A stretch of DNA of 64,000 nt from Candidatus Paralachnospira avium (GTDB lineage Bacteria; Bacillota; Clostridia; Lachnospirales; Lachnospiraceae), in the NCBI GenBank assembly GCA_904420245.1, contig CAJFUL010000078.1:1-64000 (forward strand), given 5' to 3'. Under the pieces are notes generated by a model that did no database searches, was not told where the DNA came from, and saw nothing but the letters and a program-made list of their open reading frames with translations. This document shows, one piece after another, positions 1-64,000 of the stretch. Positions within the stretch are counted from its first letter, which is position 1; every line of letters starts with the position of its first letter. Made by a program: the position numbers and the translations under genes.

Positions 1-106
1 ATAAATGAGACGAAGATTTTACCCTCTAAAAGACAAAAAGAGACTGCCGCACCTATGATTTACTAATCATTGATGCAACAGCCCCTTCTCAATATATACA
101 GGATCA

Positions 107-1930
107 TCAAAATCCCTTCCAATAGCGGAATATGAGTCTCCGGACCGGTCCCATCTTTTTCTCCAGCTCTCCGGCGCATTGGAAATAGATGCTCACCACC
201 GCCGCCTCCTCCTCTTCCGTCGCCGGAGACGGGCCGAAGGCGGCGGCGTTTACGATCTCCTGGACCATCCGGATCCTGCCGGGACTGACGCCGGGAAGCT
301 CCCCGGAAAGCGCCCCGGCGAAGTCCTTTTCCGTCCCGTCCCATCCCTCCAGGCAGCCGCCGAAGTGGAGCATCCGGATCCACCTGGCAAAGACGGCCCT
401 GCATCCGGCCCGCATAAGCCTGTCTCTCCTCCGCAGGCGGCGGCAGCCGAAAAAGAAGGGGAGCAGGAGAAGGGTATAGACCAGGCAGGCCGCCAGGACC
501 CATAAAGCCTCCCGGCTCACGCTCCAGTCCAGGGACAGCTGGAACCCGTCCCACTGGTCTTCCTGGACTGTCCCGGCTGTCCCGCTGGCCGCGGGCAGCT
601 CCAGATCCAGCCCCGCCAGGATCCCGTCCATACTGGAACTGTCATAGCCCGGAAAAGAGGCCGTCATGGACCCGTCGGCGGCAGGCGTCACCTCCACCGG
701 CGTCCAGCCGTACTCCGGCAGAAAGATCTCCACCCAGGCATGGGCAGACTCATCGGTCACCTCCGCCGCCCACCGCCCGTTGTCCGTCTGTTCAAAAGCC
801 GACGGCTCCACCCGGTATCCGGAAACGTACCTAGCCGGAATCCCGTACATTCTGTACATCAGCGCGGCCGCGGCCGCGTAGTGCTGGCAGTATCCCTGTC
901 CGCTCTCAAAGAGAAAATACTCCACGACGTCCTCATTGACCGGCGCCCATCCCGGCGTGAGCGTGTAGGAAGCCCTGGAGCTCAAGGTATATAAGATGAA
1001 GCTGGTGATCTCATCCAGTCCCTCCAGAGGATTCTCCTCCACCAGGGCCGCCAGTCTGGGAAGCTGCTCCCGCGGCACCTGGGTATAGACCTCCCGCACC
1101 ACTTCCTCATATCCGTCCCGCAGCTCCCGGTACCAGGTCCCCGCCTCTCCCATAAAGTCCAGAAGCCCCCAGTCGATCTGCATATCCTCCTGTTCAAAAT
1201 ATTCATATCCGTATCCATTGGCCGGGATATTCCTGCGGTAGAGCAGCCACTGATTCTGGTGCGAGGCGTAGTAGGGGATATAGAGCGTGTCGTAGCTGCT
1301 GTCCGCATTGCGGATCATCACCCACCTGGACTGCTGTTCCTCTTCCGGATCCGCCTCCGCCAGACTGGTCTCGTTCATGATGAAATACATCTGCTCATAC
1401 ATCCAGATCATCCAGGAGCGCCACTCTTCCCAGTGATAGCGCGCGGCCACCAAGTCGATATCCGCTTCCTCATCTGCCTCTTCCCAGTTATTTCCCAGAT
1501 ATTCTCCTCCCACGAACCCTTTCAGATACAGATCCTCCGTGGGCCGGTCCCATTCCGTCAGATAAAGCTGTACTTCTCCGGTCCGGTAATTGTTCCCCCG
1601 GCTGACCGTTCCCCCTGATTCCGTATCGTCCGCCTGCCCGGAGAGCCGGTCAAAGAGCCGATAGATGCTCCCCTCCGCCTGATACACCATCTGGTAAAAA
1701 GCCGACGGACGGACCGAAACCAGCACAAAAGCCAGGGAAAAGGACAAAAAGACCGCTGCCCCGGCCCAAAGACTGTTTTCCCTTCCGCCGGCCTCCGGTC
1801 TGGATCTCCAGAAGACCCACAGGACAATATGGACCAGGGCCAGGAGCACGAAAGCCAGGATGCCCAGACGTCTCCCAAACAGCACTCCCGCCAGGAGCGC
1901 TGCGATCTCCAGCAAATATAACAGCCCCAT
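107..1930 (-). CDS. Membrane-anchored transglutaminase-like (TgpA-type) protein
   Basis: N-terminal TM helices, transglutaminase core motif GQGYCQHYAAAAALMYRMYGIPARYVSGYRV, downstream of MoxR and DUF58 genes. Confidence 0.9.
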   Translation of the reverse strand: MGLLYLLEIAALLAGVLFGRRLGILAFVLLALVHIVLWVFWRSRPEAGGRENSLWAGAAVFLSFSLAFVLVSVRPSAFYQMVYQAEGSIYRLFDRLSGQADDTESGGTVSRGNNYRTGEVQLYLTEWDRPTEDLYLKGFVGGEYLGNNWEEADEEADIDLVAARYHWEEWRSWMIWMYEQMYFIMNETSLAEADPEEEQQSRWVMIRNADSSYDTLYIPYYASHQNQWLLYRRNIPANGYGYEYFEQEDMQIDWGLLDFMGEAGTWYRELRDGYEEVVREVYTQVPREQLPRLAALVEENPLEGLDEITSFILYTLSSRASYTLTPGWAPVNEDVVEYFLFESGQGYCQHYAAAAALMYRMYGIPARYVSGYRVEPSAFEQTDNGRWAAEVTDESAHAWVEIFLPEYGWTPVEVTPAADGSMTASFPGYDSSSMDGILAGLDLELPAASGTAGTVQEDQWDGFQLSLDWSVSREALWVLAACLVYTLLLLPFFFGCRRLRRRDRLMRAGCRAVFARWIRMLHFGGCLEGWDGTEKDFAGALSGELPGVSPGRIRMVQEIVNAAAFGPSPATEEEEAAVVSIYFQCAGELEKKMGPVRRLIFRYWKGF

Positions 1931-1945
1931 ATCCGCCTCCTTATG

Positions 1946-2989
1946 TTATGAAATGACAACGACTCCCGTCTCCAGCTCCTGCTCCCAGTCCTCCCGCGAA
2001 AACAGGAAGACAAGGCGTCCGTTGAAATACAGGCTCATATCCTTTCCCAGAAAAAAATCCTCTTCCGGCTCCGCAGCGTTCCGGGGACAGCCCTCCAAAA
2101 GGTCCCGGTACAGCCTCCAGAAAAGCTCTTTCCTGTGATCCCTCTCTGTGACCTCCGCCTGCCGTCTTCGGTCCTCTCCATCCGTCCAGCATACCCGGAG
2201 ACGGAGCCCGCAGGCCAAAAGTCCCAAAAGCAGGGCCGACAGCGTCTCAAAATAGCGGTCCCTCTCCTCTCCCGGCCCTTCCCCAAGGCCCGAAAGATCC
2301 AAAAGCACCTTCCGGAAGGGCTCCGGCCTGTCCTCATACTCCTTCAGGAGAAGCTGGTCTGCCCTTGCGCTCAGCTTCCAGTGGATATGGCGCAGGGGAT
2401 CTCCGTCCCGGTACTCCCGGATCTGCCGCACCTCCTCCAGGTTCGTTCCCCGGCGGGACAGAAACGCCTCCGTTTCCTCCTGCCGCTGTCCGGAGGACGG
2501 ATCCCCGAGAAGGATCTTAAGGCTCTTCTCTCCGGGAAAGACCACTGTCCTCATGGCCGCCGCCGTTTTCTTCTTCACCGGCCAGACCGGCACGGCCGGA
2601 TACAGATACAGCTTCCGGATCTGCAGCTTGGCAAAGCCGCAGTGGAGAGGCTTGAAGACAAAGGAGACTTGGCTCTCCCCCGGTTCCGCCAGACCGTAAA
2701 ACCGCTGTCCTTTCTGATCCCCGGCCCGCATCCGCAGCTGGAACCGCACCGGGATCCGGCTCCTGTTTTCCACCGTCACCCGGAAGCTGCCCGTTTCCTT
2801 CCGGAAGGCTTCTTCCGTTTCTCTGGAAAAAGAGACGGTCAGCCGCCTCCTGCAAAAATGGGCCTGGCACGCCATCAAAAAGAGCAGGAAAAGCTGCATG
2901 GCCGCCAGTATACAAAGGGGCAGATACCGGAACATGGCGGCTCCATAAAACAAAAAAAGCGTAAAAAGGAGAAAAGCAAACTTCCTCAT
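1946..2989 (-). CDS. DUF58 domain-containing protein
   Basis: VRQIREYRDGDPLRHIHWKLSARADQLLLKEYEDR motif; overlaps MoxR gene by 4 nt. Confidence 0.9.
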   Translation of the reverse strand: MRKFAFLLFTLFLFYGAAMFRYLPLCILAAMQLFLLFLMACQAHFCRRRLTVSFSRETEEAFRKETGSFRVTVENRSRIPVRFQLRMRAGDQKGQRFYGLAEPGESQVSFVFKPLHCGFAKLQIRKLYLYPAVPVWPVKKKTAAAMRTVVFPGEKSLKILLGDPSSGQRQEETEAFLSRRGTNLEEVRQIREYRDGDPLRHIHWKLSARADQLLLKEYEDRPEPFRKVLLDLSGLGEGPGEERDRYFETLSALLLGLLACGLRLRVCWTDGEDRRRQAEVTERDHRKELFWRLYRDLLEGCPRNAAEPEEDFFLGKDMSLYFNGRLVFLFSREDWEQELETGVVVIS

Positions 2990-3942
2990 CTGCTTTCCTC
3001 CCCCGGCGACGGTTTTTTGACCGTCTTCAAAATTCCCCTTATGATCTCTTCTTTGTCCAGGCCATCCATCCTGGCCGCCGCCGCGGCCGTCACCCGGTGG
3101 GAGATCACATAGGGAAACTGCTCTTCCACATCTCCCGGGACCACATAGTCCCTTCCGTCCAGCCAGGCCGCCGCCTTGGCCATCCCGGACAGAGCTATGG
3201 TGGCCCTGGGGCCGGCTCCCCGCTCCAGATACGGCTGCTCTCTGGTGGCCGTGACCAGTTCCAGCAGATAGCGTCCCACCGTCCTGCTGATATAGACTTC
3301 CCGCACCTCTTTCTGCAGCTTTAGCAGTTCCTTCCTGTCCAGCACAGTCTCCACCTGGTCCGCGTGATGACCGGCCCGGGCCGACAGAGCCAATTCCAGC
3401 TCGCTGTCAAAATCCGGATACCCGATGGAAAGAGAGATCATGAACCGGTCCACCTGGGCCTCCGGCAGAGGCTGTGTCCCCGCGTTTCCGTAAGGATTCT
3501 GAGTGGCCGCCACGAAAAAGGGGACCGGCAGCTCTCTGGTGACGCCGTCCACCGTGCAGCGCCTCTCCTCCATGACCTCCAGAAGAGCCGACTGGGTCTT
3601 GGGAGAAGTCCTGTTCAGCTCGTCCGCCAGCAGAAGGTTGCAGAAAACACTTCCCGGCTGATAAACGAACTTCTCCTCTTCCCTGCGGTAAACGGAAAAA
3701 CCGGTCAGGTCCGACGGCAGCACATCCGGCGTAAACTGCACCCGCCTGTAGTCCAGCCCCATGGCCCTGGAAAAAGCCAGGGCCAGCGTCGTCTTTCCGA
3801 CTCCGGGAATATCCTCCAGCAGGATATGGCCTCCGGCCAAAAACGCCAAAAACATTTCCCGTATCTTTTCATCCTTTCCCAGGATCACCTGACCGACCTG
3901 TTCCAGGACCTCCCACGCTTTATCCTGATGCAATGCCCTCAT
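2986..3942 (-). CDS. MoxR-family AAA+ ATPase
   Basis: Walker A DIPGVGKTTLALAFS, LLADELNRTSPKTQSALLEVMEER, AATQNP. Confidence 0.95.
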   Translation of the reverse strand: MRALHQDKAWEVLEQVGQVILGKDEKIREMFLAFLAGGHILLEDIPGVGKTTLALAFSRAMGLDYRRVQFTPDVLPSDLTGFSVYRREEEKFVYQPGSVFCNLLLADELNRTSPKTQSALLEVMEERRCTVDGVTRELPVPFFVAATQNPYGNAGTQPLPEAQVDRFMISLSIGYPDFDSELELALSARAGHHADQVETVLDRKELLKLQKEVREVYISRTVGRYLLELVTATREQPYLERGAGPRATIALSGMAKAAAWLDGRDYVVPGDVEEQFPYVISHRVTAAAAARMDGLDKEEIIRGILKTVKKPSPGEESR

Positions 3943-4068
3943 CCTCCTTTAAGTCTCTGTCCGGGCACAAAACTCCTCATTGTCCTCATTATAAAAAAAT
4001 CCCGGCCCATGCAGAAGTTCCTTTTTGTTTTCCTGTTATAATCCAACGGTTTACGCGTCCCATTCCGC

Positions 4069-4097
4069 TTGACGCAGTCTCTAAAATATGCTAGGAT
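4069..4097 (+). promoter_or_regulatory. Sigma-A-type promoter for MATE leader
   Basis: TTGACG-N17-TAGGAT (4069-4074, 4092-4097). Confidence 0.55.
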
Positions 4098-4100
4098 GAT

Positions 4101-4198
4101 ACTACTTGCCCGGAGGGCGAATCATTCGGCGGAAATGATAAGCTGGATAAAGGCACGGACTGAGATGTCTGTTCTTTATCCGGCTTTTCTTTTGTTTT
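4101..4198 (+). ncRNA. Structured 5' leader with intrinsic terminator; candidate guanidine-IV (mepA motif) riboswitch
   Basis: Two short stems (TTGCCC/GGGCGAA; ATCATT/AATGAT with CGGCGGA loop), then a long hairpin GCTGGATAAAG..ACGGAC/GTCTGT..CTTTATCCGGC and TTTTCTTTTGTTTT, upstream of a MATE gene. Confidence 0.55.
4142..4198 (+). terminator. Leader intrinsic terminator upstream of MATE gene
   Basis: 11-bp stem plus inner 6-bp stem followed by U-rich tract. Confidence 0.75.
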
Positions 4199-4239
4199 GC
4201 GCTGCCTGGAGCTATCCCATATAAAGGAGGAAACAAAAA

Positions 4240-5583
4240 ATGGATCTGTTGAACGGCAAGATCAAAACTCTCTACTTCAAATATCTGGCCGCGGCCTTTG
4301 GAAGCGCCCTGATCACTTCCATCTATTCCATCGTAGATATGGCCATGGTGGGCCAGTACCACGGTCCCGACGGCGCCGCGGCCCTGGCCGTGGTGGCGCC
4401 CATCTGGAACATCATCTACAGCCTGGGACTCCTAATGGGGATCGGCGGTTCCGTCCTCTTCAGCACCATCCGCGGAAGGGCCGGCGGCCAGGAAAAAAGA
4501 TCCAACGAATACTTCACGGCCTCCATCATCGGCTCTGTGGTCCTGGCTCTGGCAGCCTGGATCGTGATCGCGGTCTTTGACAGACAGCTGCTCACATTCT
4601 TCGGAGCCGGCGAAGAGACCCTCTCCCTGGCCAGAGAATACGTCCGTCCCATTAAATTCGTGGTCCCCTGCTTCCTGTTCACCCAGACCCTGGCGGCCTA
4701 CCTGCGCAACGACGGACATCCCGGCCTCGCCACGGCAGGAGTTCTGGCGGGAGGGATCTTCAATATCTTCGGCGACTATTTCTTTGTCTTTACCTGCGAT
4801 ATGGGCGCCTTCGGCGCCGGACTGGCCACGGCCGTGGGCTCTGTCATCTCCATATTGGTGATGCTGTCCCACTTTTTCACCAAGAAGAACACCCTGCGCC
4901 TGGTCCGCCCCTCCGGCCTCCTCGGAAAACTGAGGGAAATCTCCGTAACGGGCTTTTCCACCTTTTTCATCGACATCGCCATGGGCATCCTGACGATCCT
5001 GTTCAACCGGCAGATCATGGCCTGCCTGGGAACAAACGCCCTCTCCGTGTACGGCGTCATCGTCAATATCAGTACCTTCGTGCAGTGCTGCGCCTACAGC
5101 GTCGGCCAGGCCTCCCAGCCCATCTTCTCCACCAACTTCGGAGCGGGAAACGCGGGACGCATCCGCCGTACCCTGCAGTACGCCCTGGCCACCACGGCCT
5201 TTTTCGGCATTGTCTGGACCGTCCTGTGCCTGGCGGCTCCCAATGCCTTCATCCATATTTTTATGAGCCCTACGGAAGCAGTGCTGGAGATCGCTCCGGG
5301 CATCATCCGGTGCTACGGACTCTCCTTCCTGCTGCTTCCTCTCAATATTTTTTCTACCTATTATTTCCAGTCCATCATGAAGCCTCAGGCTGCCTTCATA
5401 GTCTCCATCTCCAGAGGACTTGTGATCAGCGGGCTTTTGATCCTCCTGCTCCCGGCAGCCGCCGGGGCTGGCTTCATCTGGCTGGCAATGCCCCTCACAG
5501 AACTTATCACGGCAGTCTATGTCGTATGCGCCGTCACGCGCTACACAAAACGGCTGCCCCAGCGAAAGGAAGGTGCTTTATGA
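4240..5583 (+). CDS. MATE family efflux transporter (MepA-like)
   Basis: 447-aa 12-TM protein; PLFKYLAAAFGSALITSIYSIVDMAMVGQYHG-like N-terminus typical of MepA/NorM MATE proteins. Confidence 0.9.
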   Translation: MDLLNGKIKTLYFKYLAAAFGSALITSIYSIVDMAMVGQYHGPDGAAALAVVAPIWNIIYSLGLLMGIGGSVLFSTIRGRAGGQEKRSNEYFTASIIGSVVLALAAWIVIAVFDRQLLTFFGAGEETLSLAREYVRPIKFVVPCFLFTQTLAAYLRNDGHPGLATAGVLAGGIFNIFGDYFFVFTCDMGAFGAGLATAVGSVISILVMLSHFFTKKNTLRLVRPSGLLGKLREISVTGFSTFFIDIAMGILTILFNRQIMACLGTNALSVYGVIVNISTFVQCCAYSVGQASQPIFSTNFGAGNAGRIRRTLQYALATTAFFGIVWTVLCLAAPNAFIHIFMSPTEAVLEIAPGIIRCYGLSFLLLPLNIFSTYYFQSIMKPQAAFIVSISRGLVISGLLILLLPAAAGAGFIWLAMPLTELITAVYVVCAVTRYTKRLPQRKEGAL

Positions 5584-6188
5584 ATCAGATCATCACCATC
5601 GGACGGGAATTCGGAAGCGGCGGACGTGAACTGGGCCGCCGTCTGGCAGAGACTCTGGGCTTTGCCTACTATGACCAGGAGATCGTCGGAGAGATCTCCA
5701 GACGGACTGCCCTGTCCCAGCAGTATGTGCGGGCAGTGGTGGAGCATCAGTCCGCCTTTTCCTTCCCCATCCACATCGGACGCAGCTTCTATATGCCGGT
5801 GAATCCGGCCTTTGAGCAGACCATGGCCGTGTACCGGGAGGAAGCCCGCATCCTCACGGAGATGGCCGATCAGTCAGACTGCGTCATCGTAGGCCGCTGC
5901 GCCGACTATGTCCTGAGGGACCGCCGTCCGCTCCGCCTCTTTGTCTACGCGAACATGGAGAGCAAGCTGCGCCGCTGCCGGGAAAAAGGGCCCGCGGCAG
6001 AATCCCTCACGGACAAGGAGCTGCGGCAGAAGATCCTGGGCATCGACAAAAAACGGGCCAAATACTATGAATTCTACACAGGACGCCCCTGGGCCGACAA
6101 GCTGAATTTCGACCTGTGCATCAACACCACGGAGACCGTCATCAAGGAGATGGTGCCGGCCGTCGCGAAATTCCTGCAAGCCCGGTAA
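5580..6188 (+). CDS. Cytidylate kinase-like family protein
   Basis: MNQIITIGREFGSGGRELGRRLAE P-loop; ATGA overlap with MATE stop. Confidence 0.85.
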   Translation: MNQIITIGREFGSGGRELGRRLAETLGFAYYDQEIVGEISRRTALSQQYVRAVVEHQSAFSFPIHIGRSFYMPVNPAFEQTMAVYREEARILTEMADQSDCVIVGRCADYVLRDRRPLRLFVYANMESKLRRCREKGPAAESLTDKELRQKILGIDKKRAKYYEFYTGRPWADKLNFDLCINTTETVIKEMVPAVAKFLQAR

Positions 6189-6276
6189 CTTCCGCGCGGT
6201 CCCCGCGCCCTTCATGAAACAAAATACAGCCGGAGTCCGGCAGCCTCTTATCCGGCCTGCCGCCTCCGGCTGTTCT

Positions 6277-6657
6277 TCATTCCTGCCCCGACAGCTCCTC
6301 CGCCAGCTTTAAGATCTGCGGCGCCAGCCGTTCTCGCTCTTTCCTGGTGATCCGCAGATACAGCGGATAAGCGGCGGCCACCGCCGCAATGCCCGCCAGG
6401 CCGATGACGATGCCCGGGATGAACAGAGCACCCATCCAGACCATGGTGCAGCACATTCCCACACCCAGCAGCAGACAGCCGATGACGCCCACGGTCACAG
6501 CCGTCACCGTTCCTTTCTTTGTGGCGCTCTGATCCAGGCGGCGCAGCTGCTCCATCTTATCCTCTTCCTTGGGAAGATACTTCTCCCTGATACTCCGGAT
6601 CTCTTCCTGCCGGCTGGCAGAATACGTGTAAGTAAATCTAGGATTATCCTTTTCCAT
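6277..6657 (-). CDS. Small membrane protein, GVGMC.MVW motif family
   Basis: Two TM segments; similar to 9368..9772. Confidence 0.65.
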   Translation of the reverse strand: MEKDNPRFTYTYSASRQEEIRSIREKYLPKEEDKMEQLRRLDQSATKKGTVTAVTVGVIGCLLLGVGMCCTMVWMGALFIPGIVIGLAGIAAVAAAYPLYLRITRKERERLAPQILKLAEELSGQE

Positions 6658-7549
6658 CTTGCTCTTTCCCTTCTGACTTTTCTTTTCTGAGCGCCTTTGT
6701 GGAGCGGACGATCATGAGGATCCCCGTCCCCACGATCAAAGCGCACACAGCTCCTCCGGTGGCCGCAGTCATGGCCTTCCGGAAAAACGGCCCCTCATCT
6801 CCCGCGGAGAACTGAGTCACCATGGCCGTCTCCAGCGACAGCATGGAGACCAGGGCCGAAGCCAGGCTCACCGCCAGGACAGCCGACATGGCCGGGCTGG
6901 CGCTTTTCCTGTACCGCACGATATTCACCACCGCCATGGCGACGGTATAAAAGGCGTACATGGCCATCACATAGATCAGAAATCCGCCGTAATGGAATGC
7001 CTGGTCCTTGCTCACCACCAGGACGATCACGCCCACCAGCGCCACATTCATGACGATCAGCAGGATGCCGCACAGCCTGCTGCGCCTCCACTCCGCCTCC
7101 CGGTCCTCTCCGAAACCACGGCTGTGGACGTACTTCGCCAGCGTAAACCGCATGACGGAGAGGACGATATAATAGACGGCCAGAGAGACAAACCAGGCTG
7201 ACCGGTAATAGATCCCGGAACCGGCATTGACCGCGGCGTAAAACAAGTTGATGACCAGGGATATATGGAGCGAAAAGCTCAGCTTAAAGGGCAGGTCGTT
7301 CCTGTAGCGGCTGATATACCGGTTCCCGGAGGCCCACTGGCTTCCCTTCTTCACCGCCCCGGAAACGGAAGCGCAGACCACGGTCAGCGAGTAGGCGGAG
7401 ACCACATAGGAGACATAGGCTGCCGGACTGTCCTCTCCTGCCCGCAGGAAGGTGTATGCCAGCAAGGCAGCCGCCAATGGCACGCTCAGCAGCACCACGG
7501 CCTTTCCCGGAAACAGCAGCTTATGCAGGATCTTTTTCCATCTTTTCAT
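6644..7549 (-). CDS. Multi-TM membrane protein of unknown function
   Basis: 301 aa, many hydrophobic segments, overlaps neighbours in the operon. Confidence 0.7.
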   Translation of the reverse strand: MKRWKKILHKLLFPGKAVVLLSVPLAAALLAYTFLRAGEDSPAAYVSYVVSAYSLTVVCASVSGAVKKGSQWASGNRYISRYRNDLPFKLSFSLHISLVINLFYAAVNAGSGIYYRSAWFVSLAVYYIVLSVMRFTLAKYVHSRGFGEDREAEWRRSRLCGILLIVMNVALVGVIVLVVSKDQAFHYGGFLIYVMAMYAFYTVAMAVVNIVRYRKSASPAMSAVLAVSLASALVSMLSLETAMVTQFSAGDEGPFFRKAMTAATGGAVCALIVGTGILMIVRSTKALRKEKSEGKEQDGKG

Positions 7550-8624
7550 CTCGCACTCTCCTGAGCTTCACCGTAAAGCTGCTGCCTTCTCCCACCTGAC
7601 TGACCACGGAGATCTCTCCGCCCACGATGTCCATGACCCTCTTCACAAGAGCCAGCCCCAGGCCGTTCCCCTGGGAGGCGTGGGAAGTATCTCCCTGATA
7701 AAACCTCTCAAATATATGCCGTCCGGCCTCCGGAGGGATCCCGCAGCCCGTATCGGACACCTGGACAATGGCATAGTCCCCGTCTCCCTTCAGGGACAGA
7801 GAGATCCTGCCCCCCGGTCCGGTAAATTTGACCGCGTTGGAAAACAAGTTGTTCCAGACAAGAGAGAGCAGTTCTTCGTCCGCCTCCGCCAGGATGCCTT
7901 CCTCGATGTCCGTATCGATCTCCAGCTCTTTTTCTTCCCACGCCGTCTCAAAGGACAGAAGGCAGCCGCACAGCTGCTCTCCCAGATCATAGACATGGGA
8001 ATCCGGATAGATCTGCTGGTTCTCCAGCTTGTTCAGCCTCAGGATATTGGTGATCAGATCCGCCAGGCGGCGGGAAGTCTCCGTGACGGCTCCGGCATAT
8101 TCCAGCCTCTTTTCCTCCGGAAGATCCTTCTGCTGGAGCATGGTCCCGTAATTGTGGATCACCGCCAGAGGCGTCTTCAGCTCATGGGACACGTTGGCGA
8201 TGAAATCCGTCCGCAGCGTCTCCGTCCCCGACAGCTCCTCCGCCATCCTGTTGAAATAATCCGCGATGACGTCGAAGCCGCTCATGTATTCCATCCCATG
8301 GAGGGGAGGTACCCTCACGGAAAAATCTCCCTTCATGATCCGCTCCGCCGCCTTTGTGATCTTCTTCACCGGCCTGTCCACCATAAACTTCCTGCGGATG
8401 CCGTCGATCACCGTACACAGGAGCGTCAAGAGCAGTACATTCAAAAACGTGACCTTGGCAGCTTCTTCTATGTGCTCCTGCCGCAGGCTCATCCCCATGG
8501 ACTCCGCCATGGTATTGAGGAACAGGAGCATGCAGCAGCTGATGACGAAAGCCATCAGCAGGAAAAAAATGATGTACTGCCTCAGAGAAAACAGCCGTCT
8601 CCTGGTCTTTTCGCCTCCGTTCAT
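7521..8624 (-). CDS. Sensor histidine kinase
   Basis: HAMP-like region, FIANVSHELKTPLAVI H-box, DTGCGIPPE, GNGLGLALVKRV. Confidence 0.95.
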   Translation of the reverse strand: MNGGEKTRRRLFSLRQYIIFFLLMAFVISCCMLLFLNTMAESMGMSLRQEHIEEAAKVTFLNVLLLTLLCTVIDGIRRKFMVDRPVKKITKAAERIMKGDFSVRVPPLHGMEYMSGFDVIADYFNRMAEELSGTETLRTDFIANVSHELKTPLAVIHNYGTMLQQKDLPEEKRLEYAGAVTETSRRLADLITNILRLNKLENQQIYPDSHVYDLGEQLCGCLLSFETAWEEKELEIDTDIEEGILAEADEELLSLVWNNLFSNAVKFTGPGGRISLSLKGDGDYAIVQVSDTGCGIPPEAGRHIFERFYQGDTSHASQGNGLGLALVKRVMDIVGGEISVVSQVGEGSSFTVKLRRVRDEKMEKDPA

Positions 8625-9295
8625 TTCAGCACCGCCTTATAGCCCAGCCCGTGGACCGTCACGATCTCAAAATCCCGGCAGCCGGAGAACTTATCCCGCA
8701 GCTTCGTCATATACACATCCACCGTCCTGGGGCCGGAAGAGGAGCCGCTGTCCCAGAATTCATCCATCAGCTGGGAGCGGGTGAAGGTCTTCTTCGGGTA
8801 GGACAAAAGCTTATAGATCAGATTGAACTCCCGCACCGTCAGAGGGACTTCTTCCTCACCCAGATACGCCGTATGCTCCTCCGCGTCCAGCGTCAGTTCT
8901 CCTATGACCAGCCTCTTGGCGGCGGCGATCTTCGCCCGCCGCATGAGCGCCTCGATCCGCAGCAGCAGCTCTTCCAGATCCACCGGCTTTACCATATAGT
9001 CGTCGATCCCCGCCTTGAATCCGCGGCGCTTCGACGCGAAATCGTCTCTGGCCGTCATGAAGAGGATGGGGATCTCCCGATCCAGCTCCCGGATGTTCTC
9101 CGCCAGCTCAAAGCCGTCGATACCCGGCATCATGATATCGGAAATGACAAGATCGAACAGCGTGCCTCCGTACATGGCATCGTAGGCTTCCCCGGCGCTC
9201 AGGCACCCTTCCGCCTCATATCCGTTCTGGTTCAGGTAAGCGCATACCGTCTTGTTCAGTTCCCGGTCATCCTCCACTACCAATATCTTAAACAT
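8621..9295 (-). CDS. OmpR-family response regulator
   Basis: KILVVEDDRELN, LVISDIMMPGIDG, winged helix ending IVTVHGLGYKAV. Confidence 0.95.
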   Translation of the reverse strand: MFKILVVEDDRELNKTVCAYLNQNGYEAEGCLSAGEAYDAMYGGTLFDLVISDIMMPGIDGFELAENIRELDREIPILFMTARDDFASKRRGFKAGIDDYMVKPVDLEELLLRIEALMRRAKIAAAKRLVIGELTLDAEEHTAYLGEEEVPLTVREFNLIYKLLSYPKKTFTRSQLMDEFWDSGSSSGPRTVDVYMTKLRDKFSGCRDFEIVTVHGLGYKAVLK

Positions 9296-9367
9296 GAAAT
9301 GATCCCTCCCATGTTTATCATTGTAGCACAGAAATATTAAAGTTTTGTTTGTATTTTCGTTTTTTCC

Positions 9368-9772
9368 TTATCCTTTCAGACCCTTGACGGCGGGGATCAA
9401 TCCCAGCAGGGCTGCGATGCCGACGCTGCCCACAACGATCCCGGGGAGCATCATGCTCCACACCATGCTCATACACATCCCGACGCCCAGGATCACTGCG
9501 CCTGACACGCCAAGGAGCGTGATCCCCACAGTCCTCCTGCGGATCGAGATCGCCGGTTTTCCGTCCATCCTCCTGCGGATCAGCACCATGGCCAGCAGGA
9601 TGAGCATGCCGGCCGCTCCCACGGCGATACCGGGCACCACGACTCCCCATTCCGGCAGCAGCGCCATACACATCCCCAGCGCGAACAGAAGTCCTCCCGC
9701 CGCTCCCATGACCAGAGTGATCAGATCTTTTTTCTTCATATTCAACAGCCTCCATCCATTTGATGGATCCAA
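9368..9772 (-). CDS. Small membrane protein with two internal GMCM..PGI.VG repeats
   Basis: Internal duplication ALGMCMALLPEWGVVVPGIAVG / LGVGMCMSMVWSMMLPGIVVG. Confidence 0.65.
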   Translation of the reverse strand: MDPSNGWRLLNMKKKDLITLVMGAAGGLLFALGMCMALLPEWGVVVPGIAVGAAGMLILLAMVLIRRRMDGKPAISIRRRTVGITLLGVSGAVILGVGMCMSMVWSMMLPGIVVGSVGIAALLGLIPAVKGLKG

Positions 9773-9831
9773 TATAAGGCCGCTGTGTTTTGGAATTGCT
9801 GTTAAATTGTTTAAGAAATGTTAAATCCGTC

Positions 9832-10540
9832 TCATCCGGCAAGACCATTTTCCGACAGATACGCGTCAATGCTCTCTGTATCGGAAGGTCTCGCAAACAG
9901 TCCGTCGTGGACATTGGCTCCTGCCACGCTCCCCCGGACAAAATCGATGGAATTCGCGAACTGCTCCGTATCCATGGACGCGGACTGGGTAAAGGGATAG
10001 ACCTCCACTCCCGTCAGATCATAGCTCTCCAAAAAAGTGCCGATGATCATGGGGCCACCAGATGGGATAACCGATCAGGACCGTATCGTATCCTTCCAGG
10101 GAATCCGGAAGATTCGCAATGGCCGGCCGCTCATTGTTGTCCCGTTCCGCCAGGGCCACATCTCCGCACTCATCATAGTCCGTGGGATAAGGAGTCTCCG
10201 GCTGGATCTCCAGAAGTTCTCCGCCTGTCTGTTCCGCGATATAGGAAGCCATCTCCTCTGTGTTGCCTGACCAGGAAAAATAAGCCACCAGGACTCTGCC
10301 TCCCTCCGCTCCGGGAGTCTCCTGAGCGGAAGCCTCCTGAGAAGAAGTCTCCTGAGAAGAAGTCTCCCGGATCTCCGAAGAGGTCTCTGTTTCCTGCTCC
10401 TGAGAAGTCTCCGCTTCCGTCCCGGCAGTTTCCGAAGACGCCGTGGTCTCCTGTCCGCGGCCGCCGCCGCAGGCTGCCAGGGATAAGACCATCACAGCTG
10501 AGAGGACTGCCGCCGTCAAACGATACCTATGTTTTTTCAT
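9832..10540 (-). pseudogene. Frameshifted flavodoxin-domain lipoprotein
   Basis: Lipoprotein signal and Ser/Thr/Glu linker, then RVLVAYFSWSGNTEEMA..VLIGYPIWW; reading continues in another frame as PMIIGTFLESYDLTGVEVYPF. Confidence 0.8.
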
Positions 10541-10564
10541 GATCTTTCTCTCCTTTCCCATCAT

Positions 10565-10874
10565 AAATTCAGATCCAGCCCGTCCAGCCAGTCTTCTATC
10601 TGCCCCGTTCCGGAGATCCTCCTCTCTCCGTATACGGCCGCATCCCGGCAGGAATCCAGGAAAGTGGGCATGGTCTCTTCTATATCGCTCCCGCCGCTGG
10701 TGCAGAAGGGGATCACCAGCTTTCCCGGAGCGCTTCCGCGTCCTCCTCCTCCAGCGAATGGTCCGACAGATCCCGGAACATGGCCGGATGCCGGTATATC
10801 TGATACCCGGCGAAGACCAACGCCAGCAGGATCAGGACTGCGGCCGCGGCGATCACTCTCCTTTTCTTCCTCAC
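10565..10874 (-). pseudogene. Flavodoxin-family protein with internal deletion
   Basis: N-terminal TM piece VRKKRRVIAAAAVLILLALVFAGYQIYRHPAMFRDLSDHSLEEEDAEALR joined out of frame to C-terminal flavodoxin piece GKLVIPFCTSGGSDIEETMPTFLDSCRDAAVYGERRISGTGQIEDWLDGLDL. Confidence 0.75.
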
Positions 10875-10887
10875 AGGCAGCTCCCCT

Positions 10888-11289
10888 CTACATGCACTCG
10901 CAGAGGATCTCATAGATCTCTCCGCGGTCCAGAGTCCTGGGATTGCTGCGGATGATATTGCAGCTGTCGGCCACCTGGAGGACATTGATGTAGGCCGGCT
11001 CGATCCCGCAGCTGCGGCAGAGGGCCTGTGCCAGTTCCGCCGCGCCTCCGTGGCGGTTTCCATAGGTCAGGACCATATAGAAGTAATCCGTATGGAAACT
11101 GGCCTTCGCGAGAAACTCCTTCACCATGGACGGCACCTCATGGCCGTAGACCGGCGCCACGATCCCGATGGCCTCCGCGGAAAACTCCAGGTCTTCCCTC
11201 TTCATCGCCTGAGGGATGCTGACGGGCTCCTCCTCCAGCTGCTTCGCGGCATAGAGACTGTTTCCCGTACCGGTAAAATAAAATACCAT
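10888..11289 (-). pseudogene. Truncated EFR1-family ferrodoxin fused to an unrelated tail (Fe-alcohol-dehydrogenase-like C-terminus)
   Basis: N-terminus aligns with intact EFR1 at 27516..28292 up to YINV, then DSCNIIRSNPRTLDRGEIYEILCECM; 4Fe-4S half missing. Confidence 0.7.
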
Positions 11290-11381
11290 ATCCGATCTCT
11301 CCTTTTATTTCTCTTGCGCCGGACGAAAGATCATGCTATAATCCGGTTGTTTCTATCGGTTGACACAATCGATTATAATTT

Positions 11382-11398
11382 CCGGTTGTAACAACCGG
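11382..11398. promoter_or_regulatory. Candidate MerR operator
   Basis: Perfect inverted repeat CCGGTTG-TAA-CAACCGG next to TATAAT, between divergent genes. Confidence 0.55.
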
Positions 11399-11459
11399 TC
11401 AAGAGTTTTTCAGATCTTTTTCTATAAAAATTTTATAAATTCAAATTCGGGAGGAAACG

Positions 11460-11864
11460 ATGATCTATACCATGATGCAAGTATGCAAAGAGGCGGACCT
11501 GACTTACCAGGCCCTGAAGTTTTACTGCAATGAGGGCCTGATCCCCAACGTCCGCCGAGACAAGAACAACCGCCGTATCTTTGACGAGCGGAATCTGAAA
11601 TGGATCAAAGATCTGGTATGCCTGAAAAAATGCGGCATGAGCATTCAGGAAATGAAAGAATATCTGGATCTGTGCCTCCGCGGAGAATCCACGATCCCCC
11701 AGAGAAAAGAAATGCTGGCAAAAAAACAGGAGGCGCTGCGGGCTTCCATACAGGAACTGGAAGACAGCGTCTCCTACATCGACTGGAAACAGTCCTTTTA
11801 TGATGATGTGCTCTCTGGAAAGCGGCCCTATGTCAGCAACCTGATCCCTCAGGAGAAGGTCTGA
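11460..11864 (+). CDS. MerR family transcriptional regulator
   Basis: MMQVCKEADLTYQALKFYCNEGLIPNVRRDKNNRRIFDERNLKWI. Confidence 0.9.
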   Translation: MIYTMMQVCKEADLTYQALKFYCNEGLIPNVRRDKNNRRIFDERNLKWIKDLVCLKKCGMSIQEMKEYLDLCLRGESTIPQRKEMLAKKQEALRASIQELEDSVSYIDWKQSFYDDVLSGKRPYVSNLIPQEKV

Positions 11865-11876
11865 CCGGATATTTCC

Positions 11877-12743
11877 CTACAGGACCGCCATGGCCACCGT
11901 CCCCGCCGTCAGGAGCGCGAGACCGGCGGCCGCCTTCTTTTTCAGTTTTTCGCCGAATACAAAATACGAGAACGACACGGTCACCAGGATGCTCAGTTTA
12001 TCGATGGGCACCACCACGCTGGCGGGCCCTTCCTGGAGCGCCCGGTAGTAGCAGAGCCAGGAAGCCCCTGTGGCCACTCCCGAAAGACAGATGAAGAGCA
12101 GCTCCCGCTTCTGGATCCGGGCTGCCTCTCTCTGCTTTCCCGTCACAAAGACCATGACCCACGCCATCACCAGCACCACGCAGGTGCGGATCGCCGTCCC
12201 CAGATTGGACTCCACGCCGGAAATGCCGATCTTTCCCAGGATGGACGTCAGGCTGGCAAAGAGGGCGGAGCCAGCCGCGTAGAGGAGCCAGCTCTTTTTC
12301 CCACTCTTTTCCGTATCCGTCACATCTTTTTTCTCCACCATCAGGAAGATCCCCGCGGCTATGGCCGCCACCGCCGCCGCCTTGGGAAGACTGATGCCTT
12401 CCCCCAAAAAGATCAGAGCCAGCAAAATGGTCAGCACGGTGCTGGATTTGTCCACAGGCACCACTTTATTGATGTCTCCCAGCTGGAGGGCCCGGAAGTA
12501 GCACAGCCAGGAAGCTCCCGTGGCCGCGCCGGACAGGACCAGGAACAGGAGCGTCCGTCCGTCTATCTCTCCTATCTGCCCCAGAGAGCCGGAGAGCCCG
12601 GCCATCAGCCAGGAAAAGGCCAGGATCACCACCGTCCGCACCGCCGTCGCCACCGTGGAATCGGTCTTCCGGATGCCGCACTTGGCCAGTATGGAGGTCA
12701 CTCCCGCGAAAAACGCGGAACCTGCCGCATAAAGGAGCCACAT
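11877..12743 (-). CDS. EamA/DMT family transporter
   Basis: Duplicated 5-TM EamA units with near-identical YAAGSA.FA..TSIL.K.GI and ATGASWLCY.RALQ segments. Confidence 0.9.
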   Translation of the reverse strand: MWLLYAAGSAFFAGVTSILAKCGIRKTDSTVATAVRTVVILAFSWLMAGLSGSLGQIGEIDGRTLLFLVLSGAATGASWLCYFRALQLGDINKVVPVDKSSTVLTILLALIFLGEGISLPKAAAVAAIAAGIFLMVEKKDVTDTEKSGKKSWLLYAAGSALFASLTSILGKIGISGVESNLGTAIRTCVVLVMAWVMVFVTGKQREAARIQKRELLFICLSGVATGASWLCYYRALQEGPASVVVPIDKLSILVTVSFSYFVFGEKLKKKAAAGLALLTAGTVAMAVL

Positions 12744-12811
12744 CACATATCCCTTCCTTTCTGTATCACCCCCATTATATTCCTCCGCGATCTTCCCTTC
12801 AAGCAAAAAAA

Positions 12812-12850
12812 CCGTGCTGGACGGCCCCGGGAGCTTCTGCTCCCGGGGCC
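12812..12850 (-). terminator. Intrinsic terminator of catabolic operon
   Basis: GGCCCCGGGAGC-TTCT-GCTCCCGGGGCC; T-run about 10 nt downstream on minus strand. Confidence 0.6.
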
Positions 12851-12857
12851 CGGTTTC

Positions 12858-13766
12858 TCATTCTATATCCACTTCCTGATAATGCATCTGCTGCAGCCGC
12901 GCCATCAGTTTTTCCTCCTCTTGGTCAGACAGCTCCTCCATGGGGGGACGCAGCTTCTTGCTGGAGAGGATCCCAAGAGCTTTCAAAACAGCCTTGTATC
13001 CGGCGATGTTGTTGCCTTCACAGAGAATCCCGTTCAGTACGTTGATCTTCCTCTGGAGAACCGTTGCGAGGATCTGATCTCCCTGTCCCAGGGCATCCCG
13101 CAGAGCCCCATAATACTCGGGGATGATCATGGCGTTTCCGGAAACTGTCCCCTTTCCGCCGACGGCGGCTGCTGCCTGATAGAGATGGTCCGGCCCCACC
13201 AATACGGAAAAGTCTCCATTTCTCACAGTCATAAAAGACTGGATCCTAGTCATATCCGGATAGCTGTATTTGATCCCTATGACATTGGGACACCGGGCCG
13301 CCACTCTCTCAGCCAGCTCCGGAGTAATATCGTTGACCGCGTTTTGAGGGATTCCGTAAAGATACATGGGGAATCCTTCCGGCACACTTCCTGCCACTGT
13401 CACAAAGAAATCTTCCAGTTCCTTCTCCGACAAGGTCAGATACCAGGGAGTCACCACGCCGATGCCGTCGGCGCCGCAGGCTGCGGCGTGCCTGGCCAGC
13501 TCCACTGTGTCTGCCGTAGTAGCCGCTCCCACCTGGGCAAAGACAGGAAGTCTTCCCGCCGCCTGTCGGACGATCGTCTCCACCACCAGTTTCCGCTCTT
13601 CCAGACTCAGATAATTCATCTCCCCGGTGGTCCCGCAGGGATAGAGACAATCTACTCCCTTACCGATCAGATATTCCGTCAGCTTCTTAAGAGATCCTGT
13701 GTCCACCTCTCCCTCTTCCGTAAAGGGAGTCACCAAAGGGATCACGATCCCGCTCAGTACCTTCAT
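12858..13766 (-). CDS. Dihydrodipicolinate synthase/N-acetylneuraminate lyase family aldolase
   Basis: IVIPLVTPFTEEGEVD, YPCGTTGEMNYLSLEER, LYGIPQNA, IGIKYSYPD catalytic-Lys region. Confidence 0.85.
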   Translation of the reverse strand: MKVLSGIVIPLVTPFTEEGEVDTGSLKKLTEYLIGKGVDCLYPCGTTGEMNYLSLEERKLVVETIVRQAAGRLPVFAQVGAATTADTVELARHAAACGADGIGVVTPWYLTLSEKELEDFFVTVAGSVPEGFPMYLYGIPQNAVNDITPELAERVAARCPNVIGIKYSYPDMTRIQSFMTVRNGDFSVLVGPDHLYQAAAAVGGKGTVSGNAMIIPEYYGALRDALGQGDQILATVLQRKINVLNGILCEGNNIAGYKAVLKALGILSSKKLRPPMEELSDQEEEKLMARLQQMHYQEVDIE

Positions 13767-13809
13767 CTTCCTCATCCTCCCATCTGCCGCCTTCCCGCGC
13801 GGCGTATTC

Positions 13810-14964
13810 TTATTTTTTCTCCATCTGTATGGCGCCATGACGGCACACACTGGCGCAGAGGCCGCAGCCGTCACAGAGTTCCGGATCGATCTGAGGCCCT
13901 TCCGCCGTATACTGAAGCGCGTCATAGATGCAGACCGGTCCGCAGGCCGCGCACTGCCTGCACTTTGCCGGATCCAAAACTGCTTGATATCTGGTGATCC
14001 GGTCATACTCTTCCATGGAGCGCATATTTTCGGCAGCTTTTCCGATGATATCCGACAGATTTTCGATCCCCATCCGCTCCATATATTCTTCAAGCTGATT
14101 CACCATGACTTTTACATAGTCATATCCCTTCAGGTACATGACAGCTCCCACTTGAACACTGGAAGCTCCAGCCAGAAGACATTTTGCCACCTCTTCTCCT
14201 GTGGTAGCTCCGCCGGTAGCGCTGATGCTCCCCTTTACCTTGGGATACGCGGCAATGATCCATCGGAGCACTGCCGGAAGAGCCCAAGGGCCGCCGTGCC
14301 CTGCCACTCCCCCATGGAGGATAGGCGCCATGGTCTCCACATCGATCTCGATGCCCGTGGTCCTGTTGAGCATGGTGATCCCGTCTGCTCCCGCTTCATC
14401 CAGGCAGACCGCCGTGTACAGAGGATTTGCCACCTGAGCCGTCATCTTGGGGATCACCGGGATCGTTACCTTGCTCTTACACAGTTTCAGAGCCTCCAAA
14501 GTCAAACTATGGATGTCGTGGCTGGGATCCCGGACCAGGAGACCGGAAGGACAGCTGGGTACGATCTCAATGGCATCGGCCCCCGCCTGCTGGCAGGCCA
14601 GCGCATATTCTCCCCAGGTTTCCGGATTTATGCAGTTGATACTGGCGATGATGGGGATAGCAGTACGCCTCTTGGCCTGATAAACAGTCTCATAATAATC
14701 GTCCAGATCCCCATGATATGCCTGTTCATAGCTGTAAAAAGTGTCCGCGTGAAAACCGGGGATCCCACTGTGCAACACCCGGAATCTGGGAAAAGGATTA
14801 TACCGCATGAGTTCCTCCTCCTGGACAGACTTCAATACGACTCCCGCGTATCCGCTCTCCTCACATTTCACCGCCTGCTGCCAGTCCCGGGTGGCACCGG
14901 TGGACGCTGCCAGAATAGGATGTTCCAGCTGGATCCCTGCATATTCCACCCTCATATTTTTCAT
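13810..14964 (-). CDS. PreA-like dihydropyrimidine/dihydroorotate dehydrogenase family protein with two 4Fe-4S motifs
   Basis: FMN TIM-barrel SISATGGATTGEEVAKCLLAGASSVQVG; C-terminal CRQCAACGPVC and CDGCGLCASVC. Confidence 0.85.
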   Translation of the reverse strand: MKNMRVEYAGIQLEHPILAASTGATRDWQQAVKCEESGYAGVVLKSVQEEELMRYNPFPRFRVLHSGIPGFHADTFYSYEQAYHGDLDDYYETVYQAKRRTAIPIIASINCINPETWGEYALACQQAGADAIEIVPSCPSGLLVRDPSHDIHSLTLEALKLCKSKVTIPVIPKMTAQVANPLYTAVCLDEAGADGITMLNRTTGIEIDVETMAPILHGGVAGHGGPWALPAVLRWIIAAYPKVKGSISATGGATTGEEVAKCLLAGASSVQVGAVMYLKGYDYVKVMVNQLEEYMERMGIENLSDIIGKAAENMRSMEEYDRITRYQAVLDPAKCRQCAACGPVCIYDALQYTAEGPQIDPELCDGCGLCASVCRHGAIQMEKK

Positions 14965-14993
14965 AAAGCCCTTCCCTCCTTTCTTTCCGCTCT

Positions 14994-15890
14994 TCAGAGC
15001 TCTGTCAAGATCCCTCTTATGTAGTCTCCTCCTCGTTTCATTCCTTCATGGGCCTCCGGCAGATCCTGAGGCTGCCAGCGCCTCTCATACTCCATGGAAA
15101 CCCAGCCGTCATATCCAGACTCCTTAAGCTCTTTCAGGATCCCGGGCCAGTCCAGGATCCCTTCGCCCGGCACTCTGGAATACACGGTCCTGTCCTCTTC
15201 ATTGACATGGGAGACCATGGTAAATTTAGGTTTCCTGGCCACGCCGCCACGGTAGACCAGATCCTTGCAGTGGACATAAAAGATCTTATCTTTCTGCAGG
15301 GCAATGGCTTCCCGGTATTCTTCCGCCGGGAAAAAGGCGATATTGGCCTGATCGTAGAGGATCCCCACATTGGGATGATCGATGGCCCTCACGACCTGCG
15401 CCGTCCTCGCCGCCGTGGTGGTCATCGTGCCGAAATGATTCTCCAGACAGAGGCAGATCCCATGGGGTTTGGCATAATCTCCGCACTCCCGCATGGATTT
15501 GATCAGCTGAGAGAGCTTCACATCCCCCGGATCATCCTCGCCGTCCACCAGTTTTCCTCCGTAGATCCGCACAAAACCGGCCCCCAGTATGACCGCCATA
15601 TCGATGACTCGTTCCAGCTCCCGGCAGGCCTGCCGCCGTTCCTCCTCATCGGGACTATTGTACAAGTTCATATACGGAGTGAGGCCAGAGACCTTAAGGC
15701 CCGCCGCATCTGCCTTTTCCCTTACCTCCCTCACATAATCCATCGGTGCATCCAGAGGGATCCCACACTGATACCCGTCGGTCTGGACTATGATCTCAAT
15801 GCCCTCCAGGCCTATCTGCGCAAATAAGTCAATGGCCTCAAAAAGGCTGTATTCTGGTGTTCCCATGGTATGTCCCGCTATCCTCATCAT
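14994..15890 (-). CDS. Sugar phosphate isomerase/epimerase (xylose isomerase-like TIM barrel)
   Basis: GLCLCLENHFGT-type motif, HCKDLV, EGILDWPGILKELKESGYDGWVSMEYE. Confidence 0.85.
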   Translation of the reverse strand: MMRIAGHTMGTPEYSLFEAIDLFAQIGLEGIEIIVQTDGYQCGIPLDAPMDYVREVREKADAAGLKVSGLTPYMNLYNSPDEEERRQACRELERVIDMAVILGAGFVRIYGGKLVDGEDDPGDVKLSQLIKSMRECGDYAKPHGICLCLENHFGTMTTTAARTAQVVRAIDHPNVGILYDQANIAFFPAEEYREAIALQKDKIFYVHCKDLVYRGGVARKPKFTMVSHVNEEDRTVYSRVPGEGILDWPGILKELKESGYDGWVSMEYERRWQPQDLPEAHEGMKRGGDYIRGILTEL

Positions 15891-16858
15891 TCCTCATGCC
15901 CCCATTCCTTTGTCATATCCGGCAGTCCTGCCGACTGCAGGATACGGTTCATAAGCTGCATAGTCTTTAACGCATCCTCGGCGCTGGTCAGCGGTTTTTC
16001 CCTGGTACGGCAGCAGTCGATAAAATGCCTGTCGCAGGCCCGGAAGCCAATGGCGTCCAGATAATTGGACCAGCCCTTGTGGAGAGGCGTAGAGTTTCTA
16101 ACCTCCTCATATTCTGGCCGGACAATGGTCAGTCTGTCAGGAGATTCCACGATCACCGTCTTGTTTTCACCGAACATTTCCACCCGCTCGTACCACTGGC
16201 CCGCCTCACGGCTGGCGCCGATCAGAGCCAGAGAACCGTTTTCAAATTCCAGCTGAGCCGTGCACACATCTTCATAAAAAGGATCGGTCCACCTGGCTCT
16301 GGCTGTCACCTCCGCACACTCTCCCAATATGTATCTCAGCATATCTACCATATGGATGGAGTTTTCCAGAGTAGCCCGGTACTCCTTGAATTCTCTGCAC
16401 TTATGAGCCAATACATAGTGGGGCGCCTTGTCCTTAAACTCAGCCATTCCTCTTTGGAAAACGGGAGAATACCTCCTGTTGAACGCCACCATCACCACCT
16501 GACCGGAATTTTGGGAGGCATCCGCCAGGAATTCACATTCTTCCATGGTGCTGGCCAGCGGTTTTTCCACTAGCACATCTAGTTTTGCTTCCAGCAAAGG
16601 GATCAAGTATTCCTTCCTGACCGTCTTCGGCGTCAGGAGCACTGCCGCATCCAGTCCCTGATCCAGAAATTCATCCAGATCCCTCACTGCCTTTCCCAGC
16701 CCAAACTGGCGGCAGGCATCCTCCGCCTTGGAATACGTCCGGTTCAAAACCGCCGCCACTTCCACGTCCTGAAAGGAGCTCAGGACCGGAAAATGGGCGG
16801 AGTAGGCAATGGAACCGGCCCCGATCACACCAATACGCAGCTTTTTCTGTTCACTCAT
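15887..16858 (-). CDS. Gfo/Idh/MocA family oxidoreductase
   Basis: RIGVIGAGSIAYSAHFPVL, VEKPLASTMEECEFLADAS, FNRRYSP. Confidence 0.9.
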   Translation of the reverse strand: MSEQKKLRIGVIGAGSIAYSAHFPVLSSFQDVEVAAVLNRTYSKAEDACRQFGLGKAVRDLDEFLDQGLDAAVLLTPKTVRKEYLIPLLEAKLDVLVEKPLASTMEECEFLADASQNSGQVVMVAFNRRYSPVFQRGMAEFKDKAPHYVLAHKCREFKEYRATLENSIHMVDMLRYILGECAEVTARARWTDPFYEDVCTAQLEFENGSLALIGASREAGQWYERVEMFGENKTVIVESPDRLTIVRPEYEEVRNSTPLHKGWSNYLDAIGFRACDRHFIDCCRTREKPLTSAEDALKTMQLMNRILQSAGLPDMTKEWGHEE

Positions 16859-16872
16859 GTTTTCACCTCATT

Positions 16873-17577
16873 TTACTTTCCTAAATATGCTTTTTTGATA
16901 GAATCATCATTTTTCAGTTTTTTGGAAGGGCCCTGGGCTGCAATATGACCGTTTTCCAGCACATAAGTATAATCGGAAACCGACATGGCCTTGCTGGCGT
17001 TCTGCTCCACCAGAAGTATGGTGATGCCCTGCTTATTGATCTCCTTTATGATCTCAAACACCTGACTGACGATGATGGGCGCAAGACCCAGAGAAGGCTC
17101 ATCCAGCAAAAGCAGCTTCGGTTCCGCCATCAATCCTCTGGCAATGGCCAGCATCTGCTGCTCGCCTCCGGAAAGCGTTCCCGCCATCTGATTTCTGCGC
17201 TGTCCCAGGATAGGAAACAGCTCATACATCCCGGGAAGCTTCTTCCTGGCATCGGAAGCAGAAATCCGGCAGCCTCCCATGACCAGATTCTCCGTCACCG
17301 TGAGACCTGCAAAGACTCTCCGTCCCTCCGGCACTTGGACAATGCCGCTTCGGACGATCTTATGGGCCTTGGACGGAAGGAGCGTATCCTCCAGCCGTAT
17401 TTTCCCTTTTTCCTTTTTAATAACACCACTGACAGCATTCATCAGGGTACTTTTCCCGGCTCCGTTGGAACCGATGATGGAGACCACCGTTCCCTTTTCC
17501 ACCTGGATGGATACATCTGTCAGGGCCGTGATATGTCCATAGCTTACGGAAAGGTTTTCCACCTCAAAGAAACTCAT
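16873..17577 (-). CDS. Branched-chain amino acid-type ABC transporter ATP-binding protein (LivF type)
   Basis: GSNGAGKSTLMNAVSG, LSGGEQQMLAIARGLMAEPKLLLLDEPSLGLAPIIV. Confidence 0.93.
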   Translation of the reverse strand: MSFFEVENLSVSYGHITALTDVSIQVEKGTVVSIIGSNGAGKSTLMNAVSGVIKKEKGKIRLEDTLLPSKAHKIVRSGIVQVPEGRRVFAGLTVTENLVMGGCRISASDARKKLPGMYELFPILGQRRNQMAGTLSGGEQQMLAIARGLMAEPKLLLLDEPSLGLAPIIVSQVFEIIKEINKQGITILLVEQNASKAMSVSDYTYVLENGHIAAQGPSKKLKNDDSIKKAYLGK

Positions 17578-18341
17578 GTCAGATCCTCCTCTCCCAGATA
17601 GGCCTGGATCACTTCCGGATCGTTGACCACCTGCTCCGGAACCCCCTCTGTCAGAAGATCGCCGAAATTGATGACATAAATATATTCCGACAACTCATTG
17701 ACCACCTGCATCCTGTGTTCGATAAATAGTATCCCGAACCCGTATATCTCCCGCAGTTTCTGGACCAAGGCAATGAACGCATCGATCTCACTGGGATTCA
17801 GTCCGGCCGCCGGCTCATCCAGCATAAGGAGTTTTGGCTCATTGACAATGGCTCTGGCCAGCTCCACTCTCCTCTGAAGCCCATAGGGAAGGTTAAAAGG
17901 ACTTTCATCCCTGTACTGGGAAAGCCCCACCAGCTCCAGAGCCTCCATGGCCTTCGCCCGGTTCTTTTTCTCCGCCCTGTGCTTGGAAGGCAGATGGAGC
18001 ACCGCCGAAAAAAGATTGTACCTGGTGGTGGAATCCAAGGCCGTCATCACATTTTCCAATACTGTCAGCCCTTTAAACAAGCGGATATTTTGGAATGTCC
18101 TGGAAATCCCCAGCCGGGTGATCTTATACTGTTTCATTCCGGAGATACTCTGGCCATCCATCAGGATCTGGCCGGAATCAATGGGATAGATCCCGGAGAT
18201 CAGATTCAAGACCGTGGTCTTCCCGGCTCCGTTGGGCCCGATGATCCCGACGATCTGCCCCTTGTCCACTTTCAGGGAAACATCCTTCACTGCCTGTACG
18301 CCGCCGAAGCTTTTTTGAATATGTTTGATTTCCAGAAGCAT
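17574..18341 (-). CDS. ABC transporter ATP-binding protein (LivG type)
   Basis: GPNGAGKTTVLNLISG, LPYGLQRRVELARAIVNEPKLLMLDEPAAGLNPSE. Confidence 0.93.
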   Translation of the reverse strand: MLLEIKHIQKSFGGVQAVKDVSLKVDKGQIVGIIGPNGAGKTTVLNLISGIYPIDSGQILMDGQSISGMKQYKITRLGISRTFQNIRLFKGLTVLENVMTALDSTTRYNLFSAVLHLPSKHRAEKKNRAKAMEALELVGLSQYRDESPFNLPYGLQRRVELARAIVNEPKLLMLDEPAAGLNPSEIDAFIALVQKLREIYGFGILFIEHRMQVVNELSEYIYVINFGDLLTEGVPEQVVNDPEVIQAYLGEEDLT

Positions 18342-19243
18342 TATTTCCCCTCCCTTTTCCGATGTGTTCTCACTTTAGCCGGGATCGCTGCGATGGCCCT
18401 TCCGATCTTGCGGAAAGTCTTCATATCCAGTTCCGTCTCGCCAAAGAGACCTTGGGGCCGGAAATTCACGATGATCAAAACGATCACGCAGTAGATCACT
18501 GTTCTCCATTCTGCTGAAAAGCGGAAAATCTCCTGTATCATCGTCAGGAATATCCCGGCAAAGACTGAACCGGTCAGAGAACTGACACCGCCGAAATACA
18601 CCATGATGATCCACATGGAAGACTGATCCCATCCAAAAGAAGCCGAATCCAGATAAGAAGTAGTATGAACATACAGGCAGCCCGCCAGGGCAGAAATGGC
18701 GCAGGCCAGGATGAAGACCAGAAGTTTTGTCCTGGCCACATCGATCCCCATGGAAGCCGCCGTCAGTTCATCCGCCTTGATGGCTATGCATTCCCTTCCG
18801 AATCTGGATTTCTTGAGCTGCCAGATTCCGGCTGTCACCAGGATCAGGATAATGACGATCATGGGTTTTGTGGTATATCTGGGGATCCCGCTCAGTCCCA
18901 GGGCCCCTCCGGTGATACTGGCCGCGTTGTTCAAAATGGCCACCAGAGCCTGACTGAATCCCAGGGTCACCACTGCCACATAATCCCTCCGGAGCCGGAT
19001 GACCGGGATCCCGATCAAGAATCCCAGAAAAGCGCCTACGATCATGGAGGCAGGAAGCGTCAGCCAGATGGAAAGTCCCAGATTTTTGGCCAGCATGGCC
19101 GCCGTATATCCTCCCACAGCCATAAAGGCTGCCTGGCCCATGGAAAACATGCCGGTCAGTCCTGTGATGATATAGACTCCCAGCATACCGATCACAATGA
19201 TAAACGCATTGTTTATCATATATGTCACATAGTATTCAAACAT
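18341..19243 (-). CDS. ABC transporter permease (LivM type)
   Basis: LTGMFSMGQAAFMAVGGYTAA, VIRLRRDYVAVVTLGF. Confidence 0.9.
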   Translation of the reverse strand: MFEYYVTYMINNAFIIVIGMLGVYIITGLTGMFSMGQAAFMAVGGYTAAMLAKNLGLSIWLTLPASMIVGAFLGFLIGIPVIRLRRDYVAVVTLGFSQALVAILNNAASITGGALGLSGIPRYTTKPMIVIILILVTAGIWQLKKSRFGRECIAIKADELTAASMGIDVARTKLLVFILACAISALAGCLYVHTTSYLDSASFGWDQSSMWIIMVYFGGVSSLTGSVFAGIFLTMIQEIFRFSAEWRTVIYCVIVLIIVNFRPQGLFGETELDMKTFRKIGRAIAAIPAKVRTHRKREGK

Positions 19244-19256
19244 GGTCTCCCTCCTC

Positions 19257-20144
19257 CTATGCTTTGTCTGATGTGAAGTTGCCTGCAAGTCCATTGGGGA
19301 ACAAAAGCAGGAAGATCATCATGAAGATAAAGGATCCCACTGGCTGGAGGGCCGATCCGATCCAGCTGGTCAAGAAAGTCTCTACGACCCCCAGCATAAG
19401 CGCCGCGAACAGAGAACCGTTGAGGCTTCCCAGACCTCCGATGACGGCCACCATAAAAGCCTTCACCGTATAAGTGGAGCCAAGGGTAGGAGACAGCACG
19501 GTCCTGGTCCCCACGAATACTCCGGCGATCCCCGCCAGAGCTCCGGCGATGAAAAAGGTGCTTAAGACGATCAGGTTCACATTCATCCCCATTAGGCTGG
19601 TGGCTCTGGTGTCCATGGACAGCGCACGCACGGCCACGCCCAGCCTGGTCTTCTTTAAGATCAGGACCAGCGCGATGATACACACCGCCGCCACCGCCAA
19701 CATAATGATATCCGCCACGTCGATGCTCAGGCCCAGTATGGTGATATAGCGGTTCATATTCTCAAAGAAATTGGGATAGGAATAGAAGATCCCGCCAAAC
19801 CGGATCGCCACCAAGTTCTGGAGCAGGAGCCCCATGGTAATGGCCGAGACAAACAGCAGCAAAAGCTGATTGCTCTTGAGCCGGATGCGGTGAAAACTGA
19901 CAAGCTCCACCAAAACATTCAAGGCTCCGCCGATCAACGCCGAAGCGATCAATGTCAGCCACAGATTTGCTCCGAAAATCTGGGTACAGAGCATACCGGC
20001 ATAAGCCGCGACCACCATGGTGCCGCCATGGGCAAAATTGGAAAACTTTAAGATACTGAAGATAAGCGCCCATCCCACTGCGATGATGGCATAGACTGCT
20101 CCGGTGGAAATACCGTTTACCAACAACTGTAAATAATACGTCAT
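19257..20144 (-). CDS. ABC transporter permease (LivH type)
   Basis: MTYYLQLLVNGISTGAVYAIIAVGWALIFSILKFSNFAHG. Confidence 0.9.
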   Translation of the reverse strand: MTYYLQLLVNGISTGAVYAIIAVGWALIFSILKFSNFAHGGTMVVAAYAGMLCTQIFGANLWLTLIASALIGGALNVLVELVSFHRIRLKSNQLLLLFVSAITMGLLLQNLVAIRFGGIFYSYPNFFENMNRYITILGLSIDVADIIMLAVAAVCIIALVLILKKTRLGVAVRALSMDTRATSLMGMNVNLIVLSTFFIAGALAGIAGVFVGTRTVLSPTLGSTYTVKAFMVAVIGGLGSLNGSLFAALMLGVVETFLTSWIGSALQPVGSFIFMMIFLLLFPNGLAGNFTSDKA

Positions 20145-20189
20145 AATCTCCGTCCTTTTTCTAAATAGATCTCCGAAAGAGCGCAAAAG

Positions 20190-20218
20190 GGGCCGCCCGC
20201 CGGACTGGCAGGCGGCCC
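20190..20218 (-). terminator. GC-rich hairpin between substrate-binding protein and permease genes
   Basis: GGGCCGCC.../...GGCGGCCC with short CCTTTT tail on minus strand. Confidence 0.55.
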
Positions 20219-20248
20219 TCCTTCTGCTTGTTTCAAAAATCCGTACCT

Positions 20249-21502
20249 TTATTTCAGATAATCCGGGCTCCAACTCTCAAGGCCGATATACTCGCCATTT
20301 TCGATCTGGTAGATGAACACATCCAGTCCCAAAGGCATATGGGTCTCCGGATCCATGTTGAAATCATCGGTGATGACAGTATCCACACCGGACACTGTTT
20401 CCAGAGCATCCCGGATAGCATTCCGATCGGTGCTTCCCGCCGCTTGAGCTGCCGCCACGGCGATCAGGACCTGGTCATAACCGAGAGCCGTCTTGATGGT
20501 AGCTTCCTGGTTGAATTCTGCCATGCACTTTTCATTGAGTTCCTGGAAATCCGGCGTATCGTAGCTGCAGTTGGAAACAAAGTAAATGTTGCTGGCACTG
20601 GCTTCATCGGCACAGAGGGAAGCAAAAGGCGAAGAGAAATCCAGAGAACCAGTCTGGGGCACGTCAAATCCAAGCTGATTCTTCTGATTGGTAGAAACCG
20701 TCAGCGGCTGGGTAGGGTTTGCGTTGAAGATACAATCCGCTCCGGCGTTCTGAAGATTGGTGAGCTGAGTCTTCATATCCAGATCTGCCTGATTATTGTA
20801 CTCGATACCCACGATCTCCACTCCCGTTTCCTCACAATATTCAATAGCCGCATTGGCCTGAGATACGCAATAAGCATGGTCCTGCGCGATCAGGAATCCC
20901 ACTTTTTCGCAGCCCATTTTTTCCACCAGATAAGAAATGGCCTGTATTCCGGACTGAGCCGCCGACGGCTGCATCAGGAACATATAAGGATTCAAGGTAT
21001 CCAGATTCTCTCCCAGCATACATCTGGGATCGCCGAACTGTCCCATAAATGCCACTTCCAGTTCATTGGTGGTCTCTACACAGGCCAGAGCCACATTGGA
21101 AAGAGAGGGCCCTAAAACGATGGAGACATCATCCACCTGTACAAGTCTCTGCAGAGAGCTGATACCTTCGTTGGGGTCGGATTTACAGTCATAGGATACC
21201 AGCTCCAGCGTATAGGTAGTATCGCCGATGACTACTCCTCCAGCCTCATTGATATCCTTGACTGCCAGCTCAGAACCATTGACTGAAGCAATGCCCAGCA
21301 CAGAACCGCTTCCCGTCAGATCGTGGATAGCGCCGATCTTCAGTACTCCCGTTTTTTCTCCATCTCCGCCGCTCCCCGATTGACTTTCCGTTCCGGCACT
21401 CACGGTACCGGTTTCCGCTTCCGTCGTCCCATCCCCGGAACTTCCGCAGGCTGCCAGACAGAACATCGCTGCCGCCAAAAAAACCGCCAATACCTTTTTC
21501 AT
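20249..21502 (-). CDS. ABC transporter substrate-binding lipoprotein (LivK/Peripla_BP_6 type)
   Basis: Lipoprotein signal MKKVLAVFLAAAMFCLAACG; KIGAIHDLTGSGSVLG..ELAVKDINEAGG. Confidence 0.9.
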   Translation of the reverse strand: MKKVLAVFLAAAMFCLAACGSSGDGTTEAETGTVSAGTESQSGSGGDGEKTGVLKIGAIHDLTGSGSVLGIASVNGSELAVKDINEAGGVVIGDTTYTLELVSYDCKSDPNEGISSLQRLVQVDDVSIVLGPSLSNVALACVETTNELEVAFMGQFGDPRCMLGENLDTLNPYMFLMQPSAAQSGIQAISYLVEKMGCEKVGFLIAQDHAYCVSQANAAIEYCEETGVEIVGIEYNNQADLDMKTQLTNLQNAGADCIFNANPTQPLTVSTNQKNQLGFDVPQTGSLDFSSPFASLCADEASASNIYFVSNCSYDTPDFQELNEKCMAEFNQEATIKTALGYDQVLIAVAAAQAAGSTDRNAIRDALETVSGVDTVITDDFNMDPETHMPLGLDVFIYQIENGEYIGLESWSPDYLK

Positions 21503-21533
21503 GTTCTTTCCTCCTTTTGTTTTATCATTTTTA

Positions 21534-21546
21534 TGAAAACGATTTA
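21534..21546. promoter_or_regulatory. Candidate LacI-family operator (site B)
   Basis: GAAAACGATTTAA just downstream of minus-strand promoter TTGCTT-N17-TAATAT (21580-21552). Confidence 0.5.
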
Positions 21547-21696
21547 ATTTTATATTAACGAAAGTGTACCGAAAAAGCAACCCTTGTTATAACCAAATTT
21601 CTCATGTATTTTTTATATATTTTGCATAAAAATCCGGTATTTCATTGGGTTTAGTTGTTCTTTTTGTCACATTTTTGTTTCCGCCGCTTCCAATAA

Positions 21697-21729
21697 AAAT
21701 GGGCGGAAATTCGATTTTTCCGCCCATTT
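21697..21729 (-). terminator. Intrinsic terminator
   Basis: AAATGGGCGGAAA/TTTCCGCCCATTT hairpin downstream of isomerase gene. Confidence 0.7.
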
Positions 21730-21732
21730 AAT

Positions 21733-21745
21733 TAAATCGTTTACA
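21733..21745. promoter_or_regulatory. Candidate LacI-family operator (site C)
   Basis: TTAAATCGTTTAC, near-identical to reverse complement of site B. Confidence 0.4.
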
Positions 21746-21759
21746 TAATATTTTTATAT

Positions 21760-22557
21760 CTACACTTGATATCCAGCCGCTTTTGCACACTTTTTCAGAT
21801 ATTCACAGCTTCTGGCTGCCTCTTCCTCAAAGTCCTCATAATAAGTGGCTTCTACCGTCAGGATCCCATCATAACCTGAGTCATGCAGAGCCTCCAGATA
21901 CGGCTGATAATCAAATCCATCATCCGGAAGAGGAAACCTGCGCAGCTCTCCCTCCGGATGATCGATATGGGCATGGCGGATTTCTTTTTTAAAGCTGATA
22001 ATAGCATGGTACGGATCTCCTGTTTTATACATATGCCGCAGATCGCACATGATATGGCAGTTTTCTCTTTTCAGAGAGCGGGCAAAGTCCGCCGTCTCTC
22101 CTATGCGGTTCAGATAATTAGAATTGGCCGGCCCCAGCGGCTCTACCACCATTTCCAGGCTGTACTTCTGAAAAATGCAGCATATCTCTCCCACAAAGGC
22201 GGCCAATCTCTTCTCCGCCTCTTCCCTATCCTCACATCCTGCCGGTATGCTCCTGCATTTTCCAGCTCCGAAAGGAATCCTCTTCGCCCCCAGGCAAGCC
22301 GCTCTTTCCGCAGCTTTATCCACATACTCCAGCCACTTATCCCACAAAAACCCCGGTTCATGGATCCGGATGTCCAGGGGGAGCAGGCCGGAAAACACGT
22401 CAAACCGGAGCCCGGACCTCTCCGCCCTTCGTTCAAAATTTAAAAACGTTTTTAAATCCATTCCCATGATTTCTCCCAGATCCAACTCCGCCGTATTAAA
22501 TCCGGCCGTCTTGATCATTTCCATCTGCCCTATGTTCCCAAAGGCTCCCAAAAGCAT
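21760..22557 (-). CDS. Second sugar phosphate isomerase/epimerase (TIM barrel)
   Basis: MVVEPLGPANSNYLNR, HIMCDLRHMY, ALHDSGYDGILTVEATY; ATG start preceded by AAAGGGG. Confidence 0.85.
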   Translation of the reverse strand: MLLGAFGNIGQMEMIKTAGFNTAELDLGEIMGMDLKTFLNFERRAERSGLRFDVFSGLLPLDIRIHEPGFLWDKWLEYVDKAAERAACLGAKRIPFGAGKCRSIPAGCEDREEAEKRLAAFVGEICCIFQKYSLEMVVEPLGPANSNYLNRIGETADFARSLKRENCHIMCDLRHMYKTGDPYHAIISFKKEIRHAHIDHPEGELRRFPLPDDGFDYQPYLEALHDSGYDGILTVEATYYEDFEEEAARSCEYLKKCAKAAGYQV

Positions 22558-22642
22558 AAAACCGCCCCTTTCCAATGTTTTTCCCCATTATAATATTGAG
22601 CTTCTATTTTTTGCAACAAAAAAATATCAAGCATTTGAAATA

Positions 22643-22655
22643 GAAAACGTTTTAA
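22643..22655. promoter_or_regulatory. Candidate LacI-family operator (site A)
   Basis: GAAAACGTTTTAA with AAAACGTTTT palindrome in the isomerase/lacI intergenic region. Confidence 0.5.
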
Positions 22656-22701
22656 TTCGCAAATATCCTTTTACCCATAAAAGAAATTCTTCTGCACAAT
22701 A

Positions 22702-22727
22702 AAAAGGATCCTGCTGTGCAGGACCCT
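22702..22727 (-). terminator. Intrinsic terminator of LacI gene
   Basis: GGATCCTGC-TGT-GCAGGACCC hairpin. Confidence 0.55.
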
Positions 22728-22744
22728 CAACATCCACTAACATT

Positions 22745-23758
22745 TTATTTTTTCTTATCCATCTTTACACTTCGGGTCGTCCCCCGGATCACGATCCTAT
22801 GCTGCAGGATCACGCCGCGGATGGACTGCTCTCGATTCTTGATCTGCCCGATCAGGAGCCTGGCTGACTCATCCCCCAGCTCCACCCTTGGCTGCGCCAC
22901 CGTCGTGATCTCCGGCAGTACCATCTGAGATACGTCCACATCATCAAAACCGATTATATCCACATCTTTTCCAATCCTGATCTTATGCTCCTTGAGCCAC
23001 CGCACAGCCCCCACCGCTCGAGTGTCCGACAGGGTACAGATGGCCGTAGGAGGATCCGGCAGACTCATCAGCTCTCCGCAGGCCCTGTATCCATCCTGAT
23101 GGCTGTATCCACAGACCCGCAGGTATTCCGGAGGCACCGGGAGGTGCGCCTCTTCCATTGCCTTGCGAAAACCGGCTTCCCGTTCCGGTTCATAGAGCCG
23201 CTCTTTGTAATTGCCGTTCATAAGAGCGATCTTTTTATGCCCCAGGGAAATCAGATAATTGGTCATATCATAGCATGCCTGCACATTGTCAATGCACACA
23301 TAATTGGCATTGACATCTCCTCCGCCCCTCCAGCAGGTAGCTACAAACGGATAATTCTGAGCGATCTGGTTGATCTCCCTGCTCCCGATGGTGGGAATGA
23401 AACTGGCCAGCCCGTCCACCTGTTTGGTAAACAAGATATCCAGATACTGTTTTTCCACCTCCGGATTTCGATTGGTGACCCCCAGAAGAGTACTGAATCC
23501 CTCCTGTCTGGCCCTGACTTCAAAGGCATTGACAATTTCAGAATAAAAAGAATTCTGAATGGTGGGAAGCAGGATCAGCAGCTTATTGCTGCGCTGGGTC
23601 CGCAGGCTCCGCCCCATGTAATTGGGCACATATCCGCTTTCCTCCACTGCCTTCATGACCCGCTCATGGGTCTTGGCGGCGACACTCTTGCCATTCAGGA
23701 CCCTTGAAACTGTAGCAGGTGAAACACCTGCCATTTCAGCAATGGTTTTGATATTCAT
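22745..23758 (-). CDS. LacI family transcriptional regulator
   Basis: MNIKTIAEMAGVSPATVSRVLNGKSVAAKTHERVMKAVEESGYVPN. Confidence 0.95.
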   Translation of the reverse strand: MNIKTIAEMAGVSPATVSRVLNGKSVAAKTHERVMKAVEESGYVPNYMGRSLRTQRSNKLLILLPTIQNSFYSEIVNAFEVRARQEGFSTLLGVTNRNPEVEKQYLDILFTKQVDGLASFIPTIGSREINQIAQNYPFVATCWRGGGDVNANYVCIDNVQACYDMTNYLISLGHKKIALMNGNYKERLYEPEREAGFRKAMEEAHLPVPPEYLRVCGYSHQDGYRACGELMSLPDPPTAICTLSDTRAVGAVRWLKEHKIRIGKDVDIIGFDDVDVSQMVLPEITTVAQPRVELGDESARLLIGQIKNREQSIRGVILQHRIVIRGTTRSVKMDKKK

Positions 23759-23940
23759 TGATTTTTCCCCATTTCGGCTCATAGTAATTTTATTTTATTC
23801 AACATGGCCGGGTAAAGTCAAGCTTTAATATCATAGGCCGGTCCGGCCGGTCTGCTCCTTTTCAGTATATCACAAAATGGGGAAATCCGTCCATCTTCCT
23901 TATCCGCCGTATGCCGGAAGTTCCAGTACTTTCCTACGGT

Positions 23941-24060
23941 CCGTTGAGCCGGTATCCCGCGCCCCACACGTTCTCGATGAGCTTGGGAGCCTCTTCTAGT
24001 TTCTCCTCATCGAACACCATATCGAGTTTTTCCGCCATGGCATCGCCTTCCCTTAAAGCC
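23941..24060 (-). pseudogene. Possible C-terminal remnant of an OmpR-type response regulator
   Basis: Minus-strand reading KLEEAPKLIENVWGAGYRLNGP* resembles an OmpR winged-helix C-terminus; no upstream domain. Confidence 0.4.
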
Positions 24061-24147
24061 AGTCCCCTCCCATGGGAAAACAAAACCATTGACTTTTCCC
24101 GGGATCAAGTTTATGCTAGCCACAACTGACGGAAGGAGGCCTCTTAC

Positions 24148-25065
24148 ATGGAACTGCGAGTACTGGAATATTTCCTGGCTGTCGCCAGAGAACAGAGCAT
24201 TTCCGCGGCGGCGGATTCCCTGCATATCTCCCAGCCTGCCCTGTCCACCCAGATCAAGAGTCTGGAAAAGCAGCTGGGCAAACAGCTGCTGATCCGGAGG
24301 ACAAAGGGTTCCCGGAAAGTCACCCTGACCGACGAAGGAATGATCCTGCGCAAACGGGCCGAGGAGATCCTCTCTTTGGTAAAACGTACAGAGGCGGAGA
24401 TCACCAGCTCCGACGAGAGCATCGTGGGAGACGTCTTTATCGGGGCAGGAGAGACCGACGTGGTGCGGCTGCTGGCCAGGGCCGCCAAAAAGCTGCGGGA
24501 GCGGTATCCCGACATCCGCTGCCACATCTCCAGCGGAAACGCGGAGCTGGTATTGGAATATCTGGATAAAGGCCTCATTGATTTCGGGCTACTCTTTACC
24601 GGCGCCGATACCCAGAAATACGAGGCGCTCCCGCTTCCGGTCGAGGACACCTGGGGCGTCCTCATGCGCAGGGACAGCCCTCTGGCGCAGAAGGAGGCCA
24701 TCTGTCCCCGGGATTTATGGGACAAGCCCCTGATCCTGCCCCGCCAGAGAGGCGACGATGCCTGCCTGGCCCGCTGGCTCGGGAAAGACGTCTCCAGCCT
24801 GAAGATCGCGGCCACCTACAACCTGATCTTCAACGCCTCCCTCCTGGTGGACGAAGGCCTGGGGTACGCCATGGGCTATGACAAGCTCATCAATACCCAT
24901 GAGAGCAGCCTCTGCTTCCGCCCGCTCTCGCCTCCTCTCACGACCCGCGGGTCCATCATCTGGAAAAAATATCAGGTATTCTCCAAAGCCGCCGGCGCCT
25001 TTCTGTCCTGCCTGCGGGAGCTGTGCCTGCAGCACGGCGGCGGTCCGTCCGGGAACCTTCCGTGA
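24148..25065 (+). CDS. LysR family transcriptional regulator
   Basis: MELRVLEYFLAVAREQSISAAADSLHISQPALSTQIKSLEKQLG. Confidence 0.95.
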   Translation: MELRVLEYFLAVAREQSISAAADSLHISQPALSTQIKSLEKQLGKQLLIRRTKGSRKVTLTDEGMILRKRAEEILSLVKRTEAEITSSDESIVGDVFIGAGETDVVRLLARAAKKLRERYPDIRCHISSGNAELVLEYLDKGLIDFGLLFTGADTQKYEALPLPVEDTWGVLMRRDSPLAQKEAICPRDLWDKPLILPRQRGDDACLARWLGKDVSSLKIAATYNLIFNASLLVDEGLGYAMGYDKLINTHESSLCFRPLSPPLTTRGSIIWKKYQVFSKAAGAFLSCLRELCLQHGGGPSGNLP

Positions 25066-25069
25066 AAGA

Positions 25070-25119
25070 TTGACACCGTGTCAGTTCTGTGATATATTTC
25101 ATGTGCTGACACAGTGTCA
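25070..25119 (+). promoter_or_regulatory. Promoter TTGACA-N17-TATATT bracketed by two 13-bp palindromic operators
   Basis: TGACACCGTGTCA (25071-25083) overlaps the -35; TGACACAGTGTCA (25107-25119) lies just past the -10 (25093-25098). Confidence 0.75.
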
Positions 25120-25172
25120 GCCTGTGGGATTCCCGCAGGCTGCCGCAAAGCTCATCTGACAGGAGGAGAGAC

Positions 25173-26267
25173 ATGGAATATCGGATCCATCCAAAAACAG
25201 GAGATAAGATCAGCGTGATCGGCCTGGGCACAGGCCCTATTTATGAGACACAGGAAAAGGAAGCCGTCCGGGCCCTGACATATGCCCATGAGCACGGCAT
25301 CAACTTCGCGGATTTCGCGACGGCGGGCGCCGCCACCTTCCGGTACGCGGGCACGGCCTTTTCCTCCGTGCGCCGGGAAATGCTTTACCAGGTCCACTTC
25401 GGCGCGGATTATGAAACAGGCGAATACGGCTGGACCACCCGTCTGGACACCATCAAGCGCCAGGTGGACTGGCAGCTTCGGGAGCTGAAGACCGACTATA
25501 TCGACTACGGCTTTATCCACTGCCTGGATGCTCCCTCCGACTGGAAGGCTTATCAGGAAGGCGGCGTACTGGACTATCTGTCCGAAATGAAAAAGGCCGG
25601 AGTCGTGCGGCATATCGGTCTGTCCTCCCACACCCCTTCCCTGACCCGCCGGATACTGGATACAGGCATGGTGGACCAGCTGATGTTTTCCATCAATCCG
25701 GCTTACGACTACCAGCACGGCGATTACGCCAAGGGAAGCGCCTCCGAACGGATGGAGCTCTACCGCTGTTGCGAAGCAGGCGGCATCGGCATCTCCGTCA
25801 TGAAGCCCTACTCCGGAGGCCAGCTGCTGAAAAAGGAATCTTCTCCTTTCGGCAGGGCTCTGACGCCGTACCAGTGCATCCAGTATGCCCTGGATAAGCC
25901 CGGCGTCCTGACGGTCCTGCCCGGTATCCGGGATCTGGAAGACGTCCGGCAGCTCCTGGGCTTCTTCGACGCCTCCGCCGAAGAACGGGACTACTCCGTC
26001 ATCAGCTCCCTCACGCCCGGGGATGTTACCGGCTCCTGCGTTTACTGCAGCCACTGCCAACCCTGTCCGGCTGGCCTCAACATCGGCCTCATCAACAAAT
26101 ACTACGACCTGGCCCTCATGGGCGATGCCCTCGCCGCAGACCACTATGAAAAGCTGGAGAAAAAAGCCTCCGACTGTATTTCCTGCGGGCACTGCGACCG
26201 CAGATGTCCTTTCCACGTCGTCCAGACAGACAGGATGAAGGAGATCGCGGGATACTTCGGAAAATAA
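25173..26267 (+). CDS. Aldo/keto reductase with C-terminal 4Fe-4S motifs
   Basis: DFATAGAATFRYAGTAF, HIGLSSHTPS, CVYCSHCQPCPAGLN, CISCGHCDRRCPF. Confidence 0.88.
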   Translation: MEYRIHPKTGDKISVIGLGTGPIYETQEKEAVRALTYAHEHGINFADFATAGAATFRYAGTAFSSVRREMLYQVHFGADYETGEYGWTTRLDTIKRQVDWQLRELKTDYIDYGFIHCLDAPSDWKAYQEGGVLDYLSEMKKAGVVRHIGLSSHTPSLTRRILDTGMVDQLMFSINPAYDYQHGDYAKGSASERMELYRCCEAGGIGISVMKPYSGGQLLKKESSPFGRALTPYQCIQYALDKPGVLTVLPGIRDLEDVRQLLGFFDASAEERDYSVISSLTPGDVTGSCVYCSHCQPCPAGLNIGLINKYYDLALMGDALAADHYEKLEKKASDCISCGHCDRRCPFHVVQTDRMKEIAGYFGK

Positions 26268-26284
26268 TCCCCGCACCAGTCCCA

Positions 26285-26549
26285 GACCGGAATGATATGC
26301 CCCGCCGTCTCCAGATTCTGATGATCGGTGCTCCTGGCGCGGTTCTTCTCCACCACTTCTGTCAACCTGCCGGGATTGTCCAGCACCGGACAAGGTCTCA
26401 GCATGTTCTCATTCCATGGCTGATTATCATGATAGCCCATGGCCAGAGGAGAGCGGTACGCCTCCCAGAGCCACGATGAAATCACAGCCGTTTTCCCTGG
26501 CAAAACGTCCGCCCTCCTCCACCGCAGGCTTGGTGGGATTTGGGCGCCC
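26285..26549 (-). pseudogene. Chimeric remnant: Fe-alcohol dehydrogenase fragment joined to radical-SAM-like C-terminal fragment
   Basis: GRPNPTKPAVEEGGRFARENGCDFIVALGG then, in another frame, AMGYHDNQPWNENMLRPCPVLDNPGRLTEVVEKNRARSTD. Confidence 0.65.
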
Positions 26550-26608
26550 ATACGCGGCAGCCGACGGCAGACATCGGAATGTATGCCGCCGGTATGCAGA
26601 CGCGCTTT

Positions 26609-27475
26609 TTACTCGTGTATGTTCATGCCGCAGAGCATCTTCACAAAGCCGGGATCGTCATGATCCACGATCTCGCTGTGCCCCAGATCTTTTTCCGAGA
26701 TCCTGGCCATCTCCTCCTCCGTCAGGCTGAAATCCCATATATCGATATTCTGCTGCATCCGCTCCACATGGACCGACTTGGGGATGATGGAAACGCCGCG
26801 CTGCGCATTCCAGCGGAGTACCACCTGAGCGGCGCTCTTGCCGTATTTCCCGCCGATCTCCGTCAGATCCGGATCGGTAAAGATCCCATGCTTGCCTTCT
26901 GCCAGCGGTCCCCACGCCTGCGGCACTACGCCGTAAGCCTTCATGTTCTCCAATGCCGCCTCCTGCGCGAAGAACGGATGGAGCTCCACCTGGTCCACGG
27001 CAGGGATGATCTCCACGTTCTCACAGAGATTCGCAAGGATCGCGGGATAAAAGTTGGCCACGCCCACAGCCTTTGTCAGTCCATCCTTATATGCCTTCTC
27101 GATGCCGCGGTAGGCCGCGAAATAATCGCCCATGGGCTGATGGAGCAGGACAAGATCCACATAGGGCATATCCAGCTTTGACAGAGAAGCTTTGACAGCT
27201 TCATAAGCCGTCTCCTCTGTCTTCTGATCCTGCACCCACACTTTCGTGGTGATGAAAAGCTCCTCTCTGGTGACAAGGCCGTCCGCGATGGCCCTTGCCA
27301 CGCCTTTTCCGACGGCTTCTTCATTCATATATGCCGCCGCCGTATCCAAAAGCCGGTAGCCGGTCTTGATGGCTTCATAAACCACCTGTTCACACTGTAC
27401 CGGGTCCGGGATCTGAAATACGCCGAAACCCTCCAGCGGCATTTTTGCTCCAGTATTCAACGTGATAAATTCCAT
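26609..27475 (-). CDS. Aldo/keto reductase (2,5-diketo-D-gluconate reductase-like)
   Basis: GFGVFQI, YRLLDTAAAYMNEEAVGKG, VDLVLLHQP, SIIPKSVH. Confidence 0.92.
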   Translation of the reverse strand: MEFITLNTGAKMPLEGFGVFQIPDPVQCEQVVYEAIKTGYRLLDTAAAYMNEEAVGKGVARAIADGLVTREELFITTKVWVQDQKTEETAYEAVKASLSKLDMPYVDLVLLHQPMGDYFAAYRGIEKAYKDGLTKAVGVANFYPAILANLCENVEIIPAVDQVELHPFFAQEAALENMKAYGVVPQAWGPLAEGKHGIFTDPDLTEIGGKYGKSAAQVVLRWNAQRGVSIIPKSVHVERMQQNIDIWDFSLTEEEMARISEKDLGHSEIVDHDDPGFVKMLCGMNIHE

Positions 27476-27515
27476 GATGTTACCTCCTTGATCCATAACG
27501 TTTTCCTGGCCGTGC

Positions 27516-28292
27516 TCATGAACCGGCCATGTTACCTGTCTGGTCATTGGCCTCGATGATCTCGCAAAGGCTGACATTTTCATTGCGGTATCTGGCCTGG
27601 GGATTCTTCTCCGGCACCTTCAGCATGATGGCTTTCATGGGACAGGAGTGGATGCATGCCATGCAGCAGATACAGCCTGCGCTGTTCCACACGCTTTTCT
27701 GTCCCTCCAGATGGTAGCAGCCCTTCGGACACACCCTCTGGCAGATGCCGCAGCCGATGCAGGTATCCGTGACCTCGTACATCTCCCGGATCGCAGGTGT
27801 TCTGGCCATCCGGGCCAGAAACTCCCTGTGGACTTCTCTGTCCTTTTCCGTGACGGGAGAGCAAAAACAGCGCCGTTTTATAATATCGTCCTTGATCTTC
27901 CGGATCTGCTGATCTACTTTTTTATCCAGCTGCCTCTGGATCTCCATATCAAACCCGGGAAGAAAATTATCCGCCATCAGGATGACATTGATATAGGATG
28001 GATGGATCCCCTGTTCTTCCGCAAAGGATCTTGCCAGCTCTGAGGCGCCTCCGTGACGATTGCCGTAGGTGAGCAAAAGATAAAAATAGTCCGTCTCGAA
28101 CTGAGAGAGCTTCAGAAAATCCTTTACAAGCTCCGGCATCTCATGTCCGTATACCGGACATACGATCCCGATGGCATCCGCCCGGTAGTCCTTCTCCCGG
28201 TCATGGATGGCCTGCGCGATGCTGACGGCATCCGGATCCAGCTGCTTGGCCGCGTAAAGACTGTTTCCGGTGGCCGTAAAATAGAACACCAT
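27516..28292 (-). CDS. EFR1 family ferrodoxin
   Basis: MVFYFTATGNSLYAAKQL flavodoxin-like N-terminus, CIGCGICQRVCPKGCYH and CICCMACIHSCP. Confidence 0.9.
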   Translation of the reverse strand: MVFYFTATGNSLYAAKQLDPDAVSIAQAIHDREKDYRADAIGIVCPVYGHEMPELVKDFLKLSQFETDYFYLLLTYGNRHGGASELARSFAEEQGIHPSYINVILMADNFLPGFDMEIQRQLDKKVDQQIRKIKDDIIKRRCFCSPVTEKDREVHREFLARMARTPAIREMYEVTDTCIGCGICQRVCPKGCYHLEGQKSVWNSAGCICCMACIHSCPMKAIMLKVPEKNPQARYRNENVSLCEIIEANDQTGNMAGS

Positions 28293-28493
28293 ACCGCTCC
28301 CTCCTTTCCTTTTCCCATGGCTGCCGCTTGCAAACCTTTTATCCTTTTGCTATAATTTGTTTTACTACTTGTAAACGGCTTTTTGTTTCCTGTTTTTGCT
28401 TTCCACATACAGAATAGAGCATTTTATCGGAAAAGTACAATGCCAAACCCGTATATCACTATAAATATACTGAATAGTGGAGGAACTCTTGAT

Positions 28494-29333
28494 ATGATCG
28501 AATTTTATGAACTGCGCCAATTCGCGGCGTTCGCGGACTGTGGCACTCTGTCTGAGGCCGCGCAGATCCTGCATCTTTCCCAGCCGGCCCTGAGCCGCAA
28601 TATGAAGAAATTGGAAGAAGAATTGGGCGTGCCGTTATTCATCCGCCAGAAAAACAGGCTGGAATTAAATGAAACAGGAAAGTATATCCTGGAACCGGTC
28701 AAGAGACTGCTGGCCGAAACAGAAGCCCTGGCGGACCGGGCACAGGCCTTTGACAGGATGAACCGCACCATTTCTCTGGGCGTCTGTTCTCCGGCTCCCA
28801 TCTGGCTGCTGACGCCTTTGCTCAGCAGCCTGTATCCGGATATGCGGCTCCAGACGGAAACGGCCGGAGAAGAGGCGCTCCTGTCCGGTCTCCGGACCGG
28901 CGTCTATCAGCTGATCGCCCTTCCCAGGAAGCCGGATGACGAGCAGTATTTCGCCAAGGAATGCGGCCGGGAATCCCTGATCTTCGCGCTGCCCAAAGGT
29001 CACCGCTACGCAAGGCGCAAAAGCCTCTCCCTGGCCGAAATGAACGGAGAAAATATGCTCCTGATGAACGACATCGGATTCTGGAACTTCATACGGTCGG
29101 AAAAAATGCCCGACTCCCGGTTTTTAACGCAGAGCGACCGTTTCAGCTTCAATGAACTGGCAAAGGCTTCTTCTCTGCCCTTCTTCACGACAGACCTGGC
29201 CAACAAATATTTCACCACAGAAAATAACCGCGTTGAGATCCCCGTGTCCGATCCGGAAGCTTCCGTAATCTACTATCTCGTATGCGCCAGGGAAAACCGG
29301 AGAGAATATCATATGCTGTTTTCCGCTTTGTAA
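28494..29333 (+). CDS. LysR family transcriptional regulator
   Basis: MIEFYELRQFAAFADCGTLSEAAQILHLSQPALSRNMKKLEEELG. Confidence 0.93.
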   Translation: MIEFYELRQFAAFADCGTLSEAAQILHLSQPALSRNMKKLEEELGVPLFIRQKNRLELNETGKYILEPVKRLLAETEALADRAQAFDRMNRTISLGVCSPAPIWLLTPLLSSLYPDMRLQTETAGEEALLSGLRTGVYQLIALPRKPDDEQYFAKECGRESLIFALPKGHRYARRKSLSLAEMNGENMLLMNDIGFWNFIRSEKMPDSRFLTQSDRFSFNELAKASSLPFFTTDLANKYFTTENNRVEIPVSDPEASVIYYLVCARENRREYHMLFSAL

Positions 29334-29369
29334 ACCCATGGTCCCAAAAATTCCGGCAATAGAACGGCA

Positions 29370-29398
29370 GCCGCCTGACAAAGTCAGACGGCTGCTCA
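29370..29398. terminator. Hairpin between convergent genes
   Basis: GCAGCCGCCTGAC-AAA-GTCAGACGGCTGC. Confidence 0.55.
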
Positions 29399-29443
29399 GA
29401 CTGTCAAAACAGGATCCTTTCTTACATCAAAATCTTTCCTGCA

Positions 29444-30157
29444 TCAGGCCAGGAGCTCCAGAAAATAGACGCAGGACAGTTCCTGATCGCAGACATAATC
29501 CAGGCCGTTGAACTTACCGTCATCGGTACCGCAGTAACGGAACCGGATGGGATCGCCCGGACGGCAGGGTTCAAATAGAGAAAGAGCGTCCTCCGACAGG
29601 AACACCTGCATGGGATCTCCGCCGGAGACGCCGTCCAGTGTAAAGGAATAGATGTCCTTTGTTTCGTCATAGGATATGGGATCCTGGCCCATGGTCCCTT
29701 CCAGTTCCCCGTATATGGGGATCGTGTGCGCGATGCCGCGGTTTGTGTACGCGCACAAGGTGTCCCCGGTCTTGACCGCGACAAAATTCACATTGTCCTC
29801 CCAGCCTTTTAAGGCATATAGCTCAAACTCGGATGTGCCGGAAGGGTCAATGGTCCCGTCGGAATCCCGGATATAGCGGTCCGCTTCTACAGGATCTGCC
29901 AGGAGAGGTTCGCCGTCCTCCCAGATGACAGGCGCGTAAGTTTCTCCTTTCCAGATCAAGAGCGGCAGGCCGGAAGCCCTTTTGGCCAGCACGGCGGCCT
30001 CTTCAGGAATCCCCTGGGGAAGGTCGATACGGGCACTTGTGTCTGTTGACTCAGGAGTTGTCTCAGATGTGTTCGATGATGGAGTACGATCAGCATTGCA
30101 GCCAGACTGAAATACGAGGATAAAAACAAGAATACATAGAAATAAAGGTTTTTTCAT
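29444..30157 (-). CDS. Lipoprotein of unknown function
   Basis: Signal MKKPLFLCILVFILVFQSGCNADR. Confidence 0.7.
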   Translation of the reverse strand: MKKPLFLCILVFILVFQSGCNADRTPSSNTSETTPESTDTSARIDLPQGIPEEAAVLAKRASGLPLLIWKGETYAPVIWEDGEPLLADPVEADRYIRDSDGTIDPSGTSEFELYALKGWEDNVNFVAVKTGDTLCAYTNRGIAHTIPIYGELEGTMGQDPISYDETKDIYSFTLDGVSGGDPMQVFLSEDALSLFEPCRPGDPIRFRYCGTDDGKFNGLDYVCDQELSCVYFLELLA

Positions 30158-30441
30158 GATGACACCTCCTTTTCATATTTTGATTATAACATATTTCTCA
30201 TGAAAGGGAGATGGATCACGGGCGGTCATCGCGAAATTTTCAATGAAGCCGGCGCATAATCCCAGAGGGCGGGAATTGCTGTTCTCTAAAACGGGAGCCC
30301 GATCTGCGGGCTTTCCCGCCTGCGGCGGACTGTTTGACGCCGGAGGCGCTCGTTTCACAGCGGCCGGAGCGGAGGCCGCGCAAGGGGCAGGGGCCCCTTC
30401 CGCCGCAATCCGGCCCCGCGGAGCGTTTCCCATATAGCCGC

Positions 30442-30478
30442 AAAAACCGGGCAGTCCCAGAGGAAAGGGACTGCCCGG
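30442..30478 (-). terminator. Intrinsic terminator of lysS
   Basis: CCGGGCAGTCCC/GGGACTGCCCGG followed by T5 on minus strand. Confidence 0.85.
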
Positions 30479-30492
30479 TCCGTTTATTTATC

Positions 30493-32439
30493 TCAGCAGA
30501 GTTTCGCCCCTGCCGGGATATGATCGTCCACCATCAGCACATGGAGCTTCTCTTCGCCCTCTTCCTGATGGACGGCACTGATGATCATGCCGCAGGAATC
30601 GATGCCCATCATCTTCCTGGGCGGCAGGTTGGTAATGGCAATCAGCGTCTTGCCCACCAGCTCTTCCGGCTCATAGTAAGCGTGGATCCCGCTCAAAATG
30701 GTCCTGTCCGTACCGCTTCCGTCATCCAGAGTAAACTGCAGCAGCTTCTTGGACTTGGGCACGGCGACACACTCCTTCACCTTCACCGCTCTGAAATCGG
30801 ACTTGCTGAAGGTCTCGAAATCCACAAGATCCTGGAACAGCGGCTCCACTTCCACCTTGGAAAAGTCGATCTTCTCCGCCGGCTCTGCCGTTTCCGGAGC
30901 GGCGGCAGCTGCGGACTTGCCCCCGTCCTTCTTGGGATCCAGCGATTTCATGGTGGGGAACAGCAAAACATCGCGAATGGCTGCCGAATCGGTAAACAGC
31001 ATGCACATCCTGTCGATGCCGTAGCCGATGCCTCCTGTGGGCGGCATACCGATCTCCAGCGCATTGAGGAAATCCTCATCGGTGTGATTGGCTTCCTCGT
31101 CTCCCTGGGCAAACTGCTCCTCCTGGGCGGCAAACCGCTCCCTCTGATCGATGGGATCGTTCAGCTCGGAATAGGCGTTGGCCATCTCCCAGCCGTTCAT
31201 GAAAAACTCAAACCGTTCCACATAATCCGGATTTTCCGGCTTTCTCTTGGTGAGAGGAGAGATCTCCACCGGATGATCCATCACGAAGGTGGGCTGGATC
31301 AGATGCTCCTCCGCGTATTCCTCAAAGAACAGATTTAAGATATCGCCCTTCTTATGGCGCTCTTCGTACTCGATATGATGCTCTTTCGCCAGGGCCCTGG
31401 CCTGGTCCAGCGTCTCCACCTGGTCCCAGTCCACGCCTGCGTACTTCTTGACCGCTTCCACCATGGTAATGCGCTCGAAAGGCTTGCCCAGATCCATCTC
31501 CACCCCGTTGTAGGTGATGGTGGTGGTGCCCAGCACCTCCTGGGCCACATAGCGGTACATATTCTCCGTCAGGTCCATCATGCCATGATAATCGGTATAC
31601 GCCTGGTAGAGCTCCATCAGGGTAAACTCCGGATTGTGCCTGGTATCCAGCCCCTCATTGCGGAATACACGGCCAATCTCATAGACCCGCTCCAGGCCGC
31701 CGACGATGAGGCGCTTCAGATACAGCTCCAGAGAGATCCGGAGCTTCAGGTCCTCATCCAGCGCGTTGAAATGGGTCTCGAAAGGCCTGGCAGCCGCGCC
31801 TCCGGCGTTGGCCACCAGCATGGGAGTCTCCACCTCCATGAAGCCCTGGCTGTCCAGATACCTGCGGACAGCGCTGATGATCCTGGATCTCTTGATGAAG
31901 GTGTCCTTCACATCAGGATTCATGATCAGATCCACATACCTCTGGCGGTACCGCAGATCCGTATTGGTCAGACCGTGGAATTTCTCAGGCAGGATCTGAA
32001 GGCTCTTGGAAAGAAGGGTGATCTCCTGAGCATGGACAGAGATCTCCCCTGTCTTGGTCTTAAATACCGTGCCCCGGATCCCCACCAGATCGCCGATGTC
32101 GTATTTTTTAAATTCCGCATAAGGCGCATCGCCTACGCTGTCCCTGGCCACATAGGACTGGATGGTCCCCTGCAGATCCTGGATATGGCAAAAAGAGGCC
32201 TTGCCCATGACCCGCTTGGACATCATACGGCCGGCAATGGAAACTTCCTTTCCCTCCAGCTCCTCAAAGGCCGCCTTGATCTCCTCGCTGTGACGGCTCA
32301 CTTCATATTTCGTGATCTTAAAAGGGTCCTTTCCCTCCGCCTGAAGAGCCGCCAGCTTTTCGCGGCGCACCTTCAGAAGCTGTCCCAAATCCTGTTCCTG
32401 ATTCTTTTTCTGCTCTGCCACTGTCTTCCTCTTTTCCAT
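30493..32439 (-). CDS. lysS: Lysyl-tRNA synthetase (class II) with C-terminal tRNA-binding domain
   Basis: [49 protein letters not shown]; Trbp111/MetG-beta-like C-terminus. Confidence 0.96.
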
Positions 32440-32462
32440 TTCGGAGCCTTCCGGCCCTGCTG

Positions 32463-32948
32463 TTATGAAACTCTCTTGATATCCAGTACCTTATACGCGA
32501 TCTCTCCTGCCTGGGTCTCCACCACGACAGTCTCGCCTACCCGCTTGCCCAGGAGGGCCTTGCCCACCGGGGACTCATTGGAGATCTTATTCTGAAGGCT
32601 GTTGGCCTCCGTGGAGCCTACGATACGGAAATCCATCTCTTCCTCATACTCCACATCATAAACCTTGACCTCGCAGCCGATGCTGATCTTATCCAGCTCC
32701 ACCTCATCCTCGACGACTACCTCAGCGTTTTTCAGGAGCTTCTCCAGCTCCTCGATGCGCAGCTCGATGTCCCGCTGCTCGTCCTTCGCCGCATCATACT
32801 CGGCATTCTCGGAAAGGTCTCCCTGCTCCCTCGCCTCTTTGATCTTCTGGGCGATCTCTTTTCTCTTGACCAGTTTAAGATCCGACAACTCCTCCTCATA
32901 CTTCTTGAGGCCGGCGTAAGTCAGGATATTTTTCTTTGTCTCTGCCAT
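32463..32948 (-). CDS. greA: Transcription elongation factor GreA
   Basis: [18 protein letters not shown] and [14 protein letters not shown]. Confidence 0.95.
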
Positions 32949-33117
32949 ACTGTTTGCTCATCCCTTCTTAAAAAATTTGCTGTATTCGATCAAGCACCCT
33001 ATATTATATGTCAGCAATTCCGGTGCATACACGTCTCCCCATCACATCTCTTTACATTCAAGGTATTATATCCTAAAGGCCGCGGGTTGTCAATATTTTG
33101 CCGCGAAAGCCGGAGCC

Positions 33118-34095
33118 TCAGACGGCCAGCCGTTCTGCCAGAAGAGACTCCAGCTCCGCCAGCGTCTCCACATGGTTCACGGCCTCCCTCAGGGAAGCGG
33201 AATGAGGACATCCGGCCGTATACCAGGCGACGTGCTTGCGCATCTCCCGGATGCCCATGCCCTCGCCCTTGAGCTCTGTCTGCATCCTGGCATGGCGCAG
33301 GATCATCTCCCGGATCTCCGGCACAGACGGCCTGGGAGGGATCTCCCCGGTCTCCAGAAAACTCCGGATCTCCCGGAACAGCCACGGGTTTCCCCTGGCT
33401 CCCCTGGCCGCCATCACGCCGTCGCAGCCCGTCTGCTCCATCATGGCGGCGGCGTCCTCCGCCCGGAAGATGTCTCCATTTCCGATGACCGGTATGGAGA
33501 CGGCCTCCTTCACCCGGCGGATGATGTCCCAGTCGGCCTTTCCCGAATAATACTGCTCCCTGGTCCTCCCGTGGACCGCGATGGCCGCCACGCCGGCATC
33601 TTCCGCGATCTTCGCGATCTCCACCGCGTTGACGCTGGACTCGTCAAAGCCCTTTCGGATCTTCACCGTCACCGGTTTTTGGACGGCCTTCACCATGGCC
33701 CGGAGGATCTGTCCGGCCAGCTTCGGCTCCTTCATCAGGGCAGAGCCCTCCCGGTTGTTGACCACCTTGGGCACGGGGCAGCCCATATTGAAGTCGATGA
33801 CATCATAGGGGCCCGGCTCCAGCCTGGCCGCGATCTCCGCCAGAAGCTCCGGCTCCGAACCGAAGAGCTGCAGGGAGACCGGCCTCTCTTCCTCCCGCAC
33901 GGCCAGGAGAAGGCGGCTGTTTTTATTGTTGTAGTGGACCGCCTTGGCGCTGACCATCTCCGTACACACCATCCCGCAGCCCTGTTCCCGGCACAGCACA
34001 CGAAATGGCAGGTCCGTCACGCCTGCCATAGGTGCCAGTATCACCAGAGCGTCCAAGCATACGCCTCCGATGTCCAGTTTTCCAGCTTTTTTCAT
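33118..34095 (-). CDS. dusB: tRNA-dihydrouridine synthase
   Basis: LAPMAGVTDLPFR, DFNMGCPVPKVVNNREGSALM, VHGRTREQYYSGKADW. Confidence 0.93.
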   Translation of the reverse strand: MKKAGKLDIGGVCLDALVILAPMAGVTDLPFRVLCREQGCGMVCTEMVSAKAVHYNNKNSRLLLAVREEERPVSLQLFGSEPELLAEIAARLEPGPYDVIDFNMGCPVPKVVNNREGSALMKEPKLAGQILRAMVKAVQKPVTVKIRKGFDESSVNAVEIAKIAEDAGVAAIAVHGRTREQYYSGKADWDIIRRVKEAVSIPVIGNGDIFRAEDAAAMMEQTGCDGVMAARGARGNPWLFREIRSFLETGEIPPRPSVPEIREMILRHARMQTELKGEGMGIREMRKHVAWYTAGCPHSASLREAVNHVETLAELESLLAERLAV

Positions 34096-34421
34096 TTCTT
34101 CTGCTCCAGATAAAAGGTTTTGTAAAACAGCTCCAGGGATTCCAGCAGATCCGCCTTCTCCCTCTGGATCTGCCGGATCTTTAATCCGCTCCCGATCTCG
34201 TCGAAGAGATAATCCCTCTCATCGCTCTCCACCCGGAACTCCAGATTCCCCTCCCTGTCATACTCCAGAGTCAGGATCCCGCCCACGTCCTCCACATAGA
34301 CGACGCAGAGGATCTGCAGTTCCTGCCTTATGCTCTCGGGGAGCAGGGAAAATTCTTCGTTGAAATAATATTTCTGTGTGTAGGAATTGGCCCCGCACAG
34401 CACTTTTCTCTCATCCATCAT
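34092..34421 (-). CDS. Small conserved protein of unknown function
   Basis: Overlaps dusB and birA genes by 4 nt each; soluble acidic 109 aa. Confidence 0.7.
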   Translation of the reverse strand: MMDERKVLCGANSYTQKYYFNEEFSLLPESIRQELQILCVVYVEDVGGILTLEYDREGNLEFRVESDERDYLFDEIGSGLKIRQIQREKADLLESLELFYKTFYLEQKK

Positions 34422-35407
34422 ACATACCCGTATACGCCTCTGACAGAGACCTCTCCCGAATCCACCGGGCGAAGCTCCCCGGCCTGCCCTCCGGCAGGCT
34501 CCACCAGCAGGCGTCCTTCCCGGTCAATGCCTCTGGCCGTTCCCGTCCATTCCTGCCTGGGATCCAGGATCCGCACTTCCCGGTCCATATTGATCAGCCT
34601 GGCTTCATACGTCTCCTTCATGGCAGACAGATCCAGAGTCTTTAAAAACTCACCGTAATACTTCTCAAAGGCTTCCAGCACTCCGGCCATGAGCCCGGCC
34701 CGGCAGACAGGGCGTCCCTGCTCCAAAAGTAGCGAAGTGGCCTTATCCCGCAGCTCCTCCGGAAACGCCGTGATATTGGCGTTGATGCCGATGCCCACCA
34801 CCACATGGTTGATATAATCCGGCTCCGTGCTCATCTCCGTCAGGATCCCGCAGAGCTTTTTCCCTCCGGCCACCAGATCGTTGGGCCATTTGATGCCCGT
34901 CCGCAACCCCGTCTCCCGGAAGATCCCGTCAGACACCGCCAGCGCCGCCGCCAGCGTCAGCATGGAGGCTCTGGCCGGGGAAAAAGAGGGCTTTAAGATC
35001 AGGCTCATCCAGATCCCGCTCCCTCCGGGCGATTCCCAGCCGTGGCCTCTCCGGCCCCGTCCGGCCGTCTGCCGCTCCGCCACCACCAGGGTGCCGTGGC
35101 CGGCTCCGGCCTCCGCCCTTTTCTTGGCTTCGTTGTTGGTGGAATCCGTCTCCCGCAGAAATACCACCGGGCGGCCCGCCCACTCTGTATGGAGCCGGGA
35201 GGCCACCTCCGCCTCCGTCACCACATCCGGAGCCGACAGAAGCCTGTATCCTTTGTTCTGCACCGCCTGGATTTCGTAGCCGTCCTCCCGGAGCTGGCCC
35301 ACAGCCTTCCACACAGCGGTGCGGGAGACGGACAGCTCCCGGCAGATATCCTGTCCGGACACAAAACCATCCTTCTCCCGCAGAAATTTTAAAATCCTAG
35401 TTTTCAA
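34418..35407 (-). CDS. birA: Biotin--[acetyl-CoA-carboxylase] ligase / biotin operon repressor
   Basis: N-terminal HTH, TDSTNNEAKKRAEAGAGHGTLVVAERQTAGRGRRGHGWESPGG. Confidence 0.95.
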   Translation of the reverse strand: MKTRILKFLREKDGFVSGQDICRELSVSRTAVWKAVGQLREDGYEIQAVQNKGYRLLSAPDVVTEAEVASRLHTEWAGRPVVFLRETDSTNNEAKKRAEAGAGHGTLVVAERQTAGRGRRGHGWESPGGSGIWMSLILKPSFSPARASMLTLAAALAVSDGIFRETGLRTGIKWPNDLVAGGKKLCGILTEMSTEPDYINHVVVGIGINANITAFPEELRDKATSLLLEQGRPVCRAGLMAGVLEAFEKYYGEFLKTLDLSAMKETYEARLINMDREVRILDPRQEWTGTARGIDREGRLLVEPAGGQAGELRPVDSGEVSVRGVYGYV

Positions 35408-35410
35408 ACC

Positions 35411-35722
35411 TTACCTCCAAAGGCAGACCGCGCTGACGATGGCGATCATCAGCAGGATCCCCGCAGCTATGTACAGGCAGATCCCCCATGCCTTTTTCCT
35501 TCCGCTGTGTCTGCCGCCGCTGTCGGAAAGCCTGGGGACCGCCAGCAGGCACTGAAATATGGACGCCAGCAAAAATTCCACCGGAAACAGATACGCGTAT
35601 TTCTCCGGATCGATGAAGGAAACTACGCCCACGGCTATGACCGCCAGCCCCGCCGCCGCGGACAGCACGTCGAAAAGCGTCTGCTTGGAATATGATCTTC
35701 TTCTGGTTCCGCCTACATACAT
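35411..35722 (-). CDS. Small membrane protein of unknown function
   Basis: 103 aa, three TM segments. Confidence 0.6.
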   Translation of the reverse strand: MYVGGTRRRSYSKQTLFDVLSAAAGLAVIAVGVVSFIDPEKYAYLFPVEFLLASIFQCLLAVPRLSDSGGRHSGRKKAWGICLYIAAGILLMIAIVSAVCLWR

Positions 35723-35728
35723 GGACCC

Positions 35729-36676
35729 TTACTCTCCTAACGTAGCCACCATAACTGCCTTGATGGTGTGCATCCGGTTCTCTGCCTCGTCAAAGACCAC
35801 GGACTTATCCGATTCAAAGACTTCTTCCGTCACCTCATTGCCCTTGACCGCCGGCAGGCAGTGCATGAAGATGGTGCTGTCCTTTCCGGTGCGGTCCATC
35901 AGCTCCCGGTTGACCTGGTAAGGCGCCAGGAGAGCCATACGCTCCGCCGCCTTATCCTCTTCTCCCATGGAGCACCACACATCGGTGTAGATCACGTCCG
36001 CGCCCTGGACTGCCGCCGGGTCGTCGGTCACAGTCAAGGTGCTCCCCGCATCCTCCGCGTAACCGCGGCAGATCTCCACCAGCTCTTCCTCCGGCCACAG
36101 AGCCTTCGGCGCGATGACCGTACAGTTGACGCCCATCTTTCCGCAGCCCACCATCAGGCTGTTGGCCATGTTGTTGCGGCCGTCTCCGATGAAGACGAAG
36201 TTCAGCCCCTTCAGATGACCGAACTGCTCCTCCATGGTAAGGAGGTCTGCCAGCACCTGGGTGGGGTGGTACTCATCCGTAAGGCCGTTCCAGACGACTA
36301 CGCCGGAATCTCTGGCCAGGATCTCCACATGGGCGTGGGAAAATCCGCGGAACTCAATGCCGTCAAACATCCTTCCCAGCACCCTGGCCGTATCCTCCAC
36401 GCTCTCTTTCTTTCCCAGCTGGATCTCCCCCTTGCCCAGGTAGGTGGGGAAACCGCCCTCGTCGTTGGCCGCCACCGTAAAGGCGCAGCGTGTCCTGGTG
36501 GAGGGCTTTTCAAAGATCAGCGCGATATTTTTTCCCTTGAGGCTGTTTCCCGTGATGCCCTGTTTCTTCTTGGCTTTCAGATCCGCGGCCAGATCCAGGA
36601 AATTCTGGATCTCCTCCGGGGTAAAATCCTTGAGTGTCAAAAAATGCCTTCCCTTTAAGCTGTCCATGATCTTCAT
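35729..36676 (-). CDS. argF: Ornithine carbamoyltransferase
   Basis: [40 protein letters not shown]. Confidence 0.96.
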
Positions 36677-36694
36677 TGTCTCTTATCCTCCGTT

Positions 36695-37651
36695 TCAGTC
36701 TTTGGCCACTTCCACCAGACTCTTGACTGTGCCTGCGATCCCCTGGATGTCCGAGGGGATGATGATCTTCGTCGCCTTGCCGTCGGCCGCCTTGGCAAAC
36801 GCCTCAAGGCTCTTGAGGTGGAGCACCGATTCATCGGCCCCTGCTTCCTTGATCAGGCGGATCCCCTCTGCCTGGGCCTGCTGGACCTTCAGGATGGCTT
36901 CCGCCTGGCCCTCTGCCTCCCGGATCATGGCCTCCTTTTTGGCCTCTGCCCGCAGGATCGCCGCCTGCTTCTCCGCCTCCGCGTCCAGAATGGCGGATTC
37001 TTTCTTTCCTTCCGATACCAGGATCGTGGACTTCTTCTCACCCTCGGCCTGCAGGATCTTCTCACGGCGTTCCCGCTCCGCCTTCATCTGTTTTTCCATG
37101 GAATCCTGGATCTCCCTGGGCGGGATGATATTCTTAAGCTCCACACGGTTCACCTTGATCCCCCAGGGATCCGTGGCCACATCCAGCTGGCTGCGCATCT
37201 TGGTATTGATCAGTTCCCTCGAAGTCAGGGTCTGGTCCAGTTCCAGCTCGCCGATGATATTCCTGAGGCTGGTGGCCGTCAGGTTCTCAATGGCCATCAG
37301 CGGATTCTCCACACCGTAGGCGTACAGCTTCGGATCCGTGATCTGGAAGAACACCACGGTGTCGATCTGCATGGTGACATTGTCCTTGGTGATCACCGGC
37401 TGAGGCTTAAAATCAATGACCTGCTCCTTCAGATTTACCTTCTTTGCCACCCGGTCGATGAAGGGCAGCTTCACATGGAGCCCCACGGACCAGGTCGCCC
37501 TGTATCCTCCCAGACGCTCCACCACAAAGGCCTTGGCCTGGGGCACGATCTTGATGCAGGAAGCCAGGACCAGCAGGATCACCACTGCCAGGATGATCAC
37601 CGCCACGATGGTTCCCATGTTTGCCGCCGCAATCAGAAAATTCCCTTTCAT
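36695..37651 (-). CDS. SPFH/band 7 (stomatin-like) protein
   Basis: KIVPQAKAFVVERLGGYRATWSVGLHVKLPFID; long Glu/Ala coiled coil. Confidence 0.93.
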   Translation of the reverse strand: MKGNFLIAAANMGTIVAVIILAVVILLVLASCIKIVPQAKAFVVERLGGYRATWSVGLHVKLPFIDRVAKKVNLKEQVIDFKPQPVITKDNVTMQIDTVVFFQITDPKLYAYGVENPLMAIENLTATSLRNIIGELELDQTLTSRELINTKMRSQLDVATDPWGIKVNRVELKNIIPPREIQDSMEKQMKAERERREKILQAEGEKKSTILVSEGKKESAILDAEAEKQAAILRAEAKKEAMIREAEGQAEAILKVQQAQAEGIRLIKEAGADESVLHLKSLEAFAKAADGKATKIIIPSDIQGIAGTVKSLVEVAKD

Positions 37652-38094
37652 ACTCCGCTTTCTCCTTTACACCCTCTGACGATCAGTTTCACTCCACGGA
37701 CCTGCTCCACCAGCACCATCTGGCCCGGCTCCAGGATCTCTCTGTCTTCCTGCGCTCTGGCCGACCATTCCTGTCCGCCCAGCAGCACTTCCCCCGTTCC
37801 GGCCCGGTTGTCGATCCGTACCGTCACTCTGGCCTCACGGCCGATCAGTCCTTCCACATTTGTTTTCTCTCTGCCCTTATCCAGATACTTCTTGGCAAGG
37901 GGCCTCGTAAAGATCAGAAGTACCAGAGACACTGCGATGAACAGGATCATCTGGAGCTCCAGCCCCGCACCTGCCACACAGGCGATAAAAGCCGCCAGGG
38001 CGCCTCCGGCGAACCAGATGGTGGTCAGCCCCAGTGTCATCGCCTCTATGACCAGCAGGACGATGATCGCGATCAGCCAATACACTGCCGTCAT
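37648..38094 (-). CDS. NfeD family protein
   Basis: TM N-terminus, LIGREARVTVRIDNRAGTGEVLLGGQEWSA; 4-nt overlap with SPFH gene. Confidence 0.88.
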   Translation of the reverse strand: MTAVYWLIAIIVLLVIEAMTLGLTTIWFAGGALAAFIACVAGAGLELQMILFIAVSLVLLIFTRPLAKKYLDKGREKTNVEGLIGREARVTVRIDNRAGTGEVLLGGQEWSARAQEDREILEPGQMVLVEQVRGVKLIVRGCKGESGV

Positions 38095-38270
38095 GACACC
38101 ACTCTCCCTTCTGTTCTCTGGTTATTATATCCCATTTCCCAGCCTGTGACAAGGGGCATACCCAAAAGAACCGGGGCGCCTGTCCGGAATGTCCTGCGGA
38201 CCGCGCGGCCGCCATCCCCGCCCGCGGCGTGCCGGCGGCGCCCGTTCAGAAACGGCCGGAACGGATAGAG

Positions 38271-38421
38271 ACCGCATAAGCGGCCAGTCACCCCTCCGCC
38301 GCGGCGCGTTTTGTTTCACAGGTAGGCCATGGCACCAAAAAAGGATTCTGCTCCCTCGGGACCTTCCGCCTGCGGCGGGCCGCATAAGCGGCAAACTTCC
38401 TCTCCGCCGCAGACAGGTCCC
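38271..38421. repeat. GC-rich intergenic imperfect tandem repeat with nested hairpin
   Basis: CCGCATAAGCGGC.A...CC.CTCCGCCGC repeated; second copy nests GGGACC/GGTCCC, CTGCGGCGG/CCGCCGCAG and GCCGC-ATAA-GCGGC. Confidence 0.65.
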
Positions 38422-38433
38422 ATAGAGCAAAAA

Positions 38434-38456
38434 AGGCGGAGCTTTCCGCTCCGCCT
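38434..38456 (-). terminator. Intrinsic terminator of 3D-domain gene
   Basis: AGGCGGAGC-TTTCC-GCTCCGCCT with T-run on minus strand. Confidence 0.8.
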
Positions 38457-38469
38457 TTCTCTGTTCCTG

Positions 38470-39930
38470 TCAATTTCTGATCCAGACCTCGTGATACTGG
38501 ACGCCCCAGCTGGTCGCGCTGGCATGATCCGCCACAAACAGGTCGATCTGGTAAGGATTCCGGTTGGCAAAACCGCCGGTGTCCTCCGCCACATATACGC
38601 CCATGCCGTCGATCATGACCTCCGTCCCGTAAGGGATGATCCAGGGAGCCACCGCGATGGTGCGTCCCTCCGCCGGAGTCGCTCCGGAAGCCGTGGTCCC
38701 TGCCCACTTGCCGTTGCAGCAGGCGCCGCCGCAGTAAGCAGTGATCTTGAATTCTCCCAGAGATACCCATCCGGAATCCGATGTATCAGCCTGGGCCTGA
38801 GCCTGCGCTGCCGGTTCCGCGGAAGCAGTCTCGGCTTCCGCCGCTTGGGCGGCTTCCTCGGCCTCCCGCTCTGCTTCTGCCTGGGCTTCTTCCTCTGCCC
38901 GTATCTCTTCCATGGATTTTGCCTGACCAAGATCAAAGGACGTAGTCACATAATCCGCGCAGACATAACCCTCTTTATCGCCGTCATAGAGGATCTTGAC
39001 CCATTTGAGCTCCCCGTCGGCTTCCGCCTCCTGGTCTGCCGCTGTCGTCTGGGCCGCTACATCCTCCTGGACCGCTGTCTCTGCCTCGGTCTCAGCATCT
39101 ACTGTCTCCTGGACATCTTCTGTTTCCGCCTCGGCGGTCTCGGTCTCAGCATCTGCCGTCTCCTGGACGGGCTCCGCTTCCGCCTCTTCTTCCACCACCT
39201 TATAGACCTCATCGGTATTGACTACTCCGATCCAGGTGGAATCAACAGAAGCCTCTTCTCTTACCCGGACTCCCTCGTCGGTGATCACCGCCACCTGATC
39301 CAGAGCTTCCTCGGCAAAATCCTGAGCTTCCTCTCCGGATACCACATACTCATTGTGGACCCAGCCCTCTACGCCGCCGGAGCTGATCTTTGTCCAGCCG
39401 TCCCCGGTCTCAAGGACTTCACCCGCGCTGCCCTCGTACAGCCGGCCGACGATCTCGGCCTCCTCCGAAGGCTCCAGACGGATATTCTGGTAGGTGTCCA
39501 CCGTGGTGATCACCTTATTCTCCAGCTCAGGAGCGATTTCTTCCGTTGTCTGTACTTCCGCCGTCACGGCCGCATCCAGATACAATCCGGTGCTGGCCGC
39601 TCTGACCACTTCACTCTGCGCGCCCGGCTCCGCCGCCGCTGTCTCATAGCTGGCTGCGCCGCTGCTCACAGAAACTCCGGCAATGCGGGCCACCGCGGTG
39701 ACCGGAGTGCTTTCGTGGCTGCCGTCCTCTGTACTCTTTATTGCAGTTGTTACAAATTCTCTCGTATTTTCTTCCAGTGAGGCCTTCCTGATGTCTTGTA
39801 TTCCCGACTGGGCTTCCTGGTGGGCTGAAACCGTAAGGCTGCTTCCAAGGACGTCGCCGCCGGGAGTCAGAGTACAAAGCAATGCACCGATGACAAAGCA
39901 CGAAACAACGCTTTTCTTTCTGGTTAACAT
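38470..39930 (-). CDS. Secreted SH3 and 3D (MltA-like) domain cell-wall protein
   Basis: Two SH3b-like segments, Glu/Ala/Thr low-complexity linkers, C-terminal FKITAYCGGACCNGKWAGTTASGATPAEGRTIAV..AEDTGGF 3D domain. Confidence 0.9.
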   Translation of the reverse strand: MLTRKKSVVSCFVIGALLCTLTPGGDVLGSSLTVSAHQEAQSGIQDIRKASLEENTREFVTTAIKSTEDGSHESTPVTAVARIAGVSVSSGAASYETAAAEPGAQSEVVRAASTGLYLDAAVTAEVQTTEEIAPELENKVITTVDTYQNIRLEPSEEAEIVGRLYEGSAGEVLETGDGWTKISSGGVEGWVHNEYVVSGEEAQDFAEEALDQVAVITDEGVRVREEASVDSTWIGVVNTDEVYKVVEEEAEAEPVQETADAETETAEAETEDVQETVDAETEAETAVQEDVAAQTTAADQEAEADGELKWVKILYDGDKEGYVCADYVTTSFDLGQAKSMEEIRAEEEAQAEAEREAEEAAQAAEAETASAEPAAQAQAQADTSDSGWVSLGEFKITAYCGGACCNGKWAGTTASGATPAEGRTIAVAPWIIPYGTEVMIDGMGVYVAEDTGGFANRNPYQIDLFVADHASATSWGVQYHEVWIRN

Positions 39931-40003
39931 TGTATACCTCCTTGTATCCTGTCGCAGCAATTCTTCCTGCATCCGGACCTGGGTTGGGGGCCCTTCCGCG
40001 AAT

Positions 40004-40020
40004 TGTTACAACTTTGTTAC
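40004..40020 (+). promoter_or_regulatory. Candidate WalR box
   Basis: TGTTAC-AACTT-TGTTAC direct repeat upstream of 3D/SH3 cell-wall gene. Confidence 0.45.
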
Positions 40021-40200
40021 GACGCCATAATAACACCTTCCCGCCTTTTTGTCAACCCTTTACCACTTTGACCCTTTTTTCGTGCTTTTCTTGCCCTCCG
40101 TCCACCACTTATCTCCCATTTTCCCAGATTCCGTTTTTTCGCTGAAAATTATACCCTTTTAATTATTCCAAATTTGTTACATTTCCCACCACATATAGAA

Positions 40201-40250
40201 GGCCGCGGCCCCTGTTTCCACATGATATTGTGGGAACAAAAGCCGCGGCC
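40201..40250. terminator. Long two-segment hairpin downstream of RNA methyltransferase gene
   Basis: GGCCGCGGC/GCCGCGGCC enclosing TGTTTCCACA/TGTGGGAACA. Confidence 0.55.
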
Positions 40251-40269
40251 AGATGTTCGTTTTTCCGGT

Positions 40270-41046
40270 TCAGCTGCGCCTCTGTCTGGCAGTTTCATAC
40301 ATGAGAACGGCGGCGGCCACCGCCGCGTTGAGGGACTCCACGGCCCCCGCCATGGGAATTTTTACAAGGACATCCGCCGCCTCCGCCAGCTCCTCACTGA
40401 GGCCCGCCGCCTCATTGCCGATCAGAAACGCCGACGGCTTCCTGTAATCGGCCTGCTCATAGTTGACGGCTCCTCTCAAGTGCGCTCCATAGGAGAGGAT
40501 CCCCTCTTTCCTGCATCGGTCCAGTTCTCCCAAAAGATCATCCGAGACCAGGAACGGGACCCGGTAGATGGATCCCATGGTGGAGCGGATGACCTTGGGA
40601 TTGTAGATATCCGCCGTTCCTCGGCTCATGACGACGCCGGTGACTCCCGCGCCCTCCCCGGCCCGGAGGATGGTCCCCAGGTTTCCGGGATCCTGAAGGT
40701 CTTCCAGCATCACCAGAAGGGCGTCTTTTCTTCCATATATATCCTCCGGCTTCCAGTCCATGGCCTCCACCACCGCCAGGACGCCCTGGGGCGTCTGGGT
40801 ATCGGTCATGGCCTTAAAGACATGGTCGGACACTTCCGTATAAGAGATGCCTTCCAGCCTGTCCGCCCCTCCATGGGCCAGAAAAGAGTCGGAAGCATAG
40901 ACTGCCTGGAGCTTCTCTGCCGGAGCTTCCTCCACCATCTTGATGCCTTCCACCACGAAGGCTCTCTGCTCTCTTCTGTACCTGGCTTTTTTCTGCAGGG
41001 CGGCCACATGGCGGACCTGCCTGCTCTTGGTGCTCTCAATCCTCAT
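40270..41046 (-). CDS. TrmH/SpoU family RNA methyltransferase
   Basis: LEDLQDPGNLGTILRAGEGAGVTGVVMS, FLIGNEAAGLS, IPMAGAVESLNAAVAAAVLMYE. Confidence 0.94.
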   Translation of the reverse strand: MRIESTKSRQVRHVAALQKKARYRREQRAFVVEGIKMVEEAPAEKLQAVYASDSFLAHGGADRLEGISYTEVSDHVFKAMTDTQTPQGVLAVVEAMDWKPEDIYGRKDALLVMLEDLQDPGNLGTILRAGEGAGVTGVVMSRGTADIYNPKVIRSTMGSIYRVPFLVSDDLLGELDRCRKEGILSYGAHLRGAVNYEQADYRKPSAFLIGNEAAGLSEELAEAADVLVKIPMAGAVESLNAAVAAAVLMYETARQRRS

Positions 41047-41099
41047 ACTAACTCCCGGATTTCTTTAAAAAGAAACTTTTTTATTTCTTTTTCGACAAA

Positions 41100-41624
41100 T
41101 TATTTTCCTTCATAGCAGATAAGGCTGGCCACATCATAGCCCTCCAGCTTATCTCTGCCCTTGAGACCGGCCAGCTCCATCACAAAACAGATCTTGACCA
41201 CCTGGCCTCCCAGTCCCTCCACCAGTTTGATGATGGCCTCCGTGGTGCCTCCGGTGGCGATCAGGTCATCCACGATGACTACTTTCTGTCCCGGCTTGAT
41301 GGCGTCTTTATGCATCTCGATGACGGCGCTCCCATACTCCAGGTCATACTCCACCTCCACAGTCTCGCAGGGCAGTTTTCCCTTCTTGCGGACCGGCACA
41401 AAGGCCTTATGGAAATTATAGGCGATGGGCACCCCGAAGATGAAGCCTCTGGATTCCGGTCCCACCACCACGTCAAAATCCACATCCTTCAAGGTGTCTC
41501 CCAGCATATCGATGGTCAGATGAAGGCCGTCCGCATCCTGAAGGATGGATGTGATGTCCCGGAAAATGATCCCCGGCTCCGGAAAATCCGGTATACTCCT
41601 CACATATTCCTCTAATCTCTTCAT
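41100..41624 (-). CDS. apt: Adenine phosphoribosyltransferase
   Basis: IPDFPEPGIIFRDITSILQDAD, VIVDDLIATGGTTEA. Confidence 0.95.
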   Translation of the reverse strand: MKRLEEYVRSIPDFPEPGIIFRDITSILQDADGLHLTIDMLGDTLKDVDFDVVVGPESRGFIFGVPIAYNFHKAFVPVRKKGKLPCETVEVEYDLEYGSAVIEMHKDAIKPGQKVVIVDDLIATGGTTEAIIKLVEGLGGQVVKICFVMELAGLKGRDKLEGYDVASLICYEGK

Positions 41625-41715
41625 ATTTCTTCCTCCGTTCAGATCTAAGCAAAGGCTCCGGGCATTTTTGCCCGCCATTTCTATTATATCTCTCAAATGC
41701 CCTCCTTGGCAATCC

Positions 41716-43455
41716 TTAAAGTTCTTTCTGAAGGCTCTGGATCACCATCTGAAGGCTTTTTCTCCCCATATATTCATTAATATCCGGATAATAGGCGGCG
41801 CGGATCCTGTCGCCTTCCCTGAGCAGCCTGTCTGTTTCCTCCGCTTCCGAAAACAGGACAGCTTCCATGGACAGTCCCTTCTCGTCGGCCAGCAAAAGCT
41901 TCAGCACGTTCTTCTTCTTTCCCATCAGGCTTTTCCTGCGGACGATCAGTCCCTTCTGGGCGAACAGCGGCTTCTCATTGCCGTTCCCGAAGGGCTCCAG
42001 CAGCCGGAACTGGTCCACCAGCTCCTCCGTCACATAGGAAAAAGGCATGGGCACATCGATCCATAAGTTCTTCACAAAGTCCTTTTCCTGAAGGCCGCTC
42101 CCCCGGTTCAAGGCCTTCCGGAAGGGTTCCAGATTTTCCTCCGGCAGGGACAGGCCCGCCGCCATGGGATGACCGCCGAAGGCCGTCAGATATTCCCGGC
42201 AGGCCGTCAGCCGCTCATACATGGGATAGGCCGGGATGCTCCTGCCGGAACCTTTCAGTCCCTTCTCCGCCCTGGTGACCACAAACACCGGATGCTGATA
42301 CCGCTCCCGGATCCTTCCCGCCACGATCCCGGCCAGGCTTTCATGGCATTCCGGAAGGAAGACCACATAGACATCGTCCTCCCGGATGCCTGTTTCTTCT
42401 ATATAATATACGGCGGCCTCCACATTCTCGGCCGTCATATCCTTCCTCCTGTCGTTGAGGGCCTTCAGCTCCCAGGCGGCCTCCCGCGCCTCTTCCTCAC
42501 TCTCTGACAGCAGGAGCGCCAGAGATTTTTTTGCCGTATCCAGACGGCCTCCCGCATTGAGGCAGGGACCGATCACAAAGCCCAGATGATAGCTTCCCAC
42601 CTGTTCCGGCTTCAGGCCGCAGACTTCCATGAGAGCCCTGAGACCAGGGATCCGGGAATTTCGCATCCGCTTCAGGGCTTCCCTCACCAGGATCCTGTTT
42701 TCCCCCTGGAGAAGCATCACGTCTCCCACCGTAGCCAGGCCCGCCGCCTCCACGAAGGGAGAAAGCTCCTCTTTCGGGATCCCCATGGTCTCGTAGAGGG
42801 CCTGGGCCGTCTTGAAGGCAATGGCTCCTCCGCACAGGTTCTTGAAGGGATAGGGACAGGACTGCTGATGAGGGTTCACCACCGCATCCGCCTGGGGGAT
42901 CCGCTCCCGCCGCACCGTCTCTCCGTTTTCCCCGGCCGCCTCCTCAAAGGGCACTTCATGATGATCGGTGATCAGCACCGTCATCCCCTTCTCCTTGGCA
43001 TAGCAGGTCTGGTCCCAGGCCGCGATGCCGTTGTCGCAGGTCAGCAGCGTATCGATACCGTCGGCGGCCGCCCTCTCGATGATATGGATATTGATCCCGT
43101 ATCCGTCCCGGATCCTGTCGGGAATGTCGCAGTCCACGGAGGCTCCGGCCCGCTCCAGGGCCTTCACCAGGATATAGGAAGCGCAGACTCCGTCGATGTC
43201 ATAGTCGCCGATGACCCGGATCCGCTTCCCCTCCCGGATCTTGTCCGACAGGATCCGGATGGTCTTGTCCATATCTTTGAGCAAAAAAGGCGAAGCGCAG
43301 TCCTCCAGTCGTCCATGGAGATAGGCTTCGATCTCCTCATCTCCCTCCACGCCTCTGTTGCGCATGATCCGGGCCGTCACCTGATCGATGCCGAACCGCT
43401 CTCCGATTCCCTTGAAGTCTGCCTTCCTGCCGTAAATCATCCACTGTTCTTTCAT
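41716..43455 (-). CDS. recJ: Single-stranded-DNA-specific exonuclease RecJ
   Basis: IRVIGDYDIDGVCASYIL, LITDHHEVPFEE, GFVIGPCLNAGGRL. Confidence 0.94.
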   Translation of the reverse strand: MKEQWMIYGRKADFKGIGERFGIDQVTARIMRNRGVEGDEEIEAYLHGRLEDCASPFLLKDMDKTIRILSDKIREGKRIRVIGDYDIDGVCASYILVKALERAGASVDCDIPDRIRDGYGINIHIIERAAADGIDTLLTCDNGIAAWDQTCYAKEKGMTVLITDHHEVPFEEAAGENGETVRRERIPQADAVVNPHQQSCPYPFKNLCGGAIAFKTAQALYETMGIPKEELSPFVEAAGLATVGDVMLLQGENRILVREALKRMRNSRIPGLRALMEVCGLKPEQVGSYHLGFVIGPCLNAGGRLDTAKKSLALLLSESEEEAREAAWELKALNDRRKDMTAENVEAAVYYIEETGIREDDVYVVFLPECHESLAGIVAGRIRERYQHPVFVVTRAEKGLKGSGRSIPAYPMYERLTACREYLTAFGGHPMAAGLSLPEENLEPFRKALNRGSGLQEKDFVKNLWIDVPMPFSYVTEELVDQFRLLEPFGNGNEKPLFAQKGLIVRRKSLMGKKKNVLKLLLADEKGLSMEAVLFSEAEETDRLLREGDRIRAAYYPDINEYMGRKSLQMVIQSLQKEL

Positions 43456-43548
43456 CTGTTTCTCCCCGTAACCATTCTCCCGGCGCCCAGAACCCGGCGC
43501 GCCATTCCTCCTTTACACAAGGCCCGCTCCCCATGGAACAAAACAACA

Positions 43549-43567
43549 GGGCTGCCTCCGGCAGCCC
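43549..43567 (-). terminator. Intrinsic terminator
   Basis: GGGCTGCC-TCC-GGCAGCCC downstream of DUF1015 gene. Confidence 0.65.
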
Positions 43568-43603
43568 TGAAATCTGCTGTCTGCACCGCTCCCGGCAGAC
43601 GCA

Positions 43604-44839
43604 TCAGGTGAGCAGATGGATAAAGAGCCCGCTCCGCAGCTTCGGCTCGAACCAGGTGGACTTGGGCGGCATGAGACTGGAAGCATCCGCCACCTGGAAC
43701 AGTTCTCCGATGGATGTGGGATACATGGCGAAGGCCACTCTCATATCCTCACGGCAGCGCCGCTCCAGCTCGGAGAGACCGCGGATCCCGCCCACAAATC
43801 CGATCCTCGTATCCGTCCTGGGATCTCCGATGCCCAGGATGGGGCCCAGCAGCGTATCCTGGAGCACCGACACGTCCAGATCCTCCACCGGATCTCCGGA
43901 GGGCTCCCGCCTGGTCTCCAGCCGGTACCAGCAGCCGTCCAGATACATCCCGAAGGTTCCCTTCCTGCCGGGACGGAAGGGCGCTCCTCCCGTCCGCTCC
44001 ACGGAGAACTTTCCGGAGACCGCTTCCAGGAACTCCTCCGCGGTCATGCCGTTCAGATCCTTTACGACCCGGTTGTAATCCAGGATCATCAGCTCGTCAT
44101 CGGGGAACAGCACCGACAGAAAATAATTGAAAGGCTCATCGCCCCGCCAGCCGGGGTTCTCTTCCCGCCGCTTAAGGCCCACCCGCACGGCAGAGGCCGC
44201 CCGGTGATGGCCGTCGGCGATATATGTGGACGGCACCTGCGAAAAGGCAGCCTCCAGGGCCCTCACCTGACCTGGCTCCCCGATACGCCATACCCGGTGG
44301 CCGATGCCGTCGGGAGAGACGAAGTCATACAGCGCCTCCTGCTCCTTTGCCCCATCCACGATCCCGCGGATCTCCGCCCTGGCCCGATAAGCCAGGAAGA
44401 TGGGTCCTGTCTGGGCATTGCAGGCATCCACATGGCGGATCCTGTCCATCTCCTTATCCGCCCTGGTATTTTCATGCTTCCTGATGACTCCGGAAGCGTA
44501 GTCGTCAATGGAAGAGCAGGCCACGATCCCGGTCTGGGAACGGCCGTCCATGGTCAGCTCATAGACGTAATAGCAGGGAACCGTTTCCTGCAGGAAGGAA
44601 CCGTCCTCCATCATCCCGGTGAGGAGCTCCTTCGCTTTCTCATAGACGCAGTCCGCGTATGTATCCACTTCATCGGGAAGCTGGGTCTCCGCCCTGTCGA
44701 TGCGAAGAAACGAAAGGGGTTCCCGCTCCGTCTCCGCCTTCGCCTCCGCCCTGCTGTACACGTCATAGGGCAGGGCCGCCACCCGGGAAGCAATGCCCGG
44801 TTCCGGCCTGACGCACAAAAAAGGTTTTACAATGGCCAT
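43604..44839 (-). CDS. DUF1015 family protein
   Basis: VKPFLCVRPEPGIASRVAALPYDVYSRAEA, TYIADGHHRAASAVRV; adjacent to serA-serC. Confidence 0.9.
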   Translation of the reverse strand: MAIVKPFLCVRPEPGIASRVAALPYDVYSRAEAKAETEREPLSFLRIDRAETQLPDEVDTYADCVYEKAKELLTGMMEDGSFLQETVPCYYVYELTMDGRSQTGIVACSSIDDYASGVIRKHENTRADKEMDRIRHVDACNAQTGPIFLAYRARAEIRGIVDGAKEQEALYDFVSPDGIGHRVWRIGEPGQVRALEAAFSQVPSTYIADGHHRAASAVRVGLKRREENPGWRGDEPFNYFLSVLFPDDELMILDYNRVVKDLNGMTAEEFLEAVSGKFSVERTGGAPFRPGRKGTFGMYLDGCWYRLETRREPSGDPVEDLDVSVLQDTLLGPILGIGDPRTDTRIGFVGGIRGLSELERRCREDMRVAFAMYPTSIGELFQVADASSLMPPKSTWFEPKLRSGLFIHLLT

Positions 44840-44849
44840 CTTCCGCTCC

Positions 44850-46016
44850 TTACACTGCCTTTATCACTCGTACCTTGTAGACTCCGTCGATCTCCATCAG
44901 ACGGTCCACCACCCTCTGGGGCACATCCTGATCCGCATCCATGATGGTGTACGCCACTTCACCCTTGCTCTTATTCTGCATGTCCGGGATATTGATGCCC
45001 TCATCCGCCAGCACCGAAGCAAACTGGCCGATCATATTGGGCTTATTGACATTGAAGATGCACAGGCGGCACGCTCCCCGGCAGGGAGGCATCTCGCAGG
45101 AAGGATAATTGACGGAGTTCTGGATGGAGCCGGTCTCCAGATAGGTCATCAGCTCCTTCACCGCCATCTCCGCGCAGTTGTCCTCCGACTCTTCCGTGGA
45201 AGCTCCCAGATGGGGCGTCGCCAGGACGCCGGGCATATGGGTCACCTTGGGATTGGGAAAATCGGTCATGTACCGGTGGACCTTCCCGCTCTCCAGGGCT
45301 TCCAGCATGGCATCGTCATCCACCAGAAGGTCCCTGGCATAATTCAGGATCACCACGCCGTCCTTCATCTTTTCCAGGGCCTCTTTATTGATCATGCCCC
45401 TGGTGCTGTCCAGCAGGGGGACATGGAGCGTGATATAATCGCATTTCTTATAGATCTCGTTGATATCCGTCACATGCTTGACAAAAGGAGAGAGTCTCCA
45501 CGCCCCGTTGACGGAAATAAAAGGATCGTAGCCATAGACCTTCATCCCCAGGTCCGAAGCCATATTGGCTACCTGGGCTCCGATGGCCCCCAGTCCGATG
45601 ATGCCCAGCCGCTTGCCCTTGATCTCCGTTCCGGCAAACAGCTTCTTGCTCTTCTCCATATCCTTGCTGATATTGGCGTCCTCTTTATTCTCCTTGACCC
45701 AGCTCATGCCGCCGAAAATATCCCTGGCCGCCAGCAGCATACCGGCCAGCACCAGCTCCTTCACGCCGTTGGCATTGGCTCCGGGAGTATTGAAGACCAC
45801 GATCCCCCTCTGGGTACAGACATCCAGCGGGATATTATTGACTCCGGCTCCGGCTCTGGCGATGGCCTCCAGCCCGTCCGGAAGCTCCATATCATGCATA
45901 TTGGCGCTGCGGACCAGCACCGCATCCGCCTCCCGCAGCCGATCCGTCAGCGTGTAGCTGTCCGTCAGAAGCTTCAGGCCTTTCTTGGAAATGGGGTTCA
46001 AGCAGCAAATCTTCAT
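44850..46016 (-). CDS. serA: D-3-phosphoglycerate dehydrogenase
   Basis: LGIIGLGAIGAQVANMASDLGMKVYGYDPF, C-terminal ACT-like domain; adjacent to serC. Confidence 0.92.
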   Translation of the reverse strand: MKICCLNPISKKGLKLLTDSYTLTDRLREADAVLVRSANMHDMELPDGLEAIARAGAGVNNIPLDVCTQRGIVVFNTPGANANGVKELVLAGMLLAARDIFGGMSWVKENKEDANISKDMEKSKKLFAGTEIKGKRLGIIGLGAIGAQVANMASDLGMKVYGYDPFISVNGAWRLSPFVKHVTDINEIYKKCDYITLHVPLLDSTRGMINKEALEKMKDGVVILNYARDLLVDDDAMLEALESGKVHRYMTDFPNPKVTHMPGVLATPHLGASTEESEDNCAEMAVKELMTYLETGSIQNSVNYPSCEMPPCRGACRLCIFNVNKPNMIGQFASVLADEGINIPDMQNKSKGEVAYTIMDADQDVPQRVVDRLMEIDGVYKVRVIKAV

Positions 46017-46040
46017 GGCAATCTCTCCTTTAAGTCTCCG

Positions 46041-47126
46041 CTATTTTCTGTGCGCCTTTTCAAACTCTTCCATGAAGCCCACCAGGGCCTCCACGCCCTT
46101 CAGGCTCATGGCATTATAGATACTGGCCCGCATGCCGCCTACGCTCCTGTGGCCCTTCAGACCGGAAAGGCCGGCAGCCTCCGCTTCCTTCACGAACTGC
46201 GCGTCCAGCTCCTTGTCTCCCGTGACGAAGTCCACGTTCATGTAAGACCTGGAAGACTTCTCCGCCGTGGGGACGAACAGACGGCTCTGGTCCAGATACC
46301 CGTAGAGGAGCGCCGCCTTCTGATGGTTCTTCTTCTCGATCTCTCCCAGGCCGCCCTGCCTCTTCAGCCACTTGAAGACCTTGCCGCAGATATAGATGCC
46401 GTATGCCGGCGGCGTATTGTAGAGGGAATCTTTGTCCGCGTGGGTCTTGTACTTCAGCATGGTAGGGGTCTGGGGATACACCTCCTCCGTGATCAGATCC
46501 TCCCGGATCACGGCGATGACGACCCCGGCCGGCCCGATATTCTTCTGAGCGCCTCCGTAGATCAGCCCGTACCGTTCCACGTCAATGGGTTCCGACAAAA
46601 AACAGGAGGATACATCCGCCACCAGATCCTTGCCCTTGGTGTTGGGAAGGGTATGGAACTGAGTGCCGTAAATGGTGTTGTTCTGGCAGATATAGACATA
46701 ATCCGCTTCCTCATCAATGGGAAGGTCGGAACAGTCCGGAATGTAGCTGTAGTTCTTATCCTTGCTGGAAGCGATGCAGTTGGCCTTTCCGTACCTGGCC
46801 GCTTCCTTCCAGGCCCGCTCTGCCCAGTGGCCCGTCACGATATAGTCCGCGGTACCGTGCTTCATCAGGTTCATGGGGATCATGGAAAACTGCAGATGCG
46901 CGCCTCCCTGCAGGAACAGCACCTTATAATTGGAAGGGATCCCCATCAGGTCCCGCAGATCCTGCTCCGCCTCCTTGATAATGGTATCGAAGGCTCCCGA
47001 ACGGTGGCTCATCTCCATCACCGACATCCCGGTACCCTTGTAATCCAGCATCTCATCTGCGGCCTCCCGCAGCACTTCCTCCGGCAGGACTGCCGGACCA
47101 GCCGAAAAATTAAACACTCTGCTCAT
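46041..47126 (-). CDS. serC: Phosphoserine aminotransferase
   Basis: FNFSAGPAVLPEEVLREAADEM, GGAQKNIGPAGV, NTPPAYGIY. Confidence 0.96.
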   Translation of the reverse strand: MSRVFNFSAGPAVLPEEVLREAADEMLDYKGTGMSVMEMSHRSGAFDTIIKEAEQDLRDLMGIPSNYKVLFLQGGAHLQFSMIPMNLMKHGTADYIVTGHWAERAWKEAARYGKANCIASSKDKNYSYIPDCSDLPIDEEADYVYICQNNTIYGTQFHTLPNTKGKDLVADVSSCFLSEPIDVERYGLIYGGAQKNIGPAGVVIAVIREDLITEEVYPQTPTMLKYKTHADKDSLYNTPPAYGIYICGKVFKWLKRQGGLGEIEKKNHQKAALLYGYLDQSRLFVPTAEKSSRSYMNVDFVTGDKELDAQFVKEAEAAGLSGLKGHRSVGGMRASIYNAMSLKGVEALVGFMEEFEKAHRK

Positions 47127-47204
47127 TTTTTATCCTCCTTCTATGCCTATCTAGTATAATACAAAATCCGAAGGTCTGTAAAGTGCCCAATGGGATAGAG
47201 TGAA

Positions 47205-47232
47205 AAAAAGGACGGGAGCTCCCGTCCTTTTT
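47205..47232. terminator. Loopless palindromic terminator
   Basis: AAAAAGGACGGGAGCTCCCGTCCTTTTT, 28-bp perfect palindrome downstream of ilvB. Confidence 0.8.
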
Positions 47233-47261
47233 CCGGCCTCATATCCCCGGCCGGGGAGGTC

Positions 47262-48944
47262 TTATTTTTCTGCATCCAGGTCTTCCTGGCTGAAGGCATC
47301 CGAAAGAGCGGCGCCCGGCGCCACCATGGGGAATACCTTATCATCGCTGTCCACCTGGACATCCAGCACCACAGGGCCTCCCGCCGCCATGGCCTCCCGG
47401 ATGGCAGGCTCCACCTCTTCCTTCCTGGTGACCCGGATCCCCTTACAGCCCAGGGCCTCCGCCACCTTCACGAAGTCCACCTTATCCCGGAGCACCGTGG
47501 CGGAATAGCGTCCGCCGTAGAACAGCGTCTGCCACTGGCGCACCATCCCCAGCACATGGTTGTTGATGATGATCTCCACCACAGGCACATTGTACCGGGA
47601 AGCCGTAGCCAGCTCGTTCATGTTCATGCGGAAGCAGCCGTCCCCGGCGATGTTGAACACCGGCATATCCGGTCTGCCCAGCTTGGCTCCGATGGCCGCT
47701 CCCAGGCCATAGCCCATGGTCCCAAGGCCGCCGGAGCTCAAAAAGGTATGGGGAGTCTTGTACTGATAGAACTGGGCCGCCCACATCTGATGCTGGCCCA
47801 CATCCGTCACCACAATGGCGTCTCCCTGTGTGATCTTATACAAAGTCTCCATCACATAGGGCCCCGTCAAAAGCTCCTTATCGTACACCAGGGGATGCTT
47901 CTCCTTCATGGCCTCCACCTCGGCCACCCACCTGCTGTGATCCTGCTCCGCCAGACGCTCGTTGAGGATCTTAAGGACTGCCTTGGCATCGCCGACGATG
48001 GAAGCATCCGTTGAAATATTCTTGTTGACCTCCGCCGCGTCCACGTCGATATGGAGGATCTTGGCATCCCTGGCAAATTTCTTTGTATTCCCGGTGACCC
48101 TGTCGCTGAACCTGGCTCCCACCGTGATCAGAAGATCGCAGCGGGTGATGCCCAGATTGGAGGTCTTGGTCCCGTGCATACCCACCATGCCGGTATACCT
48201 GGGATCGTCTCCCGGGAAAGCTCCCTTCCCCATCAGGGTATCGGCTACGGGAGCATCCACCTTCTCCGCGAACTCCTTTAACTCCTCCGAGGCATTGGCG
48301 ATATTGACCCCGCCTCCGGCCAGTATATAAGGCCTCTCAGACTTCTCAATGAGCTTCAGGGCCTTTTCGATGTCATCCTCTTTGATGGTATTGACTTTAG
48401 GAAGGATCGGAGCCGGCTTCACCGGCACATACTCGGCCTCTTCCGCCGTGGCGTCCTTGGTGATGTCCACCAGCACCGGGCCGGGCCTCCCCTCCGCCGC
48501 GATGCGGAAGGCTCTGCGCATGGTCTCCGCCAGCTTGGAAACATCCTTGACGATAAAGCTGTGCTTGGTCACCGGCATCACCACGCCGGCGATGTCCACC
48601 TCCTGGAAGCTGTCCCTTCCCAGGAGTCCCACCGCCACGTTGGACGTGATGGCCACCATGGGCACCGAATCCATCTGGGCCGTGGCGATTCCCGTCACCA
48701 GGTTGGTGGCGCCGGGGCCGGAAGTGGCCAGACAGACCCCCACCTTTCCCGTCGCCCTCGCGTATCCGTCTGCGGCATGGGCCGCCCCCTGTTCATGGGA
48801 GGTCAGAATATGAGTGATCTCCCCGGAATGTTTATATAATGCATCGTAGATGTTCAGGATCGCGCCGCCGGGATACCCAAATACGGTATCCACACCCTGC
48901 TCCTTGAGACATTCTACTACGATCTCTGCGCCTGTAAGCTTCAT
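47262..48944 (-). CDS. ilvB: Acetolactate synthase large subunit
   Basis: [39 protein letters not shown]-binding [15 protein letters not shown]. Confidence 0.95.
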
Positions 48945-48958
48945 ATCCCGCCTCCTGT

Positions 48959-50626
48959 CTATTCTTTGATCTCCAGAACCGCTCCCCGGTTGCCGGAAGT
49001 TACCATGCTGGCATACCGCTTCAGGTAACCGGTGGTCACCTTGGGCTCTCTGGGCTGCCATTTGGCCCGTCTCGCGGCCAGCTCCTCATCGGAGACCTTT
49101 ACGTTGAGGGTGCACGCATCGATGTCGATCTGGATGATGTCCCCCTCCTCGATCAGGGCAATGGGGCCTCCCACCGCCGCCTCCGGAGACACATGACCGA
49201 TGGAGGCGCCTCTGGAAGCTCCCGAAAACCGTCCGTCGGTGATCAGAGCCACGCTGGACCCCAACCCCATGCCGGCGATGGCCGAAGTAGGGTTCAGCAT
49301 CTCCCTCATGCCGGGACCGCCCTTGGGGCCCTCATAGCGGATGACCACCACGTCTCCCTCCACGATCTTGCCGCCCTTGATGGCTTCGATGGCATCCTCT
49401 TCACAGTCAAATACCCGGGCAGGTCCCTCATGCTGCATCATCTCCGGCACCACCGCGGACCGCTTCACCACCGCGGAATCCGGGGCGATATTGCCCTTCA
49501 GGATGGCGAGGCCGCCTGTCTGGCTGTAGGGGTTATCCAGCGGCCGGATCACTTCTTTATCCAGGATCTCATGACCGGCGATATTTTCTCCCACAGTCTT
49601 CCCGGTGACCGTCATCAGATCGGTATATAAGAGATCCTTCTTGGTCAGCTCATGCATCACCGCGTAAACGCCGCCCGCCTCGTTGAGGTCCTCCATATAG
49701 GTGGGACCGGCAGGCGCCAGATGGCACAGGTTGGGCGTCCTAGAGCTGATCTCATTGGCAATGTCCACATTCAGCTCCACCCCGGCCTCATGGGCGATGG
49801 CCGGCAGGTGCAGCATGCTGTTGGTGCTGCAGCCCAGGGCCATATCCACCGTCAGCGCGTTGAGGAAGGCCTTCTCCGTCATGATGTCCCGGGGCTTTAT
49901 ATTTCTCCTGAGGAGCTCCATGACCTGCATCCCGGCGTGCTTCGCCAGCTTGAGCCTCTCGGAATAGACGGCGGGGATCGTGCCGTTCCCGGGAAGACCC
50001 ATGCCCAGCACCTCCGTCAGGCAGTTCATGCTGTTGGCCGTATACATACCGGAACAGGAGCCGCAGGTGGGGCAGACCTTTTCCTCGTACTCCCGCACCT
50101 CCTCCTCCGTCATGGTCCCGGCGCTGTAGGCGCCCACTGCCTCAAACATGCTGGAAAGACTCCTCTTCTTTCCTCCCACATGGCCCGCCAGCATGGGACC
50201 GCCGCTGACAAAGACGGTGGGCACGTTGATCCTGGCCGCCGCCATCAGAAGGCCGGGCACGTTCTTGTCACAGTTGGGCACCATCACCAGCGCGTCAAAC
50301 TGATGGGCCAGCGCCATGCACTCCGTGGAGTCGGCGATGAGGTCCCTGGTCACCAGAGAGTACTTCATGCCCACATGGCCCATGGCAATGCCGTCGCATA
50401 CGGCAATGGCCGGAAACACCACGGGAGTACCGCCCGCCATGGCGACTCCCTGCTTCACGGCCGCCACGATCTTATCCAGGTTCATGTGGCCCGGTACGAT
50501 CTCATTATAAGAGCTGACGATCCCCACCAGGGGACGGTCCATCTCCTCCTGGGTGAAGCCCAGGGCATTGAACAACGATCTGTGGGGAGCCTGCTGCATC
50601 CCCTTTTTTACTGCATCACTTTTCAT
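48959..50626 (-). CDS. ilvD: Dihydroxy-acid dehydratase
   Basis: [65 protein letters not shown]. Confidence 0.96.
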
Positions 50627-50672
50627 CTATCCCAACCTGTCCTTTCTCTCATGGCCGGAGCGTTCCGGCTCC

Positions 50673-51761
50673 CTATCTGATATATCCCGCGATGACGGAG
50701 CCCATTTCCCTGGTCCCCACCTTCCGGCAGCCTTCCGAATATATATCCCCGGTCCTGTACCCGTCGGTGAGAGCCTGCTGCACCGCCGCTTCCACCGCAT
50801 CCGCTTCCCTGTCCAGATCAAAGGAATACCGGAGCATCATGGCCGCCGACAGGATCGTGGCGATGGGGTTGGCAATGTCCTTCCCGGCAATGTCGGGAGC
50901 AGAGCCGTGGCTGGGCTCGTAGAGCCCCAGCTTCGTCTTCCCCAGGCTGGCGGAAGGCAGCATCCCGATGGAACCTGTGATCTCGCTGGCCTCGTCGGAG
51001 AGGATGTCGCCGAACATGTTTTCCGTCAGCACCACATCGAACTGCCCAGGATCCATCACCAGCTGCATGGCCGCGTTGTCCACCAGCATATGCTCCACCT
51101 GTATACCCGGATACTCCCTGGCCGTCTCGTCCACCACAGCCCTCCACAGCCTGGAAGAATCCAGCACGTTGGCCTTATCGACGCTGGTCACCTTCCCCGA
51201 CCGCTTCGCCGCGATCTCAAAGGCCTTCACCGCGATCCTGCGGATCTCGTTCTCATCATAGACCAGGGTATCCACGGCCTTCCGGACGCCGTTCTCCACT
51301 GTGGTATGGCGCTCCCCGAAGTAGAGTCCTCCCGTCAGCTCCCGCATGATGACCATGTCAAAGCCCTTCTCCCCGACGATCTCCGTCTTCAGGGGGCAGG
51401 CGTCGGCAAGCTCCCGGTACAGCCAGGCCGGACGGATATTGGCAAACAGCTCCAGTCCTTTGCGGATGCCCAAAAGCCCGGCCTCCGGCCTGGTCTCGGG
51501 CGGTCCCTGGTACCATCTGGAAGTGCCCACGTTCCCGCCGACTGCTCCCAGCAGGACGGAATCGCTGTTCTTCGCCGCTTCCAGGGTCTCTTCGGTGAGA
51601 GGCACTCCATACGCATCGATGGAGGCTCCTCCCATCAGCAGTTTCTTATATGTGAAGGTATGGCCATATACCTCTCCCACTTTATCCAGGATCTTCATGG
51701 CCTCTGTGACGATCTCCGGTCCGATGCCGTCGCCGGGGATCACTGCGATCTGAAATTCCAT
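50673..51761 (-). CDS. leuB: 3-isopropylmalate dehydrogenase
   Basis: [55 protein letters not shown]. Confidence 0.95.
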
Positions 51762-51986
51762 ATCCGTTCCTCTCCTTCCGCAATCCGTTAATTTTAATAC
51801 TATCTTATTTTGCGCGGTTTTTCAAGCCGCCGGCCATATGAGAATGGAATTTCTGGCATAACAGGCCGTTATGAACGAAATTTCCCAGAATGTTCACAGT
51901 TTTTTTCAGCTTCATTTCAGATGTGTCTCCTATACTGGAAAAAAGCCCTGAGGCAACTTATTTTTCAAAAGGAGGAAAGCAGCACT

Positions 51987-53189
51987 ATGGAAACCTGTAA
52001 AACCACATTTTTAAAACATGGACTGCGGAGCAGGATCCTTCTGGGAGCTCTCCTGCTTCTGGCGGGAATATGGATCTTTACAGCCGCTTTCACCGCAAAA
52101 GCGGCCGGCGGCCTGGAGATGAGCACCAGCTACCCGGGCCAGACCGTGTCCGCCGGCGATGAAATGTCCTTCAGCCTGGACTTTTCCAATTCCAGCGGCT
52201 CCGGAAGCTCCGTGGCCCTTTCCGTCACATCCATCCCCGAGGGCTGGAGCGGCCATTTTGAAGGCGACGGCGCCGAGATCAGCAGCGTATATGTAAAAAG
52301 CGGGGAAAATGAAGATCTGGCGGCCTTCCAGGTTGAGATCCCGGCCGATGCGGCCCAGGGGACTTACGAGATCTCTCTTCTGGCCCAGAGCGGCTCCATG
52401 TCCTCATCCCTGACCCTTTCTCTGACCATCAGCGAAGAACAGACCGGCGGCGGGGCCCTGGAAACCGACTACGCAGAGCAGGAGGGCGCCACCGGGACCA
52501 GCTTCAGCTTCAGCACCACCATCCAGAACAACACAGCCTCCGAACAGTCCTATAGTCTCTCTGCCAGCGCTCCCACCGACTGGACCGTTACCTTTACGCC
52601 GTCTGACGAAAGCACGCAGGTCTCCTCCGTAACGGTAGATGCCCGCAGTACCCAGACTGTTTCCATTTCCGTAACGCCGCCGGAAAACGTGGAGGCCGGC
52701 GAATACACCATTCCCATATCCGCCATATCCGCCTCCGAATCCCTGAGCGCCGATCTCACGGTCAATATCACCGGGACCTACGGCCTGGATCTCTCCACCC
52801 CCAGCGGAGTCTTAAGCTTCGATGCCACAGCCAATAAGCAGACAAGCGTCACCGTAAATGTGACCAACACCGGAAATGTGGATCTCCAGAATATAAATCT
52901 GACCTCCAGCGCTCCCACCGACTGGACCGTGGAATTTTCCGAATCCTCCATCAGTGTCCTGGAGGCAGGCTCTACCTATGAAGTCACCGCTTATGTGACT
53001 CCGGCCGACGACGCCATGAGCGGCGATTACACCCTGACCCTGAGCGCGGATGCCTCCGATGCTTCCGACGACACAGAGTTCCGGGTCACTGTAAAAACCG
53101 AGACCATCTGGGGCATCGTAGCCGTCATACTGATCTGCATCGCCGCCGGCGGCCTCTATCTGGTCTTCCGTAAATATGGGAGGCGTTGA
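51987..53189 (+). CDS. Secreted/membrane protein with tandem NEW3-type Ig-like domains
   Basis: Signal peptide, repeated SAPTDWTV..F.(P)S motifs, C-terminal TM and RKYGRR tail. Confidence 0.75.
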   Translation: METCKTTFLKHGLRSRILLGALLLLAGIWIFTAAFTAKAAGGLEMSTSYPGQTVSAGDEMSFSLDFSNSSGSGSSVALSVTSIPEGWSGHFEGDGAEISSVYVKSGENEDLAAFQVEIPADAAQGTYEISLLAQSGSMSSSLTLSLTISEEQTGGGALETDYAEQEGATGTSFSFSTTIQNNTASEQSYSLSASAPTDWTVTFTPSDESTQVSSVTVDARSTQTVSISVTPPENVEAGEYTIPISAISASESLSADLTVNITGTYGLDLSTPSGVLSFDATANKQTSVTVNVTNTGNVDLQNINLTSSAPTDWTVEFSESSISVLEAGSTYEVTAYVTPADDAMSGDYTLTLSADASDASDDTEFRVTVKTETIWGIVAVILICIAAGGLYLVFRKYGRR

Positions 53190-53191
53190 TC

Positions 53192-54214
53192 ATGAAAAAT
53201 AACGGGATCATCCAAATCCGAGAGCTGACCAAACGTTACGACTCTGTCCTGGCCGTAGACAATCTGACGCTGACCATCCGCCAGGGAGAGATCTTCGGTC
53301 TCCTGGGGCCCAACGGCGCAGGGAAGACCACCACTACCCTCATGCTGCTGGGTCTGACAGAGCCCACCTCGGGCAGCGCCTTCATAGACGGCCATAACTG
53401 TACCAAGGACCCTATTGAAGTCAAAAAATCCGTAGGATACCTGCCGGACAGCGTAGGCTTCTATCCGGGTCTGACCGGCCGGGAGAACCTGATCTTTACC
53501 GGTATGCTGAACGGACTGGAGCGGGAACAGTGCAGCGAACGGGCCTCACAGCTTTTGGACCGGGTAGGCATGTCCTATGCGGCGGACCGGAAGGCAGGAG
53601 GCTATTCCAGAGGCATGAAGCAGCGCCTCGGCATCGCCGACGTATTGATGAAGGATCCCAAGATCATCATCATGGACGAACCAACGCTTGGCATCGATCC
53701 GGAAGGTATGCGGGAACTGACCTCACTGATCCGGGAACTGTCTGTCAAAGACGGGCGCACCATCCTGATCTCCTCCCATCAGCTCTATCAGGTCCAGCAG
53801 ATCTGCGACCGGGTGGGCATCTTTGTACAGGGGAGGCTCATCGCCTGCGGCCGCATCGAGGAGCTGGGACGGCAGCTGGAGAGCGAGGGCCGCTTCGAGC
53901 TGACCCTGCTGGCCTCCCCCGGCGGAAAAGCTCTGACGGCCCTCCTTGAAAGCCTCTCAGGCGTAAAGGCCGTGGAGGAGCAGGAGGACGGCTCCTTCCG
54001 GATCGAGGCCCGCAGGGATATCCGCGGAGAGCTGACAGCTCTCCTGGCAGAACACAGGCACAGCATCCTGGAGCTCCATCAAAAAGGCGGCGATCTGGAC
54101 GAGATCTATCGAAGATATTTTGAAAAGGCAGGTGAGAAAAATGAGATCTCAGGTTCTGAAAAAAAGCACAGCTTTATTAAAGGACTTTGGAAGGGGAAAC
54201 GAAAGGCGCAGTAG
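53192..54214 (+). CDS. ABC transporter ATP-binding protein (ABC-2 type)
   Basis: GLLGPNGAGKTTTTLMLLGL, YSRGMKQRLGIADVLMKDPKIIIMDEPTLGIDPEG. Confidence 0.93.
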   Translation: MKNNGIIQIRELTKRYDSVLAVDNLTLTIRQGEIFGLLGPNGAGKTTTTLMLLGLTEPTSGSAFIDGHNCTKDPIEVKKSVGYLPDSVGFYPGLTGRENLIFTGMLNGLEREQCSERASQLLDRVGMSYAADRKAGGYSRGMKQRLGIADVLMKDPKIIIMDEPTLGIDPEGMRELTSLIRELSVKDGRTILISSHQLYQVQQICDRVGIFVQGRLIACGRIEELGRQLESEGRFELTLLASPGGKALTALLESLSGVKAVEEQEDGSFRIEARRDIRGELTALLAEHRHSILELHQKGGDLDEIYRRYFEKAGEKNEISGSEKKHSFIKGLWKGKRKAQ

Positions 54215-55142
54215 GAGCAGAGCCCTTTACAGAAAAGAGCTGTCCGATCACCTGAGGAGCAAACGCTTCTACATCATCCTGATCCTGCTCCTGTTCACCG
54301 TCACGGCCAGCCTCATAGGCGCCGCCGGTACGCTGGCGGACTCCGGCACGGAAAGCTCCGATCTTATGTTTCTGAGCCTGTTCACCACCAGCTCCAGCTC
54401 TCTCTATTCTGTAGCCACCTTCATTGCCTTCCTGGGCCCCCTGGCGGGGATCACACTGGGCTTTGACGCCATAAGCAACGAACGCTCCCAGGGCACCCTG
54501 AACCGCCTGGCGGCCCAGCCCATTTACCGGGACAGCATCATAAACGCCAAATTTTTGTCGGGCGCCGCCGCCATCTTCCTCATCATGGGCGTGACCGGCT
54601 TCTACAGCTCCGGTCTGGGGATCCTGATCTCGGGCTTCCGCCCCACCCTGGAAAAAGGCCTCCGGGTCCTGATCTTCTTTCTGTTCGCCGGCGTCTGCAT
54701 CTCCGTATGGCTGGCAGCCGCCATCATCTTTTCTGTATTATGCCGCCATGCGGCCACCGCGGCCCTGGCCTGCATATCCATCTGGCTGTTCCTCAGTATG
54801 TTTATGGGACAGGTGGCCAGCGGCATCGCGGGGTGGATCTATCCTCTGGACGGAATGGAAGGGCTGTTTAACCAGGTGAGCAACTATGAGCTGCAGCTGA
54901 GCATAAACCGTATTTCCCCCTATTACCTGTTCAGCGAAGCAGCCTCCACCATCTTAAATCCCGGCGTCCGCTCCATCGGCGTCGTCACCATGTCCCAGTA
55001 CGAGGGAGCAATGGCTTCCAGTCTTTCTCTGGGACAGAGCCTGCTTTTGATCTGGCCCCATCTGGTAGCCATGATCGCCGTCGCCATGGCAGGATTTGCC
55101 ATTTCCTATATCAGCTTCATGCGTCAGGAGATCCGGGCATGA
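54141..55142 (+). CDS. ABC-2 type transporter permease
   Basis: LYRKELSDHLRSKRFYIILILLLFT; DAISNERSQGTLNRLAAQPIYRDSIINAKF. Confidence 0.9.
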   Translation: MRSQVLKKSTALLKDFGRGNERRSRSRALYRKELSDHLRSKRFYIILILLLFTVTASLIGAAGTLADSGTESSDLMFLSLFTTSSSSLYSVATFIAFLGPLAGITLGFDAISNERSQGTLNRLAAQPIYRDSIINAKFLSGAAAIFLIMGVTGFYSSGLGILISGFRPTLEKGLRVLIFFLFAGVCISVWLAAAIIFSVLCRHAATAALACISIWLFLSMFMGQVASGIAGWIYPLDGMEGLFNQVSNYELQLSINRISPYYLFSEAASTILNPGVRSIGVVTMSQYEGAMASSLSLGQSLLLIWPHLVAMIAVAMAGFAISYISFMRQEIRA

Positions 55143-55210
55143 GGCCATCGCAGGGGCTTGTCAAAGCTCCTGCGTCCCATGTACAATAAACTGTAAGAGG
55201 AGGTGGCGCC

Positions 55211-55888
55211 ATGCGGATCCTGATCGCAGAGGACGAGGTGGAGATTACCCGCGCCCTGAAGCTTTTACTGGAAAAAAACAAATTTACCGTGGACATGGTC
55301 CACGACGGAGAAAACGCCTGGGAGCTGCTGCGGCATATCCGCTACGATGCCGTGGTCCTGGACATCATGATGCCCGGTATGGACGGCATGGAGGTCCTGA
55401 AAAAAGCCCGGGAGCAAAGGATTGCCGTCCCCGTCCTGTTCCTGACTGCCAAGAGCGAGGTAGAGGACCGGGTGGCCGGTCTTACGGCCGGAGCCGACGA
55501 CTATCTGCCCAAGCCTTTCGCAGCCAGCGAATTCATCGCCCGGGTAAAAGCCCTGACCAGAAGGAGCCGTTCATATGTCCCGCAGCTCCTCTCAGTGGGA
55601 GAGGCTGTGCTGGACTGCGGAAGATATGAGATAAAGGGACGGGACGCCTCCCTCAGGCTCAACAAAAAGGAATATCAGCTCCTGGAACTGTTTATGCGCA
55701 ATCCCGGCCGCGTCTTCTCCACAGAGCATCTGATGCGGCAGGTGTGGGAGCTGGATACGGAGGCCAGTCTGGACGTCGTATGGACCTATATAGGCTTTCT
55801 CCGTAAAAAGCTGAAGCAGGCCGGAGCCGGAGTGGAGATCCGGACGGTCCGGGGAGCCGGATACACTCTGGAGGTGCCGGAATGTTAA
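55211..55888 (+). CDS. OmpR-family response regulator
   Basis: MRILIAEDEVEITRAL, VVLDIMMPGMDGMEVL, IRTVRGAGYTLEV. Confidence 0.95.
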   Translation: MRILIAEDEVEITRALKLLLEKNKFTVDMVHDGENAWELLRHIRYDAVVLDIMMPGMDGMEVLKKAREQRIAVPVLFLTAKSEVEDRVAGLTAGADDYLPKPFAASEFIARVKALTRRSRSYVPQLLSVGEAVLDCGRYEIKGRDASLRLNKKEYQLLELFMRNPGRVFSTEHLMRQVWELDTEASLDVVWTYIGFLRKKLKQAGAGVEIRTVRGAGYTLEVPEC

Positions 55889-56972
55889 AAAAAAATGAAA
55901 CGCCGCTTCGTACTGGCCGCCATGGCCTCCATCACGGCCGTCGTCCTGCTCCTGCTGGCCGGTATCAATCTGTGGAACTGCCGGGAGACCACCCGCCGCA
56001 CGGACCGTATCCTCTCCTCCCTGATGGAAGCGTCCCTGACTGGAGGCGAGCCTTTTAAGGACCAGGAATTTCCTCCGGAGACTCCGTTTACCGCCAGATT
56101 TTTTCTCGTGCGCCTGGATGGAGCCGGAGACGTACTGGAGCTTCGTCTGGACAGCATATCCGCCGTCTCCGAAGAAAAGGCCGCCGGCCTCGCCCAGGCC
56201 GCGGACCGTCAGGGCGGCCTCTCCGGCTATCTGGACAATTACCGCTATCTGGCCAGCCGTCAGGAAACGGGATCTGTTTTTTTGTTTCTGGACGTTTCCA
56301 ACGAACTGGAGTTCATGCATACTCTCCTGGTGATCTCCTGCGCCGTGGCTGCTGTCAGCCTGCTGGCCGTTTTCGGCCTTCTGGTCCTCTTCTCCGGGCG
56401 GGTGGCAGCTCCCTATGTCCGGAACGCAGCCAGACAGAAGCAATTTATCACCGATGCCAGCCATGAGATCAAAACCCCCCTCACTTCCATCTCCACCAGC
56501 GCCGATATTCTCTCCATGGACCTGAAGGACAACGAATGGGTCGCCAATATCCAAAAACAATCGGCCCGGCTGTCCAGGCTGGTGACAGATCTGGTGACCC
56601 TTTCCCGACTGGACGAGGAGCGTCCCATCCCGGAGCCGGTCCGCTTCTCTTTAAGCGACACTGCCTGGGAAATGGCCGAGCCCTTTTCCGCCATGGCCAA
56701 GGCGAAAGGGCGCCATCTATTTTCATGTCTATAAACGGAAAAAGGATGTGGCCGCCGAGGTGTTCAACACCTGCGGCTCCCTAGACGGTCTGGATGTGAC
56801 GAGACTTTTCGACCGCTTTTACCGTCCCGATACCTCCCGCAGCTCCCATACAGGCGGAACCGGCATCGGCCTTTCCATCGCCCGGGCCGCGGCGGCGGCC
56901 CACGGCGGCTCCATCACCGCCTCCTGTCCGGGAGCTCATTCCATTTTATTCCAGGTCATCCTGCCGGAATAG
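55882..56972 (+). pseudogene. Sensor histidine kinase disrupted by internal deletion/frameshift
   Basis: H-box FITDASHEIKTPLTSI present; frame ends at [12 protein letters not shown], then [51 protein letters not shown] in another frame. Confidence 0.85.
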
Positions 56973-56983
56973 ACAATCCCGGC

Positions 56984-57011
56984 TTGTGAAATCTTCATTT
57001 CATGTTATAAT
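56984..57011 (+). promoter_or_regulatory. Promoter and candidate operator for nicotinate phosphoribosyltransferase gene
   Basis: TTGTGA-N16-TATAAT with inverted repeat TGAAAT-CTTC-ATTTCA (56987-57002) in the spacer. Confidence 0.6.
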
Positions 57012-57111
57012 AAGAAAGAATCTTTCATGCAAATGTACAAAAGGTCTCCCGGCGGGCTGTCTGGTGTTTTTCCGCAGCGTCAAAAGACCGGGCCCTTTGA
57101 AAGGAGATAAC

Positions 57112-58584
57112 ATGAGTGAACGGAATCTGACATTGATGACCGACCTGTATGAGCTTACGATGATGCAGGGGTACTTCAAGGAGGGCAACAACCAGACTGC
57201 CGTCTTCGACGTATTTTACCGCACCAATCCCAGCGGCAACGGCTTTGCCATCATGGCGGGACTGGAGCAGGTCATCGACTATGTGAAGAACCTGCGCTTC
57301 GGAGACGACGAGATCCGGTATCTGAGGAGCACAGGCCTTTTTGAGGAGGATTTCCTGGACTATCTGGCAGGCTTCACATTTTCCGGTGATATTTACGCCA
57401 TCCCCGAGGGAACTGTGATCTTCCCCAGAGAACCCATCGTCAAAGTCATCGCTCCCATCATGGAAGCACAGCTGGTGGAGACCGCCATCCTCAACATCAT
57501 CAACCATCAGTGCCTGATCGCCACCAAAACCTCTCGCGTGGTCCACGCGGCCCGCGGAGACGGTATCATGGAATTCGGCCTCCGCAGGGCCCAGGGACCT
57601 GACGCCGGCATCTACGGAGCCAGGGCCGCCATGATCGGCGGCTGCATCGGCACCTCCAACGTCCTGGCCGGCCAGATGTTCGACGTCCCGGTCAAGGGCA
57701 CCCACGCCCATAGCTGGATCATGAGCTTCCCCGATGAGCTGACGGCCTTCCGCACCTACGCGAAGCTATATCCCACCTCCTGCATCCTGCTGGTGGATAC
57801 TTACGATACCCTCCGCTCCGGCGTTCCCAACGCCATCACCGTCTTCCGGGAAATGAAGGCTGCCGGGACGCTCCATAAGGGTTACGGGATCCGCCTGGAC
57901 AGCGGCGACCTGGCTTACCTCTCCAAAAAAGCGAAGGCCATGCTGGATGCGGCCGGCTTCACCGACGCCGTCATCTCCGCCTCCAGCGACCTGGACGAGG
58001 ATCTCATCGCCAGCTTAAAGACCCAGGGCGCCGCCATCAATTCCTGGGGCGTCGGCACCAGGATGATCACCAGCAGCGACTGTCCCGCCTTCGGCGGCGT
58101 CTATAAGCTGGTGGCCCTGAAGGACGAAGCCACCGGAGAGTTCATCCCCAAGATCAAACTCTCCGAGAATACGGAAAAGGTCACCAATCCCGGCAACAAG
58201 ACGGTCTACCGGATCTACGGAGCCGACACCGGCAAGATGATCGCGGACCTGATCGCCCTGACTGATGAGGAATATTCCGAGAGCCAGCCTCTGCTGCTCT
58301 TCGATCCCATCGACACCTGGAAGAAGACCCGTCTGGCTCCCCACACCTATAAGATCCGGGAGCTTCCGGTGCAGGTCTTTGAAAAGGGCCGGTGCATCTA
58401 CGAGTCGCCCTCGGTCATGGAGATCCGGGACTACTGCAAAAAGGAGCTGGACACTCTCTGGGACGAGGCCAAACGGCTCACCAACCCCCACAGAGCCCAC
58501 ATCGACCTGTCCTCCAAGCTCCATACCATGAAAAACCAGCTGCTGGAAGCCGTAGACACCATGACCCATTCCCAGGACAGATAA
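57112..58584 (+). CDS. pncB: Nicotinate phosphoribosyltransferase
   Basis: LTLMTDLYELTMMQGYF, GTHAHSWIMSFPDE, IRLDSGDLAYLSK. Confidence 0.94.
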   Translation: MSERNLTLMTDLYELTMMQGYFKEGNNQTAVFDVFYRTNPSGNGFAIMAGLEQVIDYVKNLRFGDDEIRYLRSTGLFEEDFLDYLAGFTFSGDIYAIPEGTVIFPREPIVKVIAPIMEAQLVETAILNIINHQCLIATKTSRVVHAARGDGIMEFGLRRAQGPDAGIYGARAAMIGGCIGTSNVLAGQMFDVPVKGTHAHSWIMSFPDELTAFRTYAKLYPTSCILLVDTYDTLRSGVPNAITVFREMKAAGTLHKGYGIRLDSGDLAYLSKKAKAMLDAAGFTDAVISASSDLDEDLIASLKTQGAAINSWGVGTRMITSSDCPAFGGVYKLVALKDEATGEFIPKIKLSENTEKVTNPGNKTVYRIYGADTGKMIADLIALTDEEYSESQPLLLFDPIDTWKKTRLAPHTYKIRELPVQVFEKGRCIYESPSVMEIRDYCKKELDTLWDEAKRLTNPHRAHIDLSSKLHTMKNQLLEAVDTMTHSQDR

Positions 58585-58593
58585 GGAGGAGCT

Positions 58594-59325
58594 ATGATAC
58601 GACTGATCTTAACCGTGCTCTTCCTGTTCTTCTATCTGATCGTATTTTCTCCGGCTCTCATCGTGGAGTGGATCATCGGAAAATTCAGCCCTCAGGCGAA
58701 GGCAAAGAGTTCCCTGTGGCTGGTCCAGCACGCCTTCCGCGTGATCTTCTGGCTCTCCGGCTCCACTCTGGAGGTCCGGGGCCGGGAAAATATCCCCGAC
58801 GATACGCCGGTGCTCTACGTCAGCAACCACCGCAGCTATTTTGACATCGTGGTGGGGTATCAGCTGGTCAAGGGCCAGACCGGTTTCGTAGCGAAAAAGG
58901 AGATCCGGAAGGTCTGGCTCCTCAGCAACTGGATGAAAAACCTCCACTGCCTCTTCCTGGACCGGGACAATCTGAAAGAAGGGCTCAAGACCATCCTCAC
59001 CGGCATCGAATATGTGAAGCAGGGCATCAGCATCTGGATCTGCCCGGAGGGCACCCGCAACAAGGGGAAGGGGATGCTGGAGTTTAAGGAAGGCAGCATG
59101 AAGATCGCCGAGAAATCCGGCTGTCCCATCATCCCGGTGGCCATCACCGGCACAGCGGAGATCTTTGAAAAGCACGTTCCCTGGATCCGCAGATCCCGGG
59201 TGACCGTCACCTTCGGCGAGCCTATCCATATCAAATCTCTGGATAAGGAGCAGAAAAAATTCCTGGGAGCTTATACCCGGCAGAAGATCCTGGAAATGCT
59301 TCCGGACGACTACCGGGAGCCCTAG
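58594..59325 (+). CDS. plsC: 1-acyl-sn-glycerol-3-phosphate acyltransferase
   Basis: VSNHRSYFDIVVGY (NHxxxxD), WICPEGTRNKGKGMLEFKEG. Confidence 0.9.
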   Translation: MIRLILTVLFLFFYLIVFSPALIVEWIIGKFSPQAKAKSSLWLVQHAFRVIFWLSGSTLEVRGRENIPDDTPVLYVSNHRSYFDIVVGYQLVKGQTGFVAKKEIRKVWLLSNWMKNLHCLFLDRDNLKEGLKTILTGIEYVKQGISIWICPEGTRNKGKGMLEFKEGSMKIAEKSGCPIIPVAITGTAEIFEKHVPWIRRSRVTVTFGEPIHIKSLDKEQKKFLGAYTRQKILEMLPDDYREP

Positions 59326-59357
59326 GAGTTTCAGGAAAATATTGACAGACATGATAT

Positions 59358-59395
59358 AATGTAGATGTCACATATGGCATCTGCATTATTTTTTT
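59358..59395 (+). terminator. Intrinsic terminator abutting the next gene's ribosome binding site
   Basis: AATGTAGATGTC-ACATAT-GGCATCTGCATT then ATTTTTTT. Confidence 0.75.
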
Positions 59396-59406
59396 AGGAG
59401 GTTTTT

Positions 59407-60534
59407 ATGTCGTATTTGGGAGAGGAGATCAAGAAACTGGGCTTCGGCCTCATGCGGCTGCCCCAGAAAGACGGGGTCATCGACGTAGAAGAGACCAAAA
59501 AGATGGTGGACCTGTTCTTAGAAGCAGGCTTTACCTATTTTGACACGGCCTGGGCCTACGCCGGCAGCGAGGATGCCATCCGTCAGGCGCTGGTGGAGCG
59601 CTATCCCAGGGAAAGCTTCCAGCTGGCCACCAAAAACGCCGCCTGGATCAACTGCAAGACCAGAGAAGAAGCCATCAGCCAGTTTGACACGTCCCTGAAG
59701 CAGACGGGGGCCGGCTATTTCGACTTCTACCTGCTGCACAACCTGGGCGAGCACCGAACCAAGTTCTTCGACGACTTCGATATGTGGAGCTTCGTACAGG
59801 AGAAAAAGAAAGAAGGGCTCATCAAGCATGTGGGCTTCTCCTTTCACGCCACCCCGGAGGAGCTGGACGCCATCCTGACGGCTCATCCGGAGATGGAATT
59901 CGTACAGCTCCAGATCAACTATGCCGACTGGGAAAATCCGGCCGTCCAGTCCAGAGCCTGCTACGAGGTGGCCAGGAAACACGGAAAGCCGGTCATCATC
60001 ATGGAGCCGGTCAAAGGCGGTATGCTGGCGACGCCGCCCCAGCGCGTGGTGGACATCTTAAAGGCTGCCGAGCCGGATTCCTCCGTGGCCTCCTGGGCCG
60101 TCCGCTTCGCCGCCGACCTTCCCGGGATCATCACCGTCCTTTCCGGCATGAGCAGCGTAGAGCAGATGGAGGACAATTTATCTTACATGAAGTCCTTCAC
60201 CCATCTGACGGACGCTCAGCGGGAGACATTAAAAAAAGCCCAGGACGCCCTGAGCAAGATCCCTCTGATCCCCTGCACCACCTGCAACTACTGCGCGAAG
60301 GTATGTCCGGAAGGCATCGGCATCTCCGGTTCCTTCACCGCCATGAATTATCTGACCCTCTACGGCTCCATGCCTGCCGCCGCCCACCAGGAAAACTGGC
60401 TGGTAAGCGGCCACGGAAAGAAGAGGGCGTCAGAGTGTATCAAGTGCGGACAGTGTGAAGAAGTATGTCCTCAGCACATCTCCATCCGCAAGGAGCTGGA
60501 GCGGGTCAGCGAGACTTTCTGCAAAGAAAGCTAA
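59407..60534 (+). CDS. Aldo/keto reductase with C-terminal 4Fe-4S motifs
   Basis: KKLGFGLMRLPQKDG, FDTAWAYAGSEDAIRQAL, CTTCNYCAKVCPEGIGI, CIKCGQCEEVCPQHI. Confidence 0.92.
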   Translation: MSYLGEEIKKLGFGLMRLPQKDGVIDVEETKKMVDLFLEAGFTYFDTAWAYAGSEDAIRQALVERYPRESFQLATKNAAWINCKTREEAISQFDTSLKQTGAGYFDFYLLHNLGEHRTKFFDDFDMWSFVQEKKKEGLIKHVGFSFHATPEELDAILTAHPEMEFVQLQINYADWENPAVQSRACYEVARKHGKPVIIMEPVKGGMLATPPQRVVDILKAAEPDSSVASWAVRFAADLPGIITVLSGMSSVEQMEDNLSYMKSFTHLTDAQRETLKKAQDALSKIPLIPCTTCNYCAKVCPEGIGISGSFTAMNYLTLYGSMPAAAHQENWLVSGHGKKRASECIKCGQCEEVCPQHISIRKELERVSETFCKES

Positions 60535-61037
60535 GCTTTCAAAAAACCATGCTTTAAAAGCTCTTCGCCAATTTCATCCAGTATTTCCTCGGAGGCCGCT
60601 TTCACTGTGTGATAGTGGTCTCCGCTTGTTACGGTCAGGAGCGGGCCGCTGTTCCCGTTCCGGATGCTCTCCACGAACTCCTGCACCTGCTTCCTGGTGC
60701 GGATATTCAGAGGAGCCCGCAGCTCCCCATAGCTTTCATGCTCCACGAACACATCTGCCATGGTGCCGCCGAAATCGGCCACGATGTTCATTTCTTCCTC
60801 GATCTCCCACTCTGTATGATTGACATGGAAAACCCGGACAGCCTCAGAAGCGCCTCCGTAGAGATACCCCCGGCTGGTGGCCAGGATCTCATGATCCGCC
60901 GCCCGCAGAAGGGCGATGTCCTGGACGATGACCTGACGGCTGACGCCGAAGGCCCCGGCCAGCTTCTCCCCGGAGACGGGTCCGCCGCTCTCCCGCAGCC
61001 GTTTTAAGATTTCCTGTCTGCGCTGTTTCCCATCCAT
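60531..61037 (-). CDS. niaR: HTH plus 3H domain transcriptional repressor (NiaR-type)
   Basis: HTH_11 RRQEILKRLRESGGPVSGEKLAGAFGVSRQVIVQDIALLRA; His-rich GDHYHTV 3H domain. Confidence 0.85.
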   Translation of the reverse strand: MDGKQRRQEILKRLRESGGPVSGEKLAGAFGVSRQVIVQDIALLRAADHEILATSRGYLYGGASEAVRVFHVNHTEWEIEEEMNIVADFGGTMADVFVEHESYGELRAPLNIRTRKQVQEFVESIRNGNSGPLLTVTSGDHYHTVKAASEEILDEIGEELLKHGFLKA

Positions 61038-61060
61038 GATCTCTCATCCTCCCTGCGCCG

Positions 61061-63121
61061 TTACTCTTCTCTCTGCTCCACAAAGATGGCGGAGCTTTCC
61101 GGAGGCATATCCACCTCCAGATGACCGTTTTTCACCGGAAACGCCAAACGGCCGCTGTTATATGTGTCGTCTGCCGTCAGCATGAGCCGGATCATGGTGC
61201 CCTCCAGAGCCGTTCCCAGCTCCCAGACAGGTATGGAGAGCTTCCTGGGCTCGCTTCCGCTGTTGACTACCACCGCCAGCTTATTATCCCCGGCGAACCG
61301 CCCGTAGGCGATCAGATGACGCCCTGCCAAAAGCGGCTTCACCGAACCTGTCTTCAGCGCCTGGTTCCTGTTGTGTATGCCGATGATATACCGGTGGAAC
61401 TCCACCAGCTCCAGATCTTCCCTGCCCCAGGGGTAGCATCGGCGGTTATCCGGATCCGTCCATCCGCAGAGTCCCGCCTCGTCGCCATAGTAGATGGTGG
61501 GGGCTCCTGGCCATGTCATCTGCACCACCACCGCGATCCTCAGCACGCCCTTCCGCACATCCCGCTCAGCCGCCTCCGGTCCCAGACTGCCGGTACGCCC
61601 CACTGTCCTGTTGGTGCGGGTCAAAAACCGGGAATGGTCGTGGTTGGACAGCTCGTTCATGGCCACCTGGAGGGACTGGGTATAAAACCGGCTCATCTGA
61701 TGGAGCATGGTCCGGAAGAACAGCTCGCCGTCCCCGTAGAAGTCGTCCCGCCGCTCGTCGCTGTGCTTCTCCATGCCCGTCAAAAACCAGGTGAGAGGCT
61801 CCATGAAGGCGTCGTAATTCATCACCGTATCCCACTGGTCTCCCTGGAGCCAGGCCGCCGGATCTCCGTAGTGCTCCGCCAGGATCAGCGCATCCGGCTT
61901 CGCCTCCTTCACGCTCTTTCGGAAATCCCGCCAGAACTGATGATTGAAGGATTCGCTGTGGCCCAGGTCCGCCGCCACATCCAGACGCCACCCGTCCACA
62001 TCATAGGGCGGAGAGACCCATTTGCGGCCAATGCCCATGATATACCGGTAAAGCTCCCGGGATTCCTCATAGTTGAGCTTGGGCAGGGTCTCATACCCCC
62101 ACCAGCCGTCGTAGTGATTGTTGTAAGGCCACTGGCCTCCGTGGAATTTAAAGAAGTCATGATAGGGGCTTTCCTCGGATATATAGGCTCCGTCGGCGTA
62201 TCCCGCCTGCCCCTCATAGATCCGCTCTCTGTCCATCCATTTGTTGAAGGAACCGCAGTGATTGAACACCCCGTCCAGGATGACCCGGATCCCCTTTTCA
62301 TGGGCAGCCGCCACCAGTTCCGCGAAAAAGGCGTTGCTGGCCTCCAGGTTGACCATATCCGTTACCCTGGTCACATATTTCCTCGCATCCCGGTTCGTCA
62401 TGCCCTGAGCGGCGGTCCAGTCCGTATCGTTGATGATCCTGGCAAAATGGGGATCGATATAGTCGTAATCCTGACTGTCGTATTTATGATTGGAGGGAGA
62501 CACGAAAAGAGGGTTGAAATAAATGGCGCCTACGCCCAGACTCTTGAAATAATCCAGCTTCTGAAGGACGCCCTGCAGATCCCCTCCGTAAAAATTATTG
62601 ACGTCCAGGGCTTCCGGATACTGATACCAGTCCTCCACCCGGCGGACAGGCTTCCCATCCACATACAGGTATTCTCCGTCCTGTACGTCATTCTCCCGGT
62701 TGCCGTTGCAGAACCGATCCACAAAGATCTGATAGATCACCGCTCCCTTGGCCCAGTCCGGCGTCTTGAACCCGGGCATGATGCGAAAAGCATATTCCCA
62801 GCGGGGCCGGTCAGAATATCCTGTCTTATCGTACCAGCAGGTCTCCTCCTCCCCCTCGGCGCGGAAGCAGTAGGCCCAGGGCCGGTCTGTCAGGAGGATC
62901 TCCCTCTCATAGAACCGGAACAGGCCTTCCTCCTCCCCCGGGACCATCTTAAAGCCGTTCTGCTCCCCCTGAGGCACCAGATATACGGCGGATATCCCGT
63001 CCGCGGCCGCCCGGAAACGGATCCTGACCCGCTCTCCGGCCTCCGGCTCCGGAGGGATCCGGTAATCCGCCGTCTCATCACTGAAAAGAGCCCTTCTATC
63101 TATCTTTTTAATGTCGTGCAT
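61061..63121 (-). CDS. Glycoside hydrolase family 13 (neopullulanase/alpha-glucosidase-like)
   Basis: IRVILDGVFNHCG, GWRLDVAADLGH, ILAEHYGDP, ELSNHDHSRF; CBM34-like N-terminus. Confidence 0.92.
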   Translation of the reverse strand: MHDIKKIDRRALFSDETADYRIPPEPEAGERVRIRFRAAADGISAVYLVPQGEQNGFKMVPGEEEGLFRFYEREILLTDRPWAYCFRAEGEEETCWYDKTGYSDRPRWEYAFRIMPGFKTPDWAKGAVIYQIFVDRFCNGNRENDVQDGEYLYVDGKPVRRVEDWYQYPEALDVNNFYGGDLQGVLQKLDYFKSLGVGAIYFNPLFVSPSNHKYDSQDYDYIDPHFARIINDTDWTAAQGMTNRDARKYVTRVTDMVNLEASNAFFAELVAAAHEKGIRVILDGVFNHCGSFNKWMDRERIYEGQAGYADGAYISEESPYHDFFKFHGGQWPYNNHYDGWWGYETLPKLNYEESRELYRYIMGIGRKWVSPPYDVDGWRLDVAADLGHSESFNHQFWRDFRKSVKEAKPDALILAEHYGDPAAWLQGDQWDTVMNYDAFMEPLTWFLTGMEKHSDERRDDFYGDGELFFRTMLHQMSRFYTQSLQVAMNELSNHDHSRFLTRTNRTVGRTGSLGPEAAERDVRKGVLRIAVVVQMTWPGAPTIYYGDEAGLCGWTDPDNRRCYPWGREDLELVEFHRYIIGIHNRNQALKTGSVKPLLAGRHLIAYGRFAGDNKLAVVVNSGSEPRKLSIPVWELGTALEGTMIRLMLTADDTYNSGRLAFPVKNGHLEVDMPPESSAIFVEQREE

Positions 63122-63204
63122 ACAAACACTCCTAACTTCTTCCTCTAACTCATTTTATACCAAAACCCATGGTTATACAAGGATAATCGCTTCTCCCGCA
63201 AAGT

Positions 63205-63232
63205 AAAAAGGACAGCTGGCGCTGTCCTTTTT
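63205..63232. terminator. Perfect 12-bp-stem terminator
   Basis: AAAAAGGACAGC-TGGC-GCTGTCCTTTTT. Confidence 0.8.
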
Positions 63233-63420
63233 AGGAGAAGGTATTTCTTTTCTTATGGGGTGTAGCAAAACTATATAAAATGTATTGGGGGGTTTTTACG
63301 TTATTTATTATAGCATCCCGGCCCCCTTAAGTGTGCACAAACTTTTCAGGATTCTCCATAGGTTTTTAGCACTTTTAACAGCCCTTTCCTTTTTCACGCC
63401 GAAGGACCATTATAGCTTTT

Positions 63421-64000
63421 TCACAAATCCCCGCCGTTCTCCTCCTTTTGGAACAGGGCCTCGAACTCCTCCCCGTTTATCTTTTCCTTTTCCATGAGAA
63501 GGGCCGCGCTCCTGTGGAGGACGTCCATGTTCTCCTTCAAAAGGGTCCTGGCCTTCTGGTAGCAGGAATCGATGATCCGCTTCACTTCCTCGTCGATGGT
63601 GGTGGCCACGCCCTCGCCGTAGCTCCTGGTATGGGCCAGGTCGCGTCCGATGAACACCTCATCGTCATCGCTTCCATAACAGATCATGCCAATCCGCTCC
63701 GACATCCCGTACTTGGTCACCATATCCCTGGCCGTCTCCGTGGCCTGCTTGATGTCCTGGGACGCTCCCGTGGTGATGTCGTCAAAGATCAGCTCCTCGG
63801 CGATGCGGCCTCCCAGGCTCACCACGATCTCCTGGAGCATCCGCCCCCTGGTATTGAACATCTCATCCTGCTCCGGCAGCGGCATGGTGTATCCCGCCGC
63901 CCCGATGCCGGTGGGGATGATGGACACGGTGTGCACAGGTCCCACATCGGGAAGCAGATGGAACAGGATCGCATGGCCGCTCTCATGGTAGGCCGTGATC
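63421..64000 (-). CDS. ftsH: ATP-dependent zinc metalloprotease FtsH, C-terminal part (5' end beyond window)
   Basis: HESGHAI at window edge, TGIGAAGYTMPLPEQDEMFNTRGRMLQEIVVSLGGRIAEELIF. Confidence 0.95.
   Translation of the reverse strand, partial: ITAYHESGHAILFHLLPDVGPVHTVSIIPTGIGAAGYTMPLPEQDEMFNTRGRMLQEIVVSLGGRIAEELIFDDITTGASQDIKQATETARDMVTKYGMSERIGMICYGSDDDEVFIGRDLAHTRSYGEGVATTIDEEVKRIIDSCYQKARTLLKENMDVLHRSAALLMEKEKINGEEFEALFQKEENGGDL

Follow-up and report, generated by a model that had tools for sequence, protein, structure and literature searches.

The window, that is, the whole stretch of 64,000 nucleotides analysed, contains an intergenic region flanked by a divergent MoxR-like ATPase gene (3942 to 2986, minus strand) and a gene for a MATE-family efflux transporter, whose leader transcript was predicted to start near position 4104. 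The features of the leader and of the genes following it are given below, with the basis of each assignment in brackets.

4069 to 4097, plus strand: sigma-70-type promoter, with TTGACG at 4069-4074, a 17-nt spacer and TAGGAT at 4092-4097 (sequence)
4106 to 4111, plus strand: 5' arm of helix P1', UUGCCC, at or near the transcript start, of which UGCC (4107-4110) pairs with GGCA (4152-4155) (covariation)
4106 to 4120, plus strand: local hairpin UUGCCC-GGA-GGGCGA, stable in the window, its pairing not conserved
4112 to 4120, plus strand: J1/2, GGAGGGC followed by GA, containing the near-invariant core strand GGAGGGY (alignments A1 and A4, members from other phyla)
4121 to 4139, plus strand: P2 hairpin AUCAUUC-GGCG-G(A)AAUGAU, variable in sequence, with pairing kept across the family
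4140 to 4151, plus strand: J2/1, AAGCUGGAUAAA, containing the near-invariant GCYGGAUAA (alignments A1 and A4, base counts before GGAUAA)
4140 to 4198, plus strand: intrinsic terminator, lower stem approximately 4140-4152/4174-4186, upper stem 4155-4160/4167-4172 (fold, covariation)
4152 to 4155, plus strand: 3' arm of P1', GGCA (covariation with the 5' arm)
4240 to 5583, plus strand: MATE-family efflux transporter gene, the regulated gene, with ATG at 4240 (Pfam MatE, E=2.3e-32; NCBIfam MATE models)
5580 to 6188, plus strand: cytidylate-kinase-like gene (Pfam Cytidylate_kin2, E=5.4e-45)

Both outer elements proposed in the initial annotation were borne out: the promoter TTGACG-N17-TAGGAT by the sequence at 4069-4097, and the terminator hairpin with its U-rich tract, upstream of the MATE start at 4240, by sequence, fold and recurrence in relatives. 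The terminator has the loop UGAGAU and is followed by the U-rich tract at 4185-4198. Folding of 4104-4239 gave a z-score of -3.6 relative to shuffled sequences, only 1 of 200 of which reached equal stability. The cytidylate-kinase-like gene shares 4 nt, including the stop codon, with the end of the MATE gene and is presumably in one operon with it; homologues of this gene were found downstream of the motif at six other loci (L029, L039, L087, L108, L176 and L179).

Relatives of the leader were collected by pattern and covariance-model searches over increasing taxonomic distance. In 397 genomes of the window's taxonomic family, the core pattern CGGAGGGNNNATCATTC produced 26 matches, compared to 2 for a reversed control, and about 20 of the 26 were genuine leaders with promoter and terminator, followed in nearly all cases by an exporter gene. 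A covariance model built from these leaders (R1) identified copies in 30 of 295 genomes of the order, belonging to several families, the weakest few hits having the appearance of chance matches. Diverged copies in other families of the order were of the type GUUCAUCGGAGGGU...GCYGGAUAAGAUG, and a second pattern was matched in 37 of 392 genomes of the order (1 control match), a few of these matches being chance hits in apparent coding sequence. Class- and phylum-wide searches gave further copies. Among named genomes, the pattern CATCGGAGGGYN{14,40}YGGATAAGATG produced at least 119 matches against approximately 3 expected by chance (our own estimate), and the matches listed came from Bacillota (Lachnospiraceae, Oscillospiraceae, Clostridium, Faecalibacterium, Ligilactobacillus and Lapidilactobacillus), Bacteroidota and Spirochaetota, the other taxa among them being Bacteroides, Odoribacter, Muribaculaceae and Alistipes, and Brachyspira and Treponema. 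Genomes checked as a whole usually carried one copy. Viral contigs contained no match to either of the two patterns used, and plasmids no near match. In one congener (L003, 1509-1598, minus strand), a leader 92% identical to that of the window precedes a decayed MATE gene, most of which is deleted, so that the control element is orphaned.

A MATE gene was located directly downstream in 108 of 128 sampled copies, and in three more it lay further downstream, behind a cytidylate-kinase-like gene. Several of the remaining 17 copies were at a contig edge, while the rest included genes for an ABC exporter and an MFS transporter, and for proteins with a B3/4 domain and with an HD domain; Cytidylate_kin2 was also among the genes behind the motif. 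Judging from their N-terminal sequences, the MATE proteins encoded behind the motif belong to clearly different subfamilies. The B3/4-domain gene is that of Ligilactobacillus saerimneri (L112), where the motif at 5564-5642 precedes a gene at 4844-5548 (minus strand). B3/4 proteins (CtdA, editing of canavanyl-tRNA) occur in guanidine-I and -IV regulons (PMC11477304), and this context gives a slender hint towards guanidino compounds.

Across the family, a near-invariant core, GGAGGGY...GCYGGAUAA, surrounds a freely covarying P2 hairpin; the conservation of GGAGGG is to be read in the light of GGAGGG itself having been part of the search patterns, and the first tandem copy at locus L253, which a less strict scan brought up, carries GGAGGAU in its place. 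For P2, the comparison of own with swapped halves gave z=16 over 119 distinct hairpins, a score reached in 0 of 2,000 shuffles, and the terminator likewise covaried, both in its upper hairpin (z=15.8) and in its lower flanks (z=7.3); these values, like those for P1' below, are from shuffle tests, which only partly allow for the relatedness of the sequences. P1', which did not appear in the initial annotation, is a long-range helix between the 4-6 nt directly upstream of GGAGGG and the strand directly downstream of GGAUAA. Over 28 distinct pairs of arms, own partners scored 4.19 and swapped partners 3.35±0.14 (0 of 2,000 shuffles), and in larger sets z was 6.9 with 34 pairs and 5.8 with one pair per distinct arm. 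Loci obtained with the named-genome pattern, in which the arms were fixed as CATC/GATG, were for that reason excluded from this test. When the second arm was slid along the leader, a single peak was obtained, exactly at the strand after GGAUAA. At least eight compensated variants were observed (UUGC/GGCA, UCAC/GGUGA, UUAC/GGUAA, UAGC/GGCUA, CGC/GCG, UUCAUC/GAUGR, CAAUC/GAUUG and UUUAUC/GGUAAA). P1' comprises only about 4 bp in the window (U4107-A4155, G4108-C4154, C4109-G4153 and C4110-G4152), and members of the window's type (group A) have one unpaired or mismatched nucleotide within the helix, their exact register being our reading of the alignment.

The two adjacent stems described initially are therefore to be distinguished: both are present in the window, and ATCATT/AATGAT, corresponding to P2, covaries, but the pairing of TTGCCC with GGGCGAA is not conserved, its observed covariation score having been matched by 335 of 2,000 shuffles. 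The local first stem was thus ruled out as part of the conserved fold; in that fold, UUGCCC pairs instead with the strand following GGAUAA, which lies within the 5' half of the terminator. Two further candidate arrangements were rejected: kissing of the 5' arm with the apical loop of the terminator gave no signal in the sliding test, and a function of ATCATT/AATGAT as a DNA operator was ruled out by a spacer of varying length and by a stem sequence that varies while its pairing is kept.

J2/1 doubles as the 5' arm of the lower terminator stem, and the aptamer-like fold and the terminator are mutually exclusive because GCYGGAUAA and the 3' arm of P1' together constitute the 5' arm of the terminator. 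Inspection by eye revealed no conventional antiterminator with complementarity to the terminator arm; its place is taken by P1'. The order of events is indicated by the promoter: of the 127 family members whose upstream DNA was long enough, 103 had a promoter-like site (at most four mismatches) just upstream, compared to 42 in a control window, and in 82 of these 103 the -10 box ended 7-8 nt before the 5' arm of P1', so that the aptamer-like domain is transcribed first. According to the alignments, the unpaired junction strands are near-invariant while the helices vary, as in aptamers. A conserved core with covarying helices in several phyla, and a core fold exclusive with the expression platform, are features of a riboswitch, and we infer direct sensing of a ligand and regulation in the ON direction.

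The leader is thus best read, with a probability of roughly 0.75, as a member of a widespread and apparently undescribed class of cis-regulatory RNA acting as a transcriptional ON riboswitch. According to this model, the first 50 nt or so of the transcript would form an aptamer-like domain, in which P1' closes a junction formed by GGAGGGY, P2 and GCYGGAUAA. Without ligand, the terminator would form and the MATE exporter would be off. A small molecule, probably one that is toxic and exported by the MATE protein, would stabilise P1' and the junction, and the antiterminator so stabilised would block the terminator and switch the exporter on. For the window, the calculated energies without ligand were -11.3 kcal/mol for the local hairpin with P2, compared to -6.7 kcal/mol for P1' with P2, and the terminator contributes far more energy, its state winning without help in the folding program. 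Since the program prefers the local hairpin with P2, P1' needs stabilisation from outside.

Such stabilisation could also be provided by a factor acting in trans, for example a protein. Antitermination by an RNA-binding protein that holds the P1'/junction fold in place of a metabolite fits the regulatory logic equally well, and conserved unpaired strands may serve as protein-binding sites. We nevertheless regard it as unlikely, given that the core is shared by three phyla, mostly as a single copy per genome with no regulator gene noticed alongside, and that tandem cores, found at two loci, resemble those of metabolite riboswitches. At these loci (L253, cores at about 1430-1620, and L259/L056, at about 1440-1600), two cores are followed by a single terminator and then a MATE gene. 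Tandem aptamers are a familiar arrangement among metabolite riboswitches. At L253, the 3' arm of the terminator can pair with the GCCGGAUAAGAU strand of the first core as well as with that of the second.

Control by a translating ribosome would require GGAGGG to be the Shine-Dalgarno sequence of a short upstream open reading frame, on which stalling caused by an antibiotic controls the terminator. GGAGGG does resemble a Shine-Dalgarno sequence, and leader-peptide attenuation is a frequent mode of control of drug exporters. However, no start codon was present 4-10 nt after GGAGG in 102 of 127 members, the length of P2 is not constant modulo 3 and P2 covaries as RNA, and reading frames shift among close relatives; leader-peptide control is very unlikely because neither a start codon nor a frame is conserved.

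The leader had initially been proposed to be a guanidine-IV (mepA) riboswitch. The class, also known as GGAM-1, is characterised by binding of guanidine in the micromolar range. Guanidine-IV leaders, found upstream of sugE and MATE genes, have two loops that lie far apart and are connected by a pseudoknot, one of them inside the terminator (PMC7736828, PMC12186494), and in the corresponding reading of the window's leader, guanidine or a relative of it would join two loops by kissing and so block the terminator, either in guanidine-IV itself or in its variant Gd4v. The two share an ON logic embedded in the terminator and MATE genes downstream (PMC7736828, PMC12186494, PMC9788692), as well as a compact leader and long-range pairing of a 5' element with the 5' half of the terminator. 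In addition, the B3/4-domain gene behind the motif of Ligilactobacillus saerimneri is of a kind controlled by guanidine-I and -IV (PMC11477304). An intrinsic terminator as expression platform and a downstream MATE gene are both present in the window, but an exporter-gene context is common to other classes and is not diagnostic of guanidine-IV. In place of the two-loop pseudoknot, the window family has P1' closing a GGAGGGY/GCYGGAUAA junction around a variable P2, and the loops of the kissing interaction, a GCCGG-type 5' loop and an AGGCC-type terminator loop, are both absent in the window and its relatives.

The Rfam search suggested with that proposal gave no hit on the window that reached a gathering threshold, and at E<=10 only chance hits on the leader; the motif of 18 diverse members likewise had no match in Rfam 15. 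By itself the Rfam result says little, because Rfam 15 also missed leaders of guanidine-IV type. Such leaders, recognised by a loop with GCCGG, a U-tract, and AGGCC in the loop of the terminator hairpin, precede three of four SMR/sugE genes inspected in the taxonomic family, the fourth having a leader that resembles guanidine-I, and several other MATE genes, one of which belongs to the genome of the window. The deciding test was a covariance model made for the purpose (R2) from leaders of this type upstream of sugE/SMR and MATE genes. It recovered L021, L221 and L223, as well as L013 from outside the training set, but at E<=10 missed the window and also 24 other members of its family at their motif. 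Conversely, a model of the window family (R3) detected more than 90 of its members and, at E<=0.01, none of five guanidine-IV-type loci. With no cross-detection in either direction and with guanidine-IV-type leaders occurring separately, the assignment is not supported, and we attach hardly any likelihood to it. For Gd4v, which is extremely similar to guanidine-IV and located mostly upstream of a transaminase gene (PMC9788692), the separation is indirect, depending on its being described as differing from guanidine-IV in little more than features D1-D4 and on the lack of a match of the window to R2; the window family was not seen upstream of transaminase genes.

The second MATE leader in the window's genome (L021; G000:C16, motif 1181-1269) is of guanidine-IV type and precedes a distant MATE gene, with 31% identity to that of the window, so that MATE genes of a single organism appear to be under the control of two distinct classes of RNA. 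At another locus (L220), a leader located about 150 nt upstream of an SMR gene looks by eye like guanidine-I (ykkC).

Two other known systems bear a partial resemblance to the window family. The guanidine-III (ykkC-III) riboswitch contains short GAGG and GGACAAG strands loosely like the GGAGGG and GGAUAAG of the window family, but it is an H-type pseudoknot with an unlike topology, and the Rfam search of the window gave no match. The HMP-PP (thiS) riboswitch shares with the window family an aptamer overlapping the terminator and operation as an ON switch (PMC8632094), differing in gene context and with no similarity according to Rfam. Finally, an ordinary terminator or constitutive attenuator that senses nothing, to which we give next to no credence, would account for a strong and stable hairpin but needs neither GGAGGG nor the covariation of P1', and the tandem cores lacking a second terminator indicate that the core is conserved apart from the terminator.

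The more general part of the initial proposal, a terminator-controlled leader of a MATE gene that is possibly divergent or of a new class, is therefore supported, and the ON riboswitch reading leads to an apparently undescribed class of riboswitch candidates separate from guanidine-IV. No description of the motif was found in Rfam or in open-access papers, and a prior report is possible in subscription papers, supplements or the 2017 list of 224 motifs. It seems fairly likely that this class of about 50 nt, which extends over Bacillota, Bacteroidota and Spirochaetota, turns on MATE exporters in response to a toxic metabolite or xenobiotic not recognised so far, perhaps a guanidino compound, and that in some cases tandem aptamers act on one terminator. 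It would add to the known riboswitches a class with a short core, consisting of P1', GGAGGGY, P2 and GCYGGAUAA, the second half of which is a terminator arm, and would be easy to test with purified components. To our knowledge, most bacterial MATE exporters have no known substrate. A conserved sensor that precedes MATE genes of several subfamilies and occurs in many gut bacteria from three phyla would give a direct handle on the compounds exported, and its ligand, once found, would name one of them. A different MATE leader, at locus L010, has a promoter and a GAGCCAGAUAAG...CUUAUCUGGCUUUUUU terminator and lacks GGAGGG; it is possibly a further type of attenuator.
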